Assembly: GCF_022347725.1 (NCBI RefSeq)
Contig: NZ_JAKRGB010000001.1
Location: 372,001-436,000 of the forward strand
From: Ruegeria sp. Ofav3-42
GTDB taxonomy: Bacteria > Pseudomonadota > Alphaproteobacteria > Rhodobacterales > Rhodobacteraceae
Length of the DNA stretch: 64,000 bases
Reading direction: 5' to 3'
How positions within the stretch are numbered: position 1 is the stretch's first letter; each line of letters opens with the position of its first letter. Of the stretch, positions 1 to 64,000 are shown piece by piece. The translations under genes and the position numbers were made by a program. The notes under the pieces were generated by a model that searched no databases, was not told the DNA's origin, and saw only the letters and a list, made by a program, of their open reading frames with translations.

Positions 1-1644
1 AAGGTTGGTCTTGAGCGCGGTTTCTTCAATCGAACCCTCTTTGGTCGCCCGCCCCGAGTTCACATCGATTGCGACCAGCGCTTCGGTCACGCCAATCACG
101 ATGTAGCCACCGGATTTCAGCTGAACGGTCGGATTGAACATTCCCGCCAGATAGCTTTCGACCTGATAGCGTGCAAATAGCGGCAGCGCGTCCTCATACC
201 TTTTCACGTTCTTGGCGTGCGACGGCATGATCATCTTCATGAAGTCTTTGGCAATGCGATATCCGCCCTCGCCCTCAACCAGAACCTCATCGATTTCGCG
301 ATTATACAAATCACGGATCGACCGTTTGATCAGGTCGCCCTCTTCATAAATCTTCGCGGGCGCTATGGATTTCAGCGTCAGTTCGCGGATCTGCTCCCAC
401 ATGCGTTGCAGATACTCGTAGTCGCGCTTGATCTCGGATTTTGTGCGCTTGGCACCCGCTGTGCGGATAATCAGGCCAGCACCTGTAGGTACGTCGATCT
501 CTGCCGCGATTTCCTTGAGCTTTTTACGGTCAGGTGCGTTGGTGATCTTGCGGCTGATTCCGCCACCGCGCGCGGTATTCGGCATCAGTACGCAGTACCG
601 ACCCGCCAGTGACAGGTACGTTGTCAGGGCGGCACCCTTGTTGCCGCGCTCTTCCTTGACGACCTGTACCAGCAGAACCTGGCGAACCTTGATGACCTCC
701 TGAATCTTGTACCGGCGCGGACGCGGCTTGCGAACAGGACGAATGTCTTCGCTGTCATCTTCGTCTGCGACGGATTCAATCGAGTCGTCCTTGGACGTCG
801 CATCAGCCCGGGCCTCAACCTCGGACTTTTCGTCATCCTCGGACGATGCCTCTTCAGCGGCTTCACCCTCTTCTGCCGGAGCCTCAACTTCGCTTACCGT
901 ATCTTCGGATTCGTCCGCTGCACTTTCAGGTGCCGGTTCTGCTTCGACGTCCTGCTCTTCCTCAGCGGTTTCCGCCGGGGTTTCATCAGTATTTTCGGAA
1001 GCCTCGGCTTCCACCTCAGACGTCGCGATTGCATCCTCTGCGCCGGCCTCAGCTTCGGCGTCTACAACCGCTTCAGCCTCAACCTGCGGCTCCGTGGTTT
1101 CCCCTTCATCGACAGGTTCTTCAACCGGGGTTTCAGCAACATGATCTGCCGGAGATGTGCCTTCCGGCACTGCAACGTCAGCACCTTCTTCGCTTTCATC
1201 CAGATCTATGGTTTCCATGCCGGTGGGTTCCGAAGAAACCTCGATCGATTCCACAGCATCGTCAGACTTTACATCAGCAGCCTTGGTCCGCGAGCGAGAC
1301 CGGCGTTTTTTCGGTTTCGCCTCATCAGCTTCATCGCGCGCCTTCATCGCCTCGGCATAAGCGCGCTCTTCTTCCATCAGCGCTTCGCGGTCGGCGACCG
1401 GGATCTGATAGTAATCCGGATGAATCTCCGAAAAAGCCAGGAACCCGTGACGGTTCCCGCCATAATCCACAAAGGCCGCCTGCAGGGACGGTTCGACCCG
1501 CGTTACCTTTGCTAGATAGATATTGCCAGCAAGCTGACGTTTGTTTTCGGATTCAAAATCGAACTCCTCGACCTTGTTTCCGTCAACCACCACAACCCGA
1601 GTCTCCTCGGTGTGGGTGGCATCGATAAGCATTTTCTTAGCCAT
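1..1644 (-). CDS. rne: Ribonuclease E, N-terminal part (3' end outside window)
   Basis: Endoribonuclease E, the membrane-associated core of the RNA degradosome that processes rRNA and tRNA precursors and starts mRNA decay. The frame opens at an ATG ending at 1644, preceded by AAGGA, and reads MAKKMLIDATH, typical of alphaproteobacterial RNase E. It stays open for 548 codons to the window edge. The first part of the S1 RNA-binding domain (residues about 35-80, GNIYLAKV and AAFVDYGGNRHGF) is separated from the second (residues about 313-360, VLVQVVKEERGNKGAALTTY) by an insertion. That insertion is very acidic at residues 122-302 and is flanked by basic stretches (KKRRSRSRTK and RKPRPRRYK). The C-terminal half, with the DNase I-like core and scaffold region, is not in view. 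Insertions at this place are known in the alphaproteobacterial family. Identity is near certain. Confidence 0.97.
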   Translation of the reverse strand, partial: MAKKMLIDATHTEETRVVVVDGNKVEEFDFESENKRQLAGNIYLAKVTRVEPSLQAAFVDYGGNRHGFLAFSEIHPDYYQIPVADREALMEEERAYAEAMKARDEADEAKPKKRRSRSRTKAADVKSDDAVESIEVSSEPTGMETIDLDESEEGADVAVPEGTSPADHVAETPVEEPVDEGETTEPQVEAEAVVDAEAEAGAEDAIATSEVEAEASENTDETPAETAEEEQDVEAEPAPESAADESEDTVSEVEAPAEEGEAAEEASSEDDEKSEVEARADATSKDDSIESVADEDDSEDIRPVRKPRPRRYKIQEVIKVRQVLLVQVVKEERGNKGAALTTYLSLAGRYCVLMPNTARGGGISRKITNAPDRKKLKEIAAEIDVPTGAGLIIRTAGAKRTKSEIKRDYEYLQRMWEQIRELTLKSIAPAKIYEEGDLIKRSIRDLYNREIDEVLVEGEGGYRIAKDFMKMIMPSHAKNVKRYEDALPLFARYQVESYLAGMFNPTVQLKSGGYIVIGVTEALVAIDVNSGRATKEGSIEETALKTNL

Positions 1645-2114
1645 GTGTCCTTGGTGCACCGCGCCAAACGCGTTGTCCTTACCCGTCCGGGGGGACAGGC
1701 GCTTTTGGGGTGGTGTCTTGTCAGGGCGATATCGGACGGCGCGCGGCAGGGTCTGGCGCTGTGGCCCCCTGCCCGTATACTCAGTCGTTGCGCGCGCGTC
1801 ATCGCGGTTCTTCTCCGACAGGCGCGGTCAATGCCTCCGCCTGCCCACTTATTCCTTTCGCCCGCTCTTGCGGGCTCAGGCGTTCTACCGCCCCGTTCGG
1901 GGCACAATCGGCCTGCTTTGCCATGCGGGATTGATCACCATCAGCGGCAGAGCAGCGAAACTCAAAGATTCGGGACTTTTGGGCGCAAAGAAGCCCTGCC
2001 CGTTCAGACACAATAAAAGCAGTCCTGTGGAAAACACAATGGGCAAACTGCGAGAAGATCGACACAAGGCCCCGGGATCACTTCATCTGGCCAGAAATAC
2101 CTCGGGGGTGAATT
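1645..2114 (-). promoter_or_regulatory. Long upstream/leader region of rne
   Basis: About 510 bases separate the rne start from the dctD stop, and no credible gene lies in them; short open frames here show no family resemblance. On the rne strand the segment contains GC-rich hairpins, for example GCCCGC-loop-GCGGGC near 1860-1875 and GCCCC-loop-GGGGC near 1891-1905. It ends in AAGGA before the ATG. In gammaproteobacteria the rne leader is structured and mediates autoregulation. Whether that holds here is inference. I could not place a confident promoter. Confidence 0.45.
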
Positions 2115-2147
2115 GAGCCAAAGGCTCAAGAGGGGGCTGGCCCCCTC
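2115..2147 (-). terminator. Paired hairpins downstream of dctD
   Basis: Two adjacent perfect dyads lie just after the dctD stop: GAGGGGG-CTGG-CCCCCTC (2130-2147) and GAGCC-AAA-GGCTC (2115-2127). No long T-tract follows on the minus strand, so this may be a 3'-end-stabilising structure or a weak terminator. Confidence 0.55.
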
Positions 2148-2154
2148 TCAGCTT

Positions 2155-3489
2155 TTACAGGTAGTCTGAGCGCTGCAGCCCGTACTTCGCCATCTTCTCG
2201 TTCAATGTCCGGCGTGGCAGGCACAATTCGTCCATCACTGAGGCAATCGAGCCTTTATGGCGCCGCATGGTATTGTCGATCAGCATCCGTTCGAACGCCT
2301 CGACATATTCTTTGAGTGGCTTACCCTCGGTTGTCATGACAGGTTGCATTTCCTCGTGATCAGACATCAGCAGCGACGCAATCGTCCCTGATCCGCGGCG
2401 TGACTGAAGGACGGCACGTTCGGCGATATTGATCAGTTGGCGCACGTTCCCAGGCCACGGTGCCTGCAACAGCTGAGCCGCTTCCTGAGCACTCACCTGA
2501 GGGGCGTCGCAGCCGTATTCCTCAGAGAATTGTTCACTCAGCCGGGTGAACAGCGTCAGGATATCCTCACCGCGCTGGCGCAGAGGGGGCATCGTGATCC
2601 GCAGCGCGGCCAGACGGTAGAACAAATCGGGGCGCAGAACGTCTTCGCTGGTCTTGCCAGCCTCCTGCAGGTTGGAAATCGCGATGATCCGCGTTTCGGC
2701 CGGGGTCCCCTGATCATTCATCACGCTCAGCAACCGGGCCTGCAGAGTGTCGCTCAGCGCCTCGACGTCCTCAAGCACAAGAGTACCACCGCGCGCCTCT
2801 TCGATCGCAGGCAGTTGCGCATCTTCCGGCATCATCGGGCCAAACAGGCGTTTCGACAGCGCTTCTTCCTCGAGCGCGGCGCAGGAGACCAGAACAAATT
2901 TCTTGCCCGCCCGGCTGCCTACCGCGTGCAGGGCGTGCGCAACCAACGTCTTACCTGTGCCGGTTTCGCCATCGATCAGCACATGACCATCCGCCTGCCC
3001 CAGATCCAAAATATCCTCACGCAGGCGTTCCATCACCGGGCTGGCGCCGATCAGCTTGTTCATGATCTGCGTGCCGCCGGACAATTCACGCCGAAGCGCG
3101 CGGTTGTCTAAAGTCAGCCGGCGCGCGTTGCTGGCGCGTTTGGCCAATTCTGACATCCGGTCGGGATTGAACGGTTTTTCGAGGAAATCGAACGCGCCTA
3201 CACGCATCGCCTCGACCGCCATGGGGACATCCCCGTGGCCCGTAATCATGATGACGGGCAGCGTGCTGTCCGCCCCCATCAGCTTTTTCAGCAACTGAAT
3301 GCCGTCCATGCCCGGCATTTTGATATCAGAAATCACGATGCCCGGATAATCCGGACCCAACACTTTCAGGGCGTCCTCTGCGCTGGCAAAGGTTTCGGTG
3401 TCATAGCCTGACAACGCCAGCCATTGGCTGATCGACTGGCGCATGTCCTGTTCGTCATCCACAATGGCTATCTTCATGGCCTGTGCCAT
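2155..3489 (-). CDS. dctD: DctD-like response regulator, AAA+ family, lacking GAFTGA
   Basis: Response regulator paired with the histidine kinase immediately upstream. A receiver domain (residues 6-120; acidic D11/D12, phospho-acceptor D55, T83, K105) is followed by an AAA+ domain (Walker A GETGTGKT at 174-181) and a C-terminal Fis-type helix-turn-helix (GSIASVMDELCLPRRTLNEK). The sigma-54 contact loop GAFTGA, expected between F216-G217 and G234-G235, is replaced by a short unrelated stretch. Walker B reads LVLEDV instead of the usual LFLDEI. Start chosen at the third codon of the longest frame because GAGGA lies six bases before that ATG. It begins 12 bases after the dctB stop, so the two are co-transcribed. 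C4-dicarboxylate control is inferred from family resemblance; no dct transporter genes are in the window. Confidence 0.85.
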   Translation of the reverse strand: MAQAMKIAIVDDEQDMRQSISQWLALSGYDTETFASAEDALKVLGPDYPGIVISDIKMPGMDGIQLLKKLMGADSTLPVIMITGHGDVPMAVEAMRVGAFDFLEKPFNPDRMSELAKRASNARRLTLDNRALRRELSGGTQIMNKLIGASPVMERLREDILDLGQADGHVLIDGETGTGKTLVAHALHAVGSRAGKKFVLVSCAALEEEALSKRLFGPMMPEDAQLPAIEEARGGTLVLEDVEALSDTLQARLLSVMNDQGTPAETRIIAISNLQEAGKTSEDVLRPDLFYRLAALRITMPPLRQRGEDILTLFTRLSEQFSEEYGCDAPQVSAQEAAQLLQAPWPGNVRQLINIAERAVLQSRRGSGTIASLLMSDHEEMQPVMTTEGKPLKEYVEAFERMLIDNTMRRHKGSIASVMDELCLPRRTLNEKMAKYGLQRSDYL

Positions 3490-3501
3490 AATCATTCCTC
3501 G

Positions 3502-5280
3502 TTATTCCGCGGCCTCAAGGCCGTCGCTTCCAAGTCTCGGCAACTGCATTTCAAACACCGCCCCGCCTTGCGGGCTGTTGCGTGCTGTCAGCCGTCCGCC
3601 ATGGTCGTTCACGATCCCCGATGAGATGGCAAGCCCCAGACCAACTCCGTCACCGGGCTGTTTGGTAGTATAGAACGGTTCGAACAGGTTTTCGATGTTT
3701 TCAATCCCGTACCCGTTATCGCGCACGGTAAGCACCGCCATATCGCCTGCGGCCAGGATAATCTCAACGTCCGGCTCTGATACAGATTTGGTGGCGTCCA
3801 GCGCATTACGCAAGAGGTTGACCATAACCTGTTCGATCCGCATCTGGTCGCCCATGACCAGGACCGGTTCATCCGGCAGGATCTGGGTGATCTTGACATG
3901 CCGCTGGCGCAACTGCGGCTCCATCATGGACAGGGACGTGGCCAGCGCTTCGCCAAGATTTACAGGGGAAAACGTATCCGCGCCCTTCCGCGCATAAGAT
4001 TTGAGCTGGCGGGTAATCGCCCCCATCCGCTCGATCAGACCGTCGATCCGACCGAAGCTGGCCAGCGCCTCTTCTGCCCGGTTTCGGCGCAACAACAGAC
4101 GCGCCCCGGCCAGATAGGTTTTCATTGCAGCCAGAGGTTGATTGAGCTCATGACTGACCGCCGCTGACATCTCACCCAACGCCGCCAATTTTGAGCTTTG
4201 GGCAAGCGTCTGCTCGGCAACTTCCAGTGTCTTTTCAACCCGTTCCCGCTCAGCGATTTCCCGCTTTAGCCTTGTGTTCAATGCGCGAAGCTCTGCCGAC
4301 TCGCGCTGAAACAGGGCCATTCGGAACGTGGCCCGGCGGCTCAGCGCGTAGAAGGCCAGCGCCAGAAGAATCGCAAAGCCCATGATCTCGAGCGCGAGGA
4401 CGCTGTTCACCTTCTCGCGAATCGACGCGTAAGTGGTGAACGAGGTCATTTTCCAACCCCTAAACGGGATGCGCGTTTCCATACGCATGACCGCCTCGCC
4501 TTGCAGATAGCCGTCTGGCGGCAGTGCGGTCCAGTCGGTCGTGGCGCGAATGGCGCGCTGAATGGCCCCTTGTGGCGGCTGGCGACGCAGCGCAGCGTTT
4601 TCCTCGAGCCCGCGCCACTGCGGTTCGGTCGAAAGGATGATTGTGCCCGTGCTGTCCGTGACCATCACCGCATCGGAAATTCCGGCCCAGGCCCGTTCGA
4701 ACTTCTGCAGGTCAACCTCGACAACGATGACGCCTAGAATCTCGGCATTGGCTTCTATGCGTCGCGAATAGACGAAACTGTAGCCGCCGGATTCCTTTTC
4801 GATGACCGTAAAGATCGTTGAGTTCGATCGGACGGCATCAATAAAATACGGGGAACTTCGGTGCCCTTCGCCTAATCGGTTTCTGTCCGTAGCCGCCCTG
4901 GTAAGACCATCGCTGTCCAACAACATCAGGGACGCCGCGCCGATCTCTTCGACAAAGGAGATCAGCCGTAGACTGGACAGCGAATAGTCGCTGGATTGCA
5001 GCGCCGAAATCAATGTGGGGTCGCGCGCCAAAAGCTGGGGAACAATCGCGTTTCTGCGCAATTCGCTCAGCAGGTTCCCGGAATACAGCGTCAGGCGTAC
5101 TTCGGCCCGGTTGCGAGTGGATTCGGTAAAACGGTCTGTCAACAGCCGGTTAGTGACATAGACAGTTGTGACCGTTGCGATCAACAGGAACAATACCGCC
5201 ACACGCAGCCGCCAACCCAATGGCGCGCCGCGAAATGGTTTTGTCAGAAAGGACCAGACTGAGCGAACTTCGGAACTCAT
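3502..5280 (-). CDS. dctB: DctB-like sensor histidine kinase
   Basis: Membrane-bound sensor kinase of 592 residues, probably sensing C4-dicarboxylates in the periplasm and phosphorylating the regulator encoded next to it. There are two membrane helices (about 26-43 and 293-313) enclosing a roughly 250-residue periplasmic sensor region. A short coiled coil follows (325-360), then the dimerisation/phosphorylation helix with H377 (AAVSHELNQPLAAMKTY). The ATP-binding domain shows the N box (QVMVNLLRNALDA), G1 (DNGYGIEN) and G2 (GDGVGLGLAIS). Size and layout match DctB. The gene heads a two-gene unit with dctD. Confidence 0.88.
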   Translation of the reverse strand: MSSEVRSVWSFLTKPFRGAPLGWRLRVAVLFLLIATVTTVYVTNRLLTDRFTESTRNRAEVRLTLYSGNLLSELRRNAIVPQLLARDPTLISALQSSDYSLSSLRLISFVEEIGAASLMLLDSDGLTRAATDRNRLGEGHRSSPYFIDAVRSNSTIFTVIEKESGGYSFVYSRRIEANAEILGVIVVEVDLQKFERAWAGISDAVMVTDSTGTIILSTEPQWRGLEENAALRRQPPQGAIQRAIRATTDWTALPPDGYLQGEAVMRMETRIPFRGWKMTSFTTYASIREKVNSVLALEIMGFAILLALAFYALSRRATFRMALFQRESAELRALNTRLKREIAERERVEKTLEVAEQTLAQSSKLAALGEMSAAVSHELNQPLAAMKTYLAGARLLLRRNRAEEALASFGRIDGLIERMGAITRQLKSYARKGADTFSPVNLGEALATSLSMMEPQLRQRHVKITQILPDEPVLVMGDQMRIEQVMVNLLRNALDATKSVSEPDVEIILAAGDMAVLTVRDNGYGIENIENLFEPFYTTKQPGDGVGLGLAISSGIVNDHGGRLTARNSPQGGAVFEMQLPRLGSDGLEAAE

Positions 5281-5316
5281 CCCGGAAATTTACGCGGGCT
5301 GGGTCGTAAGCTCAAG

Positions 5317-5985
5317 TCACGCCGGTGCGAGGACGCCCGACAATGCGCGGAACAATGCCGTCCCGTCGGTTCCGCCGTGACCTTCATCAGCCGCACGTTC
5401 GGGGTGCGGCATCATTCCCAGCACCCGGCGGTTTTCGGACAGGATACCGGCGATATCGCCGACCGAGCCATTCGGATTCTCGGTATAGGTGAATGCAATC
5501 CGGTCCTGATCCTGCAGTTTGGCCAGTGTGGCGTCGTCGGCAAAATAGTTGCCGTCGTGATGCGCGATCGGGATACCGATGACATCGCCCGCGTTATAGC
5601 CTTCGGTGAACGCGCTATCGCTGGTTTCCACTTTCAGGCCGACCGTGCGGCAGATGTATTTCAGACCGGCATTGCGCAGCAGAGCACCCGGCAAGATACC
5701 GGTTTCGGTCAGAATCTGAAAACCGTTGCAGATACCGACGGCATAGCCGCCGCGTTCGGTGTGATCGACCACGGCCTTACAAATCGGAGATTGCGCGGCG
5801 ATGGCACCGCAACGCAGGTAGTCTCCGTAGGAAAAACCACCCGGAACGCCCACGATATCCACGCCCTCGGGCAGCGCGGCGTCCTTGTGCCAGACCATAT
5901 CGACCTCAAAACCTGCCTGTTCGAAAGCGACGGCAAGATCCCGGTCACAGTTTGAGCCTGGGAATACGATGACAGCTGCGCGCAT
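5317..5985 (-). CDS. purQ: Phosphoribosylformylglycinamidine synthase subunit PurQ
   Basis: Class I glutamine amidotransferase subunit (222 residues) of the FGAR amidotransferase. It releases ammonia from glutamine for PurL in step 4 of IMP synthesis, with PurS as the bridging subunit. Start is the ATG of [16 protein letters not shown], preceded by GGAGGG; a longer in-frame extension upstream has no family resemblance. The nucleophile elbow GICNGFQIL holds the catalytic Cys (about residue 88), and the His/Glu pair lies in MMPHPERA near the C-terminus. It follows purS by 22 bases on the same strand. The partner purL is about 20 kb away at 25878. Confidence 0.96.
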
Positions 5986-6007
5986 GGCGGGCCCTCCGGA
6001 GTTGGGT

Positions 6008-6238
6008 TCAGACCAGTTCGATTTCGTAGCGTTCGATGACCGTATTGGCCAACAGTTTTTCGCACATCTCGGTGATGTCCGCCTCGGTCGCGCCCTCGGC
6101 CAGTTCAAGATCAATCACCTTGCCCTGACGCACACCTTCGACCTGATCAAAGCCCATGGCACCCAATGCGTGACGCACTGCCTCACCCTGCGGGTCCAGA
6201 ACCCCGTTCTTGAGCATCACATGCACACGTGCTTTCAT
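6008..6238 (-). CDS. purS: Phosphoribosylformylglycinamidine synthase subunit PurS
   Basis: Small (76-residue) structural subunit of the three-part FGAR amidotransferase. It holds PurQ and PurL together for ammonia transfer. The start at [18 protein letters not shown] matches the family and has GGAG eight bases upstream. The [12 protein letters not shown] motif and the C-terminal [14 protein letters not shown] segment are characteristic. It lies directly upstream of purQ, as is usual in organisms with the small-type PurL, which this window also encodes. Confidence 0.95.
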
Positions 6239-6356
6239 TCTCGCAACTCCAACTGAGGGCCCTGCTTTCAGGCCCGTTCCGTTGCGCGGGGGATAGCGTG
6301 CTTGGTGGCGTTGGACAAGCCTTCTTGAAACGGACACATGACCGCATGGGGCCGGG

Positions 6357-7025
6357 TTACCCGCTTCCGCCCGAAATCAGCCCCGGATAATGCGTATCAA
6401 TCGAGTTGAACACTCCGGTCAAAACCATCTCAATCGCAACCGCCACAAGTATCAGAGCCATGACGCGCGTGATGACGTTGATCATCGTCATCCCCAAGAG
6501 ACGTGCAATTGGATCAGCAAACAACAAACCCACACCGACGATCAGACAGGCAATCACGATTGCGCTGCCAAGGGTCACCACTTCGGCGCCATCGGAAAGT
6601 GTATGGGCATACACGATAGTGATCGCAATGGTGCCGGGTCCAATGGTCAAGGGGATGGCAAGCGGGACCACGGCTATATTCTCTTTCTTCTTATGCCCTT
6701 CTTCCGCAGCCATTTGATCCCCTTTGGGCCGGTCCGATGCGTTCAGCATCGACATCCCGATGCCAAAGATGATTAGCCCTCCGGCAATACGGAATGAGGG
6801 TATGTCTATACCAAACACAGCCAGAATTTCTTCTCCGATCACAACGGAAATCAATCCAACGATGATCACTGTACCGGTCACGATAAACGCCACCCTGCGG
6901 CGCTCGGGTGCCGAGTAACCGTCGGTCATGCTGAGGAAAATCGGGATTCCGTACAAGGGATTGAAGATCGCCAGCAACGCCGCGAGAAACTTAAGAAAAA
7001 CCGCCTGGTCGAATAATTCAGCCAT
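6357..7025 (-). CDS. MarC-family integral membrane protein
   Basis: Inner-membrane protein of about 222 residues with six predicted hydrophobic helices. It shows typical MarC features: the N-terminal FLKFLAALLAIFNPLYGIPIFL segment, IPLTIGPGTIAITIVYAH in the middle, and a glycine-rich last helix. The family's transport substrate is unknown; older links to multiple antibiotic resistance have not held. The start is uncertain. I use the ATG of MAELFDQ because helix one follows at once, though a 15-codon longer form from 7070 is possible and neither has a strong ribosome site. It sits between the purC terminator and purS; a link to purine synthesis is not implied. Confidence 0.82.
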   Translation of the reverse strand: MAELFDQAVFLKFLAALLAIFNPLYGIPIFLSMTDGYSAPERRRVAFIVTGTVIIVGLISVVIGEEILAVFGIDIPSFRIAGGLIIFGIGMSMLNASDRPKGDQMAAEEGHKKKENIAVVPLAIPLTIGPGTIAITIVYAHTLSDGAEVVTLGSAIVIACLIVGVGLLFADPIARLLGMTMINVITRVMALILVAVAIEMVLTGVFNSIDTHYPGLISGGSG

Positions 7026-7099
7026 TGCTTTGGTCACCGTCCGATTATCTAACCCGACAATGTGAGACATTTGGATGGGCTGTCAATTTCGCAGCGCAA

Positions 7100-7134
7100 A
7101 GAAAAAGCGCTGCGGATACACCGGCAGCGCTTTT
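7100..7134 (-). terminator. Rho-independent terminator of purC
   Basis: On the minus strand AAAGCGCTGC pairs with GCAGCGCTTT around a ten-base loop and runs into TTTTTCTTTG, 25 bases after the purC stop. A strong intrinsic terminator separating purC from marC-purS-purQ. Confidence 0.85.
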
Positions 7135-7159
7135 GCAAATTTATGGACCCGGAGGGTGA

Positions 7160-7915
7160 TCAGTTGATCAGCGTCGGTTTGGTCACGTTGCTTTTGGGCA
7201 AAACGCCCAGACGGCGCGCGACCTCGGAATAGGCGTCGGTCAGGTTGCCCAGATCCCGACGGAATACGTCCTTGTCCAGCTTCTGACCAGTTTCGATATC
7301 CCACAGACGGCAGCTGTCGGGGCTGATCTCGTCGGCGATAATCAAACGCTGAAAGTCACCGTCGAACACACGGCCAATTTCGATCTTGAAATCGACCAGA
7401 CGAATACCGACGGCCAGCATCATGCCGCTCATGAAATCATTCACCCGCAGTGCCAGGCTGAGGATATCGTCCATGTCCTGCTGGCTGGCCCAGCCGAAGG
7501 CGGCGATATGTTCCTCGGTCACCAACGGATCACCCAACGCATCGTCTTTGTAGCAATATTCGACAATCGGACGCGGCAGCTGCGTGCCTTCGGCAATCCC
7601 AAGACGCTTGGAGATCGACCCGGCCGCATAGTTGCGAACGATCACCTCAAGAGGAATGATCTCGCAGTTGCGCACCAATTGCTCACGCATGTTCAGGCGG
7701 CGAATGAAATGGGTGGGCACGCCAATCTGGTTGAGGCCGGTCATGAAGAACTCGCTCAGGCGGTTGTTCAGGACCCCTTTGCCGTCGATGACATCCTTTT
7801 TCTCCGCATTGAATGCGGTGGCATCATCCTTGAAGTACTGCACGATGGTTCCCGGTTCCGGGCCTTCGTACAGAATCTTGGCCTTACCTTCGTAGATTTT
7901 CTTGCGACGCGCCAT
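7160..7915 (-). CDS. purC: Phosphoribosylaminoimidazole-succinocarboxamide synthase (SAICAR synthetase)
   Basis: ATP-dependent ligase (251 residues) joining CAIR and aspartate to give SAICAR in purine synthesis. The start [18 protein letters not shown] is the usual N-terminus and has GAAAGG upstream; the longer frame from 7972 adds an unrelated arginine-rich extension. Family motifs are [17 protein letters not shown] (substrate site), [10 protein letters not shown] and [16 protein letters not shown]. It is followed by its own terminator and faces the divergent zeta-inhibitor gene across 187 bases. Confidence 0.96.
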
Positions 7916-8102
7916 GTGCGACCTTTCCAGTCCGGGGCGAGGGAATGAGTCCCTTCGCGTTGGCGCCCTCATAGTCTAAGCCCCCCTTTCCCGCAAGTTC
8001 AGTGGGCCGAGAGGCTTTGACGCAGCGCAAATCCCTTGCACCGGAGCGCACCTATAGTCATATCATCAGTAAAGAAGATGTAATCCATGAGGTCCCCAAC
8101 CA

Positions 8103-8420
8103 ATGACCACTTTTGACGAACGCGAACAAGCTTTTGAGGCCAAATTCGCCCATGACGAAGAAATGCGGTTCAAAGTCGAAGCCCGCTGCAACAAATTGCT
8201 GGGCCTTTGGGCCGCTGAAAAGCTGGGCAAATCCGGCGATGAAGCAGAAGCATACGCCAAAACCGTGGTAATCGCCGATTTTGAAGAAGCCGGGCACGAG
8301 GATGTCGTGCGCAAAGTCTCGGGTGATCTGGGTTCGTTGTCTTCCGACGACGAAGTCCGCGCCAAACTGGCTGAACTACTGCCCGAAGCCAAAGCGCAAG
8401 TAATGACCGAAACCGAGTAA
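8103..8420 (+). CDS. F1-ATPase zeta-type inhibitor subunit (DUF1476 family)
   Basis: A 105-residue charged alpha-helical protein of the DUF1476 family, which in Paracoccus denitrificans is the zeta subunit that blocks ATP hydrolysis by the F1-ATPase. The N-terminus (TTFDEREQAFEAKFAHDEE) matches the inhibitory helix of the family, and the remainder forms a predicted four-helix bundle. GAGG lies ten bases before the ATG, and two terminators follow the gene. It is monocistronic and divergent from purC. The role is taken from the family; no ATP synthase genes are in the window. Confidence 0.88.
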   Translation: MTTFDEREQAFEAKFAHDEEMRFKVEARCNKLLGLWAAEKLGKSGDEAEAYAKTVVIADFEEAGHEDVVRKVSGDLGSLSSDDEVRAKLAELLPEAKAQVMTETE

Positions 8421-8433
8421 GGTAAGTTACTCT

Positions 8434-8455
8434 ACTCATGATCTTCATGAGTTTT
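8434..8455 (+). terminator. Terminator after the zeta inhibitor gene
   Basis: ACTCATGA-TCT-TCATGAGT followed by TTT, 13 bases after the stop codon. Confidence 0.7.
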
Positions 8456-8471
8456 ATGAATTTGATTTGAT

Positions 8472-8506
8472 GCCCCGGTCGTGAGACACGGGGCGTCTAT
8501 ATTTTT
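8472..8506 (+). terminator. Second hairpin upstream of bmt
   Basis: GCCCCG (8472-8477) pairs with CGGGGC (8489-8494), followed by GTCTATATTTTT. This looks like a back-up terminator for the upstream gene. A further small dyad, CCAAAA-CCGGCC-TTTTGG (8512-8529), lies ten bases before the bmt start. I see no SAM- or SAH-riboswitch core here. Confidence 0.6.
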
Positions 8507-8538
8507 AACGGCCAAAACCGGCCTTTTGGGAATGCCCC

Positions 8539-9555
8539 ATGACAAACGCGCTCAATAAACTTCTGGAATCAAAAGATGCTTTGCTGGCCGACGGCGCCAC
8601 GGGCACGAATCTGTTCAACATGGGTTTGCAATCTGGCGACGCTCCTGAGCTTTGGAACGTCGATGCCCCGGACAAGATCCGGGCGCTTTACCAAGGTTCA
8701 GTTGACGCAGGCAGCGACCTGTTTCTGACAAACACCTTTGGTGGGACATCGGCGCGCCTGAAACTGCATGACGCTCAAAATCGTGTTGGAGAACTGAACC
8801 GGATCGGGGCTGAACTCGGCCGCGAAGTGGCCGACAAGGCAGGACGCACCGTGGTTGTTGCAGGTTCCGTTGGCCCAACGGGCGAGATCATGGAGCCGGT
8901 TGGCAGCCTGTCCCATGCCGGTGCTGTCGAAATGTTCCATGAGCAAGCCGAAGCACTCAAGGATGGTGGCGTAGACGTTCTGTGGGTAGAAACGATCAGC
9001 GCACCCGAGGAATTCAAGGCAGCGGCTGAGGCCTTTGCACTGGCCGGTATGCCCTGGTGTGGCACCATGAGCTTTGACACCGCCGGACGCACCATGATGG
9101 GGGTTACCTCAGCGGACCTGGCGCAACTGGTCGAAACCCTGCCCAACCCGCCCATTGCCTTTGGTGCGAACTGCGGAACCGGCGCTTCGGACATTCTGCG
9201 CACGGTGTTGGGCTTTGCGGCGCAGGGAACGGAACGTCCGGTGATTTCGAAGGGCAATGCCGGGATTCCAAAATACGTGGATGGCCACATCCACTATGAC
9301 GGCACGCCCGAACTGATGGGCCAGTATGCGGCCATGGCGCGGGATGCCGGTGCCACAATCATCGGCGGCTGTTGCGGCACCATGCCGGATCACCTGCGCA
9401 AAATGCGCGAGGCATTGGACACGACCAGCCGCGGGACACGGCCGACATTGGATCAGATCACAGATGCTCTGGGTCCGTTCTCGTCCGCCTCGGATGGCAC
9501 CGAAGATGACGCGGCAGTGCCTGAGCGGCGCGCACGACGCCGCCGCCGCGCTTAA
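8539..9555 (+). CDS. bmt: Betaine--homocysteine S-methyltransferase
   Basis: Zinc-dependent methyltransferase (338 residues) moving a methyl group from glycine betaine to homocysteine to give methionine and dimethylglycine. The homocysteine S-methyltransferase barrel starts at LLADGATGTNLF (residues 15-26). The zinc ligands are C212 in GANCGTG and C278/C279 in GGCCGT. The arginine-rich tail (ERRARRRRRA) is a C-terminal oddity seen in roseobacter homologues. The next gene is convergent only five bases away, and the intrinsic terminator of this gene lies inside that neighbour. A dimethylsulfoniopropionate or other methyl-donor preference cannot be excluded from sequence. Confidence 0.88.
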   Translation: MTNALNKLLESKDALLADGATGTNLFNMGLQSGDAPELWNVDAPDKIRALYQGSVDAGSDLFLTNTFGGTSARLKLHDAQNRVGELNRIGAELGREVADKAGRTVVVAGSVGPTGEIMEPVGSLSHAGAVEMFHEQAEALKDGGVDVLWVETISAPEEFKAAAEAFALAGMPWCGTMSFDTAGRTMMGVTSADLAQLVETLPNPPIAFGANCGTGASDILRTVLGFAAQGTERPVISKGNAGIPKYVDGHIHYDGTPELMGQYAAMARDAGATIIGGCCGTMPDHLRKMREALDTTSRGTRPTLDQITDALGPFSSASDGTEDDAAVPERRARRRRRA

Positions 9556-9560
9556 ATCTC

Positions 9561-10337
9561 TCAGCGCCCCTCGAATTTCGCGGGGCGTTTTTCCATGAAG
9601 GCCACCACACCTTCGGCAAAGTCGCGTGACCGACCGCAATCGCCCTGCAGATGCGCCTCGATCGCTAGTTGTTGCGGTAACGTATTGTCGTAAGTCCCTC
9701 GGATCGCTTGCTTAATAGCGCCGAAAGCGGTTGTTGGGCCATTGGCCAGATAATCAGCCCTCTTACGCCAGTGTGCGTCGAACTCATCGTCCGCAACGGC
9801 TTCCCAGATCATACCCCATTCGTCGGCTTGCCGGGCGCTGATCTTTTCGGCAAACAACGCCGCGCCCATTGCTTTGGCAAAACCCATCTGTCGCGGCAAA
9901 AACCAAGTTCCGCCAGCGTCAGGCAGCAGGCCAATGCGTGAGAATGCCTGCAGGAAATACGCACTTTCGGTGGCGATCACCACATCCGCGCTGAGCGCGA
10001 TATTCGCCCCTGCCCCAGCAGCCGGTCCGTTTACGGCGGCGATGGTTGGAACCGGGCAATTATAGATCGCTTCAAGCATCGGATCGTATTCGTCGCGCAG
10101 GGTCCGTTCCAGATCGATCTTGCCGGTGCTGGAAGAATCCCCCAGATCCTGTCCCGAGCAAAACGCATTTCCTGCTCCGGTCAAAACGATTGCACGGACA
10201 TGGCGGGCCGCGTGCGTCATCGCATGAGTGACCTCGGCGCGCATTTGTGCCGTCAATGCGTTCATCTTGTCGGGCCGGTTCAGAGTTACCACTGCCAAAT
10301 TGTCAGTGGTATCCAGCATTATAGCCTCATAGTCCAT
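9561..10337 (-). CDS. paaG: Enoyl-CoA hydratase/isomerase, PaaG-like
   Basis: Crotonase-fold enzyme of 258 residues. The oxyanion-hole segments are AFCSGQDLGD (about 58-67) and NGPAAGAGANIALSADVV (about 103-120). The LLPDAGGTWFLPR segment resembles PaaG, the 1,2-epoxyphenylacetyl-CoA isomerase of phenylacetate breakdown. The C-terminal KRPAKFEGR is typical of crotonases. GAGAGGA precedes the ATG. No other paa gene is nearby, so the phenylacetate role is inference and a general 2,3-dehydratase is possible. A CCCCATG-loop-CATGGGG hairpin lies just upstream (10348-10368). Confidence 0.75.
   Translation of the reverse strand: MDYEAIMLDTTDNLAVVTLNRPDKMNALTAQMRAEVTHAMTHAARHVRAIVLTGAGNAFCSGQDLGDSSSTGKIDLERTLRDEYDPMLEAIYNCPVPTIAAVNGPAAGAGANIALSADVVIATESAYFLQAFSRIGLLPDAGGTWFLPRQMGFAKAMGAALFAEKISARQADEWGMIWEAVADDEFDAHWRKRADYLANGPTTAFGAIKQAIRGTYDNTLPQQLAIEAHLQGDCGRSRDFAEGVVAFMEKRPAKFEGR
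9565..9592 (+). terminator. bmt terminator embedded in the convergent hydratase gene
   Basis: CGCCCC (9565-9570) pairs with GGGGCG (9582-9587), followed by five T. It lies inside the last codons of the opposite-strand gene, which encode its family-typical KRPAKFEGR end. Confidence 0.75.
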
Positions 10338-10411
10338 GCAGTCCTCTCCCCATGCTCACGACATGGGGAACCCTGACTCAATTAAAGGCGAAGGGAAAGA
10401 CGGACGGTAGG

Positions 10412-10867
10412 TCAGTCGTCAAGAATCTGGCGCAGACGCTCTTTTTCGTCCTCGCTCAGTCCGTCTTTGGCTTCTTTTCCAACGGCCTGAGACCGTTTGC
10501 GCAAGAAGTTCCAGCCCATTGCTGCGGCGATCAGCAGCATGATCGGACCAGCCAGCCATAGCATCAGATTTGAACCTGTAGTGGTGGGTTTCAAAAGCAC
10601 GTACTCGCCATAGCGGTCCACGATATAGGCAATGGCCTCTTGATCTGTATCACCGGCGACCAAACGCTCACGCAGCAGCAAACGTAGGTCGCGGGCAAGT
10701 TCGGCGTTGCTTTCGTCGATACTCTCGTTCCGGCAGACGAGACAGCGCAGCCCCGTGCTCAAATCGCGCGCGCGCTGTTCCAGAACCGGATCATCCAGAA
10801 CTTCATCCGGTTGCACCGCAAACAGCGGCGATGCGATCAATGCGAATATCAGGATCAGACGCTTCAT
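10412..10867 (-). CDS. ccmH: Cytochrome c maturation protein CcmH
   Basis: Membrane-anchored periplasmic thiol-disulfide protein (151 residues) that keeps apocytochrome c haem-binding cysteines reduced and hands the apoprotein to CcmF. It has a signal peptide (residues 1-18), the LRCLVCRN active site with C42 and C45, a helical bundle, and a membrane helix near 101-119 followed by a charged tail. Its ATG overlaps the ccmF stop by four bases, so the genes are translationally coupled. Confidence 0.94.
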   Translation of the reverse strand: MKRLILIFALIASPLFAVQPDEVLDDPVLEQRARDLSTGLRCLVCRNESIDESNAELARDLRLLLRERLVAGDTDQEAIAYIVDRYGEYVLLKPTTTGSNLMLWLAGPIMLLIAAAMGWNFLRKRSQAVGKEAKDGLSEDEKERLRQILDD

Positions 10868-12828
10868 TCCGCCGGTACTCCGCCAGTCGGCGCCTTGCGT
10901 GCGCCTGCCGCGACCCGGAACCTGCGGTCAGACAAGCTCAGGAACCCTCCCAGAGCCATTAAGATACACCCGCCCCAGATCCAGTTTGCAAGCGGCTTGA
11001 TGTAGGTCCGCATGACCCAACCGCCGTCAGCCTGCTGGTCACCAATCACGACGTAGAGATCACCGAAAAAGCGATAGTCGATCGCGGCCTCTGTCGTGGG
11101 CATCCGGGCAACCGGGTAGTTGCGTTTCTCTGGATGCAGCGTTTTCATCGGGCGACCGTTCTTTTCGACCCGCACATCGGCCATCGTCGAGAAATAGTTC
11201 GGTCCCTCAACTTCGCGGACGCCTTCCAGCGTCAGTGTAAACTCACCCACGTCGAATGGCTGCCCTTTTTGCGCAACCCGAATGTCTTCGACTTCCCACG
11301 CAGTCAGGCCGGCGATCGCAAAGATGGTTACGCCAAGGCCGGTATGAGCAACGGCCTTGCCCCAATCAGCTCCGGGCAGACGGAACAAGCGCTGCAAGTT
11401 GCCCTTGCGGCCCGTCCTGCTCCACAAATCCACCGCGGCGCCAAAGGTGATCCATGCCCCAAGGAACAGGCCAACCGGACCCAACGCGCTGCGGCCCGTC
11501 TGCATAACCCAGACCAACAGGGCCAAAGCAACAGCCAGAGCGAACACATAGCGCAGTGAATACGCCGTCTTACCCAGCTTACCCCGTTTCCACGGCAGCA
11601 TGGACCCGACCGGCAACACGATACCCAGCGCCACCATAAAGGGCGTGAAGGCTGCGTTGAAAAATGGTGCACCGACCGAGAGTTTTCGGTCGAACGCCAT
11701 TTCAGCCACCATCGGCCAAAGTGTGCCGAAGAACACGACAAAACAACTGACGGCCAGCAGGATGTTGTTCAGCACCAACGCACTTTCGCGACTGACCATG
11801 CTGAACACGCCTTTCGCCTCCATCGCTTGCGCACGGGCCGCAAACAAGGTCAGCGCGCCTCCAATGAAGATCACCAGAATGAACAGGATGAATACGCCGC
11901 GCTCCGGGTCATTGGCAAAGGCGTGAACCGAAGTCAGCAGCCCTGAACGGACGATGAAGGTTCCGATCAGCGAAAAGCCAAATGCGATGATCGCCAGAAG
12001 GATTGTCCAGCTTTTCAATGCTTCGCGCTTCTCGACCACAATGGCAGAATGCAGCAAAGCAGCGGCCAGAAGCCATGGCATGAACGAGGCGTTCTCGACC
12101 GGATCCCAGAACCAGAAGCCACCCCAACCAAGCTCGTAATAAGCCCACCACGATCCCAGAGCGATACCGATGGTCAGAAAGACCCACGCCGCCAGTGTCC
12201 AAGGACGCACCCATCGACCCCAAGCCGCATCAACGCGCCCTTCGATCAGGGCTGCCACGGCGAAACTGAAGGCCATGCTAAGGCCCACATAACCCAGATA
12301 CAGGAACGGTGGGTGGAAGGCCAAACCCGGGTCCTGCAGCAGAGGGTTGAGGTCACGCCCATCGAACGGCGCCACGATAAGCCGGTCAAACGGGTTCGAC
12401 GTGAACAGGATGAACGCGAAGAAGGCTACCGCAATCGCCGACTGAACGGCCAGCACGCGGGCTTTTAGGGTCGGCGGCAGGCCCCCACCAAAGAACGCAG
12501 CCATCGCGCCGAACAATGACACGATCAGGACCCACAACAGCATCGAGCCTTCGTGATTCCCCCATGTTCCGCTGATCTTGTAGAGCATTGGTTTTGCTGA
12601 ATGGCTGTTCTCAACAACTATCCGTAGAGAAAAGTCCGACGTAATGAAGGCCCAGACCAGTGCGCCAAATGAGAACGAGACCAAGAGGAACTGAACGATT
12701 GCGGCAGGCTCCGCAAACGTCATCCACCCGGTCCATCGTTTAGCTGCGCCGATCAAAGGCACGATTGACTGCACAATGGCGACAAGAAAGGCGAGGATCA
12801 GGGCAAAGTGGCCAAGTTCTGTAATCAT
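10864..12828 (-). CDS. ccmF: Cytochrome c haem lyase subunit CcmF
   Basis: Large polytopic membrane protein (654 residues) that attaches haem delivered by CcmE to apocytochrome c. It shows the tryptophan-rich WWD region (WAYYELGWGGFWFWDPVENAS), haem-ligating histidines in the membrane helices, and a periplasmic C-terminal domain before the last helix. Length is normal for the family. It starts directly with MITELGHFALILAFL. It lies upstream of ccmH (four-base overlap) and downstream of the lysis cassette; ccmE lies on the far side of that cassette. Confidence 0.96.
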   Translation of the reverse strand: MITELGHFALILAFLVAIVQSIVPLIGAAKRWTGWMTFAEPAAIVQFLLVSFSFGALVWAFITSDFSLRIVVENSHSAKPMLYKISGTWGNHEGSMLLWVLIVSLFGAMAAFFGGGLPPTLKARVLAVQSAIAVAFFAFILFTSNPFDRLIVAPFDGRDLNPLLQDPGLAFHPPFLYLGYVGLSMAFSFAVAALIEGRVDAAWGRWVRPWTLAAWVFLTIGIALGSWWAYYELGWGGFWFWDPVENASFMPWLLAAALLHSAIVVEKREALKSWTILLAIIAFGFSLIGTFIVRSGLLTSVHAFANDPERGVFILFILVIFIGGALTLFAARAQAMEAKGVFSMVSRESALVLNNILLAVSCFVVFFGTLWPMVAEMAFDRKLSVGAPFFNAAFTPFMVALGIVLPVGSMLPWKRGKLGKTAYSLRYVFALAVALALLVWVMQTGRSALGPVGLFLGAWITFGAAVDLWSRTGRKGNLQRLFRLPGADWGKAVAHTGLGVTIFAIAGLTAWEVEDIRVAQKGQPFDVGEFTLTLEGVREVEGPNYFSTMADVRVEKNGRPMKTLHPEKRNYPVARMPTTEAAIDYRFFGDLYVVIGDQQADGGWVMRTYIKPLANWIWGGCILMALGGFLSLSDRRFRVAAGARKAPTGGVPAE

Positions 12829-12903
12829 GGCCCCGGATATAATCCTGTTGCCGGGTAAGCACCAATCACTTTCGCCCCTAATCGGCGAGCATAGTGTCGC
12901 GGG

Positions 12904-13482
12904 TCAGCCTGATCTTCTGCGCCGCCAATCCTCCAGCGCCGGATTCGCGTCAGGCTGCGTGGCGTCTTCGGCCAATTCCACGTCCAAACCTGGGCTGGCA
13001 GAGCCGAATGGTTTAGCCCGCATCGCCTCCAATGCCTGCAAATTTCTGAGAACTTGCGGGGTACGGGCCATCGTTGACGAAATTTCCCTCTGCAATTCCT
13101 GTACTTTGGCTTGATGCCGGGCGCCGAAATAGAAAGACACGATCACGCCCAGCAGCCACCACAATGGCTCTGGCACCAAAGCGATTCCCTGCATCCGGGC
13201 CGAAAACCAAATCGGATCCACCATTGCCGCAACAAAAAGCCCAAGCGTTCCAAGCGCCATTGCAGGCCGGGGCAGACGATTGAGACCGTCGATAAACCGG
13301 TCGAACGCGCTTTTTGCCGCTCCCTGAAATTCGGCCCCGAATTGGCTGACCGCCTGCTGGCGCACCATCAGATTCCGCTCGGCCCCATTTTCGGAATTTT
13401 CTCGAAACATTTCAGCGGTTTCACGGATGACATTCCTGTCACCACCAAACAAGAACGCCAGCACACCCGAGATCAATCCCAC
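12904..13482 (-). CDS. GTA-type 3-TM holin
   Basis: A 192-residue protein resembling the three-membrane-segment holin used by Rhodobacter gene transfer agents (GTA_holin_3TM family). There is an N-terminal hydrophobic segment (GLISGVLAFLFGG), two helices around residues 75-95 (ALGTLGLFVAAMVDPIWF) and 103-120 (PLWWLLGVIVSFYFGARH), and a hydrophilic C-terminus. Its start overlaps the end of the endolysin gene by ten bases. In Rhodobacter capsulatus the GTA holin and endolysin genes lie apart from the main GTA cluster, as here. Function is inferred from family and pairing; no capsid genes are nearby. Confidence 0.78.
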   Translation of the reverse strand: MGLISGVLAFLFGGDRNVIRETAEMFRENSENGAERNLMVRQQAVSQFGAEFQGAAKSAFDRFIDGLNRLPRPAMALGTLGLFVAAMVDPIWFSARMQGIALVPEPLWWLLGVIVSFYFGARHQAKVQELQREISSTMARTPQVLRNLQALEAMRAKPFGSASPGLDVELAEDATQPDANPALEDWRRRRSG

Positions 13483-14084
13483 CCCGAAACCCTCCTTTTG
13501 AACTCCGCTTCGCTGAGATGATAGGACGGCGACACGAATTCCTCGGCCCGCCGTATCCAGCCACCTTTCCCGCCTGCCCTACTGCGCGCATACTTCCGGG
13601 AAGACGGCCTGCGATCCGCGAGGCGAAAATAGTAATTGCGCCGCGCGATCCCATAGGCGTCCCGAAACGTAACCGGGTCCGGCCTCGCAGCGCGTTCACA
13701 CGCTTGAGCCGTCTGAGGGCCGACCACCCCATCAACAGCCACGTCGCAACCCATTTCCCGTAAAAGCAGCTGCAGAATACGGACGGCCTGAGCACCGGCA
13801 TTGACATACATGTCGAAAACCGACGGCTGGATCGTCGAGGGCAGCAATCCCAGGCGCGGAAGCTCAAAGTAGTGGCGCACAAAGATATCGACTGCCTGGG
13901 TTTTGCTTAGATGTCGCACGTCCGTCTGATCAATTGAACCGTCACTTGACAGATCCAAACCCAGTCGCCGCATCGTGTGAACGGTCACGCCGTACTTGGT
14001 CGCGCCGCCCGGATCGTCCGGGTCATCAACAAACCCGCCTTCGCGCCCCACGATTTCAGTCGCAATTTGCCGAACCGTTTGCAT
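13473..14084 (-). CDS. GTA-type endolysin, glycoside hydrolase family 108
   Basis: A 203-residue peptidoglycan hydrolase with an N-terminal GH108 lysozyme domain. The catalytic Glu is in REGGFVDDPDDPGG (about residue 15), followed by ATKYGVT. A C-terminal peptidoglycan-binding domain (VDGVVGPQTAQACER onward) follows. There is no signal peptide, so export through the adjacent holin is expected. GGAGGG precedes the ATG and the ccmE terminator lies upstream, so the endolysin-holin pair probably has its own promoter between 14085 and 14143. That stretch holds the dyad AAATT-CCT-AATTT (14121-14133). A role in GTA release is inferred. Confidence 0.82.
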   Translation of the reverse strand: MQTVRQIATEIVGREGGFVDDPDDPGGATKYGVTVHTMRRLGLDLSSDGSIDQTDVRHLSKTQAVDIFVRHYFELPRLGLLPSTIQPSVFDMYVNAGAQAVRILQLLLREMGCDVAVDGVVGPQTAQACERAARPDPVTFRDAYGIARRNYYFRLADRRPSSRKYARSRAGGKGGWIRRAEEFVSPSYHLSEAEFKRRVSGWD

Positions 14085-14143
14085 CGCACCCTCCGCATGT
14101 GGTGTGCAAAGGCTCAGGCAAAATTCCTAATTTCGGGGAATCG

Positions 14144-14179
14144 AAAAGGGCGCTACATGCCTTTTGCACGCAACGCCCT
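14144..14179 (-). terminator. Strong terminator after ccmE
   Basis: A 14-base-pair stem including G-U pairs (arms 14147-14160 and 14166-14179, five-base loop) followed by TTTT on the minus strand, 27 bases after the ccmE stop. It insulates the lysis cassette from ccmE transcription. Confidence 0.82.
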
Positions 14180-14205
14180 GTTTCGATGTCGGATTTATTA
14201 CTAGC

Positions 14206-14652
14206 TCAGCCTTCGTCGGCCTCTTGGTAAACGCCTTGCTCTTTCAGGGCGTCCACCACCTCTTTCGGCATATAGGTTTCATCGTGTTTCGCAAGAATTT
14301 CAGTGGCTTCAAAGACACCATTCACGTAAGAACCGGTGCCGACCATGCCCTGACTTTCTGAGAACAGGTCCGGCAATACACCGGTAAATGCGACAGGCAC
14401 GCTTTCACCGCCATCGGTTACAACAAAATGCACAGTTTCACCTTGACCCCGAATGATCGAGCCCTCTTCGACAAGCCCGCCAATTCGGAACACCTCGGTC
14501 GGTTTGGGCGGCTCAGCGATCACCTGGCTGGGCGAGCGGAAAAAGTTGATGCCATCCCGCATCGCGTACCCAATCAACGTCGTGGACAACGCCAGAGCGA
14601 CCGCTGCCAGCACAATGACCTGAATTCGACGACGTTTCTTGAGCGTTTTCAT
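14206..14652 (-). CDS. ccmE: Cytochrome c maturation haem chaperone CcmE
   Basis: Periplasmic haem chaperone anchored by one N-terminal helix (residues 11-29, after KKRRRIQ). It binds haem covalently through H123 in AKHDETYMP, with Y127 in the conserved H-x-x-x-Y arrangement, and passes it to CcmF. An OB-fold barrel spans residues 45-115. Length (148) is normal. It starts eight bases after argC stops, suggesting co-transcription, and ends at a strong terminator. Confidence 0.95.
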   Translation of the reverse strand: MKTLKKRRRIQVIVLAAVALALSTTLIGYAMRDGINFFRSPSQVIAEPPKPTEVFRIGGLVEEGSIIRGQGETVHFVVTDGGESVPVAFTGVLPDLFSESQGMVGTGSYVNGVFEATEILAKHDETYMPKEVVDALKEQGVYQEADEG

Positions 14653-14659
14653 ACCGTCC

Positions 14660-15688
14660 TCACGGGAATAGAGGGGCCATCATCAGCCCCTGGGTTTCAT
14701 CTTCACCTAACATCAGGTTGGCGTTCTGCAAGGCTTGCCCGCTGCTACCTTTTGTCAGGTTATCCAGCGCGCCGATCACGATGGCGCGACCTTCGATCCG
14801 GTCGCCTACGACGCCAATATGACAGAAGTTCGACCCCCGCACATGATGGGTCGAGGGCGCTTCGCCGAACGGCAGCATCTGGATAAAAGGTTCGTTTTCA
14901 TAGGCCTTGGCCAACGTTTCATACACGCTTGCCGGATCGCCCTTGACGTAAGTTGTCGCGAGGATACCCCGATTGGCGGGGATCAGGTGCGGCGTGAATT
15001 GCACGTGAACGGTCCGCCCGGCCAGTGCCGAAAATTCCTGATCGAATTCTCCCAGATGCCTATGGGTTCCGCCGATCGCATAGGCGTTGTAACCCTCGCT
15101 GAGTTCCGCGTGTAGCAGGTTTTCCTTTAGTGACCGCCCTGCTCCGGATACTGCGCATTTCAGGTCCAACACGATGTCGTCCAGGTCAATGACACCAGCC
15201 GAAATCAATGGGCGCAGCACGTACTGCCCAGTCGCCGCGTTGCAGCCCGTTCCGGCGACAAGCCGGGCAGTCCGGATTTCGTCACGGTAGAACTCGGTCA
15301 GGCCATAGACGGCCTCTTCCTGCTGCTCCAGTGCGGCATGCGGGTTGCCGTACCATTTCTCGTATTCTTCCGGGTCGCGCAGACGAAAGTCAGCAGATAG
15401 ATCAATGATCTTCAGCGTCTTGGGAAGGTCCCGAATGACCTCCTGACTGGTCTTGTGCGGCAGGGCACAAAAACACAGATCGATCTGCGAGAAATCGATC
15501 TCGGAGATTTTGCACAGGTCCGGCAGGTCCATATGGCGCAGATGCGGAAAGACCTGTGCCATGGATTGGCCTGCTTTACGCTCGGCCGACAGCGCGACAA
15601 TGTCCATGTTCGGGTGCTCGGCGATCAGCCGCACCAGTTCGGCGCCGGTGTAACCGGATGCGCCCAGAATTGCGATTTTGTGGGTCAT
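14660..15688 (-). CDS. argC: N-acetyl-gamma-glutamyl-phosphate reductase
   Basis: NADPH-dependent enzyme of 342 residues for the third step of arginine synthesis. The dinucleotide fold begins at [18 protein letters not shown] (4-21), catalytic C149 lies in [11 protein letters not shown], and the substrate/His region is [10 protein letters not shown]. Full length, starting MTHKIAIL. It is immediately upstream of ccmE on the same strand. No other arg genes are in the window. Confidence 0.95.
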
Positions 15689-15782
15689 GTCAGACCTCTT
15701 GCTTCAGTGTGTCACAGAGTACGACCGCCGATGTGACGGTCGTTGATTTACGGAATCAGATAGGCACGGTCCTTGACCTAAG

Positions 15783-16592
15783 TCAGGCCGCTTCGAACGA
15801 GATTTGTCGTCGGAGAAACTGGGTCGCGCGGTCGCTGACGAAATCCGGCTTTCCTGTGGTCAGAAAGCCCCCTAGCCCGTTGCCCTGCATATTCGGGTGC
15901 CGCTGCAGGTAATCGGCAAGACTTTCGGCCACCAGATCGCCCTGGCTGAACACCTGAACATCCGGGCCAAGCGCCTTTTGGAAGGTTTCGGCCATCAGCG
16001 GGTAATGCGTACAGCCAAGAATGGCCGCCTGCGGTTCCGGCATCTTGCGTTTCAGCGCGTCCACATGGGAACGCACCAACGCCTCGGCCAGAATCATGTC
16101 ACCATCTTCGATGGCATCAACCACACCACCGCAGGCCTGCGCTTCAACATCCACGCCAATAGCCCGGAATGCGAGTTCACGCTGGAACGCCCTGCTGGAA
16201 ACCGTCGCCGGCGTGGCGAAAAGGGCCACGTGCTTGACCGCAACCTCGCGCGGCGGGCTGTTGTCGCCCCATTGCCGTTCGGTCAGCGCCTCGATCAATG
16301 GCACGAATACACCGAGAACACGCTTGCCTTCAGGCACACCTTCTTCCTGCATACGCCGCAGAGCGGCCGCGCTGGCCGTGTTGCAGGCCAGAATCACCAG
16401 ATCACAGCCCCGGTTCCAAAGGTCGTTCACTGCCTTACGCGTCAGGTCATAGATGTTCTCGGCGTCCCGCACCCCGTAAGGCGCGTGTGCGCTGTCCGCA
16501 AAGTACAGAAAATCCACGTCCGGCAGACGTTTCTGCGCGGCGTTCAGGACGGTCAGACCGCCCAATCCAGAATCAAAGATGCCTACTGCCAT
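15783..16592 (-). CDS. murI: Glutamate racemase
   Basis: Cofactor-independent racemase (269 residues) making D-glutamate for peptidoglycan. It has the N-terminal [13 protein letters not shown] motif (D7, S8), catalytic C70 in ILACNTASA and catalytic C194 in LGCTHYPL. It lies eight bases after the acyltransferase gene stop, on the same strand. A dyad, ACGACCG-loop-CGGTCGT at 15721-15743, lies downstream and may act as an end structure. Confidence 0.94.
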
Positions 16593-16600
16593 TTGCCCCT

Positions 16601-17479
16601 TCAGGCGCGATGCCGTTCCTCAAATTCATAGCCGTAGTCATAGGACTTCAACGGCTTTGGGGACAGCTCATACGTGGCTTTGCGCAGGAAATCCATCATC
16701 TTGCGCGTATCCTTGCCCAACGGGTCCAATACGTCGCGCCCGATCGGTTCGCCGATCACGACTTTCACCGGCGTATCGACCCGCTTTTTGAACTCTTTGA
16801 TCAAAAGCCCCATGCGCAAAGTGTTGTGCATATGGCTGGCGATCTGGAACAGGCGCGACGTGTGGCCATCAAAGAAGACGGGCACGACCGTGGCATCCGA
16901 CTTGGCCACCATACGAGCTGTGAAACCGCGCCAACCCGGGTCCATCGGATGCGAAAACGGCTTCAGCCCAGTGCTGACTGTGCCACCCGGGAAAATCCCG
17001 ATGGCACCGCCCTCATCCAGATAGTTCAGCGCCGTCTTGCGCGTCTCTAGGTTCAGCTTCATCGCTTCCTTCGTCTCGTCAAACGAGATCGGCAGGATGA
17101 TGCGGTTGATGTCCTCGGCCTTGCGAAACACCCGGTGCGCCAGAATACGAAAATCGCAGCGCGTTTCCGACAGCATGTGACCCATCATCAACCCGTCCAG
17201 AATTCCGTACGGGTGGTTCGCGATCAGAATCAGAGGGCCGGTTCGCGGGATGTTCGACAGCGACCCGCTAACGACATCCAGTGACAAACCATAGCGATCC
17301 ACCATAACCGACCAGAAATCGCGGCCGTTAGCGACCTCTTTCTCGTACCCGTCCGCGCGCTTGATCAGGCGCATCCGACCCGTTGTGTTCTCCATCAGCT
17401 TTATGACCATGCGTCCGCTCTTGGTTTCGGCGGAATGAGCATAAGAGATGTCACGAGCGACATGGCGGCGCGAGGGCAT
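16601..17479 (-). CDS. Lysophospholipid/ornithine-lipid-type acyltransferase
   Basis: PlsC-domain acyltransferase of 292 residues. The catalytic motif is [10 protein letters not shown], in which His and Asp are five residues apart as in OlsA/OlsF-type enzymes, rather than the H-x4-D of classical PlsC. The acceptor motif is FPGGTVST and further blocks are [12 protein letters not shown] and VVIGEPI. No signal peptide is evident. It precedes murI on the same strand and is likely peripheral at the inner membrane. The exact lipid substrate cannot be read from the sequence. Confidence 0.78.
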
Positions 17480-17559
17480 TGAAGACTCCGGCTGTTGGCT
17501 ACTGCTAGATAAGTGTACGTAACAATTTTGCCTAGTTATCGTGACAGCGTTGTGACGAA

Positions 17560-20500
17560 TTATTCCGCCGCAGCCCGCATTTCCGGTCCGCCTTTACGGA
17601 TGATTTCCAGCAATTCCTCTCGCTTTTTTGCGGCCTTAGCCTCGTTTTCGCGCAAAACCGGGCCAAATCCCCTGATTTCCAACGGCAAACTGGCCAATGC
17701 GACAACTGCATCGCGAGTTTCAGGTGCAATCAAAGGTGTTATCTCCTTGAGATCACGTTCATATTGCCGGATCAGAGCCCGTTCCATCCGTCGTTCTGCG
17801 CTGTATCCAAAGATGTCCAGAGGTGTTCCGCGCAGACCTTTCAATCTCGACAGAAGTTTCAGCGGGCCCAACATCCATTCGCCAAATGTGCGTTTGCGCG
17901 GACGACCATCGGCACCTTTGCCGCCCAGAATCGGCGGCGCGAGGTGGAAGGTCATCTTGAAATCGCCGTCAAACTCAGCCTCGGCCTTGTCACGGCTGCT
18001 CAGCAACAGACGCGCAACTTCGTACTCGTCCTTGTAGGACAGCAATTTGTGATACCCCTTGGCCACGGTTTCGCGGATTGAGGAATCTTCAAAGCTGTCG
18101 ACAAGCTTGCGGTACCGTTTCGCCAACCGGGCACTTTGATAATCCGTCAGATGCTGCGCACGGAAGTTGATCAGTTGATCCAGTGTCTTGGGCAGTGCGG
18201 CCACTTTAGGGTTCAAGATATCACTGACATCACTGGGATGCAGAACCGCCCAGCGGCCAATGTCAAACGCGCGCTTATTGCGCTCAACGGCGGTTCCGTT
18301 CAGCTCAATCGCCTTAACTACGGCCTCATGGCTGATCGGAAGCAGGCCGCGTTGCCACGCCGCGCCAAAGACCATCATGTTTGAGTAGATCGAGTCGCCC
18401 ATCACGGCGCGCGCAAGATCTGTGGCATCAAACAGAGACAGATCCTCTTTCAACCTCGCTTGCAGAGCCAGTTCCAGGCGATCGCCGGGAATTTGGAAGT
18501 TGGTGTCCCGCGTGAAATCACCTGTCACCGTTTCATGGCTGTTTACGACCGCGCCGGTCTGACCGGTGCGGGTTAGGCCAAGGGTCTTCGCCCCGGCCGA
18601 CACGACAAGATCACCACCGATCAGCGCATGCGCTTCTCCGGTCGCGACGCGAATGGCGCTGATGTCTTCGGGTTTGTTCGCCAAACGACAGTGGATGTGA
18701 ACCGCACCGCCCTTTTGAGCCAGCCCTGCCATCTCCATCATCCCGGCACCTTTGCCGTCGATCTGAGCGGCCTGCGCCAAGACAGCGCCCAGGGTCACAA
18801 CTCCGGTTCCGCCTATGCCGGTGATTACCACGTTATGCGTGCCCGTGATCGTCGGCAGCGTTGGCATCGGCAGGTCCGGCAAATCAATCTCGGTGGTTGC
18901 CTCTTTCCGAATTTTGGCACCTTCCAACGTCACGAACGACGGGCAAAACCCATTCAGACAAGAGAAATCCTTGTTGCAGCTCGATTGGTCGATCGCGCGC
19001 TTTCGTCCCAGTTCCGTCTCCTTCGGCACAATCGAGACACAGTTCGACTGAACACCGCAATCCCCGCAGCCTTCGCAAATGTCCGAGTTGATAAATACCC
19101 GTTTGTCCGGATCCGGGAACGCACCGCGCTTGCGGCGACGACGCTTTTCCGCCGCGCAGGTCTGCACGTAAACGATGACCGAGACGCCCTCGATCTCGCG
19201 GAACTTCTTCTGTACGTTCATAAGCTCAGCGCGCTCAAAAGTCTCCACACCCATTGGCAAGGCCTTGAAGTTCAAGTCTTCCTTTTCGTCATAAACTAAA
19301 GCCACGTGCTGAACGCCCATGGCCCTGACCTCAGCCACGATCCGCTCCGCAGTCAAGTCGCCATCGTTGCCCTGCCCGCCGGTCATCGCCACTGCGTCGT
19401 TAAACAGGATCTTGTAAGTGACGTTGGTCCCCGCAGACAAAGCCGCCCGGATCGCTTGAACGCCCGAATGGTTATACGTACCGTCGCCAATGTTCTGGAA
19501 CACGTGATTGGTCGTTGAAAACGGCGCTTCGCCGATCCAATTTGCTCCCTCACCGCCCATTTGAGTGGACCCGGTGGTCTCGCGGTCCATCCACTGCACC
19601 ATGTAGTGACAGCCAATTCCCGCGTATGCACGGCTGCCTTCGGGTAGTTTAGTCGAGCTGTTATGGGGACACCCCGAGCAGAAGTAGGGCAACCGTGTTG
19701 CGATTTCTTCGGCATTGTCAGCCCGGCGGGCCTCGGACAGCTTGGCCATCCCGGCGCGGACACCGTCGGTATCGCGCCCTTCTTCGATCAGGATACCGCC
19801 CAGTTTTTCGGCGATCATGATTGGGTCAAGCGCACCCCGTGTCGGGAACAACTCTTCGCGGTGCAACGCTCCTGCACCGCCTTTGTACCATCCATAAACA
19901 CGGCGACCGCGCCGATCGTCAAAGATGGTCTCTTTGACCTGAACCTCGATTAGTTTGCGCTTTTCCTCAATGATTACAATCAGGTCCAACCCCTCGGCCC
20001 AGTCGCGAAACCCCGCCATGTCCAGTGGGAACGTCTGTCCGATCTTGTAGGTGGTAATGCCCAGACGCTCAGCCTCGGCCTCGTCGATATTCAACAAAGA
20101 CATGGCGTGGACCAGATCCAGCCAGTTCTTTCCCGCTGCCACGAACCCGATCTTGGCACCGGGCTTGCCCCAAACGCGCTGGTCCATCTTGTTGGCGCGC
20201 GAGAACGTCTCGGCTGCAAAGCGTTTGTAATCAATCACCCGCGCCTCTTGCAGGTGCGGCGTGTCGACCAACCGAATGTTCAGCCCGCCTTCGGGCATAT
20301 CGAATTCTGGCATCACCAGATTCATACGGTCAGGGCGACCATCCACGACTGATGTGACCTCAATCGTGTCCTTCATCGTCTTCAGACCGACCCAGACCCC
20401 GGCAAACCGGCTGAGTGCGAAGCCGTAGATGCCGTAGTCCAATACCTCCTGAACACCTGCGGGGCTTACCACGGGCATGTACATATCGACCAAGGACCAT

Positions 20501-20979
20501 TCGGACTGATGCAATACGGTCGAGCTTTCGCCCGTATGATCGTCACCCATAGCCATCAAGACGCCGCCATGCTTGGCCGTGCCCGCCATATTCGCGTGGC
20601 GCATCACGTCGCCGGAACGGTCAACGCCCGGGCCTTTGCCGTACCACAAACCGAATACGCCATCGAACTTTCCGTCCCCGCGCAGTCCTGCCTGCTGGCT
20701 GCCCCAAAGCGCCGTTGCGGCGAGGTCTTCGTTCAAGCCGAACTGAAAGGTGACATCGCTTTCGGCCAGTTGTTTTTGGGCGCGCATCATCTGCTGATCT
20801 ACGGCACCAAGTGGTGAGCCGCGGTAACCGGTGACCAGCCCCGCAGTGTTCAGTCCCGCTTGTCTGTCGCGGGCCTTTTGCATCAGCATCAAACGCACCA
20901 GCGCCTGCGTCCCGTTCAGAAGAACGGGGTTCTTTTCCAGATCAAACCGGTCGTTTAGCGATATCTGTGGCTGACTCAT
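17560..20979 (-). CDS. Indolepyruvate ferredoxin oxidoreductase, fused alpha/beta type
   Basis: Very large (1139 residues) 2-oxoacid:ferredoxin oxidoreductase that decarboxylates aryl-pyruvates, from transamination of aromatic amino acids, to aryl-acetyl-CoA. Pyrimidine-binding domain motifs come first (GYRGSPLGAVDQQM). The thiamine-diphosphate domain has CSGCPHNSSTKLPEG, GGEGANWIG and NIGDGTYNHSG. A ferredoxin-like block with clustered cysteines (ICEGCGDCGVQSNC and SCNKDFSCLNGFCP) precedes the gamma domain (GIGGTGVVTLGAVLAQAA). Both subunits are fused in one chain, as usual in alphaproteobacteria. It is transcribed divergently from a LysR-type regulator. Confidence 0.92.
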   Translation of the reverse strand: MSQPQISLNDRFDLEKNPVLLNGTQALVRLMLMQKARDRQAGLNTAGLVTGYRGSPLGAVDQQMMRAQKQLAESDVTFQFGLNEDLAATALWGSQQAGLRGDGKFDGVFGLWYGKGPGVDRSGDVMRHANMAGTAKHGGVLMAMGDDHTGESSTVLHQSEWSLVDMYMPVVSPAGVQEVLDYGIYGFALSRFAGVWVGLKTMKDTIEVTSVVDGRPDRMNLVMPEFDMPEGGLNIRLVDTPHLQEARVIDYKRFAAETFSRANKMDQRVWGKPGAKIGFVAAGKNWLDLVHAMSLLNIDEAEAERLGITTYKIGQTFPLDMAGFRDWAEGLDLIVIIEEKRKLIEVQVKETIFDDRRGRRVYGWYKGGAGALHREELFPTRGALDPIMIAEKLGGILIEEGRDTDGVRAGMAKLSEARRADNAEEIATRLPYFCSGCPHNSSTKLPEGSRAYAGIGCHYMVQWMDRETTGSTQMGGEGANWIGEAPFSTTNHVFQNIGDGTYNHSGVQAIRAALSAGTNVTYKILFNDAVAMTGGQGNDGDLTAERIVAEVRAMGVQHVALVYDEKEDLNFKALPMGVETFERAELMNVQKKFREIEGVSVIVYVQTCAAEKRRRRKRGAFPDPDKRVFINSDICEGCGDCGVQSNCVSIVPKETELGRKRAIDQSSCNKDFSCLNGFCPSFVTLEGAKIRKEATTEIDLPDLPMPTLPTITGTHNVVITGIGGTGVVTLGAVLAQAAQIDGKGAGMMEMAGLAQKGGAVHIHCRLANKPEDISAIRVATGEAHALIGGDLVVSAGAKTLGLTRTGQTGAVVNSHETVTGDFTRDTNFQIPGDRLELALQARLKEDLSLFDATDLARAVMGDSIYSNMMVFGAAWQRGLLPISHEAVVKAIELNGTAVERNKRAFDIGRWAVLHPSDVSDILNPKVAALPKTLDQLINFRAQHLTDYQSARLAKRYRKLVDSFEDSSIRETVAKGYHKLLSYKDEYEVARLLLSSRDKAEAEFDGDFKMTFHLAPPILGGKGADGRPRKRTFGEWMLGPLKLLSRLKGLRGTPLDIFGYSAERRMERALIRQYERDLKEITPLIAPETRDAVVALASLPLEIRGFGPVLRENEAKAAKKREELLEIIRKGGPEMRAAAE

Positions 20980-21027
20980 CAGACGCCTCCCCTCGTCAGA
21001 TCAGTGTGCTTCATTATTTCACATTTT

Positions 21028-21122
21028 AGGTCAAATAAGCTGACCTGTATAGCGCTTACCGCGCTGTTATCGTAACGTTTCAACAGCTTGATTGTAGAAC
21101 TTGTTACCTATTTCATATAGGT
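21028..21122. promoter_or_regulatory. Two dyads between the oxidoreductase and its divergent LysR gene
   Basis: AGGTCA-N7-TGACCT (21028-21046) and ACCTAT-N5-ATAGGT (21106-21122) are perfect inverted repeats in the 171-base shared control region. Spacing and AT-rich centres suit LysR-type sites. Assignment to the adjacent regulator is inference. Confidence 0.5.
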
Positions 21123-21150
21123 CTTCGAAAGGATCACGAAAGTTGCGGCG

Positions 21151-22056
21151 ATGGATTGGGACAAGCTAAGGATATTTCACGCGGTTGCCGACGCAGGCAG
21201 CCTGACACATGCGGGAGACAAGCTAAACCTGTCTCAATCGGCTGTCAGCCGACAGATACGAGCGCTTGAAGAATCGCTCGATTCTACCTTGTTCCACCGG
21301 CATGCACGCGGATTGATTCTTACGGAACAGGGGGAGCTTCTGTTCGATGCCACCTCGGCCATGTCCAAACGGCTGGACGCCGCTGCAGCGCGCATTCGGG
21401 ACAGCGAAGAGGAAGTATTTGGTGTTCTGCGCGTCACAACGACCTTTGGCTTTGGCACCCTCTGGCTCGCCCCGCGCTTGCCGAAACTGTACGAGCAATA
21501 CCCCGACCTCAACATCGACCTGATGCTGGAGGAACGTGTTCTGGACCTGCCCATGCGTGAGGCTGACGTCGCCATCCGCATGAAAGAGCCCAGCCAGGCC
21601 GATCTTGTGCGCAAACGCCTGATGACCGTGCAGATGCAGCTATACGCAACGCAGGGATACATTGAAGAACACGGCACTCCCGCCACGCCCGAAGAAATTT
21701 CAAAACACAGGTTGATCTGTCAGACTCCATCCGCTCCGCAGGTGGGTGCCAGCGCGATGATGGTCCGGCACCTGATGACCTTCAATCCCACCTCTTTGTT
21801 GACGGTCAACAACTACTTTGGCGTTTTGCAAGGCGTGCTGCACAATCTGGGTATCGGAGTGTTGCCGGATTACGTGACGCAAGACTTTCCGCATCTGGTT
21901 CCGATCCTGTCGGATATCGAAACGGCGGATGTCCCCGTCTACCTCGCCTACCCCGAGGAATTACGCCATTCAAAACGGGTCGCGGCGTTCAGGGACTTTG
22001 TTCAGGACGAGATCATTGCTCAGCGCAAGCAGTTGAAGCAGATGGGAAAACTATAG
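21151..22056 (+). CDS. LysR-family transcriptional regulator
   Basis: A 301-residue regulator with an N-terminal winged helix-turn-helix (KLNLSQSAVSRQIRALEESL, about residues 24-43) and a periplasmic-binding-protein-like effector domain from about residue 90. Divergent from the indolepyruvate oxidoreductase with two dyads between them, so control of that gene and of itself is plausible. The effector is unknown. The ribosome site is weak (GAAAGGA 15 bases upstream). Confidence 0.88.
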   Translation: MDWDKLRIFHAVADAGSLTHAGDKLNLSQSAVSRQIRALEESLDSTLFHRHARGLILTEQGELLFDATSAMSKRLDAAAARIRDSEEEVFGVLRVTTTFGFGTLWLAPRLPKLYEQYPDLNIDLMLEERVLDLPMREADVAIRMKEPSQADLVRKRLMTVQMQLYATQGYIEEHGTPATPEEISKHRLICQTPSAPQVGASAMMVRHLMTFNPTSLLTVNNYFGVLQGVLHNLGIGVLPDYVTQDFPHLVPILSDIETADVPVYLAYPEELRHSKRVAAFRDFVQDEIIAQRKQLKQMGKL

Positions 22057-22141
22057 CTATGCGCAAATAGCATAGCGGGAATGATCTGCGATCAGTCTTA
22101 AAACCCTTGATAGTTCACAAACCGCCACCTAAATCGACATT

Positions 22142-22224
22142 CGAAGGCGGTGATGCTGAAACGCTCATCATCTTCATACCTCCCTGTTGGACTACGGCCG
22201 AGCTTAGTGCTCGGCCTTTTTTTT
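22142..22224 (+). ncRNA. Candidate small RNA with exposed CCTCCC
   Basis: A strong intrinsic terminator sits 140 bases beyond the LysR stop and 110 before the next start, with no open frame between. A -35-like TTGATA (22107-22112), 17-base spacer and weak TAAATC predict a start near 22142. The transcript would fold into GGTGATG/CATCATC (22149-22155 with 22166-22172), a single-stranded linker carrying CCTCCC (22179-22184, complementary to Shine-Dalgarno), then the terminator stem. Small RNAs with such anti-Shine-Dalgarno loops are known in alphaproteobacteria. It could instead be the 3' end of the LysR mRNA. Confidence 0.45.
22196..22224 (+). terminator. Strong rho-independent terminator
   Basis: GGCCGAGC (22196-22203), loop TTAGT, GCTCGGCC (22209-22216), then eight T. 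Confidence 0.92.
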
Positions 22225-22334
22225 GCCTACTGCGCGGATTTATCGGCTCAGCGGGCGAAACATCTGGGAAAATCCGACACTTAAGCCTATGATCGCGAAA
22301 AAATGATCAAGACTAAAGGTCGAGGACAGATTCG

Positions 22335-24599
22335 ATGTTTCACCCCATTCGCCTTTTTTTGGCGTTGATTTCCGCTGTTCTGCTATCAGGGCCCGTGCTT
22401 GCGCAGGTAACCAGCACCAGCAGTGCGCCTGCCCCTGTCAGTATTCCCGAGGATCTGACTCCCGAGCAAGTCGATGATCTGGTCGCGCGCATGTCCGACG
22501 ACCAGGTCCGTGCAATCCTGCTGGAGCGTTTAGATGCCGTCGCGGAAAAACACGCCGCCGAGGCAGCGGATCGTGAGGATCCGATCACGGAACTCAACGA
22601 AATTTGGGCTGAAATGGTGGCGTCGTGGACCCACGTCGCGGTCACCGTACCGAACCTTTTCACAGCACAGGTCAAAGCGGTCGATAACTTTGTCGGCACA
22701 TTTGGCTCAGTCGGCGCGCTTACGCTCCTGGGTTTGATCCTGAGTGTTCTGGTTGCGGGTTTCATCGCAGAAAAACTGTTCGGATTCCTCACGCGCAATT
22801 GGCTTAGCGGGGTTGAGGCCGCGGACGAAAATGATCTGTGGGGCGCGGTCAGGTACCTGTTCCGCCGCTTCTGTCGCGAAATCGCTGGGTTGGTCGTGTT
22901 TTACGTCGTCATCCGGGCGCTCGGACGCGGTCTTCTGACGCCAGAACAGCTCATCTATGCTGCGCCCTTCGTTTTCTATCTGATCTGGATTCCTCGATTG
23001 GGCGCAGCCGCATCGCGGTTCGTTCTGGCTCCGAACAAACCTCACTATCGGTTGGTGAATATTGACGATCATTGGGCGAAATACCTGCACCGAAATCTGA
23101 TCGGTCTTCTGATCCTGATCGGCTTCACGCTGTTCATTATTCATTTCAACGAGCTGAACGGAATTACCCCCGGCGAAACGCGCATCGGCTTCTGGCTGAA
23201 CGCAGCGACCCACATCTATATTGGCGTAATCGCCTGGAAAGCCCGTGAGGGACTTTCGCAGATGATGCTGGGCACAGACCCCGATCACACCAAATTCGAC
23301 GAAGAAATCGCCCACTATTATCCCTATTTCGCCATCGGCGTATCGGCGGTTACCTGGTTGCTGGTCGAATTCCTTGTTGCGCAACGCAACCCGATTTACT
23401 TGCACATGCTGGTTCAGGGCGCTCATTTCAAAACCATGTTCTGGCTGCTGATCGCGCCTGCGCTGGACACACTGATACGCGGATTGGTTCGCCATCTGCA
23501 GCCGCCGATGCTTGGCGAAGGCCCCGTGGCTGAGCAAGCGTACAAATCGACCAAACGCAGCTATATCCGCATTGGCAGGGTTTTGGCGGGTATTCTGGTC
23601 ATCCTGATGGTTGCCAGAGCCTGGGACCTTGATCTGAGGGAAATTGCCGGCGGCCGTGAAGAATCCGGCAGTCAGCTTATCCAGTTCTTCATCATCATCG
23701 CAGTCGGCTATATCCTGAACGAGGTCGTGTCGCTCTGGATCAACCGTCGTCTGGCGAAAGAACAGACAGCTGCCGAGCAAAGCCCGGATGAAGAAGCCGG
23801 AGAAGGCGGCGGGTCTGGCGGATCTCGTCTGGCGACAGTCTTGCCACTGTTGCGCGTCACAGCTCAGGTCGCGATTGCCGTCATCTTTATCCTTTTGGGT
23901 TTGGGCGCACTGGGCCTCGACATCACGCCGCTGCTGGCTGGTGCCGGTATTCTTGGTCTGGCCATCGGTTTTGGTGCTCAGAAGCTGGTCTCGGATATCG
24001 TTGGCGGTATTTTCTTCCTGATCGACGACGCGTTCCGCGTTGGCGAATACGTGGATGTCGGCGGCACCACCGGCACGGTCGAGAAAATCTCGATCCGCTC
24101 CATGCAGCTGCGTCACCACCGGGGTCCGGTTCACACCATTCCTTATGGTGAAATCCAGAAACTGACCAACTACAGCCGCGACTGGGTCATCATGAAGCTG
24201 AAGTTCACCGTGCCTTTCGACACCGATCCCAACAAGGTGAAGAAGATCTTCAAGAAGATTGGTGCCGAGATGATGGCCGACGAAACCCACAAAGACGGCT
24301 TCCTGCAGCCCTTCAAATCTCAGGGTGTGTTCGACTTCGACGATGTCGGCATGATCATCCGCGGCAAGTTCATGGCCAAGCCGGGCAAGCAGTTCACACT
24401 GCGCAAGGAAATCTTCAACCGCGTCAAGGCCGCCTTCAAGGAAAACGGCATCGACTTTGCCCGCCGCGAAGTACGTGTCGCCATCCCCGGGCTGGATGAT
24501 GCAGAGCACGTGAGTGAAGAACAGAAAGCTGCAATAGGTGCAGCGGCAGGAGATGCCGTTGCGCAGCAAGCGCAGCAACAACAGGAAGTAAAGAAGTAA
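22335..24599 (+). CDS. Large MscS-type mechanosensitive channel
   Basis: Inner-membrane protein of 754 residues with a signal peptide (cleavage near AQVTS, residue 24), a periplasmic helical region, and a long series of membrane helices between about 130 and 560. The MscS core follows: pore helix TPLLAGAGILGLAIGFGAQKLVSDIVGG, then beta domain GEYVDVGGTTGTVEKISIRSMQLR and HTIPYGEI. The Ala/Gln-rich tail is low complexity. Expected to release solutes on hypo-osmotic shock. It ends at a strong terminator. A 677-codon antisense frame over this gene is a shadow. Confidence 0.9.
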   Translation: MFHPIRLFLALISAVLLSGPVLAQVTSTSSAPAPVSIPEDLTPEQVDDLVARMSDDQVRAILLERLDAVAEKHAAEAADREDPITELNEIWAEMVASWTHVAVTVPNLFTAQVKAVDNFVGTFGSVGALTLLGLILSVLVAGFIAEKLFGFLTRNWLSGVEAADENDLWGAVRYLFRRFCREIAGLVVFYVVIRALGRGLLTPEQLIYAAPFVFYLIWIPRLGAAASRFVLAPNKPHYRLVNIDDHWAKYLHRNLIGLLILIGFTLFIIHFNELNGITPGETRIGFWLNAATHIYIGVIAWKAREGLSQMMLGTDPDHTKFDEEIAHYYPYFAIGVSAVTWLLVEFLVAQRNPIYLHMLVQGAHFKTMFWLLIAPALDTLIRGLVRHLQPPMLGEGPVAEQAYKSTKRSYIRIGRVLAGILVILMVARAWDLDLREIAGGREESGSQLIQFFIIIAVGYILNEVVSLWINRRLAKEQTAAEQSPDEEAGEGGGSGGSRLATVLPLLRVTAQVAIAVIFILLGLGALGLDITPLLAGAGILGLAIGFGAQKLVSDIVGGIFFLIDDAFRVGEYVDVGGTTGTVEKISIRSMQLRHHRGPVHTIPYGEIQKLTNYSRDWVIMKLKFTVPFDTDPNKVKKIFKKIGAEMMADETHKDGFLQPFKSQGVFDFDDVGMIIRGKFMAKPGKQFTLRKEIFNRVKAAFKENGIDFARREVRVAIPGLDDAEHVSEEQKAAIGAAAGDAVAQQAQQQQEVKK

Positions 24600-24606
24600 C
24601 TTCCTT

Positions 24607-24644
24607 AAGCGAGCGGCCCCAATCGGGTCGCTCGCTTCGGTTTT
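24607..24644 (+). terminator. Terminator after the MscS-type gene
   Basis: Thirteen-base-pair stem (24607-24619 with 24625-24637, one G-T pair) followed by CGGTTTT, eight bases after the stop. Confidence 0.85.
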
Positions 24645-24668
24645 GGAGTGACCATTGAAGAGGCCGAT

Positions 24669-25790
24669 ATGCTTCGCCCGGCAATCCGGACAGCCCTTTT
24701 GGCGTCGCTTGGGCTTTACCCGTGCAACGCTGATGCACAAGAGCCAAGCGGTGTCGTCGATGTGCAGACAGGTGGCCTAGGCGGGACAACCGACGACAAC
24801 AATATCGGGTTCCGGAGCGGCTCTGTCATTGTGGCCCCAATTCCCTTTTCGAATCCCACCATCGGATCCGGTCTCATTCTGGGGGCCGGTTACCTGTTCA
24901 CGATTGACCCAGAATCCGATCCTTCGGTCATTGGGATTGCCGGGTTGAAATCGGACAACGGAAGCACCGCCGGCGGCGCGTCCATCAACCTTGCCTTCGG
25001 TGGCAACAAGTGGATTATCAAAAGCCTGTACGCCCGGGCAGACGTCCGGTACGACCTGTTTACAGACGTCGGCGTTCTGCCAATCCAACAGGACGGCGAC
25101 CTTGCAAGGTTAAGCGTGTCCTATGGCGTAACACCTGACCTGTCCTTTGGACTATCGCTTCGCTACTTCGACACGATGATCTCGCCAGAGTTTCCCGGCC
25201 TTCCGCCCATTCCTCCGCCATTCGATCAGTTTCTCGAAACAACATACGGCAATGTCGGCCTTGTGGCCGATTGGGACACGCGCGACGATACGATCTACCC
25301 GACCACAGGGTTCGACCTGCATATCGAAGCGTTTAATGGCTATTCTCTGAAGGGATTGCTTGACGATTATTCAAAGGCGTACTCGAATTACACGCATTAT
25401 CTGAACCCAACAGAAAAAACGGTCGTAGCGGCGCGGCTATCCGTCTGCGGATCGTCATCCGGAACTCCGTTCTTCGAACAGTGCGGTCTGGGCACGGTGG
25501 ACGCGTTCCGGGGATTCTCGGCGACCCAATTCCTTGATTTCTATTCCACGTCGCTCCAGATCGAAGCCCGCCAGCGTCTGACGAAACGTATCGGCATGGT
25601 AGCCTTTGCGGGCACCGGTCTGGTCGGATCAAGCTTTGGCGACCTTGGTGATGAGGGTACTCACTCCGCCTATGGCCTCGGTGCGCGCTATCGGGTGTCG
25701 AAGAAGTTCCCGCTGGATTTCTCGGTCGATGTCAGCCGCAACGACGAACAGGAAAACAACTTGTATATTTACGTCGGTCAGAGGTTCTGA
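24669..25790 (+). CDS. Outer-membrane beta-barrel protein, Omp85/surface-antigen type
   Basis: A 373-residue secreted protein. A signal peptide (about 1-25, ending ADAQ) is followed by alternating amphipathic strands and a C-terminal phenylalanine, as in outer-membrane barrels. The DWDTRDDTIYPTTGFDLHIE block and GLGARYRVSKKFPLDFSVDVS near the end resemble the Omp85 C-terminal domain. There are no POTRA domains. The start is the second candidate ATG, with AAGAGG six bases upstream; the longer GTG frame from 24648 would put codons before the signal peptide. Function unknown. Confidence 0.72.
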   Translation: MLRPAIRTALLASLGLYPCNADAQEPSGVVDVQTGGLGGTTDDNNIGFRSGSVIVAPIPFSNPTIGSGLILGAGYLFTIDPESDPSVIGIAGLKSDNGSTAGGASINLAFGGNKWIIKSLYARADVRYDLFTDVGVLPIQQDGDLARLSVSYGVTPDLSFGLSLRYFDTMISPEFPGLPPIPPPFDQFLETTYGNVGLVADWDTRDDTIYPTTGFDLHIEAFNGYSLKGLLDDYSKAYSNYTHYLNPTEKTVVAARLSVCGSSSGTPFFEQCGLGTVDAFRGFSATQFLDFYSTSLQIEARQRLTKRIGMVAFAGTGLVGSSFGDLGDEGTHSAYGLGARYRVSKKFPLDFSVDVSRNDEQENNLYIYVGQRF

Positions 25791-25877
25791 TCTCCCTGCG
25801 CCCTCTTGACCCTTCCCACCGGCGCGACCTTGCCGTAAAAGGCCCGCAATCTCGGCCACCCTGGACAAGGACAGACG

Positions 25878-28037
25878 ATGCAAGAGCCCGCCATCACACC
25901 GGATCTGATTGCCGCACACGGGCTTAAGCCCGACGAATACGATATGATCCTCGAGATCATCGGGCGCGAGCCGACATTCACTGAACTCGGCATCTTCTCG
26001 GCCATGTGGAACGAGCACTGTTCCTACAAGTCTTCTAAGAAATGGCTGCGCACTCTACCCACTTCCGGCCCTCAGGTCATCTGCGGACCAGGCGAGAACG
26101 CCGGTGTTGTTGATATCGGAGATGGTCAGGCCGTGGTTTTCAAAATGGAAAGCCACAACCACCCGTCATACATCGAACCCTATCAGGGCGCGGCGACCGG
26201 CGTCGGCGGCATCCTACGCGACGTTTTCACCATGGGTGCGCGTCCTATCGCTTCCATGAACGCGCTGTCCTTCGGTGAACCTGGCCACCACAAGACCCGG
26301 CAATTGGTCAACGGTGTGGTCGAAGGCATCGGCGGCTACGGCAACTGTTTCGGTGTGCCTTGCGTCGGCGGCGAGGTACGGTTCCACCCAGCCTATAACG
26401 GCAACTGCCTTGTAAACGCATTCGCCGCAGGTTTGGCCGACAGCGACAAGATTTTCTATTCTGCAGCCTCGGGTGTCGGCATGCCCGTCGTCTACTTGGG
26501 CGCGAAAACCGGTCGTGACGGTGTTGGTGGCGCGACCATGGCTTCGGCCGAGTTCGATGACACCATCGAAGAAAAACGACCCACCGTTCAGGTTGGCGAC
26601 CCCTTCACCGAGAAGCGCCTTATGGAAGCCACGCTGGAGTTGATGCAGACCGGCGCTGTAATCTCGATCCAGGATATGGGCGCGGCTGGCCTGACCTGTT
26701 CCGCCGTTGAGATGGGCGACAAAGGCGGTCTGGGCGTGCGTCTGGACCTGGAGAATGTTCCGCAACGCGAAGAGGACATGACCGCCTACGAGATGATGCT
26801 GTCCGAATCTCAGGAACGCATGCTCATGGTTCTCAAGCCTGAGCTTGAGGCCGAAGCCCGCGCTGTGTTCGAGAAATGGGATCTGGATTTCGCCATCGTC
26901 GGCGAAACTATTGCCGAGGACCGGTTCCTGATCGTCCACAATGGCGAGGTCAAAGCGGATCTGGTTCTGTCGAAACTGTCGTCGACCGCCCCCGAATACG
27001 ACCGCCCATGGGTCGCGACGCCCGAGGCCGAAGAACTGGCCGAGGTCCCGCAGATCGACCCGATTGACGGCCTGCGCGCCCTACTCGCCTCGCCCAACTA
27101 TGCAGGCAAGCAGTGGGTCTATGAGCAATATGACACCATGGTCATGGCCGACACCGCCCGCACACCCGGTCTTGGCGCCGGTATGGTGCGCGTGCACGGC
27201 ACCGACAAGGCGCTGGCCTTCACCAGCGACGTGACACCGCGCTATGTCCGCGCAAACCCTGTTGAGGGCGGTAAGCAGGCAGTGGCCGAGGCTTATCGCA
27301 ACCTGACCGCCGTCGGCGCCAAGCCGCTGGCTACCACCGACAACCTGAACTTCGGGAACCCTGAAAAGCCTGAGATCATGGGTCAGTTTGTCGGCGCAAT
27401 TCAGGGCATTGGCGAGGCTGTCGCCGCACTGGATATGCCGATCGTGTCGGGCAACGTGTCGCTGTACAACGAGACCGACGGTCAGGCGATACTGCCCACA
27501 CCGACCATTGGTGCCGTTGGTCTGCTGACGCACACAGACGAAATCATCGGCAATGAGGTCCGCGAAGGCCACGTTGCATTGGTAATCGGCGAGACCAATG
27601 GGCATCTGGGCCAGTCTGCCCTTCTGGCAGAGGTGTTCAACCGCGAAGACGGTGATGCACCGCATGTGGATCTGGACGCCGAAAAACGCAATGGCGACTT
27701 CATCCTTGCCAACCGTGAGATGATCAAGGCCTGCACCGATTTGGGTGATGGTGGCCTTGCGCTGGCAGCGTTCGAACTGGCGGAATCCGCAGGCGTCGGT
27801 GTTCACCTCGATGAAGCCTCGACAGAGTTCCTGTTCGGCGAGGATCAGGCCCGCTATCTGGTCGCCTGTAATTTTGATCAGGCCGAGGCCCTGATGATCG
27901 CTGCCGGTCAGGCTGGCGTTCCCCTTGTTTCAGTCGGCCGCTTCACCGGCGACAGTGTTCGGGTCGGAAGCTCCGAAGCCTCGCTTGAGGATCTGGCAGC
28001 CACATTCCGCACCAGCTTTGCTGAGGCCGTCGCCTAA
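25878..28037 (+). CDS. purL: Phosphoribosylformylglycinamidine synthase subunit PurL
   Basis: ATP-dependent synthetase subunit (719 residues, small type) making FGAM from FGAR with ammonia from PurQ. Motifs include [44 protein letters not shown] and MVSDxxx-like repeats such as [17 protein letters not shown]. The small type requires the separate PurS and PurQ encoded at 5-6 kb. Full length; a terminator follows. Confidence 0.97.
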
Positions 28038-28063
28038 GCATTGAGGTAGCTCTCAAACACGAG

Positions 28064-28090
28064 ACCTGTGCCTGTTACGGCGCAGGTTTT
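28064..28090 (+). terminator. Terminator after purL
   Basis: ACCTGTGCC (28064-28072) pairs with GGCGCAGGT (28079-28087), followed by TTT. Confidence 0.65.
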
Positions 28091-28173
28091 GTCGTTTCTG
28101 GGCTGCGATCACACCCTTGCGCGCCCAGCCCGGGCGCTCTACATCTTGATAAAGACCTTCAGGAGTTACCTAC

Positions 28174-28410
28174 ATGCCGATGAGCGCCCACGAAATCGAA
28201 CACCTGCTGCGCGAAGCCTTTCCGGATGCGGAAATTCAGGTCGGCGGGCATGACGGCGTACATATGTCCGCCATGGTCGTGGACGAGAGCTTTCGGGGGA
28301 AAAACCGGGTCCAGCAACAGCGCGCTGTCTACGCCGCGTTGAAGGGCAAGATGGACGGCCCGGATGGTGATCTGCACGCGCTGGCCTTGACGACGAAAGC
28401 TCCGGAGTAG
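28174..28410 (+). CDS. BolA-family protein
   Basis: A 78-residue BolA-like protein (class II KH-like fold) with AFPDAEIQVGG, MVVDESFRGKNRVQQQRAVYAAL and LHALALTTKAP. Members bind CGFS-type monothiol glutaredoxins through a shared [2Fe-2S] cluster. The window encodes such a glutaredoxin 460 bases downstream on the same strand, which supports a joint role in iron-sulfur or iron homeostasis. CAGGAG lies upstream; the second ATG, two codons in, is an alternative start. Confidence 0.92.
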   Translation: MPMSAHEIEHLLREAFPDAEIQVGGHDGVHMSAMVVDESFRGKNRVQQQRAVYAALKGKMDGPDGDLHALALTTKAPE

Positions 28411-28583
28411 TGGATGAGCCGATCGGATGGGTTCTGCTGCGTCTAATCTTTCTGATCTTTGATATTGGAAACTTCATAGCCACCTTGTTTTGTGATTTGC
28501 CAAAGCTGCTAAAATTCGGCCCCGGGTTTTGGCGCATCACAACGAAAATGAGGCGGCGCGAATACGAACGACGCCGAGGTTGA
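28410..28583 (+). CDS. Small hydrophobic protein, 57 aa
   Basis: Short open frame starting at a GTG that overlaps the bolA stop (TAGTG) and ending in TGA ten bases before the next gene. The peptide has a hydrophobic middle (WVLLRLIFLIFDIGNFIATLF) and a strongly basic end (KMRRREYERRRG), so it could be a one-helix membrane protein. GGAG lies close before the start, so translation would be coupled to bolA. No family is recognised; the frame may be a chance one. Confidence 0.45.
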   Translation: MDEPIGWVLLRLIFLIFDIGNFIATLFCDLPKLLKFGPGFWRITTKMRRREYERRRG

Positions 28584-28593
28584 GTGACCCAAA

Positions 28594-28884
28594 ATGAGCG
28601 GTTTACTATTCTGGATAGGTGTAATCGCAACATTGATAGTTGCCGCTGCTCTGATCGAAGCCTATGTGAAACGGAACAGAAAACGTATCCTTGCCGACAT
28701 GCGTCCGGACCCGGACAAAATAAGCAAGGTTGGTGGCATAGAAAGATACGGGCTGGATCCGCTGGCCCTGGCGCAAGCCGAACACAGGCGGCTGGAGGAA
28801 GACGGATGGACCTCCACCCCGTCACAGAAGGAAACGACCACCGCGGATGCGGGTGAAGAGGACAAGCAAGATGAGCGACGTTAA
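28594..28884 (+). CDS. Hypothetical single-helix membrane protein
   Basis: A 96-residue protein with an N-terminal membrane helix (residues 3-23), a basic stretch (KRNRKR) and a charged cytoplasmic tail containing DPDKISKVGGIERYGLDPLALAQAEHRR. It overlaps the start of grxD by 14 bases and lies between bolA and grxD on the same strand, so it probably belongs to that operon. No function recognised. Confidence 0.65.
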   Translation: MSGLLFWIGVIATLIVAAALIEAYVKRNRKRILADMRPDPDKISKVGGIERYGLDPLALAQAEHRRLEEDGWTSTPSQKETTTADAGEEDKQDERR

Positions 28885-29233
28885 AACTCAGATCGACGAA
28901 ACCGTCAAAGCCAACGATGTGGTGCTGTATATGAAAGGCACCAAAGAGATGCCGCAATGTGGGTTCTCGTCCCGCGTCGCCGGTGTGTTGAACTATATGG
29001 GTGTAAACTATGCCGACGTGAATGTTCTCGCTGACGAAGAAGTCCGCCAGGGCATCAAGGACTACTCCGATTGGCCGACAGTGCCGCAGCTTTACGTAAA
29101 GGGTGAGTTCGTCGGTGGTTGTGACATCATCACCGAGATGACCCTGTCGGGTGAGTTGGACACGTTGTTTGACGAAAACGGCGTTGAGTACAGCAAAGAA
29201 GCCGCTGACAAGATCCGCGAAGCAAACGCCTGA
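28871..29233 (+). CDS. grxD: Monothiol glutaredoxin, CGFS type
   Basis: A 120-residue glutaredoxin with the PQCGFS active site (Cys about residue 31), WPTVPQLYVKGEFVGGCDI and the C-terminal GELDTLF block. Such proteins carry glutathione-ligated [2Fe-2S] clusters and pair with BolA proteins. Start chosen at MSDVKTQ with GAGGAC upstream; an in-frame ATG eight codons earlier has no support. Its stop abuts the convergent MliC gene with no spacer. Confidence 0.94.
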   Translation: MSDVKTQIDETVKANDVVLYMKGTKEMPQCGFSSRVAGVLNYMGVNYADVNVLADEEVRQGIKDYSDWPTVPQLYVKGEFVGGCDIITEMTLSGELDTLFDENGVEYSKEAADKIREANA

Positions 29234-29584
29234 TCAGCGACTGGTACAGTTTTCCAGAACAACCTGCTCACTGGCGGCCCCTCCGGTCGCCAGAAAGCTG
29301 ACCGTGGCGTCCCATCCTTTGGAACGTAAGATGTAAGACCCGGCGGTCCCTTGGGATTCATAACGGATGCCGGACCCGCTTGGCACCTGTTGCAGGGCAA
29401 CCAGCTGGTTGTCCACCATCATGGCCGCTGCACCGGACCCGTCAGGGGCGTTGAAATACGCAACCTGCAAAGGAACGCCATTTTCGCAAGTGAATGTGAC
29501 CGGCAGGATGTCCATTTCGGCCCACGCCAAGCCGCCCTGCAGAGTGATCAGTCCGGCAATGGCGCCCGTTTTCAACGCATTCAT
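29234..29584 (-). CDS. MliC-family lysozyme inhibitor
   Basis: A 116-residue periplasmic protein with a signal peptide (cleavage after AWA, residue 22). The mature domain resembles MliC/PliC inhibitors of c-type lysozyme (VTFTCENGVPLQVAYFN, GIRYESQGTAGSYILRSKGWDATVSF). Two cysteines (TFTCENG and LENCTSR) could form the family disulfide. There is no lipobox, so it is probably soluble. Its ATG overlaps the zapA stop by four bases. Confidence 0.78.
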   Translation of the reverse strand: MNALKTGAIAGLITLQGGLAWAEMDILPVTFTCENGVPLQVAYFNAPDGSGAAAMMVDNQLVALQQVPSGSGIRYESQGTAGSYILRSKGWDATVSFLATGGAASEQVVLENCTSR

Positions 29585-29976
29585 TTTGTAGATTTCTCCT
29601 CGATCACCGTCGCCAACGCCTCGGCACGTGCGGCCAGTTCGGCCAACGTATCGGTCACGGACGGTGGGACAACGGCAACTTCAATCCGCTCGGGTTCTGG
29701 TTCCGGCCTGTTGCGCAGGCTTTGCAGCTCTGCCTCAACCTCTGCCAGCTTGGCTTCGGCCACCTTGAGCCTGTCATCTGTTGCGGCGGTTTTGTCGGCC
29801 AGCATAAGCCCTGCCATCAACAACATCCGCGATTCCGGCATCCGGCCTATCTGATCAGACAAGACCTGCGCCTCATCATCCAGCATCTTCGCGGCAGTTG
29901 TCAGAAACTGCTCTTCGCCTTCCTGGCACGAGACATCAAAGCCGCGCCCACCGATATTAATGGTCAATTCGGGCAT
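29581..29976 (-). CDS. zapA: Cell division protein ZapA
   Basis: A 131-residue FtsZ-associated protein that bundles Z-ring filaments. The N-terminal domain (LTINIGGRGFDVSCQEGEEQFL, then AAKMLDDEAQVLSDQIGRMPESRMLLMAGLMLAD) matches ZapA, followed by a coiled coil (about 70-95) and a proline-rich linker. Its start overlaps the upstream coiled-coil gene stop by one base (TAATG). Confidence 0.88.
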   Translation of the reverse strand: MPELTINIGGRGFDVSCQEGEEQFLTTAAKMLDDEAQVLSDQIGRMPESRMLLMAGLMLADKTAATDDRLKVAEAKLAEVEAELQSLRNRPEPEPERIEVAVVPPSVTDTLAELAARAEALATVIEEKSTK

Positions 29977-30773
29977 TACTCTACCTCTCCCTCAGCCAGC
30001 TTTGCCTTCGACAGCAACGGCTCCAGACGGGCCAGCACGGCCTGAGCTTCGGCGGCATCCGTCGCCTGCGCGGCCTTCGTCGCCTCAAGCTCGGCCACCG
30101 TGGCGCGGTTCAACAGCTCGGCATCCGGCAAGCCGTTTTCGCTGGCGGCTCGCAATTCGTCGACAGATTTGCGCAGCTGCTCGTTTGCCTTGCGCATACG
30201 TTGCAGGTCATCGTCCAACCGCGACATCGCGGCACCATGGCTGGCGCGTTCGGCGCGCAACATCTCAAGCTCGGCATTCAGATCGGCCACACGTTCGCTG
30301 TCGGCCAGTTCCGAGCGCAATTGCGCATTCTCAGTCTCAAGCGCCTGCGCCTTGCTTGCGACAGCTTTTAGTTCTTCGTTTTCCGATTTTAAAACAGCAA
30401 GTTCGCCCTGGTTTTCCAAGGCGGCTTTGGCCTCGGCCAACTCTGACCTGGCTGCTTCGACGGCCGCAAGTTTCGCGGTAGCCTCGGACAATTGCTGCCG
30501 CAACGCCCCGTTTTCCGGGTCTTCTACAGGCGCTGTTTTGAGGCTTTCCATGTCGGCGCGCATCGCGTCGACCTCTTGCTCGTGCCGTTCCTTAAGAGAT
30601 ATCAACCGTTCTTCGAGCTGTGCGTTGGCAACACGCTCATCATCCAGAGCCGCGCGAAGTGCGGTGTCTTCACCGCCACCAGCGGGTGCCGTGTCGCCCA
30701 AGGCGTCGACTCCGGTTCCGATCCTCTCCATCGCGGCAACGATACGGCGCTGTAATTCTTCGATCTGGCTCAT
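29976..30773 (-). CDS. Coiled-coil protein upstream of zapA
   Basis: A 265-residue protein made almost wholly of heptad-like Glu/Leu/Ala repeats (residues about 40-225), with a short N-terminal head (QIEELQRRIVAAMERIGTGVDAL) and no membrane segment. Coupled to zapA by a one-base overlap, so a part in the divisome is plausible by context. No family recognised beyond similarity to coiled-coil proteins at the same place in related genomes. Confidence 0.7.
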   Translation of the reverse strand: MSQIEELQRRIVAAMERIGTGVDALGDTAPAGGGEDTALRAALDDERVANAQLEERLISLKERHEQEVDAMRADMESLKTAPVEDPENGALRQQLSEATAKLAAVEAARSELAEAKAALENQGELAVLKSENEELKAVASKAQALETENAQLRSELADSERVADLNAELEMLRAERASHGAAMSRLDDDLQRMRKANEQLRKSVDELRAASENGLPDAELLNRATVAELEATKAAQATDAAEAQAVLARLEPLLSKAKLAEGEVE

Positions 30774-30942
30774 GCCCCTGCCACCTCTTTACCAAGGTTC
30801 ACTTTTTCGCGGGCCGTCCGAATCAACACAGCCCACGTCTTGGCCTAGTCTAACCGAATGGGACGGAAAATACCCACTGTTTGCTTTCAACCACTTGGAA
30901 AGCATTCTTGAACCACAAACGCAACGCAACCCCCGGTTCTGC

Positions 30943-30970
30943 TTGCACTTTGGGGGGCGGATGGTATTGA
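30943..30970 (+). promoter_or_regulatory. Candidate tkt promoter
   Basis: TTGCAC (30943-30948), 16-base spacer, TATTGA (30965-30970), 38 bases before the tkt start. Confidence 0.35.
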
Positions 30971-31007
30971 GCGCCTCATCTGCCTGTAATCCAAAGGAAC
31001 AACGCCC

Positions 31008-33029
31008 GTGGACCTGACTGCGCTGCGCAATGCCAATCCTGAACACTGGGACAAAGCTGCGGCTATCCGCACCCTTACCCTTGACGCCGTTGCGGCCGCC
31101 AATTCCGGCCATTCCGGCATGCCGATGGGCATGGCCGATGTCGCGACCGTACTGTTCGAAAAGCACCTGAAATTCGACGCTTCGGCCCCGAACTGGCCCG
31201 ACCGCGACCGCTTTATCCTGTCTGCCGGCCACGGCTCGATGCTCGTCTACTCGCTGTTGTATCTGACTGGACATGCGGATGTGACACTGGAAGAGATCAA
31301 GAACTTCCGTCAGTTGGGTGCGAAGACTGCCGGCCATCCCGAAAACTTCCTGGTCAACGGGATCGAGACCACAACCGGCCCGCTGGGCCAGGGCATCTCG
31401 AACGCTGTGGGCTTTGCCATGGCCGAGGAAATCCAACGCGCGCATTACGGCAAAAAGGTCGTGGATCACTATACCTATGTGATCGCGGGCGACGGTTGCC
31501 TGATGGAAGGCGTCAGCCAGGAGGCCATCACTCTGGCCGGCCGCCATGAGCTGAGCAAGCTGATCGTCTTCTGGGACAACAACAAAATCACCATCGACGG
31601 CACCGTAGACATTTCTGATCGCACCGACCAAGTGCGCCGTTTTGCGGCTTCGGGCTGGCATGTGATCGAAATCGATGGCCATGACCCCAAAGCCATCGAC
31701 GCAGCAATCGTACAGGCGAAAGCGTCGAACAAACCGACCATGATCGCCTGCGACAGCCACATCGCGCTTGGTCACGCCGCACAGGATACCTCCAAGGGTC
31801 ACGGCGCGCTGACCGATCAGGATCAACTGAAAGCCGCGAAAGAAGGTTATGGCTGGCCTCATGATGCGTTCGAAATCCCTGCCAACATCAAATCCGCATG
31901 GGAGGCCATCGGTACCCGTGGTGCCGCCGAACGTGCCGCGTGGGATGAGCGTTTCGCACAGCTGTCCGAGCGCAAGCAGGCCGAGTTCAACCGCGCTTAC
32001 GCATTCGAAGCCCCAAAAAAGCTGGCCGGTGCGATCCGCGCGTTCAAAAAGCAGATTTCGGAAGATCAACCCAAGCTTGCTACGCGGGCGTCGTCCGAGA
32101 AGGTTCTGAACGTCGTGAACCCGATCATGACCGAAACCGTGGGCGGTTCGGCGGACCTGACCGGATCGAACAACACCAAATCGGCTGATATGGGCGTGTT
32201 CCTGCCGGAAAACCGCAAGGGCCGTTATATCCATTACGGAATCCGTGAACATGGTATGGCCGCCGCGATGAACGGCATGGCATTGCATGGCGGTATCCGC
32301 CCTTACGGCGGTACGTTCATGGCCTTTACAGACTACGCCCGCCCGTCCATGCGTCTGGCCGCGCTGATGAAGGTTCCCAGCGTGTTCGTGATGACCCACG
32401 ACTCGATCGGTCTGGGCGAAGACGGTCCGACCCACCAGCCGGTGGAACATCTGGCGATCTCGCGCGCGACGCCGAACACCTATGTGTTCCGCCCCGCAGA
32501 TTCCGTTGAGACGGCCGAGGCCTGGGAACTGGCGCTGACCTTCAAGGACAGCCCCTCGGTTCTGTCGCTGACCCGTCAGGGTGTTCCGACCGTTCGGACT
32601 CAGCACAAAACCAAAAACCTGACGGCCCAAGGCGCCTACGTTCTGGCCGAAGCTGAAAGCAAGCGTCAGGCCATCCTGATCGCCACCGGCTCTGAGGTTT
32701 CGCTGGCGATGGAAGCCAAGGCGATGCTCGAAGCCGAAGGCATCGGCACCCGTGTTGTCTCCATGCCTTGTATGGAGCTGTTCGCAGAACAGGACGAAGC
32801 CTATCGCAAGCGTGTTCTGCCTGCTGGTGCCGTGCGTGTCGGCATCGAGGCCGCCGTCCGCGCCGGAGGTTGGGACCGCTGGCTGCTGGGCGAACGCGGT
32901 CGTGAGGCAAAAGCAGGCTTCATCGGTATGTCCAGCTTTGGTGCGTCTGCTCCGGCAGGAGAGCTGTACAAGCACTTCGGCATCACCGCCGAAGCGACCG
33001 TTGCCAAAGTTAAGGACCTGCTGGGCTAA
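31008..33029 (+). CDS. tkt: Transketolase
   Basis: Thiamine-diphosphate enzyme (673 residues) of the pentose phosphate pathway and Calvin-type sugar rearrangements. The start is a GTG with AAAGGAA nine bases before it. N-terminal motifs are [14 protein letters not shown] and [15 protein letters not shown]. The cofactor region is [15 protein letters not shown] with [10 protein letters not shown], then [27 protein letters not shown] and [20 protein letters not shown]. Full length. A 728-codon antisense frame is a shadow. It is the first gene after the divergent zapA group. Confidence 0.97.
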
Positions 33030-33058
33030 ACCCGCAAATCACACACGACATCAATAAC

Positions 33059-33087
33059 AAAAGCCCCGGTCCTAACCGGGGCTTTTT
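33059..33087. terminator. Bidirectional terminator between tkt and the thioesterase
   Basis: AAAAGCCCCGG (33059-33069), loop TCCTAA, CCGGGGCTTTT (33076-33086), with A and T tracts on both sides; serves both convergent genes. Confidence 0.92.
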
Positions 33088-33104
33088 CGTCGGATGCAGC
33101 GGTT

Positions 33105-33905
33105 TCAGCCGAAAATGATCACCGATTGCATTCCGTCGATCACAAGTTCACCGTCCGTGTTCCAGATACGCATCACCTGCGAGCTGTAGCCATCGCGGCC
33201 CGCTGTCAGCTGGTTTTCCATCAACCACCATCCGTCACGGGTCTGAACGGACTCGGACAGCAGATTTATCATCCAGTTCATCGATGAATTGATTGTCGGC
33301 GCCTTCAACAGAGGGAAAACCATAGGCGGCAATACATCGGCCAGAGCGATTAAGCCCTCAAGCCTGTTCCACATCTTTGGATCCCGATGCCGAGCCCAGA
33401 CACGGTTGTAGCCCTTGTCCGAACCGGCGAAGGGCAGCTGACCTTCGATCAACTGCAGTTCAAAGTTATCAAGAAACGGGATCGGTGCTTTGGTCAGACC
33501 CTGCGGCAGGTAGCTTGGCGTATCTTCCGGCGCTGGCGCGGTTTTCGCAGGGCATTCAACCGCAATTTTGCTCTGCTGCGGCGCACCAAAGGTAAACGTC
33601 CCGACGGCCCCTGTAGTTCCCCCCACCCGCGCGCGTGACAATAGCGTTGTGACATTGCGGCCCCGCCTTAGAACCTCAGCACTGACACTTGGGCCCTCGG
33701 TCACCGGGGCCGTAAAGTTGATCATGGCGGACCGCAGCGGCGGCAAATCTGGCTGCTGCGCGCGGGCCGCGTGCAGCAAAAGCGCGGCGGTAAACCCGCC
33801 AAAGCCCGTCCGACCCTGCATCCAGTTTGGCGGCAATGGATAATTCAGGTCGCCATCGACACGGTCAATTGAATCAAGCGTCTGGGACAGCGTAAGTTCG
33901 GACAT
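33105..33905 (-). CDS. Acyl-CoA thioesterase, double hot-dog type
   Basis: A 266-residue protein resembling the TesB-like/4HBT_3 acyl-CoA thioesterases. The first hot-dog half spans WMQGRTGFGGFTAALLLHAA to VSAEVLRRGRNVTTLLSRA, the second ends WLMENQLTAGRDGYSSQVMRIWNTDGELV. Start at MSELTLSQTLD; an ATG three codons earlier (33914) has AAGGA too close to it and is nearly as likely. Substrate unknown. The DUF808 gene precedes it on the same strand. Confidence 0.78.
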   Translation of the reverse strand: MSELTLSQTLDSIDRVDGDLNYPLPPNWMQGRTGFGGFTAALLLHAARAQQPDLPPLRSAMINFTAPVTEGPSVSAEVLRRGRNVTTLLSRARVGGTTGAVGTFTFGAPQQSKIAVECPAKTAPAPEDTPSYLPQGLTKAPIPFLDNFELQLIEGQLPFAGSDKGYNRVWARHRDPKMWNRLEGLIALADVLPPMVFPLLKAPTINSSMNWMINLLSESVQTRDGWWLMENQLTAGRDGYSSQVMRIWNTDGELVIDGMQSVIIFG

Positions 33906-33975
33906 GGCTTTCATATTCCTTCTGGTCACGCCGACCATAGAAAACAGGCGCGCACGGAACATCCGTGACCTGACG

Positions 33976-34947
33976 TCAGTGGTCAGTTGCTTTGCCCGAT
34001 ACAGACTTAATCAGCGGAGAAATAACCTTTGTCGCCAACGGAATCAGCACCATCCCCCAGGCCAACCCAAACACGCCGTCCATTGTGGCCTTGGACACCC
34101 ATTCAACGACTCCGGTCCATTGTTCTGACACTGAATGGCCAATGGCATAGGCCCAGTCATGAATGTGATGGCCCAGCCAGCCGAATCCCAGCACCTCCAT
34201 CCCGTGGATGATGATCGATCCTCCGACCCAAAGCATCGCAGCGGTCCCAACGATTGACAGGGTCTTCATTACGCCCGGCATCGCCTTGACAAGTCCTCGA
34301 CCCAGCCCTCGTCCAACCGGCGTCGGCGCGTTCTGGGCCAGGTACAACCCGACATCATCCATTTTCACGATCAGGGCCACCGATCCGTAAACCGCAACCG
34401 TCACCCCTATCCCGACAACCGCAAGGGTCGCGGCTTGCATCCACAGGTTTGGCGCTTCGATCGCAGCCAGTGCGATTGTCATGATTTCAGCGGACAGGAT
34501 AAAGTCGGTCTTGATCGCGCCCTTGACCTTTTGCTCTTCCAGATGACCGGGATCGCGTATCGCCATATCTTCCTCGATGGCATGGCTGCCATGCGGGAAA
34601 AGGACATGAAAAATCTTTTCGGCGCCCTCAAAACACAGGTAAGATCCGCCTATCATCAATAGTGGCGTTATCAGCCATGGCGCGAAGTTCGCCAGCAGCA
34701 GGGCAACCGGAAGCAACAGGATAATCTTGTTGAAAATGGACCCGCGCGCGATGCGCCAGATGATCGGAAGTTCCCGTGCAGGCGCGAATCCCTGAACGTA
34801 TTTCGGGGTCACAGCCGCATCGTCGATGATCACGCCTGCGGTCTTTGCCCCCGCTTTGCCCGCAGCTGCGACCACATCATCCACGGAAGACGCCGCAACC
34901 TTTGCAATGCCCGCAACGTCATCCAATAGGGCCAATAGACCGCTCAT
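33976..34947 (-). CDS. DUF808 family membrane protein
   Basis: A 323-residue protein of the DUF808/YedI family with several hydrophobic helices from residue 75 on (IILLLPVALLLANFAPWLITPLLMIGGSYLCFEGAEKIFH) and conserved KTDFILSAEIMTIALAAI. Start MSGLLALLDDVAGIAKVAASSVDDV matches the family. Function unknown. Divergent from gap1, with the operator-like repeats between. Confidence 0.85.
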   Translation of the reverse strand: MSGLLALLDDVAGIAKVAASSVDDVVAAAGKAGAKTAGVIIDDAAVTPKYVQGFAPARELPIIWRIARGSIFNKIILLLPVALLLANFAPWLITPLLMIGGSYLCFEGAEKIFHVLFPHGSHAIEEDMAIRDPGHLEEQKVKGAIKTDFILSAEIMTIALAAIEAPNLWMQAATLAVVGIGVTVAVYGSVALIVKMDDVGLYLAQNAPTPVGRGLGRGLVKAMPGVMKTLSIVGTAAMLWVGGSIIIHGMEVLGFGWLGHHIHDWAYAIGHSVSEQWTGVVEWVSKATMDGVFGLAWGMVLIPLATKVISPLIKSVSGKATDH

Positions 34948-34998
34948 GGTGCTTCCTTTCTTTTCACCTGCCGCAACAGGACCCTACCCGATCTCTGA

Positions 34999-35041
34999 GC
35001 TAGCGCAAGCGTTAGCGCAATCGCGTGAGGTTTGCGCTAAC
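34999..35041. promoter_or_regulatory. Operator-like repeats upstream of gap1
   Basis: An inverted pair GTTAGCGCAA (35011-35020) and TTGCGCTAAC (35032-35041) lies 88 bases before gap1. An overlapping near-palindrome GCTAGCGC-AA-GCGTTAGC (34999-35016) adds a third half-site. Its core matches the perfect GTTAGCGCTAAC before gap2. The shape (palindrome with central CG) is that of a LacI-family site. Confidence 0.65.
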
Positions 35042-35128
35042 ACCTTAAAAATATGCTGCTTTTGGTCTTTTGAGATTCAGAAATCGCGGCTATATGGCCT
35101 GCAAAGCAAGCGCATTTGGAGACGTCAT

Positions 35129-36130
35129 ATGACCATCAAGGTCGGTATCAATGGTTTTGGCCGCATTGGCCGCTGCACGTTGTCGCATATCGCGGCATCC
35201 GCCCGTAACGACATCGAAGTGATCAAGGTCAACGCAACCGGCCCGCTGGAAACCACGGCGCATCTGCTGAAATACGACAGCGTCCACGGCCGCTTTCCGC
35301 GCGACGTTGCCATCAACGGCAACACCATGGATCTGGGCCGCGGCCCGATGGAGATGTTCTCGACCTACGACATGAACGAACTGGACTGGGACGGCTGTGA
35401 CGTCGTTCTGGAATGCACAGGCAAGTTCAATGATGGCCTGAAAGCCAACACGCATCTGGAGCGCGGCGCGCAAAAAGTTCTGCTGTCGGCGCCCGGTAAA
35501 AACGTCGACAAGACCATCGTTTATGGCGTGAACCACAACAGCCTCGTTGCCGAAGACAAAATGGTCTCGAACGGCTCGTGCACCACGAACTGCCTTGCTC
35601 CGCTTGCCAAGGTACTCGACGAAGGTATCGGCATCGAGCACGGCATCATGACCACGATCCACGCCTATACCGGAGATCAGCCGACTCTGGACCGCCGCCA
35701 CAGCGATCTGTACCGCGCACGCGCGGCAGCCATGTCGATGATCCCGACCTCCACCGGCGCTGCAAAAGCTCTGGGAGAGGTCCTGCCCAACCTGAAGGGC
35801 CGTCTGGATGGCTCGGCCATCCGCGTGCCTACGCCGAACGTTTCGGCCGTGGATCTGACATTCCGCGCCGCGCGCGATGTGACAACTGAAGAAGTGAACG
35901 CCATCGTGCGGGAGGCCTCGCAGGGGTCGATGCAGCGCGTTCTGGGTTATGAGCCCGCCCCGCTGGTCTCGACCGATTTCAACCACACCGAAGAAAGCTC
36001 GATCTTCGCACCGGATCAGACCCGCGTCGTTGGTGACCGCATGGTCCGCGTGCTGGCGTGGTATGACAACGAATGGGCGTTCTCGGTCCGTATGGCCGAC
36101 GTCGCGGTCGCCATGGGCCGCCTTAACTAA
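35129..36130 (+). CDS. gap: Glyceraldehyde-3-phosphate dehydrogenase, paralogue 1
   Basis: Phosphorylating GAPDH of 333 residues with nucleotide motif INGFGRIGRC (7-16), catalytic C151 in SNGSCTTNCLAPL and H178 in TTIHAYTGDQ. The Asp that selects NAD in classical enzymes (INDL; present as D36 in paralogue 2) is missing: the segment reads VIKVNATGPLE, with A36. A relaxed or NADP-leaning cofactor use, hence a gluconeogenic or Calvin-type role, is therefore possible. The start at MTIKVGINGFG has GGAG upstream; the longer frame from 34826 crosses the promoter. Confidence 0.95.
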   Translation: MTIKVGINGFGRIGRCTLSHIAASARNDIEVIKVNATGPLETTAHLLKYDSVHGRFPRDVAINGNTMDLGRGPMEMFSTYDMNELDWDGCDVVLECTGKFNDGLKANTHLERGAQKVLLSAPGKNVDKTIVYGVNHNSLVAEDKMVSNGSCTTNCLAPLAKVLDEGIGIEHGIMTTIHAYTGDQPTLDRRHSDLYRARAAAMSMIPTSTGAAKALGEVLPNLKGRLDGSAIRVPTPNVSAVDLTFRAARDVTTEEVNAIVREASQGSMQRVLGYEPAPLVSTDFNHTEESSIFAPDQTRVVGDRMVRVLAWYDNEWAFSVRMADVAVAMGRLN

Positions 36131-36156
36131 GACGCTTTTGAAATCTTGAACCTATT

Positions 36157-36187
36157 CGCCCGCTCAGGTTATCTGGGCGGGCGTTTT
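36157..36187 (+). terminator. Terminator after gap1
   Basis: Twelve-base-pair stem with G-T pairs (36157-36168 with 36172-36183, loop TTA) followed by TTTT. Confidence 0.8.
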
Positions 36188-36201
36188 CGTCCGGGGCTCT
36201 T

Positions 36202-36345
36202 ATGACCAATCAAATCGCCATCTGGCTTGCCCTGCTGATTCTGGGCTTGATCATTGTCAGCTATGCCCTTTTCGGCACCGATCAATTCGTGTTCCTCGGC
36301 AAGAAGCTCTACGCGTTTTTGGACTGGCTCGCTTTCTGGCGCTGA
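36202..36345 (+). CDS. Small membrane protein, 47 aa, between the gap genes
   Basis: ATG-to-TGA frame of 48 codons starting 14 bases past the gap1 terminator. The peptide begins MTNQIAIWLALLILGLIIVS, one clear membrane helix, then a short aromatic tail ending DWLAFWR. The composition (helix plus W-rich amphipathic end) looks like a real small inner-membrane protein. Ribosome site weak. Expression would need read-through of the gap1 terminator or a local promoter. No family recognised. Confidence 0.6.
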   Translation: MTNQIAIWLALLILGLIIVSYALFGTDQFVFLGKKLYAFLDWLAFWR

Positions 36346-36357
36346 CAGAGGTTTTGC

Positions 36358-36394
36358 TTGACATTTCTGTCTATCTGGCTTTGTTAGCGCTAAC
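36358..36394 (+). promoter_or_regulatory. gap2 promoter with overlapping palindromic operator
   Basis: Perfect -35 TTGACA (36358-36363) followed 19 bases later by the perfect palindrome GTTAGCGCTAAC (36383-36394), which covers the expected -10 region. A repressor bound there would block RNA polymerase. The same half-sites lie upstream of gap1. Confidence 0.72.
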
Positions 36395-36426
36395 TTATTA
36401 CAGCCGCATTTCGGACGGAGCAGGAC

Positions 36427-37422
<996 letters not shown>

Positions 37423-37431
<9 letters not shown>

Positions 37432-37914
37432 CCGATCTTGCAAAGCAGCCTTGACGCGGGGCGTGACGAATTTCGAAACGTCCCCGTCCAACCGGGCGAT
37501 TTCCTTGACCAGCTTTGATGCAATCGCCTGATGCCGCGCCTCAGCCATAAGGAATACGGTCTCAATCGAATCGTCCAGCGCCCGGTTCATACCAACCATC
37601 TGGAATTCATACTCGAAATCCGCAACCGCCCGCAGACCACGGACGATGATCTGAGCGCCCACGTCCCGGGCGCAATCGATTAGCAGGTTTTCAAAGGGAT
37701 GCGCGACAATCTCGGTCCCAGTTTGCTCAGTCAGATGGGCACACTCAGCCTCGATCATGGCGACGCGCTCTTCCAACGAAAACAGAGGGCCTTTGTCGCG
37801 GTTAATGGCGACTCCGATGACCAGCTTATCCACCAGAGCTGAGGCGCGCCGGATGATATCGATGTGACCCAGGGTGATCGGGTCAAAAGTGCCGGGGTAT
37901 AATCCAACCCTCAT
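37423..37914 (-). CDS. coaD: Phosphopantetheine adenylyltransferase
   Basis: Nucleotidyltransferase (163 residues) making dephospho-CoA from 4'-phosphopantetheine and ATP. It has the GTFDPITLGHIDII motif (T/HxGH class), IIVRGLRAVADFEYEFQM and KLVKEIARLDGDVSKFV. Start MRVGLYPGTFDP is standard; the longer frame from 37974 adds an unlikely N-terminus. It overlaps the gap2 stop by nine bases in convergent orientation. Confidence 0.95.
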
Positions 37915-37999
37915 TGCGGCCTCCTGCGCAATAATATTTCTGCGCAAGCAAACATAACTTCGCCGCAGGTGCAAGAGGCTGCGTTCGGCACCAAGAGCA

Positions 38000-38437
38000 T
38001 CAATGCCCCATGATCATGCCCTGCAACGCATCCTTTTCCATTGCCAGTTCAGTTAATTGCGCCTTCACCACGTCACCAAGTGTCACAATCCCAACCAGTT
38101 TATTGTCTTCGACCACGGGCATGTGGCGAAAGCGCCCTTCGGTCATACGGCTCATGATATCCTGAACAGTATCCTGCTGCGTGGCCGTCACAAGATTTCG
38201 GGTCATATACGCACTGACCGGCTGCGTGAGGCAACCGCTCCCGCTTGCCGCCAATTCCCGTACAATGTCGCGTTCCGACAGGATGCCCGTAGCCGTTTCG
38301 CCGCCGTCCTCGGACACGACCACCGTACCGATCCGCTTTTCCGACAGGATTTTCGCAGCTTCGGACACTGTGACCGATGGCAAAACAGTGACGACACCCC
38401 CGGTGGCCTTGGATTTCAGAATGGCCTGAACGAGCAT
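38000..38437 (-). CDS. Tandem CBS-domain protein
   Basis: A 145-residue stand-alone CBS pair. CBS1 is about residues 8-70 (VSEAAKILSEKRIGTVVVSED, GILSERDIVREL), CBS2 about 77-130 (TVQDIMSRMTEGRFRHMPVVEDNKLVGIVTLGDVV). Such proteins bind adenosyl nucleotides and regulate partners. No partner is fused. It lies between coaD and the LysR gene, all on the minus strand. Confidence 0.88.
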   Translation of the reverse strand: MLVQAILKSKATGGVVTVLPSVTVSEAAKILSEKRIGTVVVSEDGGETATGILSERDIVRELAASGSGCLTQPVSAYMTRNLVTATQQDTVQDIMSRMTEGRFRHMPVVEDNKLVGIVTLGDVVKAQLTELAMEKDALQGMIMGH

Positions 38438-38497
38438 ATGCGTAACCTCCGGAATAATGTCCTGTTTTCCAAAGCGTTGCCGGAATGCGCAAACCTG

Positions 38498-39400
38498 TCA
38501 AGGTGACACTTGTGCCTCAAGATGCTCAACCTCTTCGCGAATACCTTGCGAAAGGGCCTGCGCGAACCGGTTCAGCCTTTCATTGCGCTGATCGCCCTGG
38601 TGACGCACCAGATGGAAACTACGGGTCAAACTCACCTGATCCGTCAGTATTTTCTGCAGGTTCGGATGGAATGGCAGGGTAAAGTCGTGCGCCACGCAGA
38701 TCCCCGTGCCCAGTGTAACCTGCCGCAGCTGCACCGAGACCGAGTTCGATGCAAGCGCGACACGGTCAACACCGATATCGACAAGATAATCCAGCTCTCG
38801 ATCGAAGATCATATCCGGAATGTAACCAATCATCCGGTGGCCTCTGAGGTCTTCGATCGCCCGGATCTCGGGCCAAGCGGCAAGATATTCGCGCGTCGCA
38901 ACGAGGTGCAGTTTGTAGTCAGAGATTTTCTGAACCAGAAGGCTCGCGGCCGTTGGCGCGCTGACAGTTACCGCCATGTCTGCCTCGCGCCGTGACAGGT
39001 TGATCACGCGCGGCAGAGCCAGGATCTGAATATCCAGGTCCGGGTTCGCCTCGCTGATTTTCGCGCAAACCTGTGGCAGAAGGTAATTTGCCGAGCCGTC
39101 CGGGGCACCGATCCGAATCTGCCCGCTAAGGGTTTTCGAGGTTCCCGCCATCGCTCCGGCCGCCGCGCGCATGGCTTCTTCAGCTTTCAGCCCGTGTTCC
39201 ATCAGCCGCTCGCCTGCCGTGGTCAAAAGATAGCCTTGCTGAGATTTGGTGAACAGCGGAGCGTCCAATGACGCCTCAAGCCGAGCGATCCGGCGCCCTA
39301 CGGTGGCCGGATCGATTTTCAGCTGTCGCCCGGCGGCGGACAGGCTTTCCTCGCGTGCAACGGCCAGAAAGACCCGCATATCGTCCCAATTCGGTGTCAC
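38498..39400 (-). CDS. LysR-family regulator divergent from mmsA
   Basis: LysR-type regulator with the winged helix N-terminus (WDDMRVFLAVAREESLSAAGRQLKIDPATVGRRIARLEASL) and effector domain from about residue 90. Start chosen at the GTG of VTPNWDDM (300 residues), preceded by a GGGTGG-like site; the longer ATG frame from 39505 runs into the shared promoter region. Divergent from mmsA with a perfect dyad between, so regulation of methylmalonate-semialdehyde dehydrogenase is likely. Effector unknown, perhaps a valine catabolite. Confidence 0.86.
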   Translation of the reverse strand: MTPNWDDMRVFLAVAREESLSAAGRQLKIDPATVGRRIARLEASLDAPLFTKSQQGYLLTTAGERLMEHGLKAEEAMRAAAGAMAGTSKTLSGQIRIGAPDGSANYLLPQVCAKISEANPDLDIQILALPRVINLSRREADMAVTVSAPTAASLLVQKISDYKLHLVATREYLAAWPEIRAIEDLRGHRMIGYIPDMIFDRELDYLVDIGVDRVALASNSVSVQLRQVTLGTGICVAHDFTLPFHPNLQKILTDQVSLTRSFHLVRHQGDQRNERLNRFAQALSQGIREEVEHLEAQVSP

Positions 39401-39409
39401 ACACCACCC

Positions 39410-39425
39410 TTTGCATTTTTGCAAA
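39410..39425. promoter_or_regulatory. Dyad operator between LysR and mmsA
   Basis: TTTGCA-TTTT-TGCAAA is a perfect 16-base inverted repeat in the 104-base divergent promoter region, a plausible LysR-type recognition site. Confidence 0.6.
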
Positions 39426-39504
39426 ACATCTTTGAGACATTGCCTCTGTTCAACCAATTTATGCAAGCCTATTGTGCGCCCAAACGCATCGGAGGAGATC
39501 TGCA

Positions 39505-41004
39505 ATGACCGAGCTTTCCCATTTCATCAACGGCGAGAATGTCGCCGGAACCTCAGGACGATTTGACGACGTCTTCAACCCCGCCACCGGCGAGGTTCAG
39601 TACAAGTGCCCGATGGCAAATGTTGCGGAAACGACCGCCGCAATCGAAAGCGCCGCAGCCGCGCAGCCAGCATGGGGTGCTACCAACCCTCAGAAACGCG
39701 CGCGCGTCATGATGGCCATGGTCGGTCTGATGAACCGTGACATGGACAAACTGGCCGAAGCGCTGAGCCGCGAGCACGGCAAGACCATCCCTGACGCCAA
39801 AGGCGACCTACAGCGTGGCCTGGAAGTGATCGAATACTGCATCGCCGCGCCCCAGATGCTGAAGGGTGAGTTCACCGACAGCGCGGGTCCCGGTATCGAC
39901 ATGTATTCAATGCGCCAGCCTCTGGGCGTTGTCGGCTCAATCATGCCGTTCAACTTCCCCGCAATGATGCCTCTGTGGCACGTTGGTCCGGCGCTGGCCT
40001 GCGGCAACGCCGTGGTTCTGAAACCGTCCGAGCGCGATCCGTCGGTTCCGCTGATGCTGGCTGAACTGTTCATTGAGGCCGGTCTGCCCAAGGGCGTCTT
40101 CCAGGTGGTGAACGGCGACAAAGAGGCCGTAGATACCATCCTCGACAGCGAGATCATTCAGGGCGTTAGCTTCGTAGGCTCAACCCCGATCGCGCAGTAC
40201 ATCTACTCCCGCGCAACGGCGAACGGCAAACGTGCGCAGTGCTTTGGCGGCGCCAAGAACCATATGATCGTGATGCCTGACGCAGATCTCGATCAGGCCG
40301 CTGACGCTCTGGTCGGTGCCGGGTTTGGCGCTGCTGGCGAACGCTGCATGGCCATTTCGGTTGCTGTTCCCGTTGGCGAGGAAACCGCAGACGCGCTGAT
40401 CGAAAAGCTGATCCCGCGTGTCGAAAAGCTGAAGGTCGGCCCCTACACCGCCGGCGATGATGTCGACATGGGCCCGGTTGTTACCGGTGCTGCCAAAGAA
40501 CGTATTCTCGGCCTGATCAACTCGGGCGTGGAGCAAGGCGCGAAACTGGTTGTCGACAACCGCGATTTCAGCTTGCAGGGCTATGAGGACGGTTTCTTTG
40601 TCGGCCCTCACCTGTTCGACCATGTGACGCCCGAGATGGACATCTACAAGCAGGAAATCTTTGGCCCGGTTCTGTCGACCGTGCGTGCGGGTTCGTACGA
40701 AGAAGCCCTGAAACTGGCGATGGATCATGAGTACGGTAACGGCACCGCGATCTTCACCCGTGATGGTGACACCGCGCGTGACTTTGCCAGCCGTGTGAAT
40801 ATCGGCATGGTCGGCATCAACGTTCCGATCCCGGTTCCGCTGGCCTATCACACCTTTGGTGGCTGGAAGAAATCCATGTTCGGCGACCTGAACCAGCACG
40901 GCCCGGACAGCTTCAAGTTCTACACCCACACCAAGACAGTCACGTCGCGTTGGCCGTCGGGCATCAAGGAAGGTGGCGAATTCAACTTCAAAGCGATGGA
41001 TTAA
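39505..41004 (+). CDS. mmsA: Methylmalonate-semialdehyde dehydrogenase (CoA-acylating)
   Basis: Aldehyde dehydrogenase (499 residues) converting methylmalonate semialdehyde to propionyl-CoA at the end of valine degradation, and malonate semialdehyde to acetyl-CoA. It shows PFNFPAMMPLWHVGPALACGN (NAD region), FVGSTPIAQYIYSRA and catalytic Cys in AAGERCMAISVAVPVG. The TFGGWKKSMFGDLNQHG C-terminal block marks MmsA. Start at MTELSHFIN with GGAGGAG upstream, rather than 11 codons earlier. The rest of the pathway lies at 45.5-48.6 kb. Confidence 0.94.
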   Translation: MTELSHFINGENVAGTSGRFDDVFNPATGEVQYKCPMANVAETTAAIESAAAAQPAWGATNPQKRARVMMAMVGLMNRDMDKLAEALSREHGKTIPDAKGDLQRGLEVIEYCIAAPQMLKGEFTDSAGPGIDMYSMRQPLGVVGSIMPFNFPAMMPLWHVGPALACGNAVVLKPSERDPSVPLMLAELFIEAGLPKGVFQVVNGDKEAVDTILDSEIIQGVSFVGSTPIAQYIYSRATANGKRAQCFGGAKNHMIVMPDADLDQAADALVGAGFGAAGERCMAISVAVPVGEETADALIEKLIPRVEKLKVGPYTAGDDVDMGPVVTGAAKERILGLINSGVEQGAKLVVDNRDFSLQGYEDGFFVGPHLFDHVTPEMDIYKQEIFGPVLSTVRAGSYEEALKLAMDHEYGNGTAIFTRDGDTARDFASRVNIGMVGINVPIPVPLAYHTFGGWKKSMFGDLNQHGPDSFKFYTHTKTVTSRWPSGIKEGGEFNFKAMD

Positions 41005-41025
41005 TCACCGGTTCATAGAATTACC

Positions 41026-41051
41026 AAAGGCCGCCCAATCGGGCGGCCTTT
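41026..41051. terminator. Bidirectional terminator between mmsA and the EF-hand gene
   Basis: AAAGGCCGCCC (41026-41036), loop AATC, GGGCGGCCTTT (41041-41051); serves both converging genes. Confidence 0.88.
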
Positions 41052-41070
41052 CACATTTCCCGGCGCGTCT

Positions 41071-41856
41071 TCAGTTCTGGAGGAATTCACGCAGAGTGAT
41101 CTTGCCATCAAAATCCGCATCGAGTTCAGCCATCAGCATCCGCAACTCATGCGCGGGCATGCAGGCTTTGGCGATGCCGTCGATCTTTTCATTTTCAACC
41201 ATCGTCAGGCACTCAGCGGACAGAGGTCCATCCACTTCAGGATCGGGAAACTCAACGATATCCCGCACCTCGACAGCTACGAACTCATCCGGAGAAACAA
41301 CGCCGTTTTCGTCGGCGTCATATTCCAGAAATTCCACGGCACGCTCGGCTAGATAGAATATCTCGAACTCGGAATACTCAACTTTGCCGTCAGCGTTGGA
41401 GTCCGCCCGGCTGATCTCATCCGCTGCAATGTCTTCGGCCGTGCAAGGCTCCGCGGTGCCATCACAGTCCTCGGGCACAAACAGAACATCCTCTTCTGTC
41501 AGGAACTGGTGGAGTTCGGATTGAGTAATCACTCCGTCTCCGTCCTGATCAAGCTCGGTAAAAAAGATCCGCGCGTTCGGAGTGGCCTGTGCAGGTGTTT
41601 GCGCAGTCCCCCAGTAGAGGCCCGCCAACAGAAGGACCGGCAACACATATAATGTCTTGGGGGCAAAACGGCTTAATGAGCGTAAAGGCATGTCATCTTC
41701 TCCAACAGTATCAGGTGAAGGCCCCGCCAGTTCCCGGTCGATCACACCGCGCACGAGTTCGCTCATCGACGATCCGCGCTGCTCGCTCAGATCAGCCAAT
41801 TTGGTTTTCAACTCATAAGATACGCGAATTTCCAAGGTTTCCGATTTCTTGGCCAT
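41071..41856 (-). CDS. Membrane-tethered ribbon-helix-helix protein with four EF-hands
   Basis: A 261-residue protein with an unusual fusion. Residues 7-44 (LEIRVSYELKTKLADLSEQ, then MSELVRGVIDREL) match a ribbon-helix-helix DNA-binding domain. One membrane helix (69-85, LYVLPVLLLAGLYWGTA) follows basic residues, placing the C-terminus in the periplasm. That part has four canonical 12-residue EF-hand loops at D103-E114, D152-E163, D180-E191 and D246-E257, and four cysteines (131, 138, 216, 232) that could form disulfides. A calcium-sensing, ToxR-like one-protein signal system is inferred. Start MAKKSETLEI is the natural domain start; upstream codons to 42021 lie in the promoter region. Confidence 0.8.
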   Translation of the reverse strand: MAKKSETLEIRVSYELKTKLADLSEQRGSSMSELVRGVIDRELAGPSPDTVGEDDMPLRSLSRFAPKTLYVLPVLLLAGLYWGTAQTPAQATPNARIFFTELDQDGDGVITQSELHQFLTEEDVLFVPEDCDGTAEPCTAEDIAADEISRADSNADGKVEYSEFEIFYLAERAVEFLEYDADENGVVSPDEFVAVEVRDIVEFPDPEVDGPLSAECLTMVENEKIDGIAKACMPAHELRMLMAELDADFDGKITLREFLQN

Positions 41857-41933
41857 ATCGTGCAGTCTCCGAATTGCTGTGGGCCTGTCCTCTGCAGTTG
41901 AAGCAGACATGACCCGGAAAATACCCCAAGCCG

Positions 41934-41988
41934 TGTCCCGCAAACAGGAAAAACGTGTCCGGACATCCGACTGACCACCGTCGGGACA
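41934..41988. promoter_or_regulatory. Symmetric TGTCC/GGACA array between the EF-hand regulator and the transpeptidase
   Basis: A perfect ten-base palindrome TGTCCGGACA (41956-41965) is flanked by TGTCC at 41934-41938 and GGACA at 41984-41988, 22 and 23 bases from the matching central half-sites. Another TGTCC lies near 41886. Multi-copy, helically phased half-sites are the usual operator form for ribbon-helix-helix repressors, so autoregulation and control of the divergent gene are proposed. Confidence 0.6.
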
Positions 41989-42107
41989 AGCAAAAAACCG
42001 CATGTGCATCGCAACTCTCACGGAAAATTTAAACGGTGCATCTGGCCCTGCGGGTAAGCAGCCACTAAATTGCCTGAAAACCCCGAGCAGTCTTTCAGGA
42101 GGCTTAG

Positions 42108-42707
42108 TTGTCCAGTTCCCGCATTACACGTCGCGCCGCCCTGTTGGGTGTTGCCTCCACAATCGCCGCACCAACGCTTCTGCGCGCTCAAAGCACTGAT
42201 GCGTTCCCCGAAACCGAAGAAGCAATCAGCACGCAGCTGCCGGTGCGCCGCAATGTGTCCTCGTTCTCGCAACAAAACTGGCAGGACCACTTTGATCAGT
42301 TAGGCGTCGGCTGCCTGTTGGCTGATATCACCAGCCGCGCCGTGCATTACTGGGGTCCGGATGGCACATACAAGCTTTACCCCAGCTCGGTTCCAATGAG
42401 CGAAGAACTGACCAAGCGCGGTTACACCAAAATTGTTCGCAAAACTGAAAACCCAAGCTGGACGCCTACTGCTTCGATGCGCGAGCGTGACCCGCTACTG
42501 CCCGTTCGAATGGAGGGCGGGGAACCTGGTAACCCGCTGGGCACCCGCGCAATGTATCTGAGCTGGCCGGCTTATCTGGTGCACGGAACGCATGACACGA
42601 GGAAAATCGGACGTCAAAGTTCTTCCGGCTGCATCGGCCTTTACAATCAACATGTCGAGGAACTCTATCCTCTGGTTCAAATCGGAACTCAGGTCAGATT
42701 GGTCTGA
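42108..42707 (+). CDS. L,D-transpeptidase (YkuD family) with Tat signal
   Basis: A 199-residue exported cross-linking enzyme. It starts at TTG, supported by a perfect AGGAGG five bases upstream. The N-terminus ITRRAALLGVASTIAAPTLLRA is a twin-arginine signal. The YkuD active site is in HGTHDTRKIGRQSSSGCIGLYNQH, with the catalytic Cys in SSGCIGL and the conserved upstream His. It catalyses 3-3 peptidoglycan cross-links or attaches proteins to peptidoglycan. Divergent from the EF-hand regulator and possibly under its control. Confidence 0.88.
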   Translation: MSSSRITRRAALLGVASTIAAPTLLRAQSTDAFPETEEAISTQLPVRRNVSSFSQQNWQDHFDQLGVGCLLADITSRAVHYWGPDGTYKLYPSSVPMSEELTKRGYTKIVRKTENPSWTPTASMRERDPLLPVRMEGGEPGNPLGTRAMYLSWPAYLVHGTHDTRKIGRQSSSGCIGLYNQHVEELYPLVQIGTQVRLV

Positions 42708-42711
42708 CGAC

Positions 42712-42742
42712 AAAGCCCCGGCCTCAAGGACCGGGGCTTTTT
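42712..42742. terminator. Bidirectional terminator
   Basis: AAAGCCCCGG (42712-42721), nine-base loop, CCGGGGCTTT (42731-42740) then TT; between the transpeptidase and the convergent fasciclin gene. Confidence 0.9.
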
Positions 42743-42757
42743 GTTTGGTGATCAGGC

Positions 42758-43234
42758 TTACTCAGGCAAGATCACAGCGTCGACGACATGGATCACGCCA
42801 TTGCTGGTTTCAATGTCGGCCTGAATAACTTCGGCGTCGTTTACTTTGACACCGTTCTTCGCGTTCACGCTAAGGCGATCGCCTTGAACGGTCAGAACCT
42901 TGGCGCGCTTTCCGGCGATGTCGCCCGACATGACCTTGGCAGGTACGACGTGGTAGGTCAGTATTTCGACCAACTGGTCTTTGTTCTCGGGCAGCAGCAG
43001 AGTTTCTACCGTACCTTCGGGCAGTGCAGCAAAAGCCTCGTCCGTCGGAGCGAACACGGTGAATGGTCCGTCACTTTTCAGCGTATCGACCAGACCGGCG
43101 GCCTGAACGGCGGCGACAAGGGTGTTGAAGGAACCGGCTGATACTGCGGTGTCCACAATATCCGCAGCCTGTGCCTTTACAGGCAGGGTCAGTGCAAGTG
43201 CGGCGGCGGCGCCCATAAACGTGCGGCGAAACAT
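42758..43234 (-). CDS. Secreted fasciclin-domain protein
   Basis: A 158-residue exported protein with an N-terminal signal ([22 protein letters not shown], Tat-like) and one FAS1 domain. FAS1 motifs are [25 protein letters not shown] (H1 region), [11 protein letters not shown] and [13 protein letters not shown] (H2). Members act in adhesion or matrix contact. Start taken at the second ATG, nine bases after AGGAG; the ATG three codons earlier touches the ribosome site. Monocistronic, between terminator and methyltransferase. Confidence 0.87.
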
Positions 43235-43305
43235 GGCTGTCATCTCCTCTCCAGCTTGTTATGGAAAGGGGTACGGGCGTTTTGCCGCACCGGATCACTA
43301 TGAGA

Positions 43306-44157
43306 TCAGTTTTCTTTGATCTGGACCCAGATACTCTGGGCGCGACCTTCTTTCAAAAACGGCAAGGCTTCTACTGCGTCCGGGCGATCCTGCTGCAGGT
43401 AGTAACCGGGCCAAAGCATTGAATATGCGCCAGATTGAAGCAATGCGTGCAGCATGTACTGCTCGCCCCAACCCGGGCAATCATAGAAGAACCGCTTGGG
43501 ATACTCATAGGGTAGAAAAACATCGTGCACATGAATGACCACACCTGGTTTGAGCGCGGGAATGATCCGGCAAAACAGGTGTGCGACGTCGTTGCTCATA
43601 CGGACAACGTGGCTGGAGTCGATAAACAGCACATCGCCCGCCTCAAGCTGTTCGAACAGCGCCGGGTCGACGTCTTCCAGACGTTTTTGTTCGAACTGAT
43701 CCACCACATGAGCGATATCCGCCCGGGGATAGGGGTCGATCGCAGTGACCTGAGTGTCCAGACCGCCATCAATGATCGCCTGACGGGTTACGCAGGTCGA
43801 GTTGCCGCAACCGACTTCGATCACGCGCTTGGGCTTGAACCGGCGGATCATCAGGTACAGCGCATCGGCGTCAGGGCTATCGTAGTAGCCGTTGTTGATG
43901 CGATACCCAGTCTTGTTCCGCTCCGGATCCTTCAGCGCCTTGAGGGCACCAGAATGCTCTTGGAACTCAGCAGTCAGTTGACTGATATCGAACGCTTCCA
44001 TGCCCGGTGACAGGGCGTAGGCGGGACGGGTCAGTCCCCCTGCCCGTTCAAAAGCTTCCAGGCGGGCACGTTCGTCGTTTTCGATCACTTTATCGATAAG
44101 TTTCACACCAAACCGGTCGAGCGCGGCATTCAGCCGGGGGAATTTCCTGGGTTTCAC
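43306..44157 (-). CDS. Class I SAM-dependent methyltransferase
   Basis: About 283 residues with SAM motif [14 protein letters not shown], acidic motif [13 protein letters not shown], then [10 protein letters not shown] and [10 protein letters not shown], resembling the methyltransferase-24 group. The C-terminal [24 protein letters not shown] is typical of this cluster. Start taken at a GTG with GGAG six bases upstream ([17 protein letters not shown]). An ATG frame from 44256 would leave only 41 bases for two divergent promoters. Substrate unknown; perhaps a glycan or lipid. Confidence 0.75.
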
Positions 44158-44297
44158 GACGGGCTCCGGGGTTTGGTCACAATCTGGACCGTTCCTTACC
44201 TTCGCAGGCGGGGGCTTCGCAAGAACCCTACGGCCAAACACTTGGCAAAAAGGCAAATTCCGTATTCACTGGTCCGAACAGAATTGCGAGGGCCGAA

Positions 44298-45413
44298 ATG
44301 CAGCAGGAATTTACGCTGGGCATCGAGGAAGAGTATTTGCTGGTCGATCGCGACAGCCTTGAACTCGCCGAAGCGCCCGCAGCCCTGATGGAAGCTTGCC
44401 AGGCTGATTTCGAAGGACAGGTCAGCCCGGAATTCCTGCAGTGCCAGATCGAGGTCGGCACCCGGCCACATGTCACTATCAGTTCCGCACGCGAGGATTT
44501 GAAGCGCCTTCGGTCTTGCGTCTCGAAACGTGCTGCCGAGCACAATCTTGCTCCGATCGCCGTATCCTGCCACCCGTTTGCCGATTGGAAGAAACAACAC
44601 CACACTCGCAAAGACCGCTATGACGCGTTGCAGCACGCTTTGGGCGGCGTCGCGCGGCGCATGCTGATTTGCGGCATGCATGTTCACGTGGGCGTTGCCG
44701 ACTCGGCCTTGCGCGCCGACCTGATGCCACAGTTGTCTTACTTCCTTCCGCATCTGCTGGCTCTTTCGACCTCATCGCCGTATTGGAACGGCGAGGATAC
44801 CGGGCTGTCGTCGTACCGGTTAACCGTTTTCGACAACCTGCCGCGCACAGGGCTGCCACCGGTCTTTTCAAGCTGGTCAGAATATGAACGCACCACAGGC
44901 GTTCTGGTCGAATTGGGTGTGATCGAGGACACAACTAAAATCTGGTGGGATTTACGACCGTCGCATCGGTTTCCGACGCTGGAAACCCGGATCATGGACG
45001 TGCAGCCTCGGCTGGAGCATACCCTCTCGCTGGCCGCGATGGTGCAAGCGCTGACGCGTATGCTGTGTCGTCTGAAAGATCGCAACCTCAGATGGCGGCA
45101 ATATGATCGCTTCCTGATCGGCGAAAACCGCTGGCGCGCGCAGCGTTACGGCGTTGGCGAAGGCATGATCGACTTTGGCGAGCGTTCGATCAAACCCATG
45201 CCTGACCTAATGGGCGAATTGATGGGACTGCTCGCCGAAGACGCCGAGGCACTGGGCACCATGCCTGAACTGGCGAAACTTGTGCAAATCGCCCAGAACG
45301 GGACCTCAGCCACCCGCCAGCGCCGGATTCACGCCGAGGCCGCTGCAAAAGGCGATGATCCAGGAAGAGCCGTCGTTCAGCATCTGATCGAAGAGTTCCA
45401 TCAGGACCTCTGA
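44298..45413 (+). CDS. YbdK-type carboxylate-amine ligase (GCS2 family)
   Basis: A 371-residue ATP-grasp-like ligase of the glutamate-cysteine ligase type 2 family. It starts [13 protein letters not shown], and has [21 protein letters not shown] (metal site) and [18 protein letters not shown]. YbdK-type enzymes show weak gamma-glutamylcysteine synthesis; the physiological role is unclear. GAGGG precedes the ATG. It is divergent from the methyltransferase. Confidence 0.88.
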
Positions 45414-45542
45414 ACGCAGCAGACGATGTTTGCGAATTTTCCCGTGCCTTGCCGTGCCGGTGATTGCTGGTCGTGCAAAATTTCTGTAAGGATTGAGAAA
45501 TAAACACTCGTTCAATTCATCGGGCAGCGTGGGAGGCAAGCC

Positions 45543-46685
45543 ATGGATTTCGCAACCACCGAAGAACAAAATGCAATCTTCGACATGGCCTACGATTTCG
45601 GGCAGGAGAACATTGCCCCCTATGCCCGGCAGTGGGAAGCCGACGGCACCATTCCCAAAGACCTGTGGCCTCGTATTGGCGAGTTGGGTTTCGGTGGCCT
45701 TTATGTGTCAGAAGACAGCGGCGGTTCGGGACTGACACGTCTGGACGCCACTCTTGTTTTCGAGGCTCTTTCGATGGCCTGCCCATCGGTTGCGGCCTTT
45801 CTGTCCATCCACAACATGTGCGCCAAGATGCTCGACAGCTTTGCCAGTGACGAGCTGAAATCACGCATCATGCCCGATGTGCTGAGCCTGAACACGGTGC
45901 TCAGCTATTGCCTCACCGAACCGGGTTCGGGTTCGGACGCAGCAGCGCTGAAAACCCGCGCCGAGCGTACCAATGAAGGCTACACCTTGAACGGCACCAA
46001 GGCGTTTATCTCGGGCGGCGGTTACTCTGATGCCTATGTCTGCATGGTGCGTACCGGGCAGGACGGACCCAAAGGCATTTCGACTGTCTATGTCGAGGAC
46101 GGCACTCCGGGCCTCAGCTTTGGCGCGCTGGAACAGAAGATGGGATGGAAAAGCCAGCCTACAGCTCAAGTGCAGTTCGACGACTGCAAGATCCCATCCG
46201 ACAACCTTGTCGGCGTCGAAGGTGACGGGTTTAAATACGCGATGATGGGGCTGGATGGTGGGCGGTTGAACATCGCGTCCTGTTCACTGGGCGCCGCGCA
46301 AATCGGGCTGAATATGACGTTGCAATACATGTCCGAACGCAAGGCTTTTGGGCAGTCCATCGACCAGTTCCAGGCCCTTCAGTTCCGCCTGGCGGATATG
46401 GAGATCGAACTGCAGGCCGCCCGAACATTTCTGCGTCAGGCCGCATGGAAACTGGATCAGGGCGCGCCGGATGCCACCAAGTTCTGTGCAATGGCCAAGA
46501 AATTCGTGACCGAGACCGGGTCGAAAGTGGTTGATCAGTGCCTGCAACTGCACGGCGGCTATGGCTATCTGGCCGATTACGGGATCGAAAAGCTTGTACG
46601 CGATCTGCGCGTACATCAGATATTGGAAGGCACAAACGAGATCATGCGGGTCATCGTCGCGCGCCAGATGCTCGCTCAGCGCTGA
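45543..46685 (+). CDS. Acyl-CoA dehydrogenase, probably isobutyryl-CoA dehydrogenase
   Basis: FAD flavoprotein of 380 residues oxidising short branched acyl-CoA and passing electrons to ETF. Motifs are LSYCLTEPGSGSDAAALKT (FAD/substrate), MGWKSQPTAQVQFDDC, KAFGQSIDQFQALQF, and catalytic Glu E362 in QILEGTNEIMR. The gene is followed at once by a 3-hydroxyisobutyryl-CoA hydrolase-like gene and mmsB, so isobutyryl-CoA (valine pathway) is the likely substrate. GGGAGG precedes the ATG. Confidence 0.9.
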   Translation: MDFATTEEQNAIFDMAYDFGQENIAPYARQWEADGTIPKDLWPRIGELGFGGLYVSEDSGGSGLTRLDATLVFEALSMACPSVAAFLSIHNMCAKMLDSFASDELKSRIMPDVLSLNTVLSYCLTEPGSGSDAAALKTRAERTNEGYTLNGTKAFISGGGYSDAYVCMVRTGQDGPKGISTVYVEDGTPGLSFGALEQKMGWKSQPTAQVQFDDCKIPSDNLVGVEGDGFKYAMMGLDGGRLNIASCSLGAAQIGLNMTLQYMSERKAFGQSIDQFQALQFRLADMEIELQAARTFLRQAAWKLDQGAPDATKFCAMAKKFVTETGSKVVDQCLQLHGGYGYLADYGIEKLVRDLRVHQILEGTNEIMRVIVARQMLAQR

Positions 46686-46692
46686 GGGCTTT

Positions 46693-47733
46693 ATGTCAGA
46701 CATCTATATTCGCACCACAGGTCGTGCCGGTCGCATCACATTGACCAGACCAAAGGCATTGAATGCCCTGAGCTGTGACATGTGCCTGGCCATCGACACC
46801 GCCCTGCGGAATTGGCGCGAGGATGACGCGGTCGATCTGATCATATTCGATGCCGAAGGTGACAAAGCCTTTTGCGCGGGCGGCGACATTGCCGAACTCT
46901 ATGAGACCGGAACCAAGGGCGATTTTGAATACGGTCGAAAGTTCTGGCGTGATGAATACCGTTTGAATGCGTTGATCTTCGAATACCCCAAGCCGGTCGT
47001 CAGCTTTCTTCAGGGTTTCACGATGGGCGGCGGCGTCGGTGTCGGTTGTCACGGCAGCCACCGCATTGTTGGGGAAACTTCGAAAATCGCCCTTCCCGAA
47101 TGCTCCATCGGATTAGTGCCGGATGTCGGAAGTACCCTGATGCTGGCGTTGGCTCCCGGACGTTTGGGCGAGTATCTGGGCACGACGGGCCACCGTATGG
47201 GGCCGGCCGACGCCATCTTCGCCGGTTTCGCAGACCATTTCATCCCGATCGCGCAATGGTCGGACCTGATCGAAATGCTTGAAGCATCCGGCGACGCCAG
47301 AGTGCTTGAAAGGCATGCCGAGGCTCCGCCGGAGGGTGAGCTGCCCGGCTTGCAAGCCGGAATTGACGAGGTTTTTGATGGCGAAGCGTTGGGCGATATC
47401 CTGAACAACTTGCGTCATTCGGATAATGAAGCGTCCGCCGATAGCCTCAAACTCATGGTCCGCAACTCACCGTTGTCGATGGCGTGTACCGTAGAAATGC
47501 TGCATCGTCTTCGGTCACCCAACCTGACGATACGCAAGGCGTTGGAACTGGAATACCGGTTTACTTACCGCGCTATGGAGCACGGCGATTTTCTGGAAGG
47601 CATCCGGGCGCAGATCATCGATAAGGATCGCAATCCAATCTGGCGCCATAAGGATCAAGCCGTACCGTCAGTGGACGTATCGAAAATGCTGCAGCCCCTA
47701 GGCGCGGATGCGCTGACATTCGAGGAGGAATAG
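46693..47733 (+). CDS. 3-hydroxyisobutyryl-CoA hydrolase (crotonase family)
   Basis: A 346-residue crotonase-fold protein. The long form (crotonases are usually about 260), together with AFCAGGDIAELYETG, FTMGGGVGVGCHGSHRIV and the PECSIGLVPDVGSTLML segment carrying the catalytic Glu and Asp, matches hydrolases rather than hydratases. Expected step: release of 3-hydroxyisobutyrate, the substrate of the next gene product. Starts seven bases after the dehydrogenase stop; an in-frame upstream ATG inside that gene is rejected. Confidence 0.86.
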   Translation: MSDIYIRTTGRAGRITLTRPKALNALSCDMCLAIDTALRNWREDDAVDLIIFDAEGDKAFCAGGDIAELYETGTKGDFEYGRKFWRDEYRLNALIFEYPKPVVSFLQGFTMGGGVGVGCHGSHRIVGETSKIALPECSIGLVPDVGSTLMLALAPGRLGEYLGTTGHRMGPADAIFAGFADHFIPIAQWSDLIEMLEASGDARVLERHAEAPPEGELPGLQAGIDEVFDGEALGDILNNLRHSDNEASADSLKLMVRNSPLSMACTVEMLHRLRSPNLTIRKALELEYRFTYRAMEHGDFLEGIRAQIIDKDRNPIWRHKDQAVPSVDVSKMLQPLGADALTFEEE

Positions 47734-47736
47734 AGA

Positions 47737-48609
47737 ATGAAAATCGGGTTTATCGGCCTTGGAAACATGGGTAATCCGATGGCGGCCAACCTTGCAAAGG
47801 CCGGGCACAATGTCGTGGGCTTTGACATGGCAGATGTCAGTGTTCCCGGTGTCTCGATGGCTGGCTCTGGCGCCGAGGCCGCAACGGGGGCTGACATCGT
47901 CGTCACCATGCTGCCGAACGGCCAAATCCTGCGAGCGGTGGCAGATGAGATCGTTCCCGCTATGACCTCAGGTGCAGTTTGGGTTGATTGCTCAACCGTC
48001 GATGTTGACAGCGCCCGGGCTGTCGCGGAACAGGCCAAAGACGCCGATGTTCTGGCCGTCGACGCCCCGGTGTCGGGAGGCATCGGTGGCGCGGCAGCAG
48101 GTTCGCTGACCTTCATGGCCGGTGGCAGTGACGCCGCTTTTGAGAAAGCCGTCCCGCTCTTCGACATCATGGGACAAAAAGCCGTTCATTGCGGTGATTC
48201 CGGGGCCGGTCAGGCCGCCAAGATCTGCAACAACATGATCCTCGGCGTTACCATGATCGCGACCTGCGAAGCCTTTGCTCTGGCCGACAAGCTAGGACTG
48301 GACCGGCAAAAGATGTTCGACGTGGTCAGCACATCTTCGGGCTATAGCTGGACCATGAACGCCTATTGCCCTGCCCCTGGAGTTGGCCCCGCAAGCCCCG
48401 CGGACAACGACTATCAGCCCGGCTTTGCCGCTGAGTTGATGCTTAAGGATCTGCGCCTGAGTCAGCAAGCTGCAGAAAGCTCAGACGCGGACACGCCAAT
48501 GGGCAAAGCCGCAACCGCGCTGTATGAGCAATTTGTCGAATCCGAAAACGGCCTGGGCAAGGACTTTTCGGCGATGCTCCCAAGGTTTGAAAAACGCGGC
48601 CGTGGGTGA
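47737..48609 (+). CDS. mmsB: 3-hydroxyisobutyrate dehydrogenase
   Basis: NAD-dependent dehydrogenase of 290 residues giving methylmalonate semialdehyde, the substrate of MmsA encoded 8 kb away. The N-terminal fold is KIGFIGLGNMGNPMAANLAKAGH, with substrate block DAPVSGGIGGAAAGSLTFMAGG and catalytic Lys in GAGQAAKICNNMILG. It starts three bases after the hydrolase gene, so the three genes form one operon. Confidence 0.94.
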   Translation: MKIGFIGLGNMGNPMAANLAKAGHNVVGFDMADVSVPGVSMAGSGAEAATGADIVVTMLPNGQILRAVADEIVPAMTSGAVWVDCSTVDVDSARAVAEQAKDADVLAVDAPVSGGIGGAAAGSLTFMAGGSDAAFEKAVPLFDIMGQKAVHCGDSGAGQAAKICNNMILGVTMIATCEAFALADKLGLDRQKMFDVVSTSSGYSWTMNAYCPAPGVGPASPADNDYQPGFAAELMLKDLRLSQQAAESSDADTPMGKAATALYEQFVESENGLGKDFSAMLPRFEKRGRG

Positions 48610-48633
48610 GCCACTCTTGACGGTTCTTCGGAA

Positions 48634-48656
48634 TAGGGGCTGATCACCAGCCCCTA
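48634..48656. terminator. Hairpin shared by convergent mmsB and uvrA
   Basis: TAGGGGCTG (48634-48642) pairs with CAGCCCCTA (48648-48656), five-base loop. It includes the uvrA stop codon. No clear T-tract on either side, so termination strength is doubtful. Confidence 0.5.
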
Positions 48657-51512
48657 CTCTGCAGCGACGCGGGCACCATCCAACATTTGTTTCAGATACC
48701 GACCGGTGTGGCTGCGTTCGACCTCCGCCACATCCTCGGGCGTTCCAGTTGCCACGATCTGGCCACCACCATCGCCCCCTTCCGGGCCGATATCGATGAT
48801 GTGGTCGGCGGTTTTGACGACATCCAGATTGTGTTCGATCACGACGACCGTGTTCCCCTGATCAACCAGTTCATGCAAAACTTCCAACAGCTTACGGACG
48901 TCCTCGAAATGAAGACCGGTCGTAGGTTCGTCCAGAATGTACAGAGTTCGCCCGGTTGATCGTTTGGACAGCTCCTTGGACAGTTTCACCCGCTGCGCTT
49001 CGCCTCCGGACAGCGTCGTAGCCTGCTGGCCAACTTTTATATAGCCAAGACCAACACGCGCCAGCGCATCCATCTTGTCCCGGATCGAAGGTACCGCTTT
49101 GAAGAACTCCTGCGCATCTTCCACAGTCATATCAAGGACATCTGCGATGGACTTACCCTTGAACTTGATCTCAAGGGTCTCGCGATTGTAGCGCGCGCCT
49201 TTACAGGTTTCGCAGGTCACATAGACATCCGGTAGGAAATGCATCTCGATCTTGATGACACCGTCACCCTGGCACGCTTCGCATCGGCCACCCTTGACGT
49301 TAAAGCTGAACCGTCCGGGTTTGTAGCCCCGCGCCTTGGCCTCGGGCAGACCGGCGAACCAGTCCCGGATCGGGGTGAAGGCCCCGGTGTAAGTCGCTGG
49401 GTTCGAACGCGGAGTCCGCCCAATCGGGCGCTGGTCGATGTCAATGACCTTGTCTAGATGCTCCAGCCCCTTGATGGTTTCACAGGGCGCTGGCGTCTGA
49501 CGCGCACCGTTCAGCCGCATCGAAGCAGTCTTGAAAAGGGTCTCAATCGTCAGGGTAGACTTCCCACCACCGGAAACCCCTGTAACGCAGACAAACTTCC
49601 CTAGCGGGAACTCGGCAGTCACGTTTTTCAGGTTGTTCCCGGTCGCTTTGACGACCGTGACCTTCTTTTTGTTGCCTTTGCGCCGGTCCGCCGGGACCGA
49701 GATTTCGCGGGTGCCCGCCAGATACTGACCAGTCATCGAGGCCGCATCTGCAGCAATCTGATCAGGCGTACCTTTGCTGACCACCTGGCCGCCATGCACA
49801 CCAGCGCCCGGGCCAATATCAAACACGTAATCGGCTTCGCGGATCGCCTCTTCGTCGTGTTCTACGACAATCACCGTGTTGCCCTGATCGCGCAGGTTCT
49901 TCAGCGTCCCAAGCAGACGATCGTTATCCCGCTGGTGGAGGCCGATCGACGGCTCGTCCAGAACGTACAGCACCCCGGTCAGACCCGACCCGATCTGGCT
50001 GGCCAGACGGATACGCTGGCTTTCACCGCCCGAAAGGGTTCCACTTGATCTTGACAACGTAAGGTATTCCAAACCCACATTATTCAGGAACCCAAGGCGT
50101 TCACGAATTTCCTTGAGAATGGCACGGGCGATTTCGTTCTTCTGAACGCTCAGGTGGTTAGGAGCGTCGTCGATCCAGGCCAAAGCCTCGCGGATGGACA
50201 TCTGAACCACCTGACCAACATGCAGGCCCGCGATCTTGACTGCCAGAGCCTCAGGGCGCAGGCGATAACCCTCGCACGTCCCGCATGGCCGGTTGTTCTG
50301 ATACCGCTCGAACTCCTCCCGGATCCACGCACTGTCGGTTTCGCGATAGCGGCGCTCCATGTTCGGAATCACGCCCTCAAAGCTGCGCGTGACCTGATAG
50401 ACCCGCCCGCCTTCGTCATAGCGGAACTGGATTTCCTCGTCGCCCGACCCGCGCAGGAAAACCTGCTGTACCTTCGGCGGCAGGTCTTTCCAGGGCGTGT
50501 TCTTGTCGAATTCGTAATGGCGCGCAATCGCTTCAATGGTTTGCAGGAAGTACGGCGACTTTCCCTTGCGCCAGGGTGCCAACGCCCCGTCATACAGCTT
50601 CAGTGTCTGATCCGGCACCACAAGCCGCTCGTCAAAAAACAGCTCGACGCCAAGACCGTCGCAGGCCGGACACGCTCCGAACGGCGCGTTGAACGAGAAC
50701 AAACGCGGTTCGATCTCGGGAATCGTGAAGCCACTGACCGGGCATGCAAAGTTTTCGCTGAATGTGATCCGTTCCGGATCACCCTCGCGCGGCGCAGTTT
50801 CCAGAATGGCAATGCCATCAGCCAGGTCCAGCGCTGTACGAAGGCTGTCCGCCAGCCGCGTTTCCATACCCTCGCGTACGACAAGCCGATCCACGACAAC
50901 ATCGATGTCATGACGGAACTTCTTGTCGAGCGCGGGTGGTTCGTCCAGTTCGTAGAACTCGCCATCGACTTTCACACGCTGAAAGCCCTGCTTGCGCAGT
51001 TCCAGAAATTCCTTTTTGTACTCACCCTTGCGGTCCCGCACGATTGGAGCAAGCAGGTAGCCGCGCGTCCCCTCCTCCATCGTCATGATGCGGTCGACCA
51101 TGTCCTGAACCTGCTGAGCCTCGATCGGAAGGCCGGTGGCCGGACTGTACGGCGTTCCGGCGCGGGCAAACAACAGGCGAAGGTAGTCATAAATCTCGGT
51201 GACCGTTCCAACGGTCGAACGTGGGTTCTTGGACGTGGTTTTCTGTTCAATCGAAATGGCCGGGGACAGGCCGCTGATGTGGTCCACATCCGGCTTCTCC
51301 ATCATGTCCAGAAACTGGCGCGCATAGGCCGACAGGCTTTCCACGTAGCGGCGCTGGCCCTCGGCGTAGATCGTATCGAACGCCAAAGAAGACTTGCCGG
51401 ACCCTGATAGCCCGGTGATCACCACAAGCTGATCGCGCGGGATGTCGACGTCGATCCCTTTGAGGTTATGTTCGCGCGCGCCGCGCACTTCGATATTCTT
51501 CAGCTCAGCCAT
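48654..51512 (-). CDS. uvrA: Excinuclease ABC subunit A
   Basis: DNA damage recognition ATPase (952 residues) of nucleotide excision repair. There are two ABC modules: Walker [21 protein letters not shown] (about 33-52) and [10 protein letters not shown]. Signatures are [19 protein letters not shown] and [15 protein letters not shown]. Zinc fingers are CPVSGF...[13 protein letters not shown] and CEACQGDGV...[10 protein letters not shown]. Start at [17 protein letters not shown]; five extra codons to 51527 are possible. An alphaproteobacterial LexA box lies 68 bases upstream, so SOS induction is expected. Confidence 0.97.
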
Positions 51513-51579
51513 TTTGGCCCCCAACACACAAGTGTCTTAGAAATAGGTGAACAACGCTGAGTCTCCAACAAAAATATTA

Positions 51580-51594
51580 GAACAAAGCAAGAAC
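51580..51594 (-). promoter_or_regulatory. LexA box upstream of uvrA
   Basis: GAAC-N7-GAAC on the plus strand, read GTTC-N7-GTTC toward uvrA. This is the exact direct-repeat form of the alphaproteobacterial LexA site. Confidence 0.85.
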
Positions 51595-51687
51595 TGTCAT
51601 TTGTTCGCCTATTCGACAAAGTCGCAACGTAATTTGCGCGCCGGGGCGCGAAAAGAGCTACTAAGATAATGCTGACTTTGGAGAAAA

Positions 51688-51764
51688 TGGCGCGGTTGAC
51701 GGGGCTCGAACCCGCGACCCCCGGCGTGACAGGCCGGTACTCTAACCAACTGAGCTACAACCGC
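51688..51764 (-). tRNA. tRNA-Asp (GTC)
   Basis: Cloverleaf of 77 bases with encoded CCA: acceptor GCGGTTG/CAACCGC, discriminator G, anticodon GTC in loop CTGTCAC, T-loop GGTTCGAGCC. Identical in structure to the next gene, 47 bases away. Confidence 0.96.
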
Positions 51765-51810
51765 GCATCTATTTTCGTGATCCCTTAGCCCGGATCCAGG
51801 CTGACAGCAG

Positions 51811-51887
51811 TGGCGCGGTTGACGGGGCTCGAACCCGCGACCCCCGGCGTGACAGGCCGGTACTCTAACCAACTGAGCTACAACCGC
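51811..51887 (-). tRNA. tRNA-Asp (GTC), second copy
   Basis: Second copy of the Asp tRNA, 77 bases including CCA, with the same stems and anticodon GTC. The pair is probably one transcript on the minus strand. Confidence 0.96.
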
Positions 51888-52099
51888 CCGCTGTCCGTTC
51901 GTTGCTGAACGTTGGGGTGTATTATGGCTACGCCCGGACATCGTCAAGCGGCGTTTTGAAGTTTTTTTGAAGAACATGATTTTTTCCGAAATAGCCGCCT
52001 GCCGTCACAGTCAGAAAACCCGCTTTTTTAAGGCCGGGATGGATTTCACGGCGGGCCGTATTGCCAAGCAACCCAATTCACTGTAACAGCACCGTCTAC

Positions 52100-52174
52100 G
52101 GGTGATTAGCTCAGTGGTAGAGCGCTTCGTTCACATCGAAGATGTCAGGAGTTCAAATCTCTTATCACCCACCA
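52100..52174 (+). tRNA. tRNA-Val (CAC)
   Basis: Cloverleaf of 75 bases: acceptor GGGTGAT/ATCACCC, anticodon stem CTTCG/CGAAG with loop TTCACAT (anticodon CAC), discriminator A and encoded CCA. The mobile element begins right after its 3' end, so it is the probable integration target. Confidence 0.95.
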
Positions 52175-52233
52175 CTCAATCAACCTTGCAACTAATTGAT
52201 TTTAAACATTTTAGCAATTAAGCTAATCTTTCA

Positions 52234-52266
52234 TGTGGGACACTAGGGCGCTCCTTGTGGGACACT
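52234..52266 (+). repeat. Direct repeat TGTGGGACACT x2 next to tRNA-Val
   Basis: TGTGGGACACT occurs at 52234-52244 and 52256-52266, a 22-base period, 60-90 bases from the tRNA 3' end. Short direct repeats beside a tRNA target resemble integrase arm-binding sites of an att region. Confidence 0.5.
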
Positions 52267-52328
52267 TTAACCACATTCAGCACGCACAGATTGGACGGTT
52301 TCCCGCGTCAGCGGGTGCCAGATTCGCC

Positions 52329-52475
52329 CTACTCGTCCTCCTCTTTCGACTCAGGTTCGCGCTTTACCGGAAAGCCCCTTTCGTCCAACCCGCGCTGCTT
52401 GCGGATTTCTTCAAACTTGGGGCGGTGCAATCCGAGCGGATGCGGCGGTGCGGTCTGCGGTACGTAAGTTGACAT
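52329..52475 (-). CDS. Small protein after the tape-measure gene, 48 aa
   Basis: Forty-eight-codon frame (MSTYVPQTAPPHPLGLHRPK start, acidic end ESKEEDE) beginning 13 bases after the tape-measure stop, with AAGGAA upstream. Soluble and charged, with a proline-rich front. Position suggests a minor tail or accessory protein, but no family is recognised. It is the last gene of the element before tRNA-Val, and a GC-TGAC-GC palindrome follows its stop. Confidence 0.5.
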   Translation of the reverse strand: MSTYVPQTAPPHPLGLHRPKFEEIRKQRGLDERGFPVKREPESKEEDE

Positions 52476-52488
52476 TGGAATTCCTTGA

Positions 52489-55452
52489 TTAGTCGTTCTG
52501 TGCGGACGCCATTCGTCCTGCACGAGCGGCATCTGCTGCAATCTGCTTCTGACTGCGACGGAAGCTGTCTGCATCCGTAGCCTGAACGTGCCACGTGAAA
52601 TTCTGGACGGTCGGAGACCCGCCACCTGCCCCGCCGTTCGGCATTTCGACCGGAATCTTTCGCCCCTTGGACAGCGGAATAACGGCTTCGTTGGGGTGCA
52701 GGATCGCAGGGATGCCAGACGTGTTTGCGGTGCCCTCCGCATATTGCGGCGCGTGCCGAAATACGGTCGGCGAAACGGCGGGACCGGCATTCACTGACAC
52801 CGGACTGCTAGTCAGGCCACCTTCTGCGGCGAAGAAGGAACTAATGAGCGTGCCGAAGAACCCACCAGCCCCACCACCGCCCCCGAGCAGACCACTGAAG
52901 ATTTCCTTCACCGCAAGTTCCGCCGCAAGCCGAGTCATCGTGGACAGAATTGAATCAGCAAGGCTTTCGAAGTTGAACTTGCCCGTCTTGGCGAAGTTCG
53001 CGATTTCATTGCTGAGGCTGTCCAAAACGTCGGCCTGAATCTTGTCGCCAGCTTCCTTGTAGCTGGGCACCGCATTGAGCCATCCGGCAGCACCGGCGTT
53101 AGCAGCGCTCTCCATTTCGATTGCTGACTTCTGCGCGGCGTCGATCTGGCGGATGAGTGCTTCAGTGGTCTGGTCCACTGAAGACCCCATGACGGCCTGC
53201 GCTTCAGCCATCAGTCGAGCGGCTTCGACGGTCTGGAACTGTCCCGACGCCACCAGTTCAAGTTCCATCTTCTCAGCCTGCAAACTCGTCAGCCGATCCT
53301 TCAAACTCTTGTTCAAATTTTCGATTGCCCGCTGCTCTTCGGACAGGGCCGAACTGCGCCCCCCGCCGCTGGACTTGGTAAGCTGGTCAATCAGATCGTT
53401 TACGGAAGTGTAGTTCTGGTCCGCCTGATAATTCGAACCGGACAGCCGCCCGCCATCGCCGAACATGCGCGGGTCCTGACCGCGCCCGCCGTACTGCTTG
53501 GAAGATTGAGCGTTGCCTAGCGATACAGCGGTCTCAAGAGCGATTCCGAGGTTTCGAGCCAAATCAGCCGCAGCCCGCGACGCGCTTGAAATCGTTCCCG
53601 TCATGTTGGACGATGCCACGCCATTGGCGGCTTCCCAAGCATCCATGAGTTCAGTCTTCATAGACTCGGAGACATTCAGCGCCTTAGTGGTTTCGGCGAA
53701 TGCAGCGCGTTCAGCTCGAATGCGAGCCTCTGCCACCTGAACAGAGTCACGGCCATAGGTGGCAATCAGCCGGTTCATCTCGGCCTGCTGACGCAGGCCA
53801 GTAAGCATTTCCTGTGCCGTCTGCATGGCCTTCTCAGCTTCCAACCGAGACCGAGCATACCCTTCATGCATCCGGGAAATCTTATCAGCCGCCTTGTCGA
53901 TTTCCTTCCCGATTTCGGCGACTTCCAAGGCCACCAGAAGCGCCTCCCGCTGGACATTCAACAATTCATCGGGGATCGCTTCGACCGATCCAAAGACCTG
54001 CACGAAGGACGCGTTGAGCGCGTTGGCGGCGTCCACCTTGGCCTGCATGGTGTCTGCGGTTGCGAGACCCTCGAGCGACTTGACCACAGTTGCCGCCTGC
54101 ACATCGGTCAACGCCAGCGTGTCACGCAGATTGTAGAACGTATCGTCGATTTCCTTGATGATGCCGCCACGGGTAGAGACGAGCGACGTGCGGGACAACC
54201 CACCAAAGCGCTCAGTCAGGGCGGATACTGCGGAGTCGGCGGAGCGGATAGCATCCAGTCGCCCAATAGTAGCAAGAGCGGCACTAGCGGTCCCGGCCTG
54301 CGCGCCGAATGCGCCAAACTTGGCGGTTAGTTCGCTGGTGGTCTGGGATGCAATGTCGGCGTGTTGCTTATACGCCGTTACCGCCGCCGAGAGGTCGTTT
54401 AGACGGTCTTCGAAAGACTTGGTTTCTTCCGCAGCCTGTATCGCTGACGCGCCCCAAGACACGGCGGCAGCAGTCACGCCCAGAATGCCTGCGACCACGA
54501 GAGTCGTAGGATTCAGCAGGCTGAGCAGCGCCGTGCGGACCGAGTTCAGGGCCTGCGCCTTGCCGCCTGCCATTTCCATGGCCTGCGTGACCTGAAAGAG
54601 CTGAGACGCAACTACCTGCATCGGGCTGGCACCAAGCGCAGCCATCGTGAAAACGTCATTGATCTGATAGCCCATCTGCTGCGCTGCTAGGCCTGCATGG
54701 CGGGATGAATCCGCGAAGGCAGTATTCGCCGCTGACGCGGACAACAATGCCTGCGAAGCCCGTTCTCGCGCCTGCGCGGCGGTCGCGGAAGACAGGACTC
54801 CCGCCTTTTCTAGCGTCTCAATTTCCTGAAGGCTGGCGGCGTAGCGCATCGAGTTCGCACGGATCGGGTCGTACTTCTGAGCCAGATTTTCGAGACGTTC
54901 TGAATGGGAGTGGGCCGCGTCAGCGGCTTGCCGATGCGCCCGCGCCTCTGCTTCCAGATCATTCGCAAGCCGCTTCAACTCTGCCGAGGTGTCTGCGAAG
55001 CTGCTGCGTGCGGTACGAACATCCAAGGCTGACTGACTGGCGGTCAGATTGGTCTTTAGCTGCATCAATTCCCGGTTCAACCGGTCGATTGAGTCCGTTT
55101 CGCCCAAAGCCGCAAAGCGTTCCGTCAACCGCTGAGTTTCATTTTGACTGACACGCAGCGACGCCGCAGAAGACAAGGCGGTGCGCTTCATCTGTTCAGC
55201 CATGCGTTCGGCGGCGCGCTCTGCGGTATTGGTCGCCTTTGCCGTGTTGTTTGCCTCGCGGGTCGCGGCCTTGAGGCCGGAAACATCGACCTTGGGGGAA
55301 GCGTTCTTGAGCTTCGTAAATGCCCCGCTGGCATCGCGGTCGAGATCGCGAACCGCTTGCTTGACTGCGTTCACGGCGGCGGTGAATTCGCGTGCGCCGC
55401 TCTTGGCTGCACCTGCATTGATCTTGAGACGGAGTTCGTGAGTTTCAGCCAT
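52489..55452 (-). CDS. Phage tail tape-measure protein
   Basis: A 987-residue tape-measure protein, which sets tail length and helps DNA entry in siphophage-like tails. The N-terminal 350 residues are a long coiled coil (AERAAERMAEQ, NETQRLTERFAAL). A hydrophobic stretch (LLNPTTLVVAGILGVTAAAVSWGAS) follows, then the lambda-type C-terminal domain (ANFAKTGKFNFESLADSILSTMTRLAAELAVKEIFSGLLGG) and a Gly-rich tail with GIPAILHPNEAVIPLSKGRKIPV. Start at MAETHELRLKINAGAAKSG; the longer frame to 55530 covers a hairpin leader. No other tail gene is adjacent. Confidence 0.9.
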   Translation of the reverse strand: MAETHELRLKINAGAAKSGAREFTAAVNAVKQAVRDLDRDASGAFTKLKNASPKVDVSGLKAATREANNTAKATNTAERAAERMAEQMKRTALSSAASLRVSQNETQRLTERFAALGETDSIDRLNRELMQLKTNLTASQSALDVRTARSSFADTSAELKRLANDLEAEARAHRQAADAAHSHSERLENLAQKYDPIRANSMRYAASLQEIETLEKAGVLSSATAAQARERASQALLSASAANTAFADSSRHAGLAAQQMGYQINDVFTMAALGASPMQVVASQLFQVTQAMEMAGGKAQALNSVRTALLSLLNPTTLVVAGILGVTAAAVSWGASAIQAAEETKSFEDRLNDLSAAVTAYKQHADIASQTTSELTAKFGAFGAQAGTASAALATIGRLDAIRSADSAVSALTERFGGLSRTSLVSTRGGIIKEIDDTFYNLRDTLALTDVQAATVVKSLEGLATADTMQAKVDAANALNASFVQVFGSVEAIPDELLNVQREALLVALEVAEIGKEIDKAADKISRMHEGYARSRLEAEKAMQTAQEMLTGLRQQAEMNRLIATYGRDSVQVAEARIRAERAAFAETTKALNVSESMKTELMDAWEAANGVASSNMTGTISSASRAAADLARNLGIALETAVSLGNAQSSKQYGGRGQDPRMFGDGGRLSGSNYQADQNYTSVNDLIDQLTKSSGGGRSSALSEEQRAIENLNKSLKDRLTSLQAEKMELELVASGQFQTVEAARLMAEAQAVMGSSVDQTTEALIRQIDAAQKSAIEMESAANAGAAGWLNAVPSYKEAGDKIQADVLDSLSNEIANFAKTGKFNFESLADSILSTMTRLAAELAVKEIFSGLLGGGGGAGGFFGTLISSFFAAEGGLTSSPVSVNAGPAVSPTVFRHAPQYAEGTANTSGIPAILHPNEAVIPLSKGRKIPVEMPNGGAGGGSPTVQNFTWHVQATDADSFRRSQKQIAADAARAGRMASAQND

Positions 55453-55488
55453 TATTGGCGTTGCATCCTTTTTGTATGGGAAAAAGCA

Positions 55489-55564
55489 GGCGGGTGTTTC
55501 GCGGCCCCATACGCCCGAAACACCCGCCAAGGGGACGGCAAAAATGCCGGGGGGTAAGACCCCC
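55489..55564 (-). promoter_or_regulatory. Stacked hairpins in the tape-measure leader
   Basis: A perfect 13-bp inverted repeat (55489-55501 with 55516-55528, 14-base loop) followed on the minus strand by TGCTTTTT reads as an intrinsic terminator 37 bases before the tape-measure start. Two further hairpins, CGGCA-AAAA-TGCCG (55536-55549) and GGGGG-TAAGA-CCCCC (55550-55564), lie just upstream. It is either an attenuator or the terminator of a lost upstream gene. The rest of 55453-56025 holds no other convincing gene except the small frame at 55841. Confidence 0.65.
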
Positions 55565-55840
55565 GCTAAGCAAGTTCAGTATATCACAGATGCCCGAAAA
55601 ACCCGCCGCCGAGCGGGTCATCTTAACATGTGAACTAAATTTGAGATTTTTGAGAATTTATTGAGGCCGGTTTGTGAATCAAACAAAGGGGTTCCGGTTG
55701 CCGTTGGGTCCCCTATTCGTGCAACATCCAGAGCGCTAAATGATAACCGTGAAGTTCAAAATGCAACCGAAACGGGGCAAATGAGAACTGATGGTAACCC
55801 GGAGTAATTAACAACTATTTTTCGGAGGTTTACACTGGCT

Positions 55841-55963
55841 ATGCAGTTAGCGACTGGCGCGCCTTCCTTCGGATGGGCATCTCCCGTCGTGGGTCCCATC
55901 CCATTGTTTTTACTAACTTATTTTACCTCGATTCGCTCACAAGAGTCAAAGGAAAAGCGTTGA
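55841..55963 (+). CDS. Possible 40-aa hydrophobic peptide
   Basis: A 41-codon ATG-TGA frame with GGAGG 12 bases upstream. It has one likely membrane stretch (VVGPIPLFLLTYFTS) and a charged end (SIRSQESKEKR). It faces the resolvase gene, and a GCCGC-TAAC-GCGGC palindrome follows its stop by seven bases. An internal GGATGGG/CCCATCC dyad (55871-55901) followed by GTTTTT could instead mark the end of a non-coding transcript. The peptide shape recalls small toxins, but that is speculation. Confidence 0.3.
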   Translation: MQLATGAPSFGWASPVVGPIPLFLLTYFTSIRSQESKEKR

Positions 55964-56025
55964 TTTTCAAGCCGCTAACGCGGCCTGTACCGACCCGGAC
56001 GCGTCGCTATGTCATGTTAATTGGA

Positions 56026-56703
56026 TCAGGCTGCATCAAGCCGTTTCAGGGCGTTGCTAACACTCATTGCAGCCCACTTGCGGGCACGTGGTGTCGGGAC
56101 GTTGGCAGCGTTCAGGGCATCGGCGATAGCCTGTAGTGAAGCATTGGCTTTCCGCATGGGAATGATGATGGATGCAACACGCTGAGCGGCGGCGTCAGCC
56201 GCCTGTTTCGCCGCTTCGTTGCGCTTCATGGTGGCATCCCGCATACCACCCAATTTGACGCCTCTTTCCTTCGCTGCGGCCAACGCCTGCTTAGTGCGAA
56301 GGCTGATGAAGTCACGTTCTTGTTCTGCCAACGCCGCATAGATATGAAGCTGGAACTTGTCAGCAGAAGGCATAGACGCAACGCGCAGCGTAAGGTCCTT
56401 ATCTTTAAGGGTTTTCGCGATGAATTCCACATCGCGACTGAGCCGGTCCAGCTTGCTGACAAGCAGTTCCGCCCTGTGTTTCCGGGCCATTTCCAGCGCT
56501 TTTTCTAGCTCTGGACGGTCAGCAAATTTGCCGCTGTGAACGTCTGTGAAGGTGCCTAAAATCTCAAACGGTACGTCTGAGTAGTTGTCTAGAAACAGGG
56601 TGATGTCCCGATCCTGAGCTTCCAGACCCAGCCCGGATTTGCCCTGCTGAGCTGTACTCACTCGTCGATAAACCACGTATTTCTTGCTCAAGTCGGGCCT
56701 CAT
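56026..56703 (-). CDS. Serine recombinase, resolvase/invertase type
   Basis: A 225-residue small serine recombinase. The catalytic domain (9-150) has YRRVSTAQQGKSGLGLEAQ with nucleophile S16, SKLDRLSRD and the E-helix region AALAEQERDFISLRTKQAL. A short C-terminal helix-turn-helix follows (RKANASLQAIADALNAANVPTPRARKWAAMSVSNAL). It could integrate or excise the element or resolve dimers. A tRNA target is unusual for this class, so a tyrosine integrase may lie beyond the window. A GC-TRAC-GC palindrome sits inside the gene. Confidence 0.9.
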   Translation of the reverse strand: MRPDLSKKYVVYRRVSTAQQGKSGLGLEAQDRDITLFLDNYSDVPFEILGTFTDVHSGKFADRPELEKALEMARKHRAELLVSKLDRLSRDVEFIAKTLKDKDLTLRVASMPSADKFQLHIYAALAEQERDFISLRTKQALAAAKERGVKLGGMRDATMKRNEAAKQAADAAAQRVASIIIPMRKANASLQAIADALNAANVPTPRARKWAAMSVSNALKRLDAA

Positions 56704-56961
56704 AAAAATCGTCCACGTTGGTTGAGCTTTTTATATCGTGCCTAGGGCATGATTCGCGAGTCTTTTCAATAGCTTATAGAAGCTTTCGCGCTTATTAACA
56801 CTCTATCAATCAAGCCGAACCCATTGGTTGCAGAATGGCCTGTCGAAGGCGGCTGGAGTGTCGATTCAACCATTCAAACAACGCTATATAGTGATGGCGC
56901 GTAGCGGTCGAATACCATATGCTGCGGATGAAATCGCCTTTAAGAAGAGTCGAGCATTACG

Positions 56962-58923
56962 ATGAAACTTGTCACCGCACACGTAAAGAATTTTCGCAGC
57001 GTACTAGATTCCAACCCCGTCGAAATCGGAGATACGACTTGCTTAGTCGGAAAGAATGAGGCCGGGAAAACCGCGTTTCTTAAGGCTTTGGAGGGGCTTC
57101 GTTCCGTCGATAGAAACTACAAGCAGTATGGAAAAACTGAGTCATACCCGCGCCGCTTCCTAGCGGAATATGACGAACGCCATCCTAGTGGGAATGCTGT
57201 TGTAATTGAAACAAGCTGGGAACTTGAAGATTCAGACAAGAAGGCTGTGTGCGATGAGCTTGGCGAAGGCGCGCTTACTGGCAGCACTGTTCAAATCAGC
57301 AAAGGTTATGAGCAAGACGGTTCGAATTGGGTAGTTCCCATAGACCAGAAAGCAGTTCTACAACGACTGATTGGTCGGTTCGACTTATCTAAAGACGAAG
57401 CTGCACCGATTTCAGATGCTGCAACTACTGTTCAAGCGGCTGGTCTTCTCGAAGAGCTAGAGGAACCGACCGAAGCTCAGAGCGAAATGCTTCAGGCCAT
57501 TCAAAAGTATCGCGACAATTCAGCCATTTTGAAGGCAATTGATATTCTGAATCCTCTGACACCAAGGTTTTTGTATTTCTCTCACTATGATCGGATGGCT
57601 GGCGCACTTGCTATCAACAAGTTGAAGCAAGATCAGCAGCAGGACAATGTGGAAGAAGGTGACCAAGTGTTCTTGGACTTCCTTGAATATGCGGGAACGA
57701 CTTTGGAAGAGCTGCATTCCGCAACGCGTTTCGAGGAACTGAATGCCAAGTGCGAAGGGGCCGCCAATCGAATAACGGATCAAATCTTTGACTACTGGAC
57801 TCAAAATGATCAGCTAAGCATCGAAGTCGAATTGGACATGGGCCTGTCGGAAGACGAACCACCATTCAATTCTGGTCCGATTGCACGTGCGAGAGTTAGA
57901 AACAGCATCCATCGAGTCAGTGTTCCCTTTTCTGAAAGGTCCGCTGGCTTCGTTTGGTTCTTTTCGTTTTTGGTAAAGTTCGCTCAGATCAAGAAACAGC
58001 AGGGAAACGTAATCATCTTGCTAGATGAACCCGGCTTGACGCTCCACGGCACGGCTCAAAAGGACCTACTTCGATACTTTGAAGAGCAATTGGAACCTAA
58101 ACACCAAGTTATCTATTCCACGCACTCCCCCTTCATGGTCCCTGCCGATAACCTTGCCTGCGTTCGCACTGTCGAAGACGTGGTGTCAGAGGATCAACGC
58201 GGGCGAAAAGTGTCCGAAGGTACTAAGGTCCGTTCCGACGTTATGACAACAGACCCGCAGACGAACTTCCCGTTATTGGGCGCGATGGGATACGAGGTCA
58301 CACAAGGGCTTGTCATCAAGCCTGATACTCTACTTGTCGAAGGTCCAAGTGACATTCTGTATCTTCAAGCCGTGTCAAGTAAGTTGAAGGTGGCGGAACG
58401 TACTCACTTACATCCCAAATGGGCAGTTTGCCCTGCTGGCGGGATTGACAAGGTTTTGCCGTTTGTCCGCCTGTTTCATGGGAATGGGCTGAATATGGTC
58501 ATTCTGACAGATTTTGATCGGGGCCAAAAACGCAAACTAGAAAACCTGCACAAAGCGGAACTGCTGGAAGAAGAACGAGTAATCCTAGCGACCGAAATCG
58601 CGGATCAAGACGAAGCCGATATTGAGGATTTCTTCACACCTGAGTTCTTTGTCGAACTTGTGAACGCAACATACAGCCTTGAAGGAAAGGACAAGCTTAC
58701 TGTCAAGAAACTGAATGATGCGGATACAAATACCAATCGAATGGTGAAGAAGGCAGAAGCTTACTTTAGAACGCTGCCCGATAGCATCCCAATGTTTAGC
58801 CACTATGATCCTGCGTTGTTCTTGCTCCAAAACCCACAGCTTCTTGATGGTCGGAGTGCGGCGGTAACGGGGACGCTAGACCGCTTCGAATTGGCGTTCA
58901 AACGTATCTCAAACTACGAGTGA
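56962..58923 (+). CDS. OLD-family ATPase with TOPRIM nuclease domain
   Basis: A 653-residue protein. The ABC-like ATPase N-terminus has Walker A VGKNEAGKTAF (about 29-39), signature FSERSAGFVWFFSFL, Walker B VIILLDEPGLTLHG and STHSPFM. A C-terminal TOPRIM domain follows (TLLVEGPSDILYLQAVS and VILTDFDRGQK). OLD proteins are nucleases acting in phage exclusion or in Gabija systems. No helicase partner (GajB) or reverse transcriptase is adjacent, so this is a stand-alone Old-like protein. It is the only large plus-strand gene of the element and is visibly AT-richer than its neighbours, suggesting cargo acquired separately. Confidence 0.87.
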   Translation: MKLVTAHVKNFRSVLDSNPVEIGDTTCLVGKNEAGKTAFLKALEGLRSVDRNYKQYGKTESYPRRFLAEYDERHPSGNAVVIETSWELEDSDKKAVCDELGEGALTGSTVQISKGYEQDGSNWVVPIDQKAVLQRLIGRFDLSKDEAAPISDAATTVQAAGLLEELEEPTEAQSEMLQAIQKYRDNSAILKAIDILNPLTPRFLYFSHYDRMAGALAINKLKQDQQQDNVEEGDQVFLDFLEYAGTTLEELHSATRFEELNAKCEGAANRITDQIFDYWTQNDQLSIEVELDMGLSEDEPPFNSGPIARARVRNSIHRVSVPFSERSAGFVWFFSFLVKFAQIKKQQGNVIILLDEPGLTLHGTAQKDLLRYFEEQLEPKHQVIYSTHSPFMVPADNLACVRTVEDVVSEDQRGRKVSEGTKVRSDVMTTDPQTNFPLLGAMGYEVTQGLVIKPDTLLVEGPSDILYLQAVSSKLKVAERTHLHPKWAVCPAGGIDKVLPFVRLFHGNGLNMVILTDFDRGQKRKLENLHKAELLEEERVILATEIADQDEADIEDFFTPEFFVELVNATYSLEGKDKLTVKKLNDADTNTNRMVKKAEAYFRTLPDSIPMFSHYDPALFLLQNPQLLDGRSAAVTGTLDRFELAFKRISNYE

Positions 58924-58964
58924 TAGTAAGAGGCCGCTAACGCGGCTTCGAGCATCGCGGCGGG

Positions 58965-59250
58965 TTGACCCCCAATTAATACTATTGAACTGACCAAATT
59001 GGGTCAGTTCAAGCTGTTGATTTACTGTGATTTTTGGTATTTCGACCCAATTACCCCATTTGACCTCATTTAAAAGAGATTGGTGAAGAGGAATCATCAT
59101 CAACCTCACCCGCCGCTGTCTCAATTCGCCTAACTTCGGGGAAATAGGGCAAATAGGGTAAAGGGGTCAGAAGAAGATTTTTCCTTTTATTGCAGTAGTT
59201 TGAGGTGTACCATTTGTGACCCCGTTAACCGCCCGCAATAGGGTCAGACC
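58965..59250. repeat. Repeat-rich non-coding region between OLD and PrimPol genes
   Basis: About 330 bases without a gene. Contents: an 11-bp perfect inverted repeat (58985-58995 with 59002-59012) built on TGACC/GGTCA; repeated TGACCC or GACCCAATT-like words near 58965, 59044, 59059, 59216 and inverted at 59164 and 59242; and tandem AAATAGGGC, AAATAGGGT, AAAGGGGT at 59142-59167. Iteron-like spacing beside a replication gene suggests an origin or operator region. Confidence 0.45.
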
Positions 59251-59253
59251 GCG

Positions 59254-62121
59254 TTAGCGGTCTTCACCAAATTCAGCCAGTTCCACCCTAAGTTCGTCTA
59301 GCGGCGGGAACTCGACATAGAGGACTCGCGAGTCGGTCTGCTTCGCCACTCGCGACCCGTCCGACATTTCACCGCGATAGTGGATCACGTCCTTGTTCCG
59401 GTGATTGGCCTCATCACCAATCAGTTCTTCCAGCGCCGCGCGACCTGCTACCGTCTCGTTTCCGCGCCCCTTCTTAATGCCCAAAACCGCGTTGACGTGA
59501 GACCGTGCGACACGCGTGGGTTTGTCATCGCTCAGGTCATAGTAGAACGCATCGCCATCTGCGGTCTTTCCAGACAAAATGCCTTCTTCGATAATGCCGA
59601 TCAGTTCAGCCATTGGACCATTGAGCCCCATGCGCGCCTGCTGACGCAGGCCATCGGTCTTCGGCGGTCTACGCAATACGTCCCACCCGCCAATCTTTGC
59701 GGGGTCCCAGTTCACCAAATCATAGACCATTGCCTCAAGCCCGCCTTCGCGCATTTGCTTGTCGATAGCCTTAAAATACGCGGCGTCTTCCTTGTGAGCG
59801 TTGCTGGCTTCGAGAACAAGAAACCGTCGAGCGTCCTTGCCATCCGTCGGAATAATCCAGTCATTGTTGGAGATGAATGCAACCGCAAGCCGGTTTGGAC
59901 GGGTCACAGCATCCTCGAACTTGGCTTCAACGGTAAGTTCGTCAGCAGTAATCAAGTCCTTGATCACGCCCGCTGCGGCCCTGTCGCCAGCCCAGAATGC
60001 CTCTTCACACACCAGAAGCAACTTGCCGTCTAGGTGCGCGTTAAAACTCCCGGTCAGGTGCTTCCCCTGAGAAACCTTAAGAGCAGCGCACCCCATTCCG
60101 TCACGCAGCCAATCAAATAGCTTACTCTTACCTGTACCCTGCTCACCCCGGATTGCTACCGATGAAGGCACCTTGACGCCAGGACGGGCAAACGGCGATG
60201 CGATCCAAGTCATAAACCAGTGAAACAGATCGTCGTCACCTTCGCACAGCACATCGCGAACATGGTTCCTGAGCAGTGACCAATCGCCCTTTACAGGTTC
60301 AACAGCAAACCCCGTCCAGATATTGAACTTATGAGCCGGGGCGGCTGACGCGGTCGGTTCGAAGCACGTTCCATCGAACGTATCCCGCTCGCGGTCATAG
60401 ACAAAAAGAACGTGAGGCTGCAGTTTCTTAAGCTTGCCCTCTTCGTTGACATAATTGACTTCGCGATTGCGAAAAAGTCGATCAAGGGCCGCTTCACTAT
60501 AGAATACAGGCGGTGCGCCCTTCGCCGTACGGATCGCAGCCTTTGCTCCATCGGGCGTCACAACGTACGAGAAACGCTTGCGCATCGACTCCGTGATCTG
60601 CCTGCGTACGACGCCAACCATGCGAGCGTAGGCGCGATCTGCGGCTTCCGGTCCCGGCTTAGATGGCGCAACACCCATTTCCTTGTAGAGGTTGGGTGCG
60701 TCTTCCGGGCGGCGCAAGTACCCAAGGTTATCCACCAGCCGTTCATCATAGAGGCTATCCAGCGGATTGGCAGTTACGATGCATGAAGGATCAGCAAACT
60801 CACCCTGTCCCTGTCCCCTCGCGTCAGCAATTTCTTGATTGCTGATGAACTCACTTGCCTGCTCAATCCGCCGATCAAGGTATTCATCGGTGTCATACTT
60901 GGAACGGTCGCGTTCAGGATCGCGATATGCGCTCTCGATCCGATCACGCAGGGCGTCAAACAACTCGGAAGAATCCACATCAGGCCCATGAGTGGCGAAC
61001 CACGAACAGGCTGCGCGGTAGATAGGCGAGTCAAATCCGCCACCACCTTCATGGTCGCCAATTTCAGAGAGGATATTGTCAAACCCAACAGTCTCGCTGA
61101 CGCGAGTCTTGTCAGCCCCAGAGCGCCGCCCAGACTTAGACTTATTGGAAGACTCCCGCTTCGGTTTATCCTGACGTGACTTGGTCGCATTGAACGCCAG
61201 TTTTTCGAGCCATTCCGGTGCGTCTGCGATGCAATCCCACGGCGTCACTTCCCACTGGTAGAAATTGCCGCTCTTGTGAACTGACGGCGCGGCGATGATC
61301 TGCCCGCCCTCTCCGCGAATATCAACGCCGGTAGCAATCGCTGACGCCGTATTGTAAATCGCAGGCCTACCCTTGAAGATGAAATGCCAGCCACCGGAAC
61401 CGCTGACACTCTTCGCGGTGCGGGGCAAAACGCCGTGTTCAGCCTCAAGCGCAGCCAGAGCGGCCTTGCCCTCTTCGCCGTCAATGTCGAGCACAAAGAG
61501 GCCACACCCCTCCGGGAAGGTGATCGATACATTTCTCGGAGCGTTTACCCGCGCATAGGGGAAAACCTCCCCCTCCTTGTTCGGCGGATATTCACCGTCG
61601 CCCGTCCAGAACTCGACAATTTCTTCACGATTATTGCTTGCGCGATCCTGCCACGCCGCCCCGCGCGGGGTCTTCGCCGTGGTCGTTCCTGCCTGCTTAC
61701 CCGTTCCTTCCCCGGTAGCCGGGTCAATTGCATGGCTATCGACTACGTGCAGCCCACACATCTGGTAGCGAAGCGCATAAGCAAGCGTCATTGCATTGTG
61801 GTCTGCTACATCCGCATAGTCGGGATTGGATCGCTTCAACCCGGCGTCGAACAGCGTTTGACTGGCTTCCGCAAATTCGTCCGGCACTTCATTCCTTGCG
61901 CGCTGACGCGCGGCCTCAGCCCGTTCGGTGTGATACAAACTCTTTAGGGGTGGACTGCCGAAAAAACGCTTGGCGGGAAGACGGTCGTGCGGACCCGTCT
62001 TCACAGGCATCCTAACAACATTACCACCGTCACAATCATCTACGGCATCCGGGTCGGGGATATCTGCACCCGCCAATGCAAACGGGTTGTCTTCTTCCAT
62101 ATTGGCCTCAGGCCTGCTCAT
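59254..62121 (-). CDS. PrimPol-helicase replication protein
   Basis: A 955-residue multidomain replication protein. The primase-polymerase (PrimPol/AEP) domain at about 125-310 has CGLFVLDIDGEEG (catalytic DxD), GSGGWHFIFKG and VDIRGEGGQIIAAPSVH. A linker with KSGRRSG follows. The C-terminal helicase-like ATPase at about 610-800 has Walker A GEQGTGKSKLF, then LVCEEAFWAGD and ISNNDW, resembling DUF5906/NrS-1-type phage primase-polymerases. AGGAGA lies six bases before the ATG. Its TAA stop lies in the loop of a GACCGC/GCGGTC hairpin. It would start and drive replication of the excised element. Confidence 0.87.
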   Translation of the reverse strand: MSRPEANMEEDNPFALAGADIPDPDAVDDCDGGNVVRMPVKTGPHDRLPAKRFFGSPPLKSLYHTERAEAARQRARNEVPDEFAEASQTLFDAGLKRSNPDYADVADHNAMTLAYALRYQMCGLHVVDSHAIDPATGEGTGKQAGTTTAKTPRGAAWQDRASNNREEIVEFWTGDGEYPPNKEGEVFPYARVNAPRNVSITFPEGCGLFVLDIDGEEGKAALAALEAEHGVLPRTAKSVSGSGGWHFIFKGRPAIYNTASAIATGVDIRGEGGQIIAAPSVHKSGNFYQWEVTPWDCIADAPEWLEKLAFNATKSRQDKPKRESSNKSKSGRRSGADKTRVSETVGFDNILSEIGDHEGGGGFDSPIYRAACSWFATHGPDVDSSELFDALRDRIESAYRDPERDRSKYDTDEYLDRRIEQASEFISNQEIADARGQGQGEFADPSCIVTANPLDSLYDERLVDNLGYLRRPEDAPNLYKEMGVAPSKPGPEAADRAYARMVGVVRRQITESMRKRFSYVVTPDGAKAAIRTAKGAPPVFYSEAALDRLFRNREVNYVNEEGKLKKLQPHVLFVYDRERDTFDGTCFEPTASAAPAHKFNIWTGFAVEPVKGDWSLLRNHVRDVLCEGDDDLFHWFMTWIASPFARPGVKVPSSVAIRGEQGTGKSKLFDWLRDGMGCAALKVSQGKHLTGSFNAHLDGKLLLVCEEAFWAGDRAAAGVIKDLITADELTVEAKFEDAVTRPNRLAVAFISNNDWIIPTDGKDARRFLVLEASNAHKEDAAYFKAIDKQMREGGLEAMVYDLVNWDPAKIGGWDVLRRPPKTDGLRQQARMGLNGPMAELIGIIEEGILSGKTADGDAFYYDLSDDKPTRVARSHVNAVLGIKKGRGNETVAGRAALEELIGDEANHRNKDVIHYRGEMSDGSRVAKQTDSRVLYVEFPPLDELRVELAEFGEDR

Positions 62122-62176
62122 GCTCGTCTCCTATTTTGTTGTTGGGCAGAGCGCGCTAACGCGCGCCACAACCGTT

Positions 62177-62335
62177 TCACTGTGCCGTTGACACGTCCGC
62201 TGCTTGTTCCAACAGGTTCGTGAGTTCGTCGTCCAACCGCGCCAAATCTTCTGCGTTGCCCCGCGTCAGCGGGCGCAGCCCAGCCGCCCGAATTGCATCC
62301 GTCACCTGCACCAATTTCTGCTCAATTTCGTACAC
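62177..62335 (-). CDS. Small helical protein, 52 aa
   Basis: Fifty-two codons from a GTG with AGGAG seven bases upstream, ending 55 bases before the PrimPol start. Helical and acidic (YEIEQKLVQVTDAIRAAGL, LARLDDELTNLLEQAADV). A 68-codon frame to 62383 exists but lacks a ribosome site. A GCGCGC-TAAC-GCGCGC palindrome follows its stop and another lies within it. It probably heads the replication operon. No family recognised. Confidence 0.55.
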   Translation of the reverse strand: MYEIEQKLVQVTDAIRAAGLRPLTRGNAEDLARLDDELTNLLEQAADVSTAQ

Positions 62336-62452
62336 CCATAATCTCCTTCTGATTGAGGTCGTGCGGAGCTGATCCGCCGACACCAGACTGATTAGCAGAG
62401 CGACGGTTTCAGATCAAATTATTTAGCAATATCAGTATTTTAACTACTTGTA

Positions 62453-62523
62453 GTGAACTTTTCACATTGAAGTTTGACTTCAAGTCGCAGCATTTTGGCT
62501 GATCCATCTACTTCAAGTGAAGT
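62453..62523. promoter_or_regulatory. Operator cluster upstream of the replication operon
   Basis: Three dyads in 71 AT-rich bases: GTGAA-CTT-TTCAC (62453-62465), TTGAAGT-TTG-ACTTCAA (62467-62483), ACTTCA-AG-TGAAGT (62510-62523). The last two share the half-site ACTTCA. A phage-type repressor site is likely; no repressor gene is in view. Confidence 0.55.
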
Positions 62524-62542
62524 TTCCCAGATCAGCGGTCAG

Positions 62543-62932
62543 TTAGACTAGCGTTCGCCAGTTCCCGAGGTTGCCGATTTCGACAACCGGAAGCGAATCA
62601 GTGTTGCCGTAAACGCCGGGGCGGACCTCGTAAGCGCCCAACAATTCCAGTGCCCAGACGCATTCCGTAAGGTCGGTCTCCGCCGCGTCTCGCACCTCGC
62701 GCAGAGACAGTGCAAAACTACGCCCGTGCCCCATTTCGACCAGCTTGGTATCGATGGCCTCAGCCAGAAGGAGCGCGTCAGCATAGTCCTGCGGATCGAG
62801 ATGCGTAGACAGCCATGCTCGGCGTTCAAGCATTCTATGGCGAATGGTCTGCGGGTCATCGCTGATCTTCAAAGCATCTACCTGCGCCAAATACAGACGC
62901 GACTTCTCGACGGGGGTTAGCTCGATACTCAT
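62543..62932 (-). CDS. Unknown element protein, 129 aa
   Basis: Soluble helical protein starting MSIELTPVEKSRLYLAQVDAL, with a purine-rich AAGAAAGAAAAG leader; 16 further codons upstream are possible but overlap the preceding gene. It contains RAWLSTHLDPQDYADALLLAEAIDTKLVEMG and ends in a beta-like segment. No family recognised. It is separated from the replication operon by the operator cluster. Confidence 0.6.
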   Translation of the reverse strand: MSIELTPVEKSRLYLAQVDALKISDDPQTIRHRMLERRAWLSTHLDPQDYADALLLAEAIDTKLVEMGHGRSFALSLREVRDAAETDLTECVWALELLGAYEVRPGVYGNTDSLPVVEIGNLGNWRTLV

Positions 62933-62955
62933 TTCTTTTCTTTCTTGTTGGAGTG

Positions 62956-63192
62956 TTAGTGCGCCCCAGCAATGTGGCAACCATTGCTGGGGCTGGCATT
63001 AGCGCGCAGGCTCGGGTATTCGCGCGCTAACGTCTCTGCCACTCGGGCAGCTATTTCAGGCCATGCGGCAAAAAATGCTTCATCGTCAGGGAAGCTTAGG
63101 CGTTCGGCGTGCCATAGCTGGCAGCGCCGCAAATATCGGTCCCGAGCTTCACGCTGCTTTGCGGTAAGGCCAGTTTTCGATCTCTTTTTCAA
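62956..63192 (-). CDS. Unknown basic protein, 78 aa
   Basis: Starts at TTG with a strong AGGAGG six bases upstream, inside the end of the preceding gene (44-base overlap). The N-terminus is basic (KKRSKTGLTAKQREARDRYLRRCQ), the middle acidic and aromatic. Its last codons form a perfect 12-bp inverted repeat (62963-62974 with 62982-62993). No family recognised. Confidence 0.55.
   Translation of the reverse strand: MKKRSKTGLTAKQREARDRYLRRCQLWHAERLSFPDDEAFFAAWPEIAARVAETLAREYPSLRANASPSNGCHIAGAH
62963..62993. repeat. Perfect 12-bp inverted repeat at the end of the 78-aa gene
   Basis: GCCCCAGCAATG (62963-62974), seven-base loop, CATTGCTGGGGC (62982-62993). No T-tract follows on the minus strand. 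It may be an mRNA end structure or a protein-binding site. Confidence 0.6.
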
Positions 63193-63349
63193 GACGCACC
63201 TCCTCCTCTGCGAAACGCTCAGGAGGCCATTCAGCCCTCATTTCAAATGCGCGTTTCCAACGGTCCTGTCGGTTCCTAATTCGCGCTTTTGCCGCCTTAT
63301 CCGCTTGGGGGTATTCGCTTCCCAATACGTTTAGTTCAAAGAGGCTCAT
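63149..63349 (-). CDS. Unknown charged protein, 66 aa
   Basis: Sixty-six residues, rich in Arg and Glu (QADKAAKARIRNRQDRWKRAFEMR), predicted helical. Its ATG overlaps the stop of the gene before it by four bases (ATGA) and its end overlaps the next gene by 44 bases, so it belongs to a coupled string of small phage-type genes. No family recognised. Confidence 0.55.
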   Translation of the reverse strand: MSLFELNVLGSEYPQADKAAKARIRNRQDRWKRAFEMRAEWPPERFAEEEVRLEKEIENWPYRKAA

Positions 63350-63585
63350 CGCGCGCCAGCGCTAGCGTCTGCGGCTGCTGCGATAGCGTGTAGCTTGTTG
63401 CGTCGGCGCAGCCGGATTTGCTCTTCAGCCGACAGCGACAGGGTCAGGCGCTGCCTGAGACTGCAATATGCAGCAGCGGAAATCGTTTCGCCCGTCAGGT
63501 GGCAATAGTAGTTGGCACCGACCTTCACGAACAGCTTTTCCAGCGGCTCATTCGCTTCGCGGAGCGCGTTCTCAAGTTCATTCAT
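63346..63585 (-). CDS. Unknown protein, 79 aa
   Basis: Starts MNELENALREANEPLEKLFVK, with the ATG sharing one base with the preceding stop (TGATG). The frame can be read five codons further upstream. The middle (YYCHLTGETISAAAYCSLRQ) has two cysteines and a His; the C-terminus is basic then Ala-rich. No family recognised. Confidence 0.55.
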   Translation of the reverse strand: MNELENALREANEPLEKLFVKVGANYYCHLTGETISAAAYCSLRQRLTLSLSAEEQIRLRRRNKLHAIAAAADASAGAR

Positions 63586-64000
63586 CACATTAGCCCCCAC
63601 GCCCGCGCCTTTGCGATACGCTCAGCAGGATTCAGCGTCATTAGACGGCGCAACAGCGTTGCTTCGTCGGCGACACTAGTCGGAGCGGACTGCTGACGCT
63701 TGTCGATCATCCCGAGTTCACGGGCACGGGTCAGGCGCTTTTCAGGCGTAAGGCGCGACAACTCTGCATGGGAATCTTCGTCGCCCTGCTCCAGCGCTTC
63801 GCGCAGCTCCTTTTGACGAACCTGTTCCTTCACGCCTTCAAGCTGCTGAATTTCATCCATGTAAAGCGGGCTAAGCGGCTCATCCGTCAACGTCGCAATG
63901 CGTGCGCTAGGCATCGCTACAATATCTTCGCGCGAGAGCTGCACCCCAAAGTGACGCTCCGCATCGCCGATAATCTTGTCTGACACTGCTTCCCAACGGG
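63585..64000 (-). CDS. Unknown element protein, 5' end probably outside window
   Basis: Reading frame open to the window edge, ending at 63585. A GTG at 63986 gives 133 residues, but the codons before it (RWEAVSDKIIGDAERHFGV) look protein-like and lack a stop or clear ribosome site, so the gene probably starts outside. Two similar blocks, LTPEKRLTRARELGMI and LNPAERIAKARAWGLM, form an internal repeat. No family recognised; the upstream-most gene seen of the small-gene string. Confidence 0.55.
   Translation of the reverse strand, partial: RWEAVSDKIIGDAERHFGVQLSREDIVAMPSARIATLTDEPLSPLYMDEIQQLEGVKEQVRQKELREALEQGDEDSHAELSRLTPEKRLTRARELGMIDKRQQSAPTSVADEATLLRRLMTLNPAERIAKARAWGLM

Follow-up and report, generated by a model that had tools for sequence, protein, structure and literature searches.

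A ribbon-helix-helix domain, a predicted export signal and EF-hands in one frame: a candidate self-regulated gene for an exported protein in Ruegeria

The gene described here lies on the minus strand of the window (the whole stretch of 64,000 nucleotides of Ruegeria sp. Ofav3-42 DNA that was analysed) and forms an open reading frame of 261 codons, running from an ATG at 41856 to a stop codon ending at 41071. Across 41071–41856, frame 1 of the plus strand is interrupted by stops, and upstream of the ATG the gene's own frame stays open to a GTG at 42021, with the homologues supporting the ATG at 41856 as the start. The encoded protein joins a ribbon-helix-helix (RHH) domain to a hydrophobic segment and four EF-hands (Table 1). 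A divergent neighbour (42108–42707, plus strand), whose product we take by eye to carry a twin-arginine-like signal and a YkuD-like SSGC motif, leaves the operator region between the two genes. A methylmalonate-semialdehyde-dehydrogenase-like gene (39472–41004, plus strand) stands tail-to-tail with the gene on the other side. Rfam at gathering scores gave no match around the gene, and a simple scan for a sigma-70-like promoter found none there.

Table 1. Features at the locus, with window positions.
Feature	Position	Strand	Basis
Whole gene, 261 aa: RHH, linker, signal peptide/hydrophobic segment, four EF-hands	41071..41856	-	in-frame homologues
RHH domain, residues 1-44	41725..41856	-	profiles, predicted structure, covariation
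GGAG ribosome-binding site of the long product	41867..41870	-	sequence, pairing energy
Internal Shine-Dalgarno GGAG within the coding sequence	41700..41703	-	sequence, pairing energy, background comparison
In-frame internal ATG (Met56), predicted start of a short, separately exported product	41689..41691	-	sequence
Predicted signal peptide (residues 56-91) with its hydrophobic core at 69-84; a signal-peptidase-I-like site, AQA/T, follows Ala91	41584..41691	-	
EF-hand domain, predicted exported, residues 92-261	41074..41583	-	Pfam, fold match
EF loop 1, DQDGDGVITQSE, residues 103-114	41515..41550	-	Pfam, motif
EF loop 2, DSNADGKVEYSE, residues 152-163	41368..41403	-	Pfam, motif
EF loop 3, DADENGVVSPDE, residues 180-191	41284..41319	-	Pfam, motif
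EF loop 4, DADFDGKITLRE, residues 246-257	41086..41121	-	Pfam, motif
Putative operator, perfect palindrome TGTCCGGACA	41956..41965	.	centre 104 bp upstream of RHH start
Imperfect second operator copy, TGTCCCGACG on minus strand	41979..41988	.	23 bp further upstream
Half-site GGGACACG	41932..41939	-	22 bp downstream of main palindrome

Alignment of the window gene with 27 homologues (27–86% identical to it) placed the RHH domain, the hydrophobic segment and the EF-hands in one frame in 28/28 members, despite a variable linker length. The fusion is a real, conserved family. The first-pass annotation had proposed this layout with a membrane helix at its centre; the three parts stand together in frame in the window gene and its 27 homologues, and the N-terminal segment is neither lost nor split off as a separate gene anywhere in the alignment, whereas the segment taken for a membrane helix looks like a signal peptide (see below). 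It had also known of no described family with such a layout, and a literature search, with most subscription journals outside it, likewise showed, among the matches listed, no description of an RHH domain joined to EF-hands or to export signals. Within the same scope there was nothing matching an internal start at a signal peptide (judged by title) or an RHH domain combined with TonB.

All 6/6 of the named relatives that were found are Ruegeria (Alphaproteobacteria). Among 295 genomes, 55 gave a match, mostly to the EF-hand part, and 8 reached the RHH part (table read by eye); in a genus set of 54 genomes, all with an EF-hand match, 11 carry the gene among the matches listed, one of them (G299) in frameshifted form. 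An RHH profile matched in 34 of 390 genomes of the order, strongly (E at most 7.5e-16) in 22, and a search of 385 genomes of the class found matches in seven, which yielded L132, L133 and L134 from three further families. In L132 two copies of the operator are present, one bearing a mismatch, together with an internal ATG that GGAG accompanies. In the order around L133, 48/150 genomes carry such genes at 62 places, 60 of which were analysed (G1102:C6 and G1164:C3 were left out) and are referred to as the other order. In a phylum sample of 319 genomes, 11 matched and 10 of these belong to the class; the sole match outside it (L209) is a short RHH-like frame without the hydrophobic segment and was excluded. 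Weak RHH matches (L109–L116, L135–L136) appeared by eye to be other RHH or mobilisation-like proteins and were left uncounted. No match was obtained with tblastn when the window protein was searched against a plasmid collection, and the own genome yielded no second good copy of the RHH module, only two weak matches (E 0.06 and 0.85).

Broken copies occur among the EF-hand members near the window gene, as one frameshift (L008, which is the same as L047) and one deletion remnant (in G302), both excluded from all counts; L041–L045 are the genes of L003–L007 and were counted once. In the frameshifted copy, from one Ruegeria (L008 6001–6785), the frame breaks inside the signal peptide and a 101-residue RHH and hydrophobic part remains. 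The remnant (L129 1–5501, G302:C39:506500-512000) keeps the operator and about 24 first codons, followed by a stop and soon afterwards by the neighbour's sequence.

The RHH-like N-terminus read from the window sequence is borne out by structure prediction. AlphaFold2 modelled residues 1–55 (from an 11-sequence alignment) as helices 14–27 and 31–43 after an extended N-terminus, at a mean pLDDT of 81.9, the models being monomers and the RHH strand forming only in the dimer. Searched with Foldseek, this model retrieved CopG, Arc, MatP, AmrZ and NikR at probabilities of up to 0.98; no E value fell below 0.001, which is what a query of 55 residues would lead one to expect. The VIA matches listed included PutA, Arc, NikR and antitoxins with Z up to 6.6 over 47 residues, where a Z below 8 taken alone may reflect a common structural arrangement; in both searches the matches listed were mostly RHH proteins. 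The Arc mutants 1myk/1myl align gap-free over 44 residues (4–47 to 6–49), and the structural alignment puts strand residues T7, E9 and R11 at the positions of Arc Q9, N11 and R13. According to PMC12645479, Gln9, Asn11 and Arg13 of Arc touch bases.

Profile evidence was weaker for the window protein itself than for its relatives. Pfam RHH_1 matched residues 8–43 at E 0.024, with 15.0 bits against a cut-off of 20.5; three distant relatives (L139, L140, L164) exceed the RHH_1 cut-off. Within the family, RHH_1 matches 13/28 members at E ≤0.1 (best 6.4e-4) and a NikA-like profile 7/28 (best 9.5e-6), and relatives further out score above the Pfam thresholds for RHH_1 or the NikA-like family. Against solved structures the family profile found MazE7 at 9.2e-4, followed by MatP (0.11), Mnt (0.12) and NikA (0.31), which are individually not significant. 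The N-terminal domain is an RHH domain by most of the testable features of the superfamily, the profile cut-off being reached by relatives and not by the window gene.

The opposite end of the protein is readily identified, with Pfam EF-hand_5 at 4.6e-17 (well over its cut-off) and a calmodulin fold match at 1.3e-6. Four complete EF loops begin, as first annotated, at D103, D152, D180 and D246, with acidic or Asn ligands at loop positions 1, 3 and 5, Gly at 6 and Glu at 12, and all four cysteines (131, 138, 216 and 232) lie in this domain; C138 and C216 are invariant in the family alignment. Two NCBIfam models fell short of their cut-offs, lanmodulin NF053806 (36.4 versus 135 bits) and the XopAW effector NF041410 (44.6 versus 120 bits).

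Between the two domains, the segment first annotated as a membrane helix is indeed a single hydrophobic stretch; its anatomy, however, is that of a cleavable signal peptide, and it looks like one with a signal-peptidase-I-like site, judging export signals by motif (a hydrophobic core, then small residues at −3 and −1). Ala occupies −1 in 28/28 family members and −3 is Ala in 25 and Val in 3; Ala91 is the sole invariant alignment column from R36 to F99. The full-length AlphaFold2 model shows a helix at 68–84 with low confidence (block means of 54 and 45; whole model 73.5). A loose cleavage-site pattern was found in 28/28 family and 56/60 other-order members, and carries little weight in the wider set because it is also common in control windows (107/225 and 112/324).

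These observations bear directly on the interpretation offered by the first-pass annotation, namely a one-component, ToxR-like regulator in which an uncleaved anchor would hold the protein in the membrane and periplasmic calcium binding would alter how the RHH domain binds its own promoter and perhaps others. The fusion of RHH domain, hydrophobic segment and EF-hands, which persists across families, fits that proposal, as do the charge ahead of the hydrophobic core, which exceeds the charge behind it in 20/28 family and 57/60 other-order members, and four of the 60 (L152, L156, L160 and L161) that lack even the loose cleavage-like pattern. Cleavage at the site would sever the sensor from the DNA-binding part, and the invariance of that site in 28/28 members, together with the internal start described next, speaks against an uncleaved anchor; we consider the ToxR-like model unlikely.

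All 28 family members contain a start codon in frame directly ahead of the hydrophobic core (ATG in 25, TTG in 3; in L009 and L015 the second of two adjacent Met codons was taken). A Shine-Dalgarno motif, defined as GGAG, AGGA, GAGG or GGGA at −15 to −5 of the start, precedes it in 28/28, against a background of 1054/9703 codons. The other order has an internal ATG in 45/60 members, 39 of them with the motif, a count slightly favouring the motif because any ATG with it was accepted where several were possible. Pairing energy with the end of the ribosomal RNA averaged −7.8 at internal starts versus −3.5 in the background (Fisher over 13 chosen lineages, 4.6e-6), and the codon phase of the Shine-Dalgarno differs among lineages. 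Glycine codons within 6 codons ahead of the internal start are GGA in 23/23 cases, versus 47/408 elsewhere in the family genes, a bias unreplicated in the other order, where all 4 such codons are GGG. A second translation start therefore likely yields a separate exported EF-hand protein without the RHH domain, as far as sequence can tell, and a conserved start of this kind is a further point against the ToxR-like model.

The same stretch could instead act within a single long product, as a Shine-Dalgarno-like signal that slows elongation and aids membrane targeting, with the methionine incidental and the RHH domain kept as an autoregulator. Pauses of this type before membrane segments have been proposed, and some members do lack an internal start codon. 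L134, which has EF-hands and the operator, offers no start codon anywhere from its RHH domain to the hydrophobic core, and its retention of the architecture is at the same time a point in favour of the ToxR-like model; L133 has an internal ATG without a Shine-Dalgarno. Across the other order, 15/60 members have no internal ATG and 6/45 ATGs have no motif. A pause, however, needs no start codon, yet one is present at initiation spacing in 28/28 and 39/60, and in L048–L050, where the first start is almost without a Shine-Dalgarno, a TTG follows an AAGGAGG that lies in a different codon phase. We regard a purely long product as rather improbable. As L134 and the other members without an internal start indicate, the short product cannot be expected in every member, and what all have in common is the full-length form.

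The fragment upstream of the gene that the first-pass annotation had named (41857–42107) holds the palindrome TGTCCGGACA. A perfect copy lies within 250 bp upstream in 23/28 family members, four others have it with one mismatch and L015 has TGTCATGACA. Those 23 members hold 26 perfect copies, all except three centred 94–118 bp upstream, and many members have extra copies or half-sites 22–25 bp away. No other perfect copy was present in twelve fetched regions (eleven of ~19.5 kb and one of 10 kb), which contain six one-mismatch copies elsewhere. The 15-mer TGTCCGGACACGAAA gave 8 matches in 394 genomes, 5 before a family gene and 3 elsewhere, compared with 3 matches for its reversed control; a literature search for TGTCCGGACA brought up no bacterial subject by title among the matches listed. 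Upstream (≤200 bp) of other-order members the core GTCCGGAC or GTCATGAC was found in 36/60, versus 1/169 coding windows and 22/3000 shuffles, and the 24/60 without a perfect core include some near variants by eye.

The strongest result of this analysis came from comparing RHH residue 7 with the central dinucleotide of any GTCnnGAC in the 200 bp upstream, across 93 RHH proteins (28 from the family, 60 from the other order and 5 others). With Lys7 the centre was AT (GTC-AT-GAC) in 9 rows and never CG, leaving one row with CT and one without a core; without Lys7 it was CG (GTC-CG-GAC) in 55 rows and never AT, while 15 rows had no core and the centre in 6 was CC, TG, CA, GG or GC. Several of the core-less rows show near-variant cores by eye. 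Where Asp replaces Glu at residue 9, the centre is CT/AG in 5/6 cases and AC in 1. Carriers of the Lys7/AT pair include EF-hand members (L015, L133, L138), members with other domains (L140, L145, L147, L150, L161) and one with no domain (L152). Within a single genome (G1102), three of four paralogues were analysed and show three centres that fit their own RHH domains: K7 with AT in L138, M7 with CG in L177 and D9 with CT in L184. The rows are related: on a tree computed for 60 rows with residue 7 removed, both traits change 6 times, and the independent trait pairs number 6 on all branches and only 1 on supported branches. Because residue 7 and operator centre covary, which is hard to explain otherwise, we suggest that the RHH domain recognises its own promoter.

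Beyond that promoter, the own genome has 10 perfect copies of TGTCCGGACA in total. We looked among the other nine for a regulon and found none evident, these copies lying mostly inside long six-frame ORFs (by eye), with one near a contig end (C56:239) ambiguous; for a ToxR-like regulator, the lack of an evident regulon at these nine sites is a further difficulty. Divergent control of the neighbour at 42108 was likewise rejected as the main role, since that neighbour is retained only in three Ruegeria-type loci among those compared (14 regions, with L121 dropped).

The domain carried behind the RHH and hydrophobic parts varies. Payloads in the other order are EF-hands, a TonB C-terminal domain (TonB-C), one or more unnamed domains, or none (L152), and sensors typically exchange their outside domain while the DNA-binding part stays constant, which favours the ToxR-like model. 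The same recurrence weighs against another explanation, in which an RHH antitoxin-like gene and a secreted EF-hand gene were fused by chance, leaving one half as a functionless relic. EF-hand proteins that lack the RHH domain and have a signal-peptide-like start do exist in the same genomes (e.g. L002), a point in its favour, but both halves and the frame are retained down to 27% identity despite linker changes, the operator follows the RHH residue, and the layout recurs with other payloads; we judge a chance fusion to be very improbable.

Seven members (L166–L168, L170, L172, L177 and L182) have an RHH domain, a hydrophobic segment and TonB-C, with the same operator and an internal ATG. TonB-C scores above the Pfam cut-off in L166 and L170, and the seven TonB-C members were aligned; L168 diverges from its relatives in the TonB part, probably through a frameshift. 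In G1102 (G1102:C2:135650-137900) L184 and L177 form a same-strand tandem, EF-hand gene then TonB-C gene, each with its own operator type. Unnamed domains, predicted to be exported, stand behind RHH and hydrophobic segment in L139, L140, L145, L147, L150, L161, L164, L165, L171, L173, L175, L193 and L196. Aligned, these thirteen resemble one another mainly in the RHH part, and several have two cysteines; a Pfam scan of ten proteins covered seven of them and returned only RHH-type families in six and none in L175. Short members with one EF-hand (L149, L153–L155, L185 and L195) have neither an internal ATG nor an operator core. Among the EF-hand members, calcium might conceivably act through the EF-hands on DNA binding; as a general signal of the RHH/operator unit calcium is unlikely, because the unit also carries domains other than EF-hands.

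The reading that we favour, and consider fairly probable on sequence grounds, is a self-regulated gene for an exported protein that combines an RHH autorepressor with an internally started, secreted form. One mRNA would give two products. In the long one, a cytoplasmic RHH domain would precede the signal peptide and the EF-hand domain, and the short one, starting at Met56, would be an ordinary secretory precursor of a periplasmic EF-hand protein. RHH dimers would occupy the palindromes in the gene's own promoter, in many members at two to three sites or half-sites about 22–25 bp apart, and would most likely repress it. The export pathway would take the long product, so that the RHH domain may stay tethered to the membrane or, once the signal peptide is cut, remain attached to its stub; joined to an export signal in this way, repression could track the amount of protein made or exported. 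Parts of this scheme have support in the sequences, namely the RHH identity, recognition of the own operator (through covariation), the export signal with its cleavage site, the internal start and the swappable domain. Repression rather than activation we infer from RHH family membership and the site layout, and tethering or cleavage as a regulatory input, like calcium binding by the payload, is an extrapolation of the same order. Only tentatively, and with some doubt, do we extend the scheme to an alphaproteobacterial class in which a promoter-specific RHH repressor would be fused to the export signal of its own payload and the frame would contain an internal ribosome-binding site, export or cleavage would gate repression in a feedback loop formed by a single gene, payloads could be swapped and the operator code would stop cross-talk between paralogues.

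Set against known systems, the gene combines familiar elements in a distinct manner. Small, soluble repressors are the main form in which RHH proteins are known, and CopG, Arc and the RelB/MazE/ParD-type antitoxins are small soluble autoregulators; the RHH fold, the Arc-register strand residues and the short palindromes in the own promoter are alike, whereas the RHH domain here forms the first 45 residues of a predicted exported protein, and no toxin gene was noticed next to it. An N-terminal RHH domain fused to a larger domain is shared with PutA and NikR, which are regarded as cytoplasmic regulators, and the PutA RHH domain stands first among the VIA matches listed, with a Z of 6.6 that many other RHH rows equal; the second domain here, in contrast, has an export signal and is predicted to be able to start alone. 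EfhP-type proteins and lanmodulin also have a signal peptide and EF-hands. To our knowledge no such periplasmic EF-hand protein has an RHH domain, and the EF loops of lanmodulin have Pro at position 2, unlike those of the window protein. The genes for CheA-S, IF2 and ClpB make two proteins from one frame through a second start, as predicted here, but in the present gene the second start begins an export signal, and the gene's own regulator is part of only one of the two products. ToxR-like regulators likewise unite a DNA-binding domain with an outside domain through a single hydrophobic segment, and differ in that the gene described here has a conserved cleavage-like site and an internal start. 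In a survey of transmembrane regulators (PMC10269533), which gives more than 100 DNA-binding domains in tables, the words 'ribbon', 'RHH' and 'CopG' are absent from the main text.

If the favoured reading is true, an RHH domain fused to an export signal whose exported part is also made alone would be a new gene design, and one gene would link transcription control to protein export. The pairing of residue 7 with the operator centre would offer a directly testable recognition code. We suggest that annotation which settles on a single start and a single domain name would overlook half of such a gene.

By eye, the window also contains two adjoining glyceraldehyde-3-phosphate-dehydrogenase-like genes (34826–37431, plus strand), and family members occupy two different settings, both near branched-chain amino acid catabolism-like genes.
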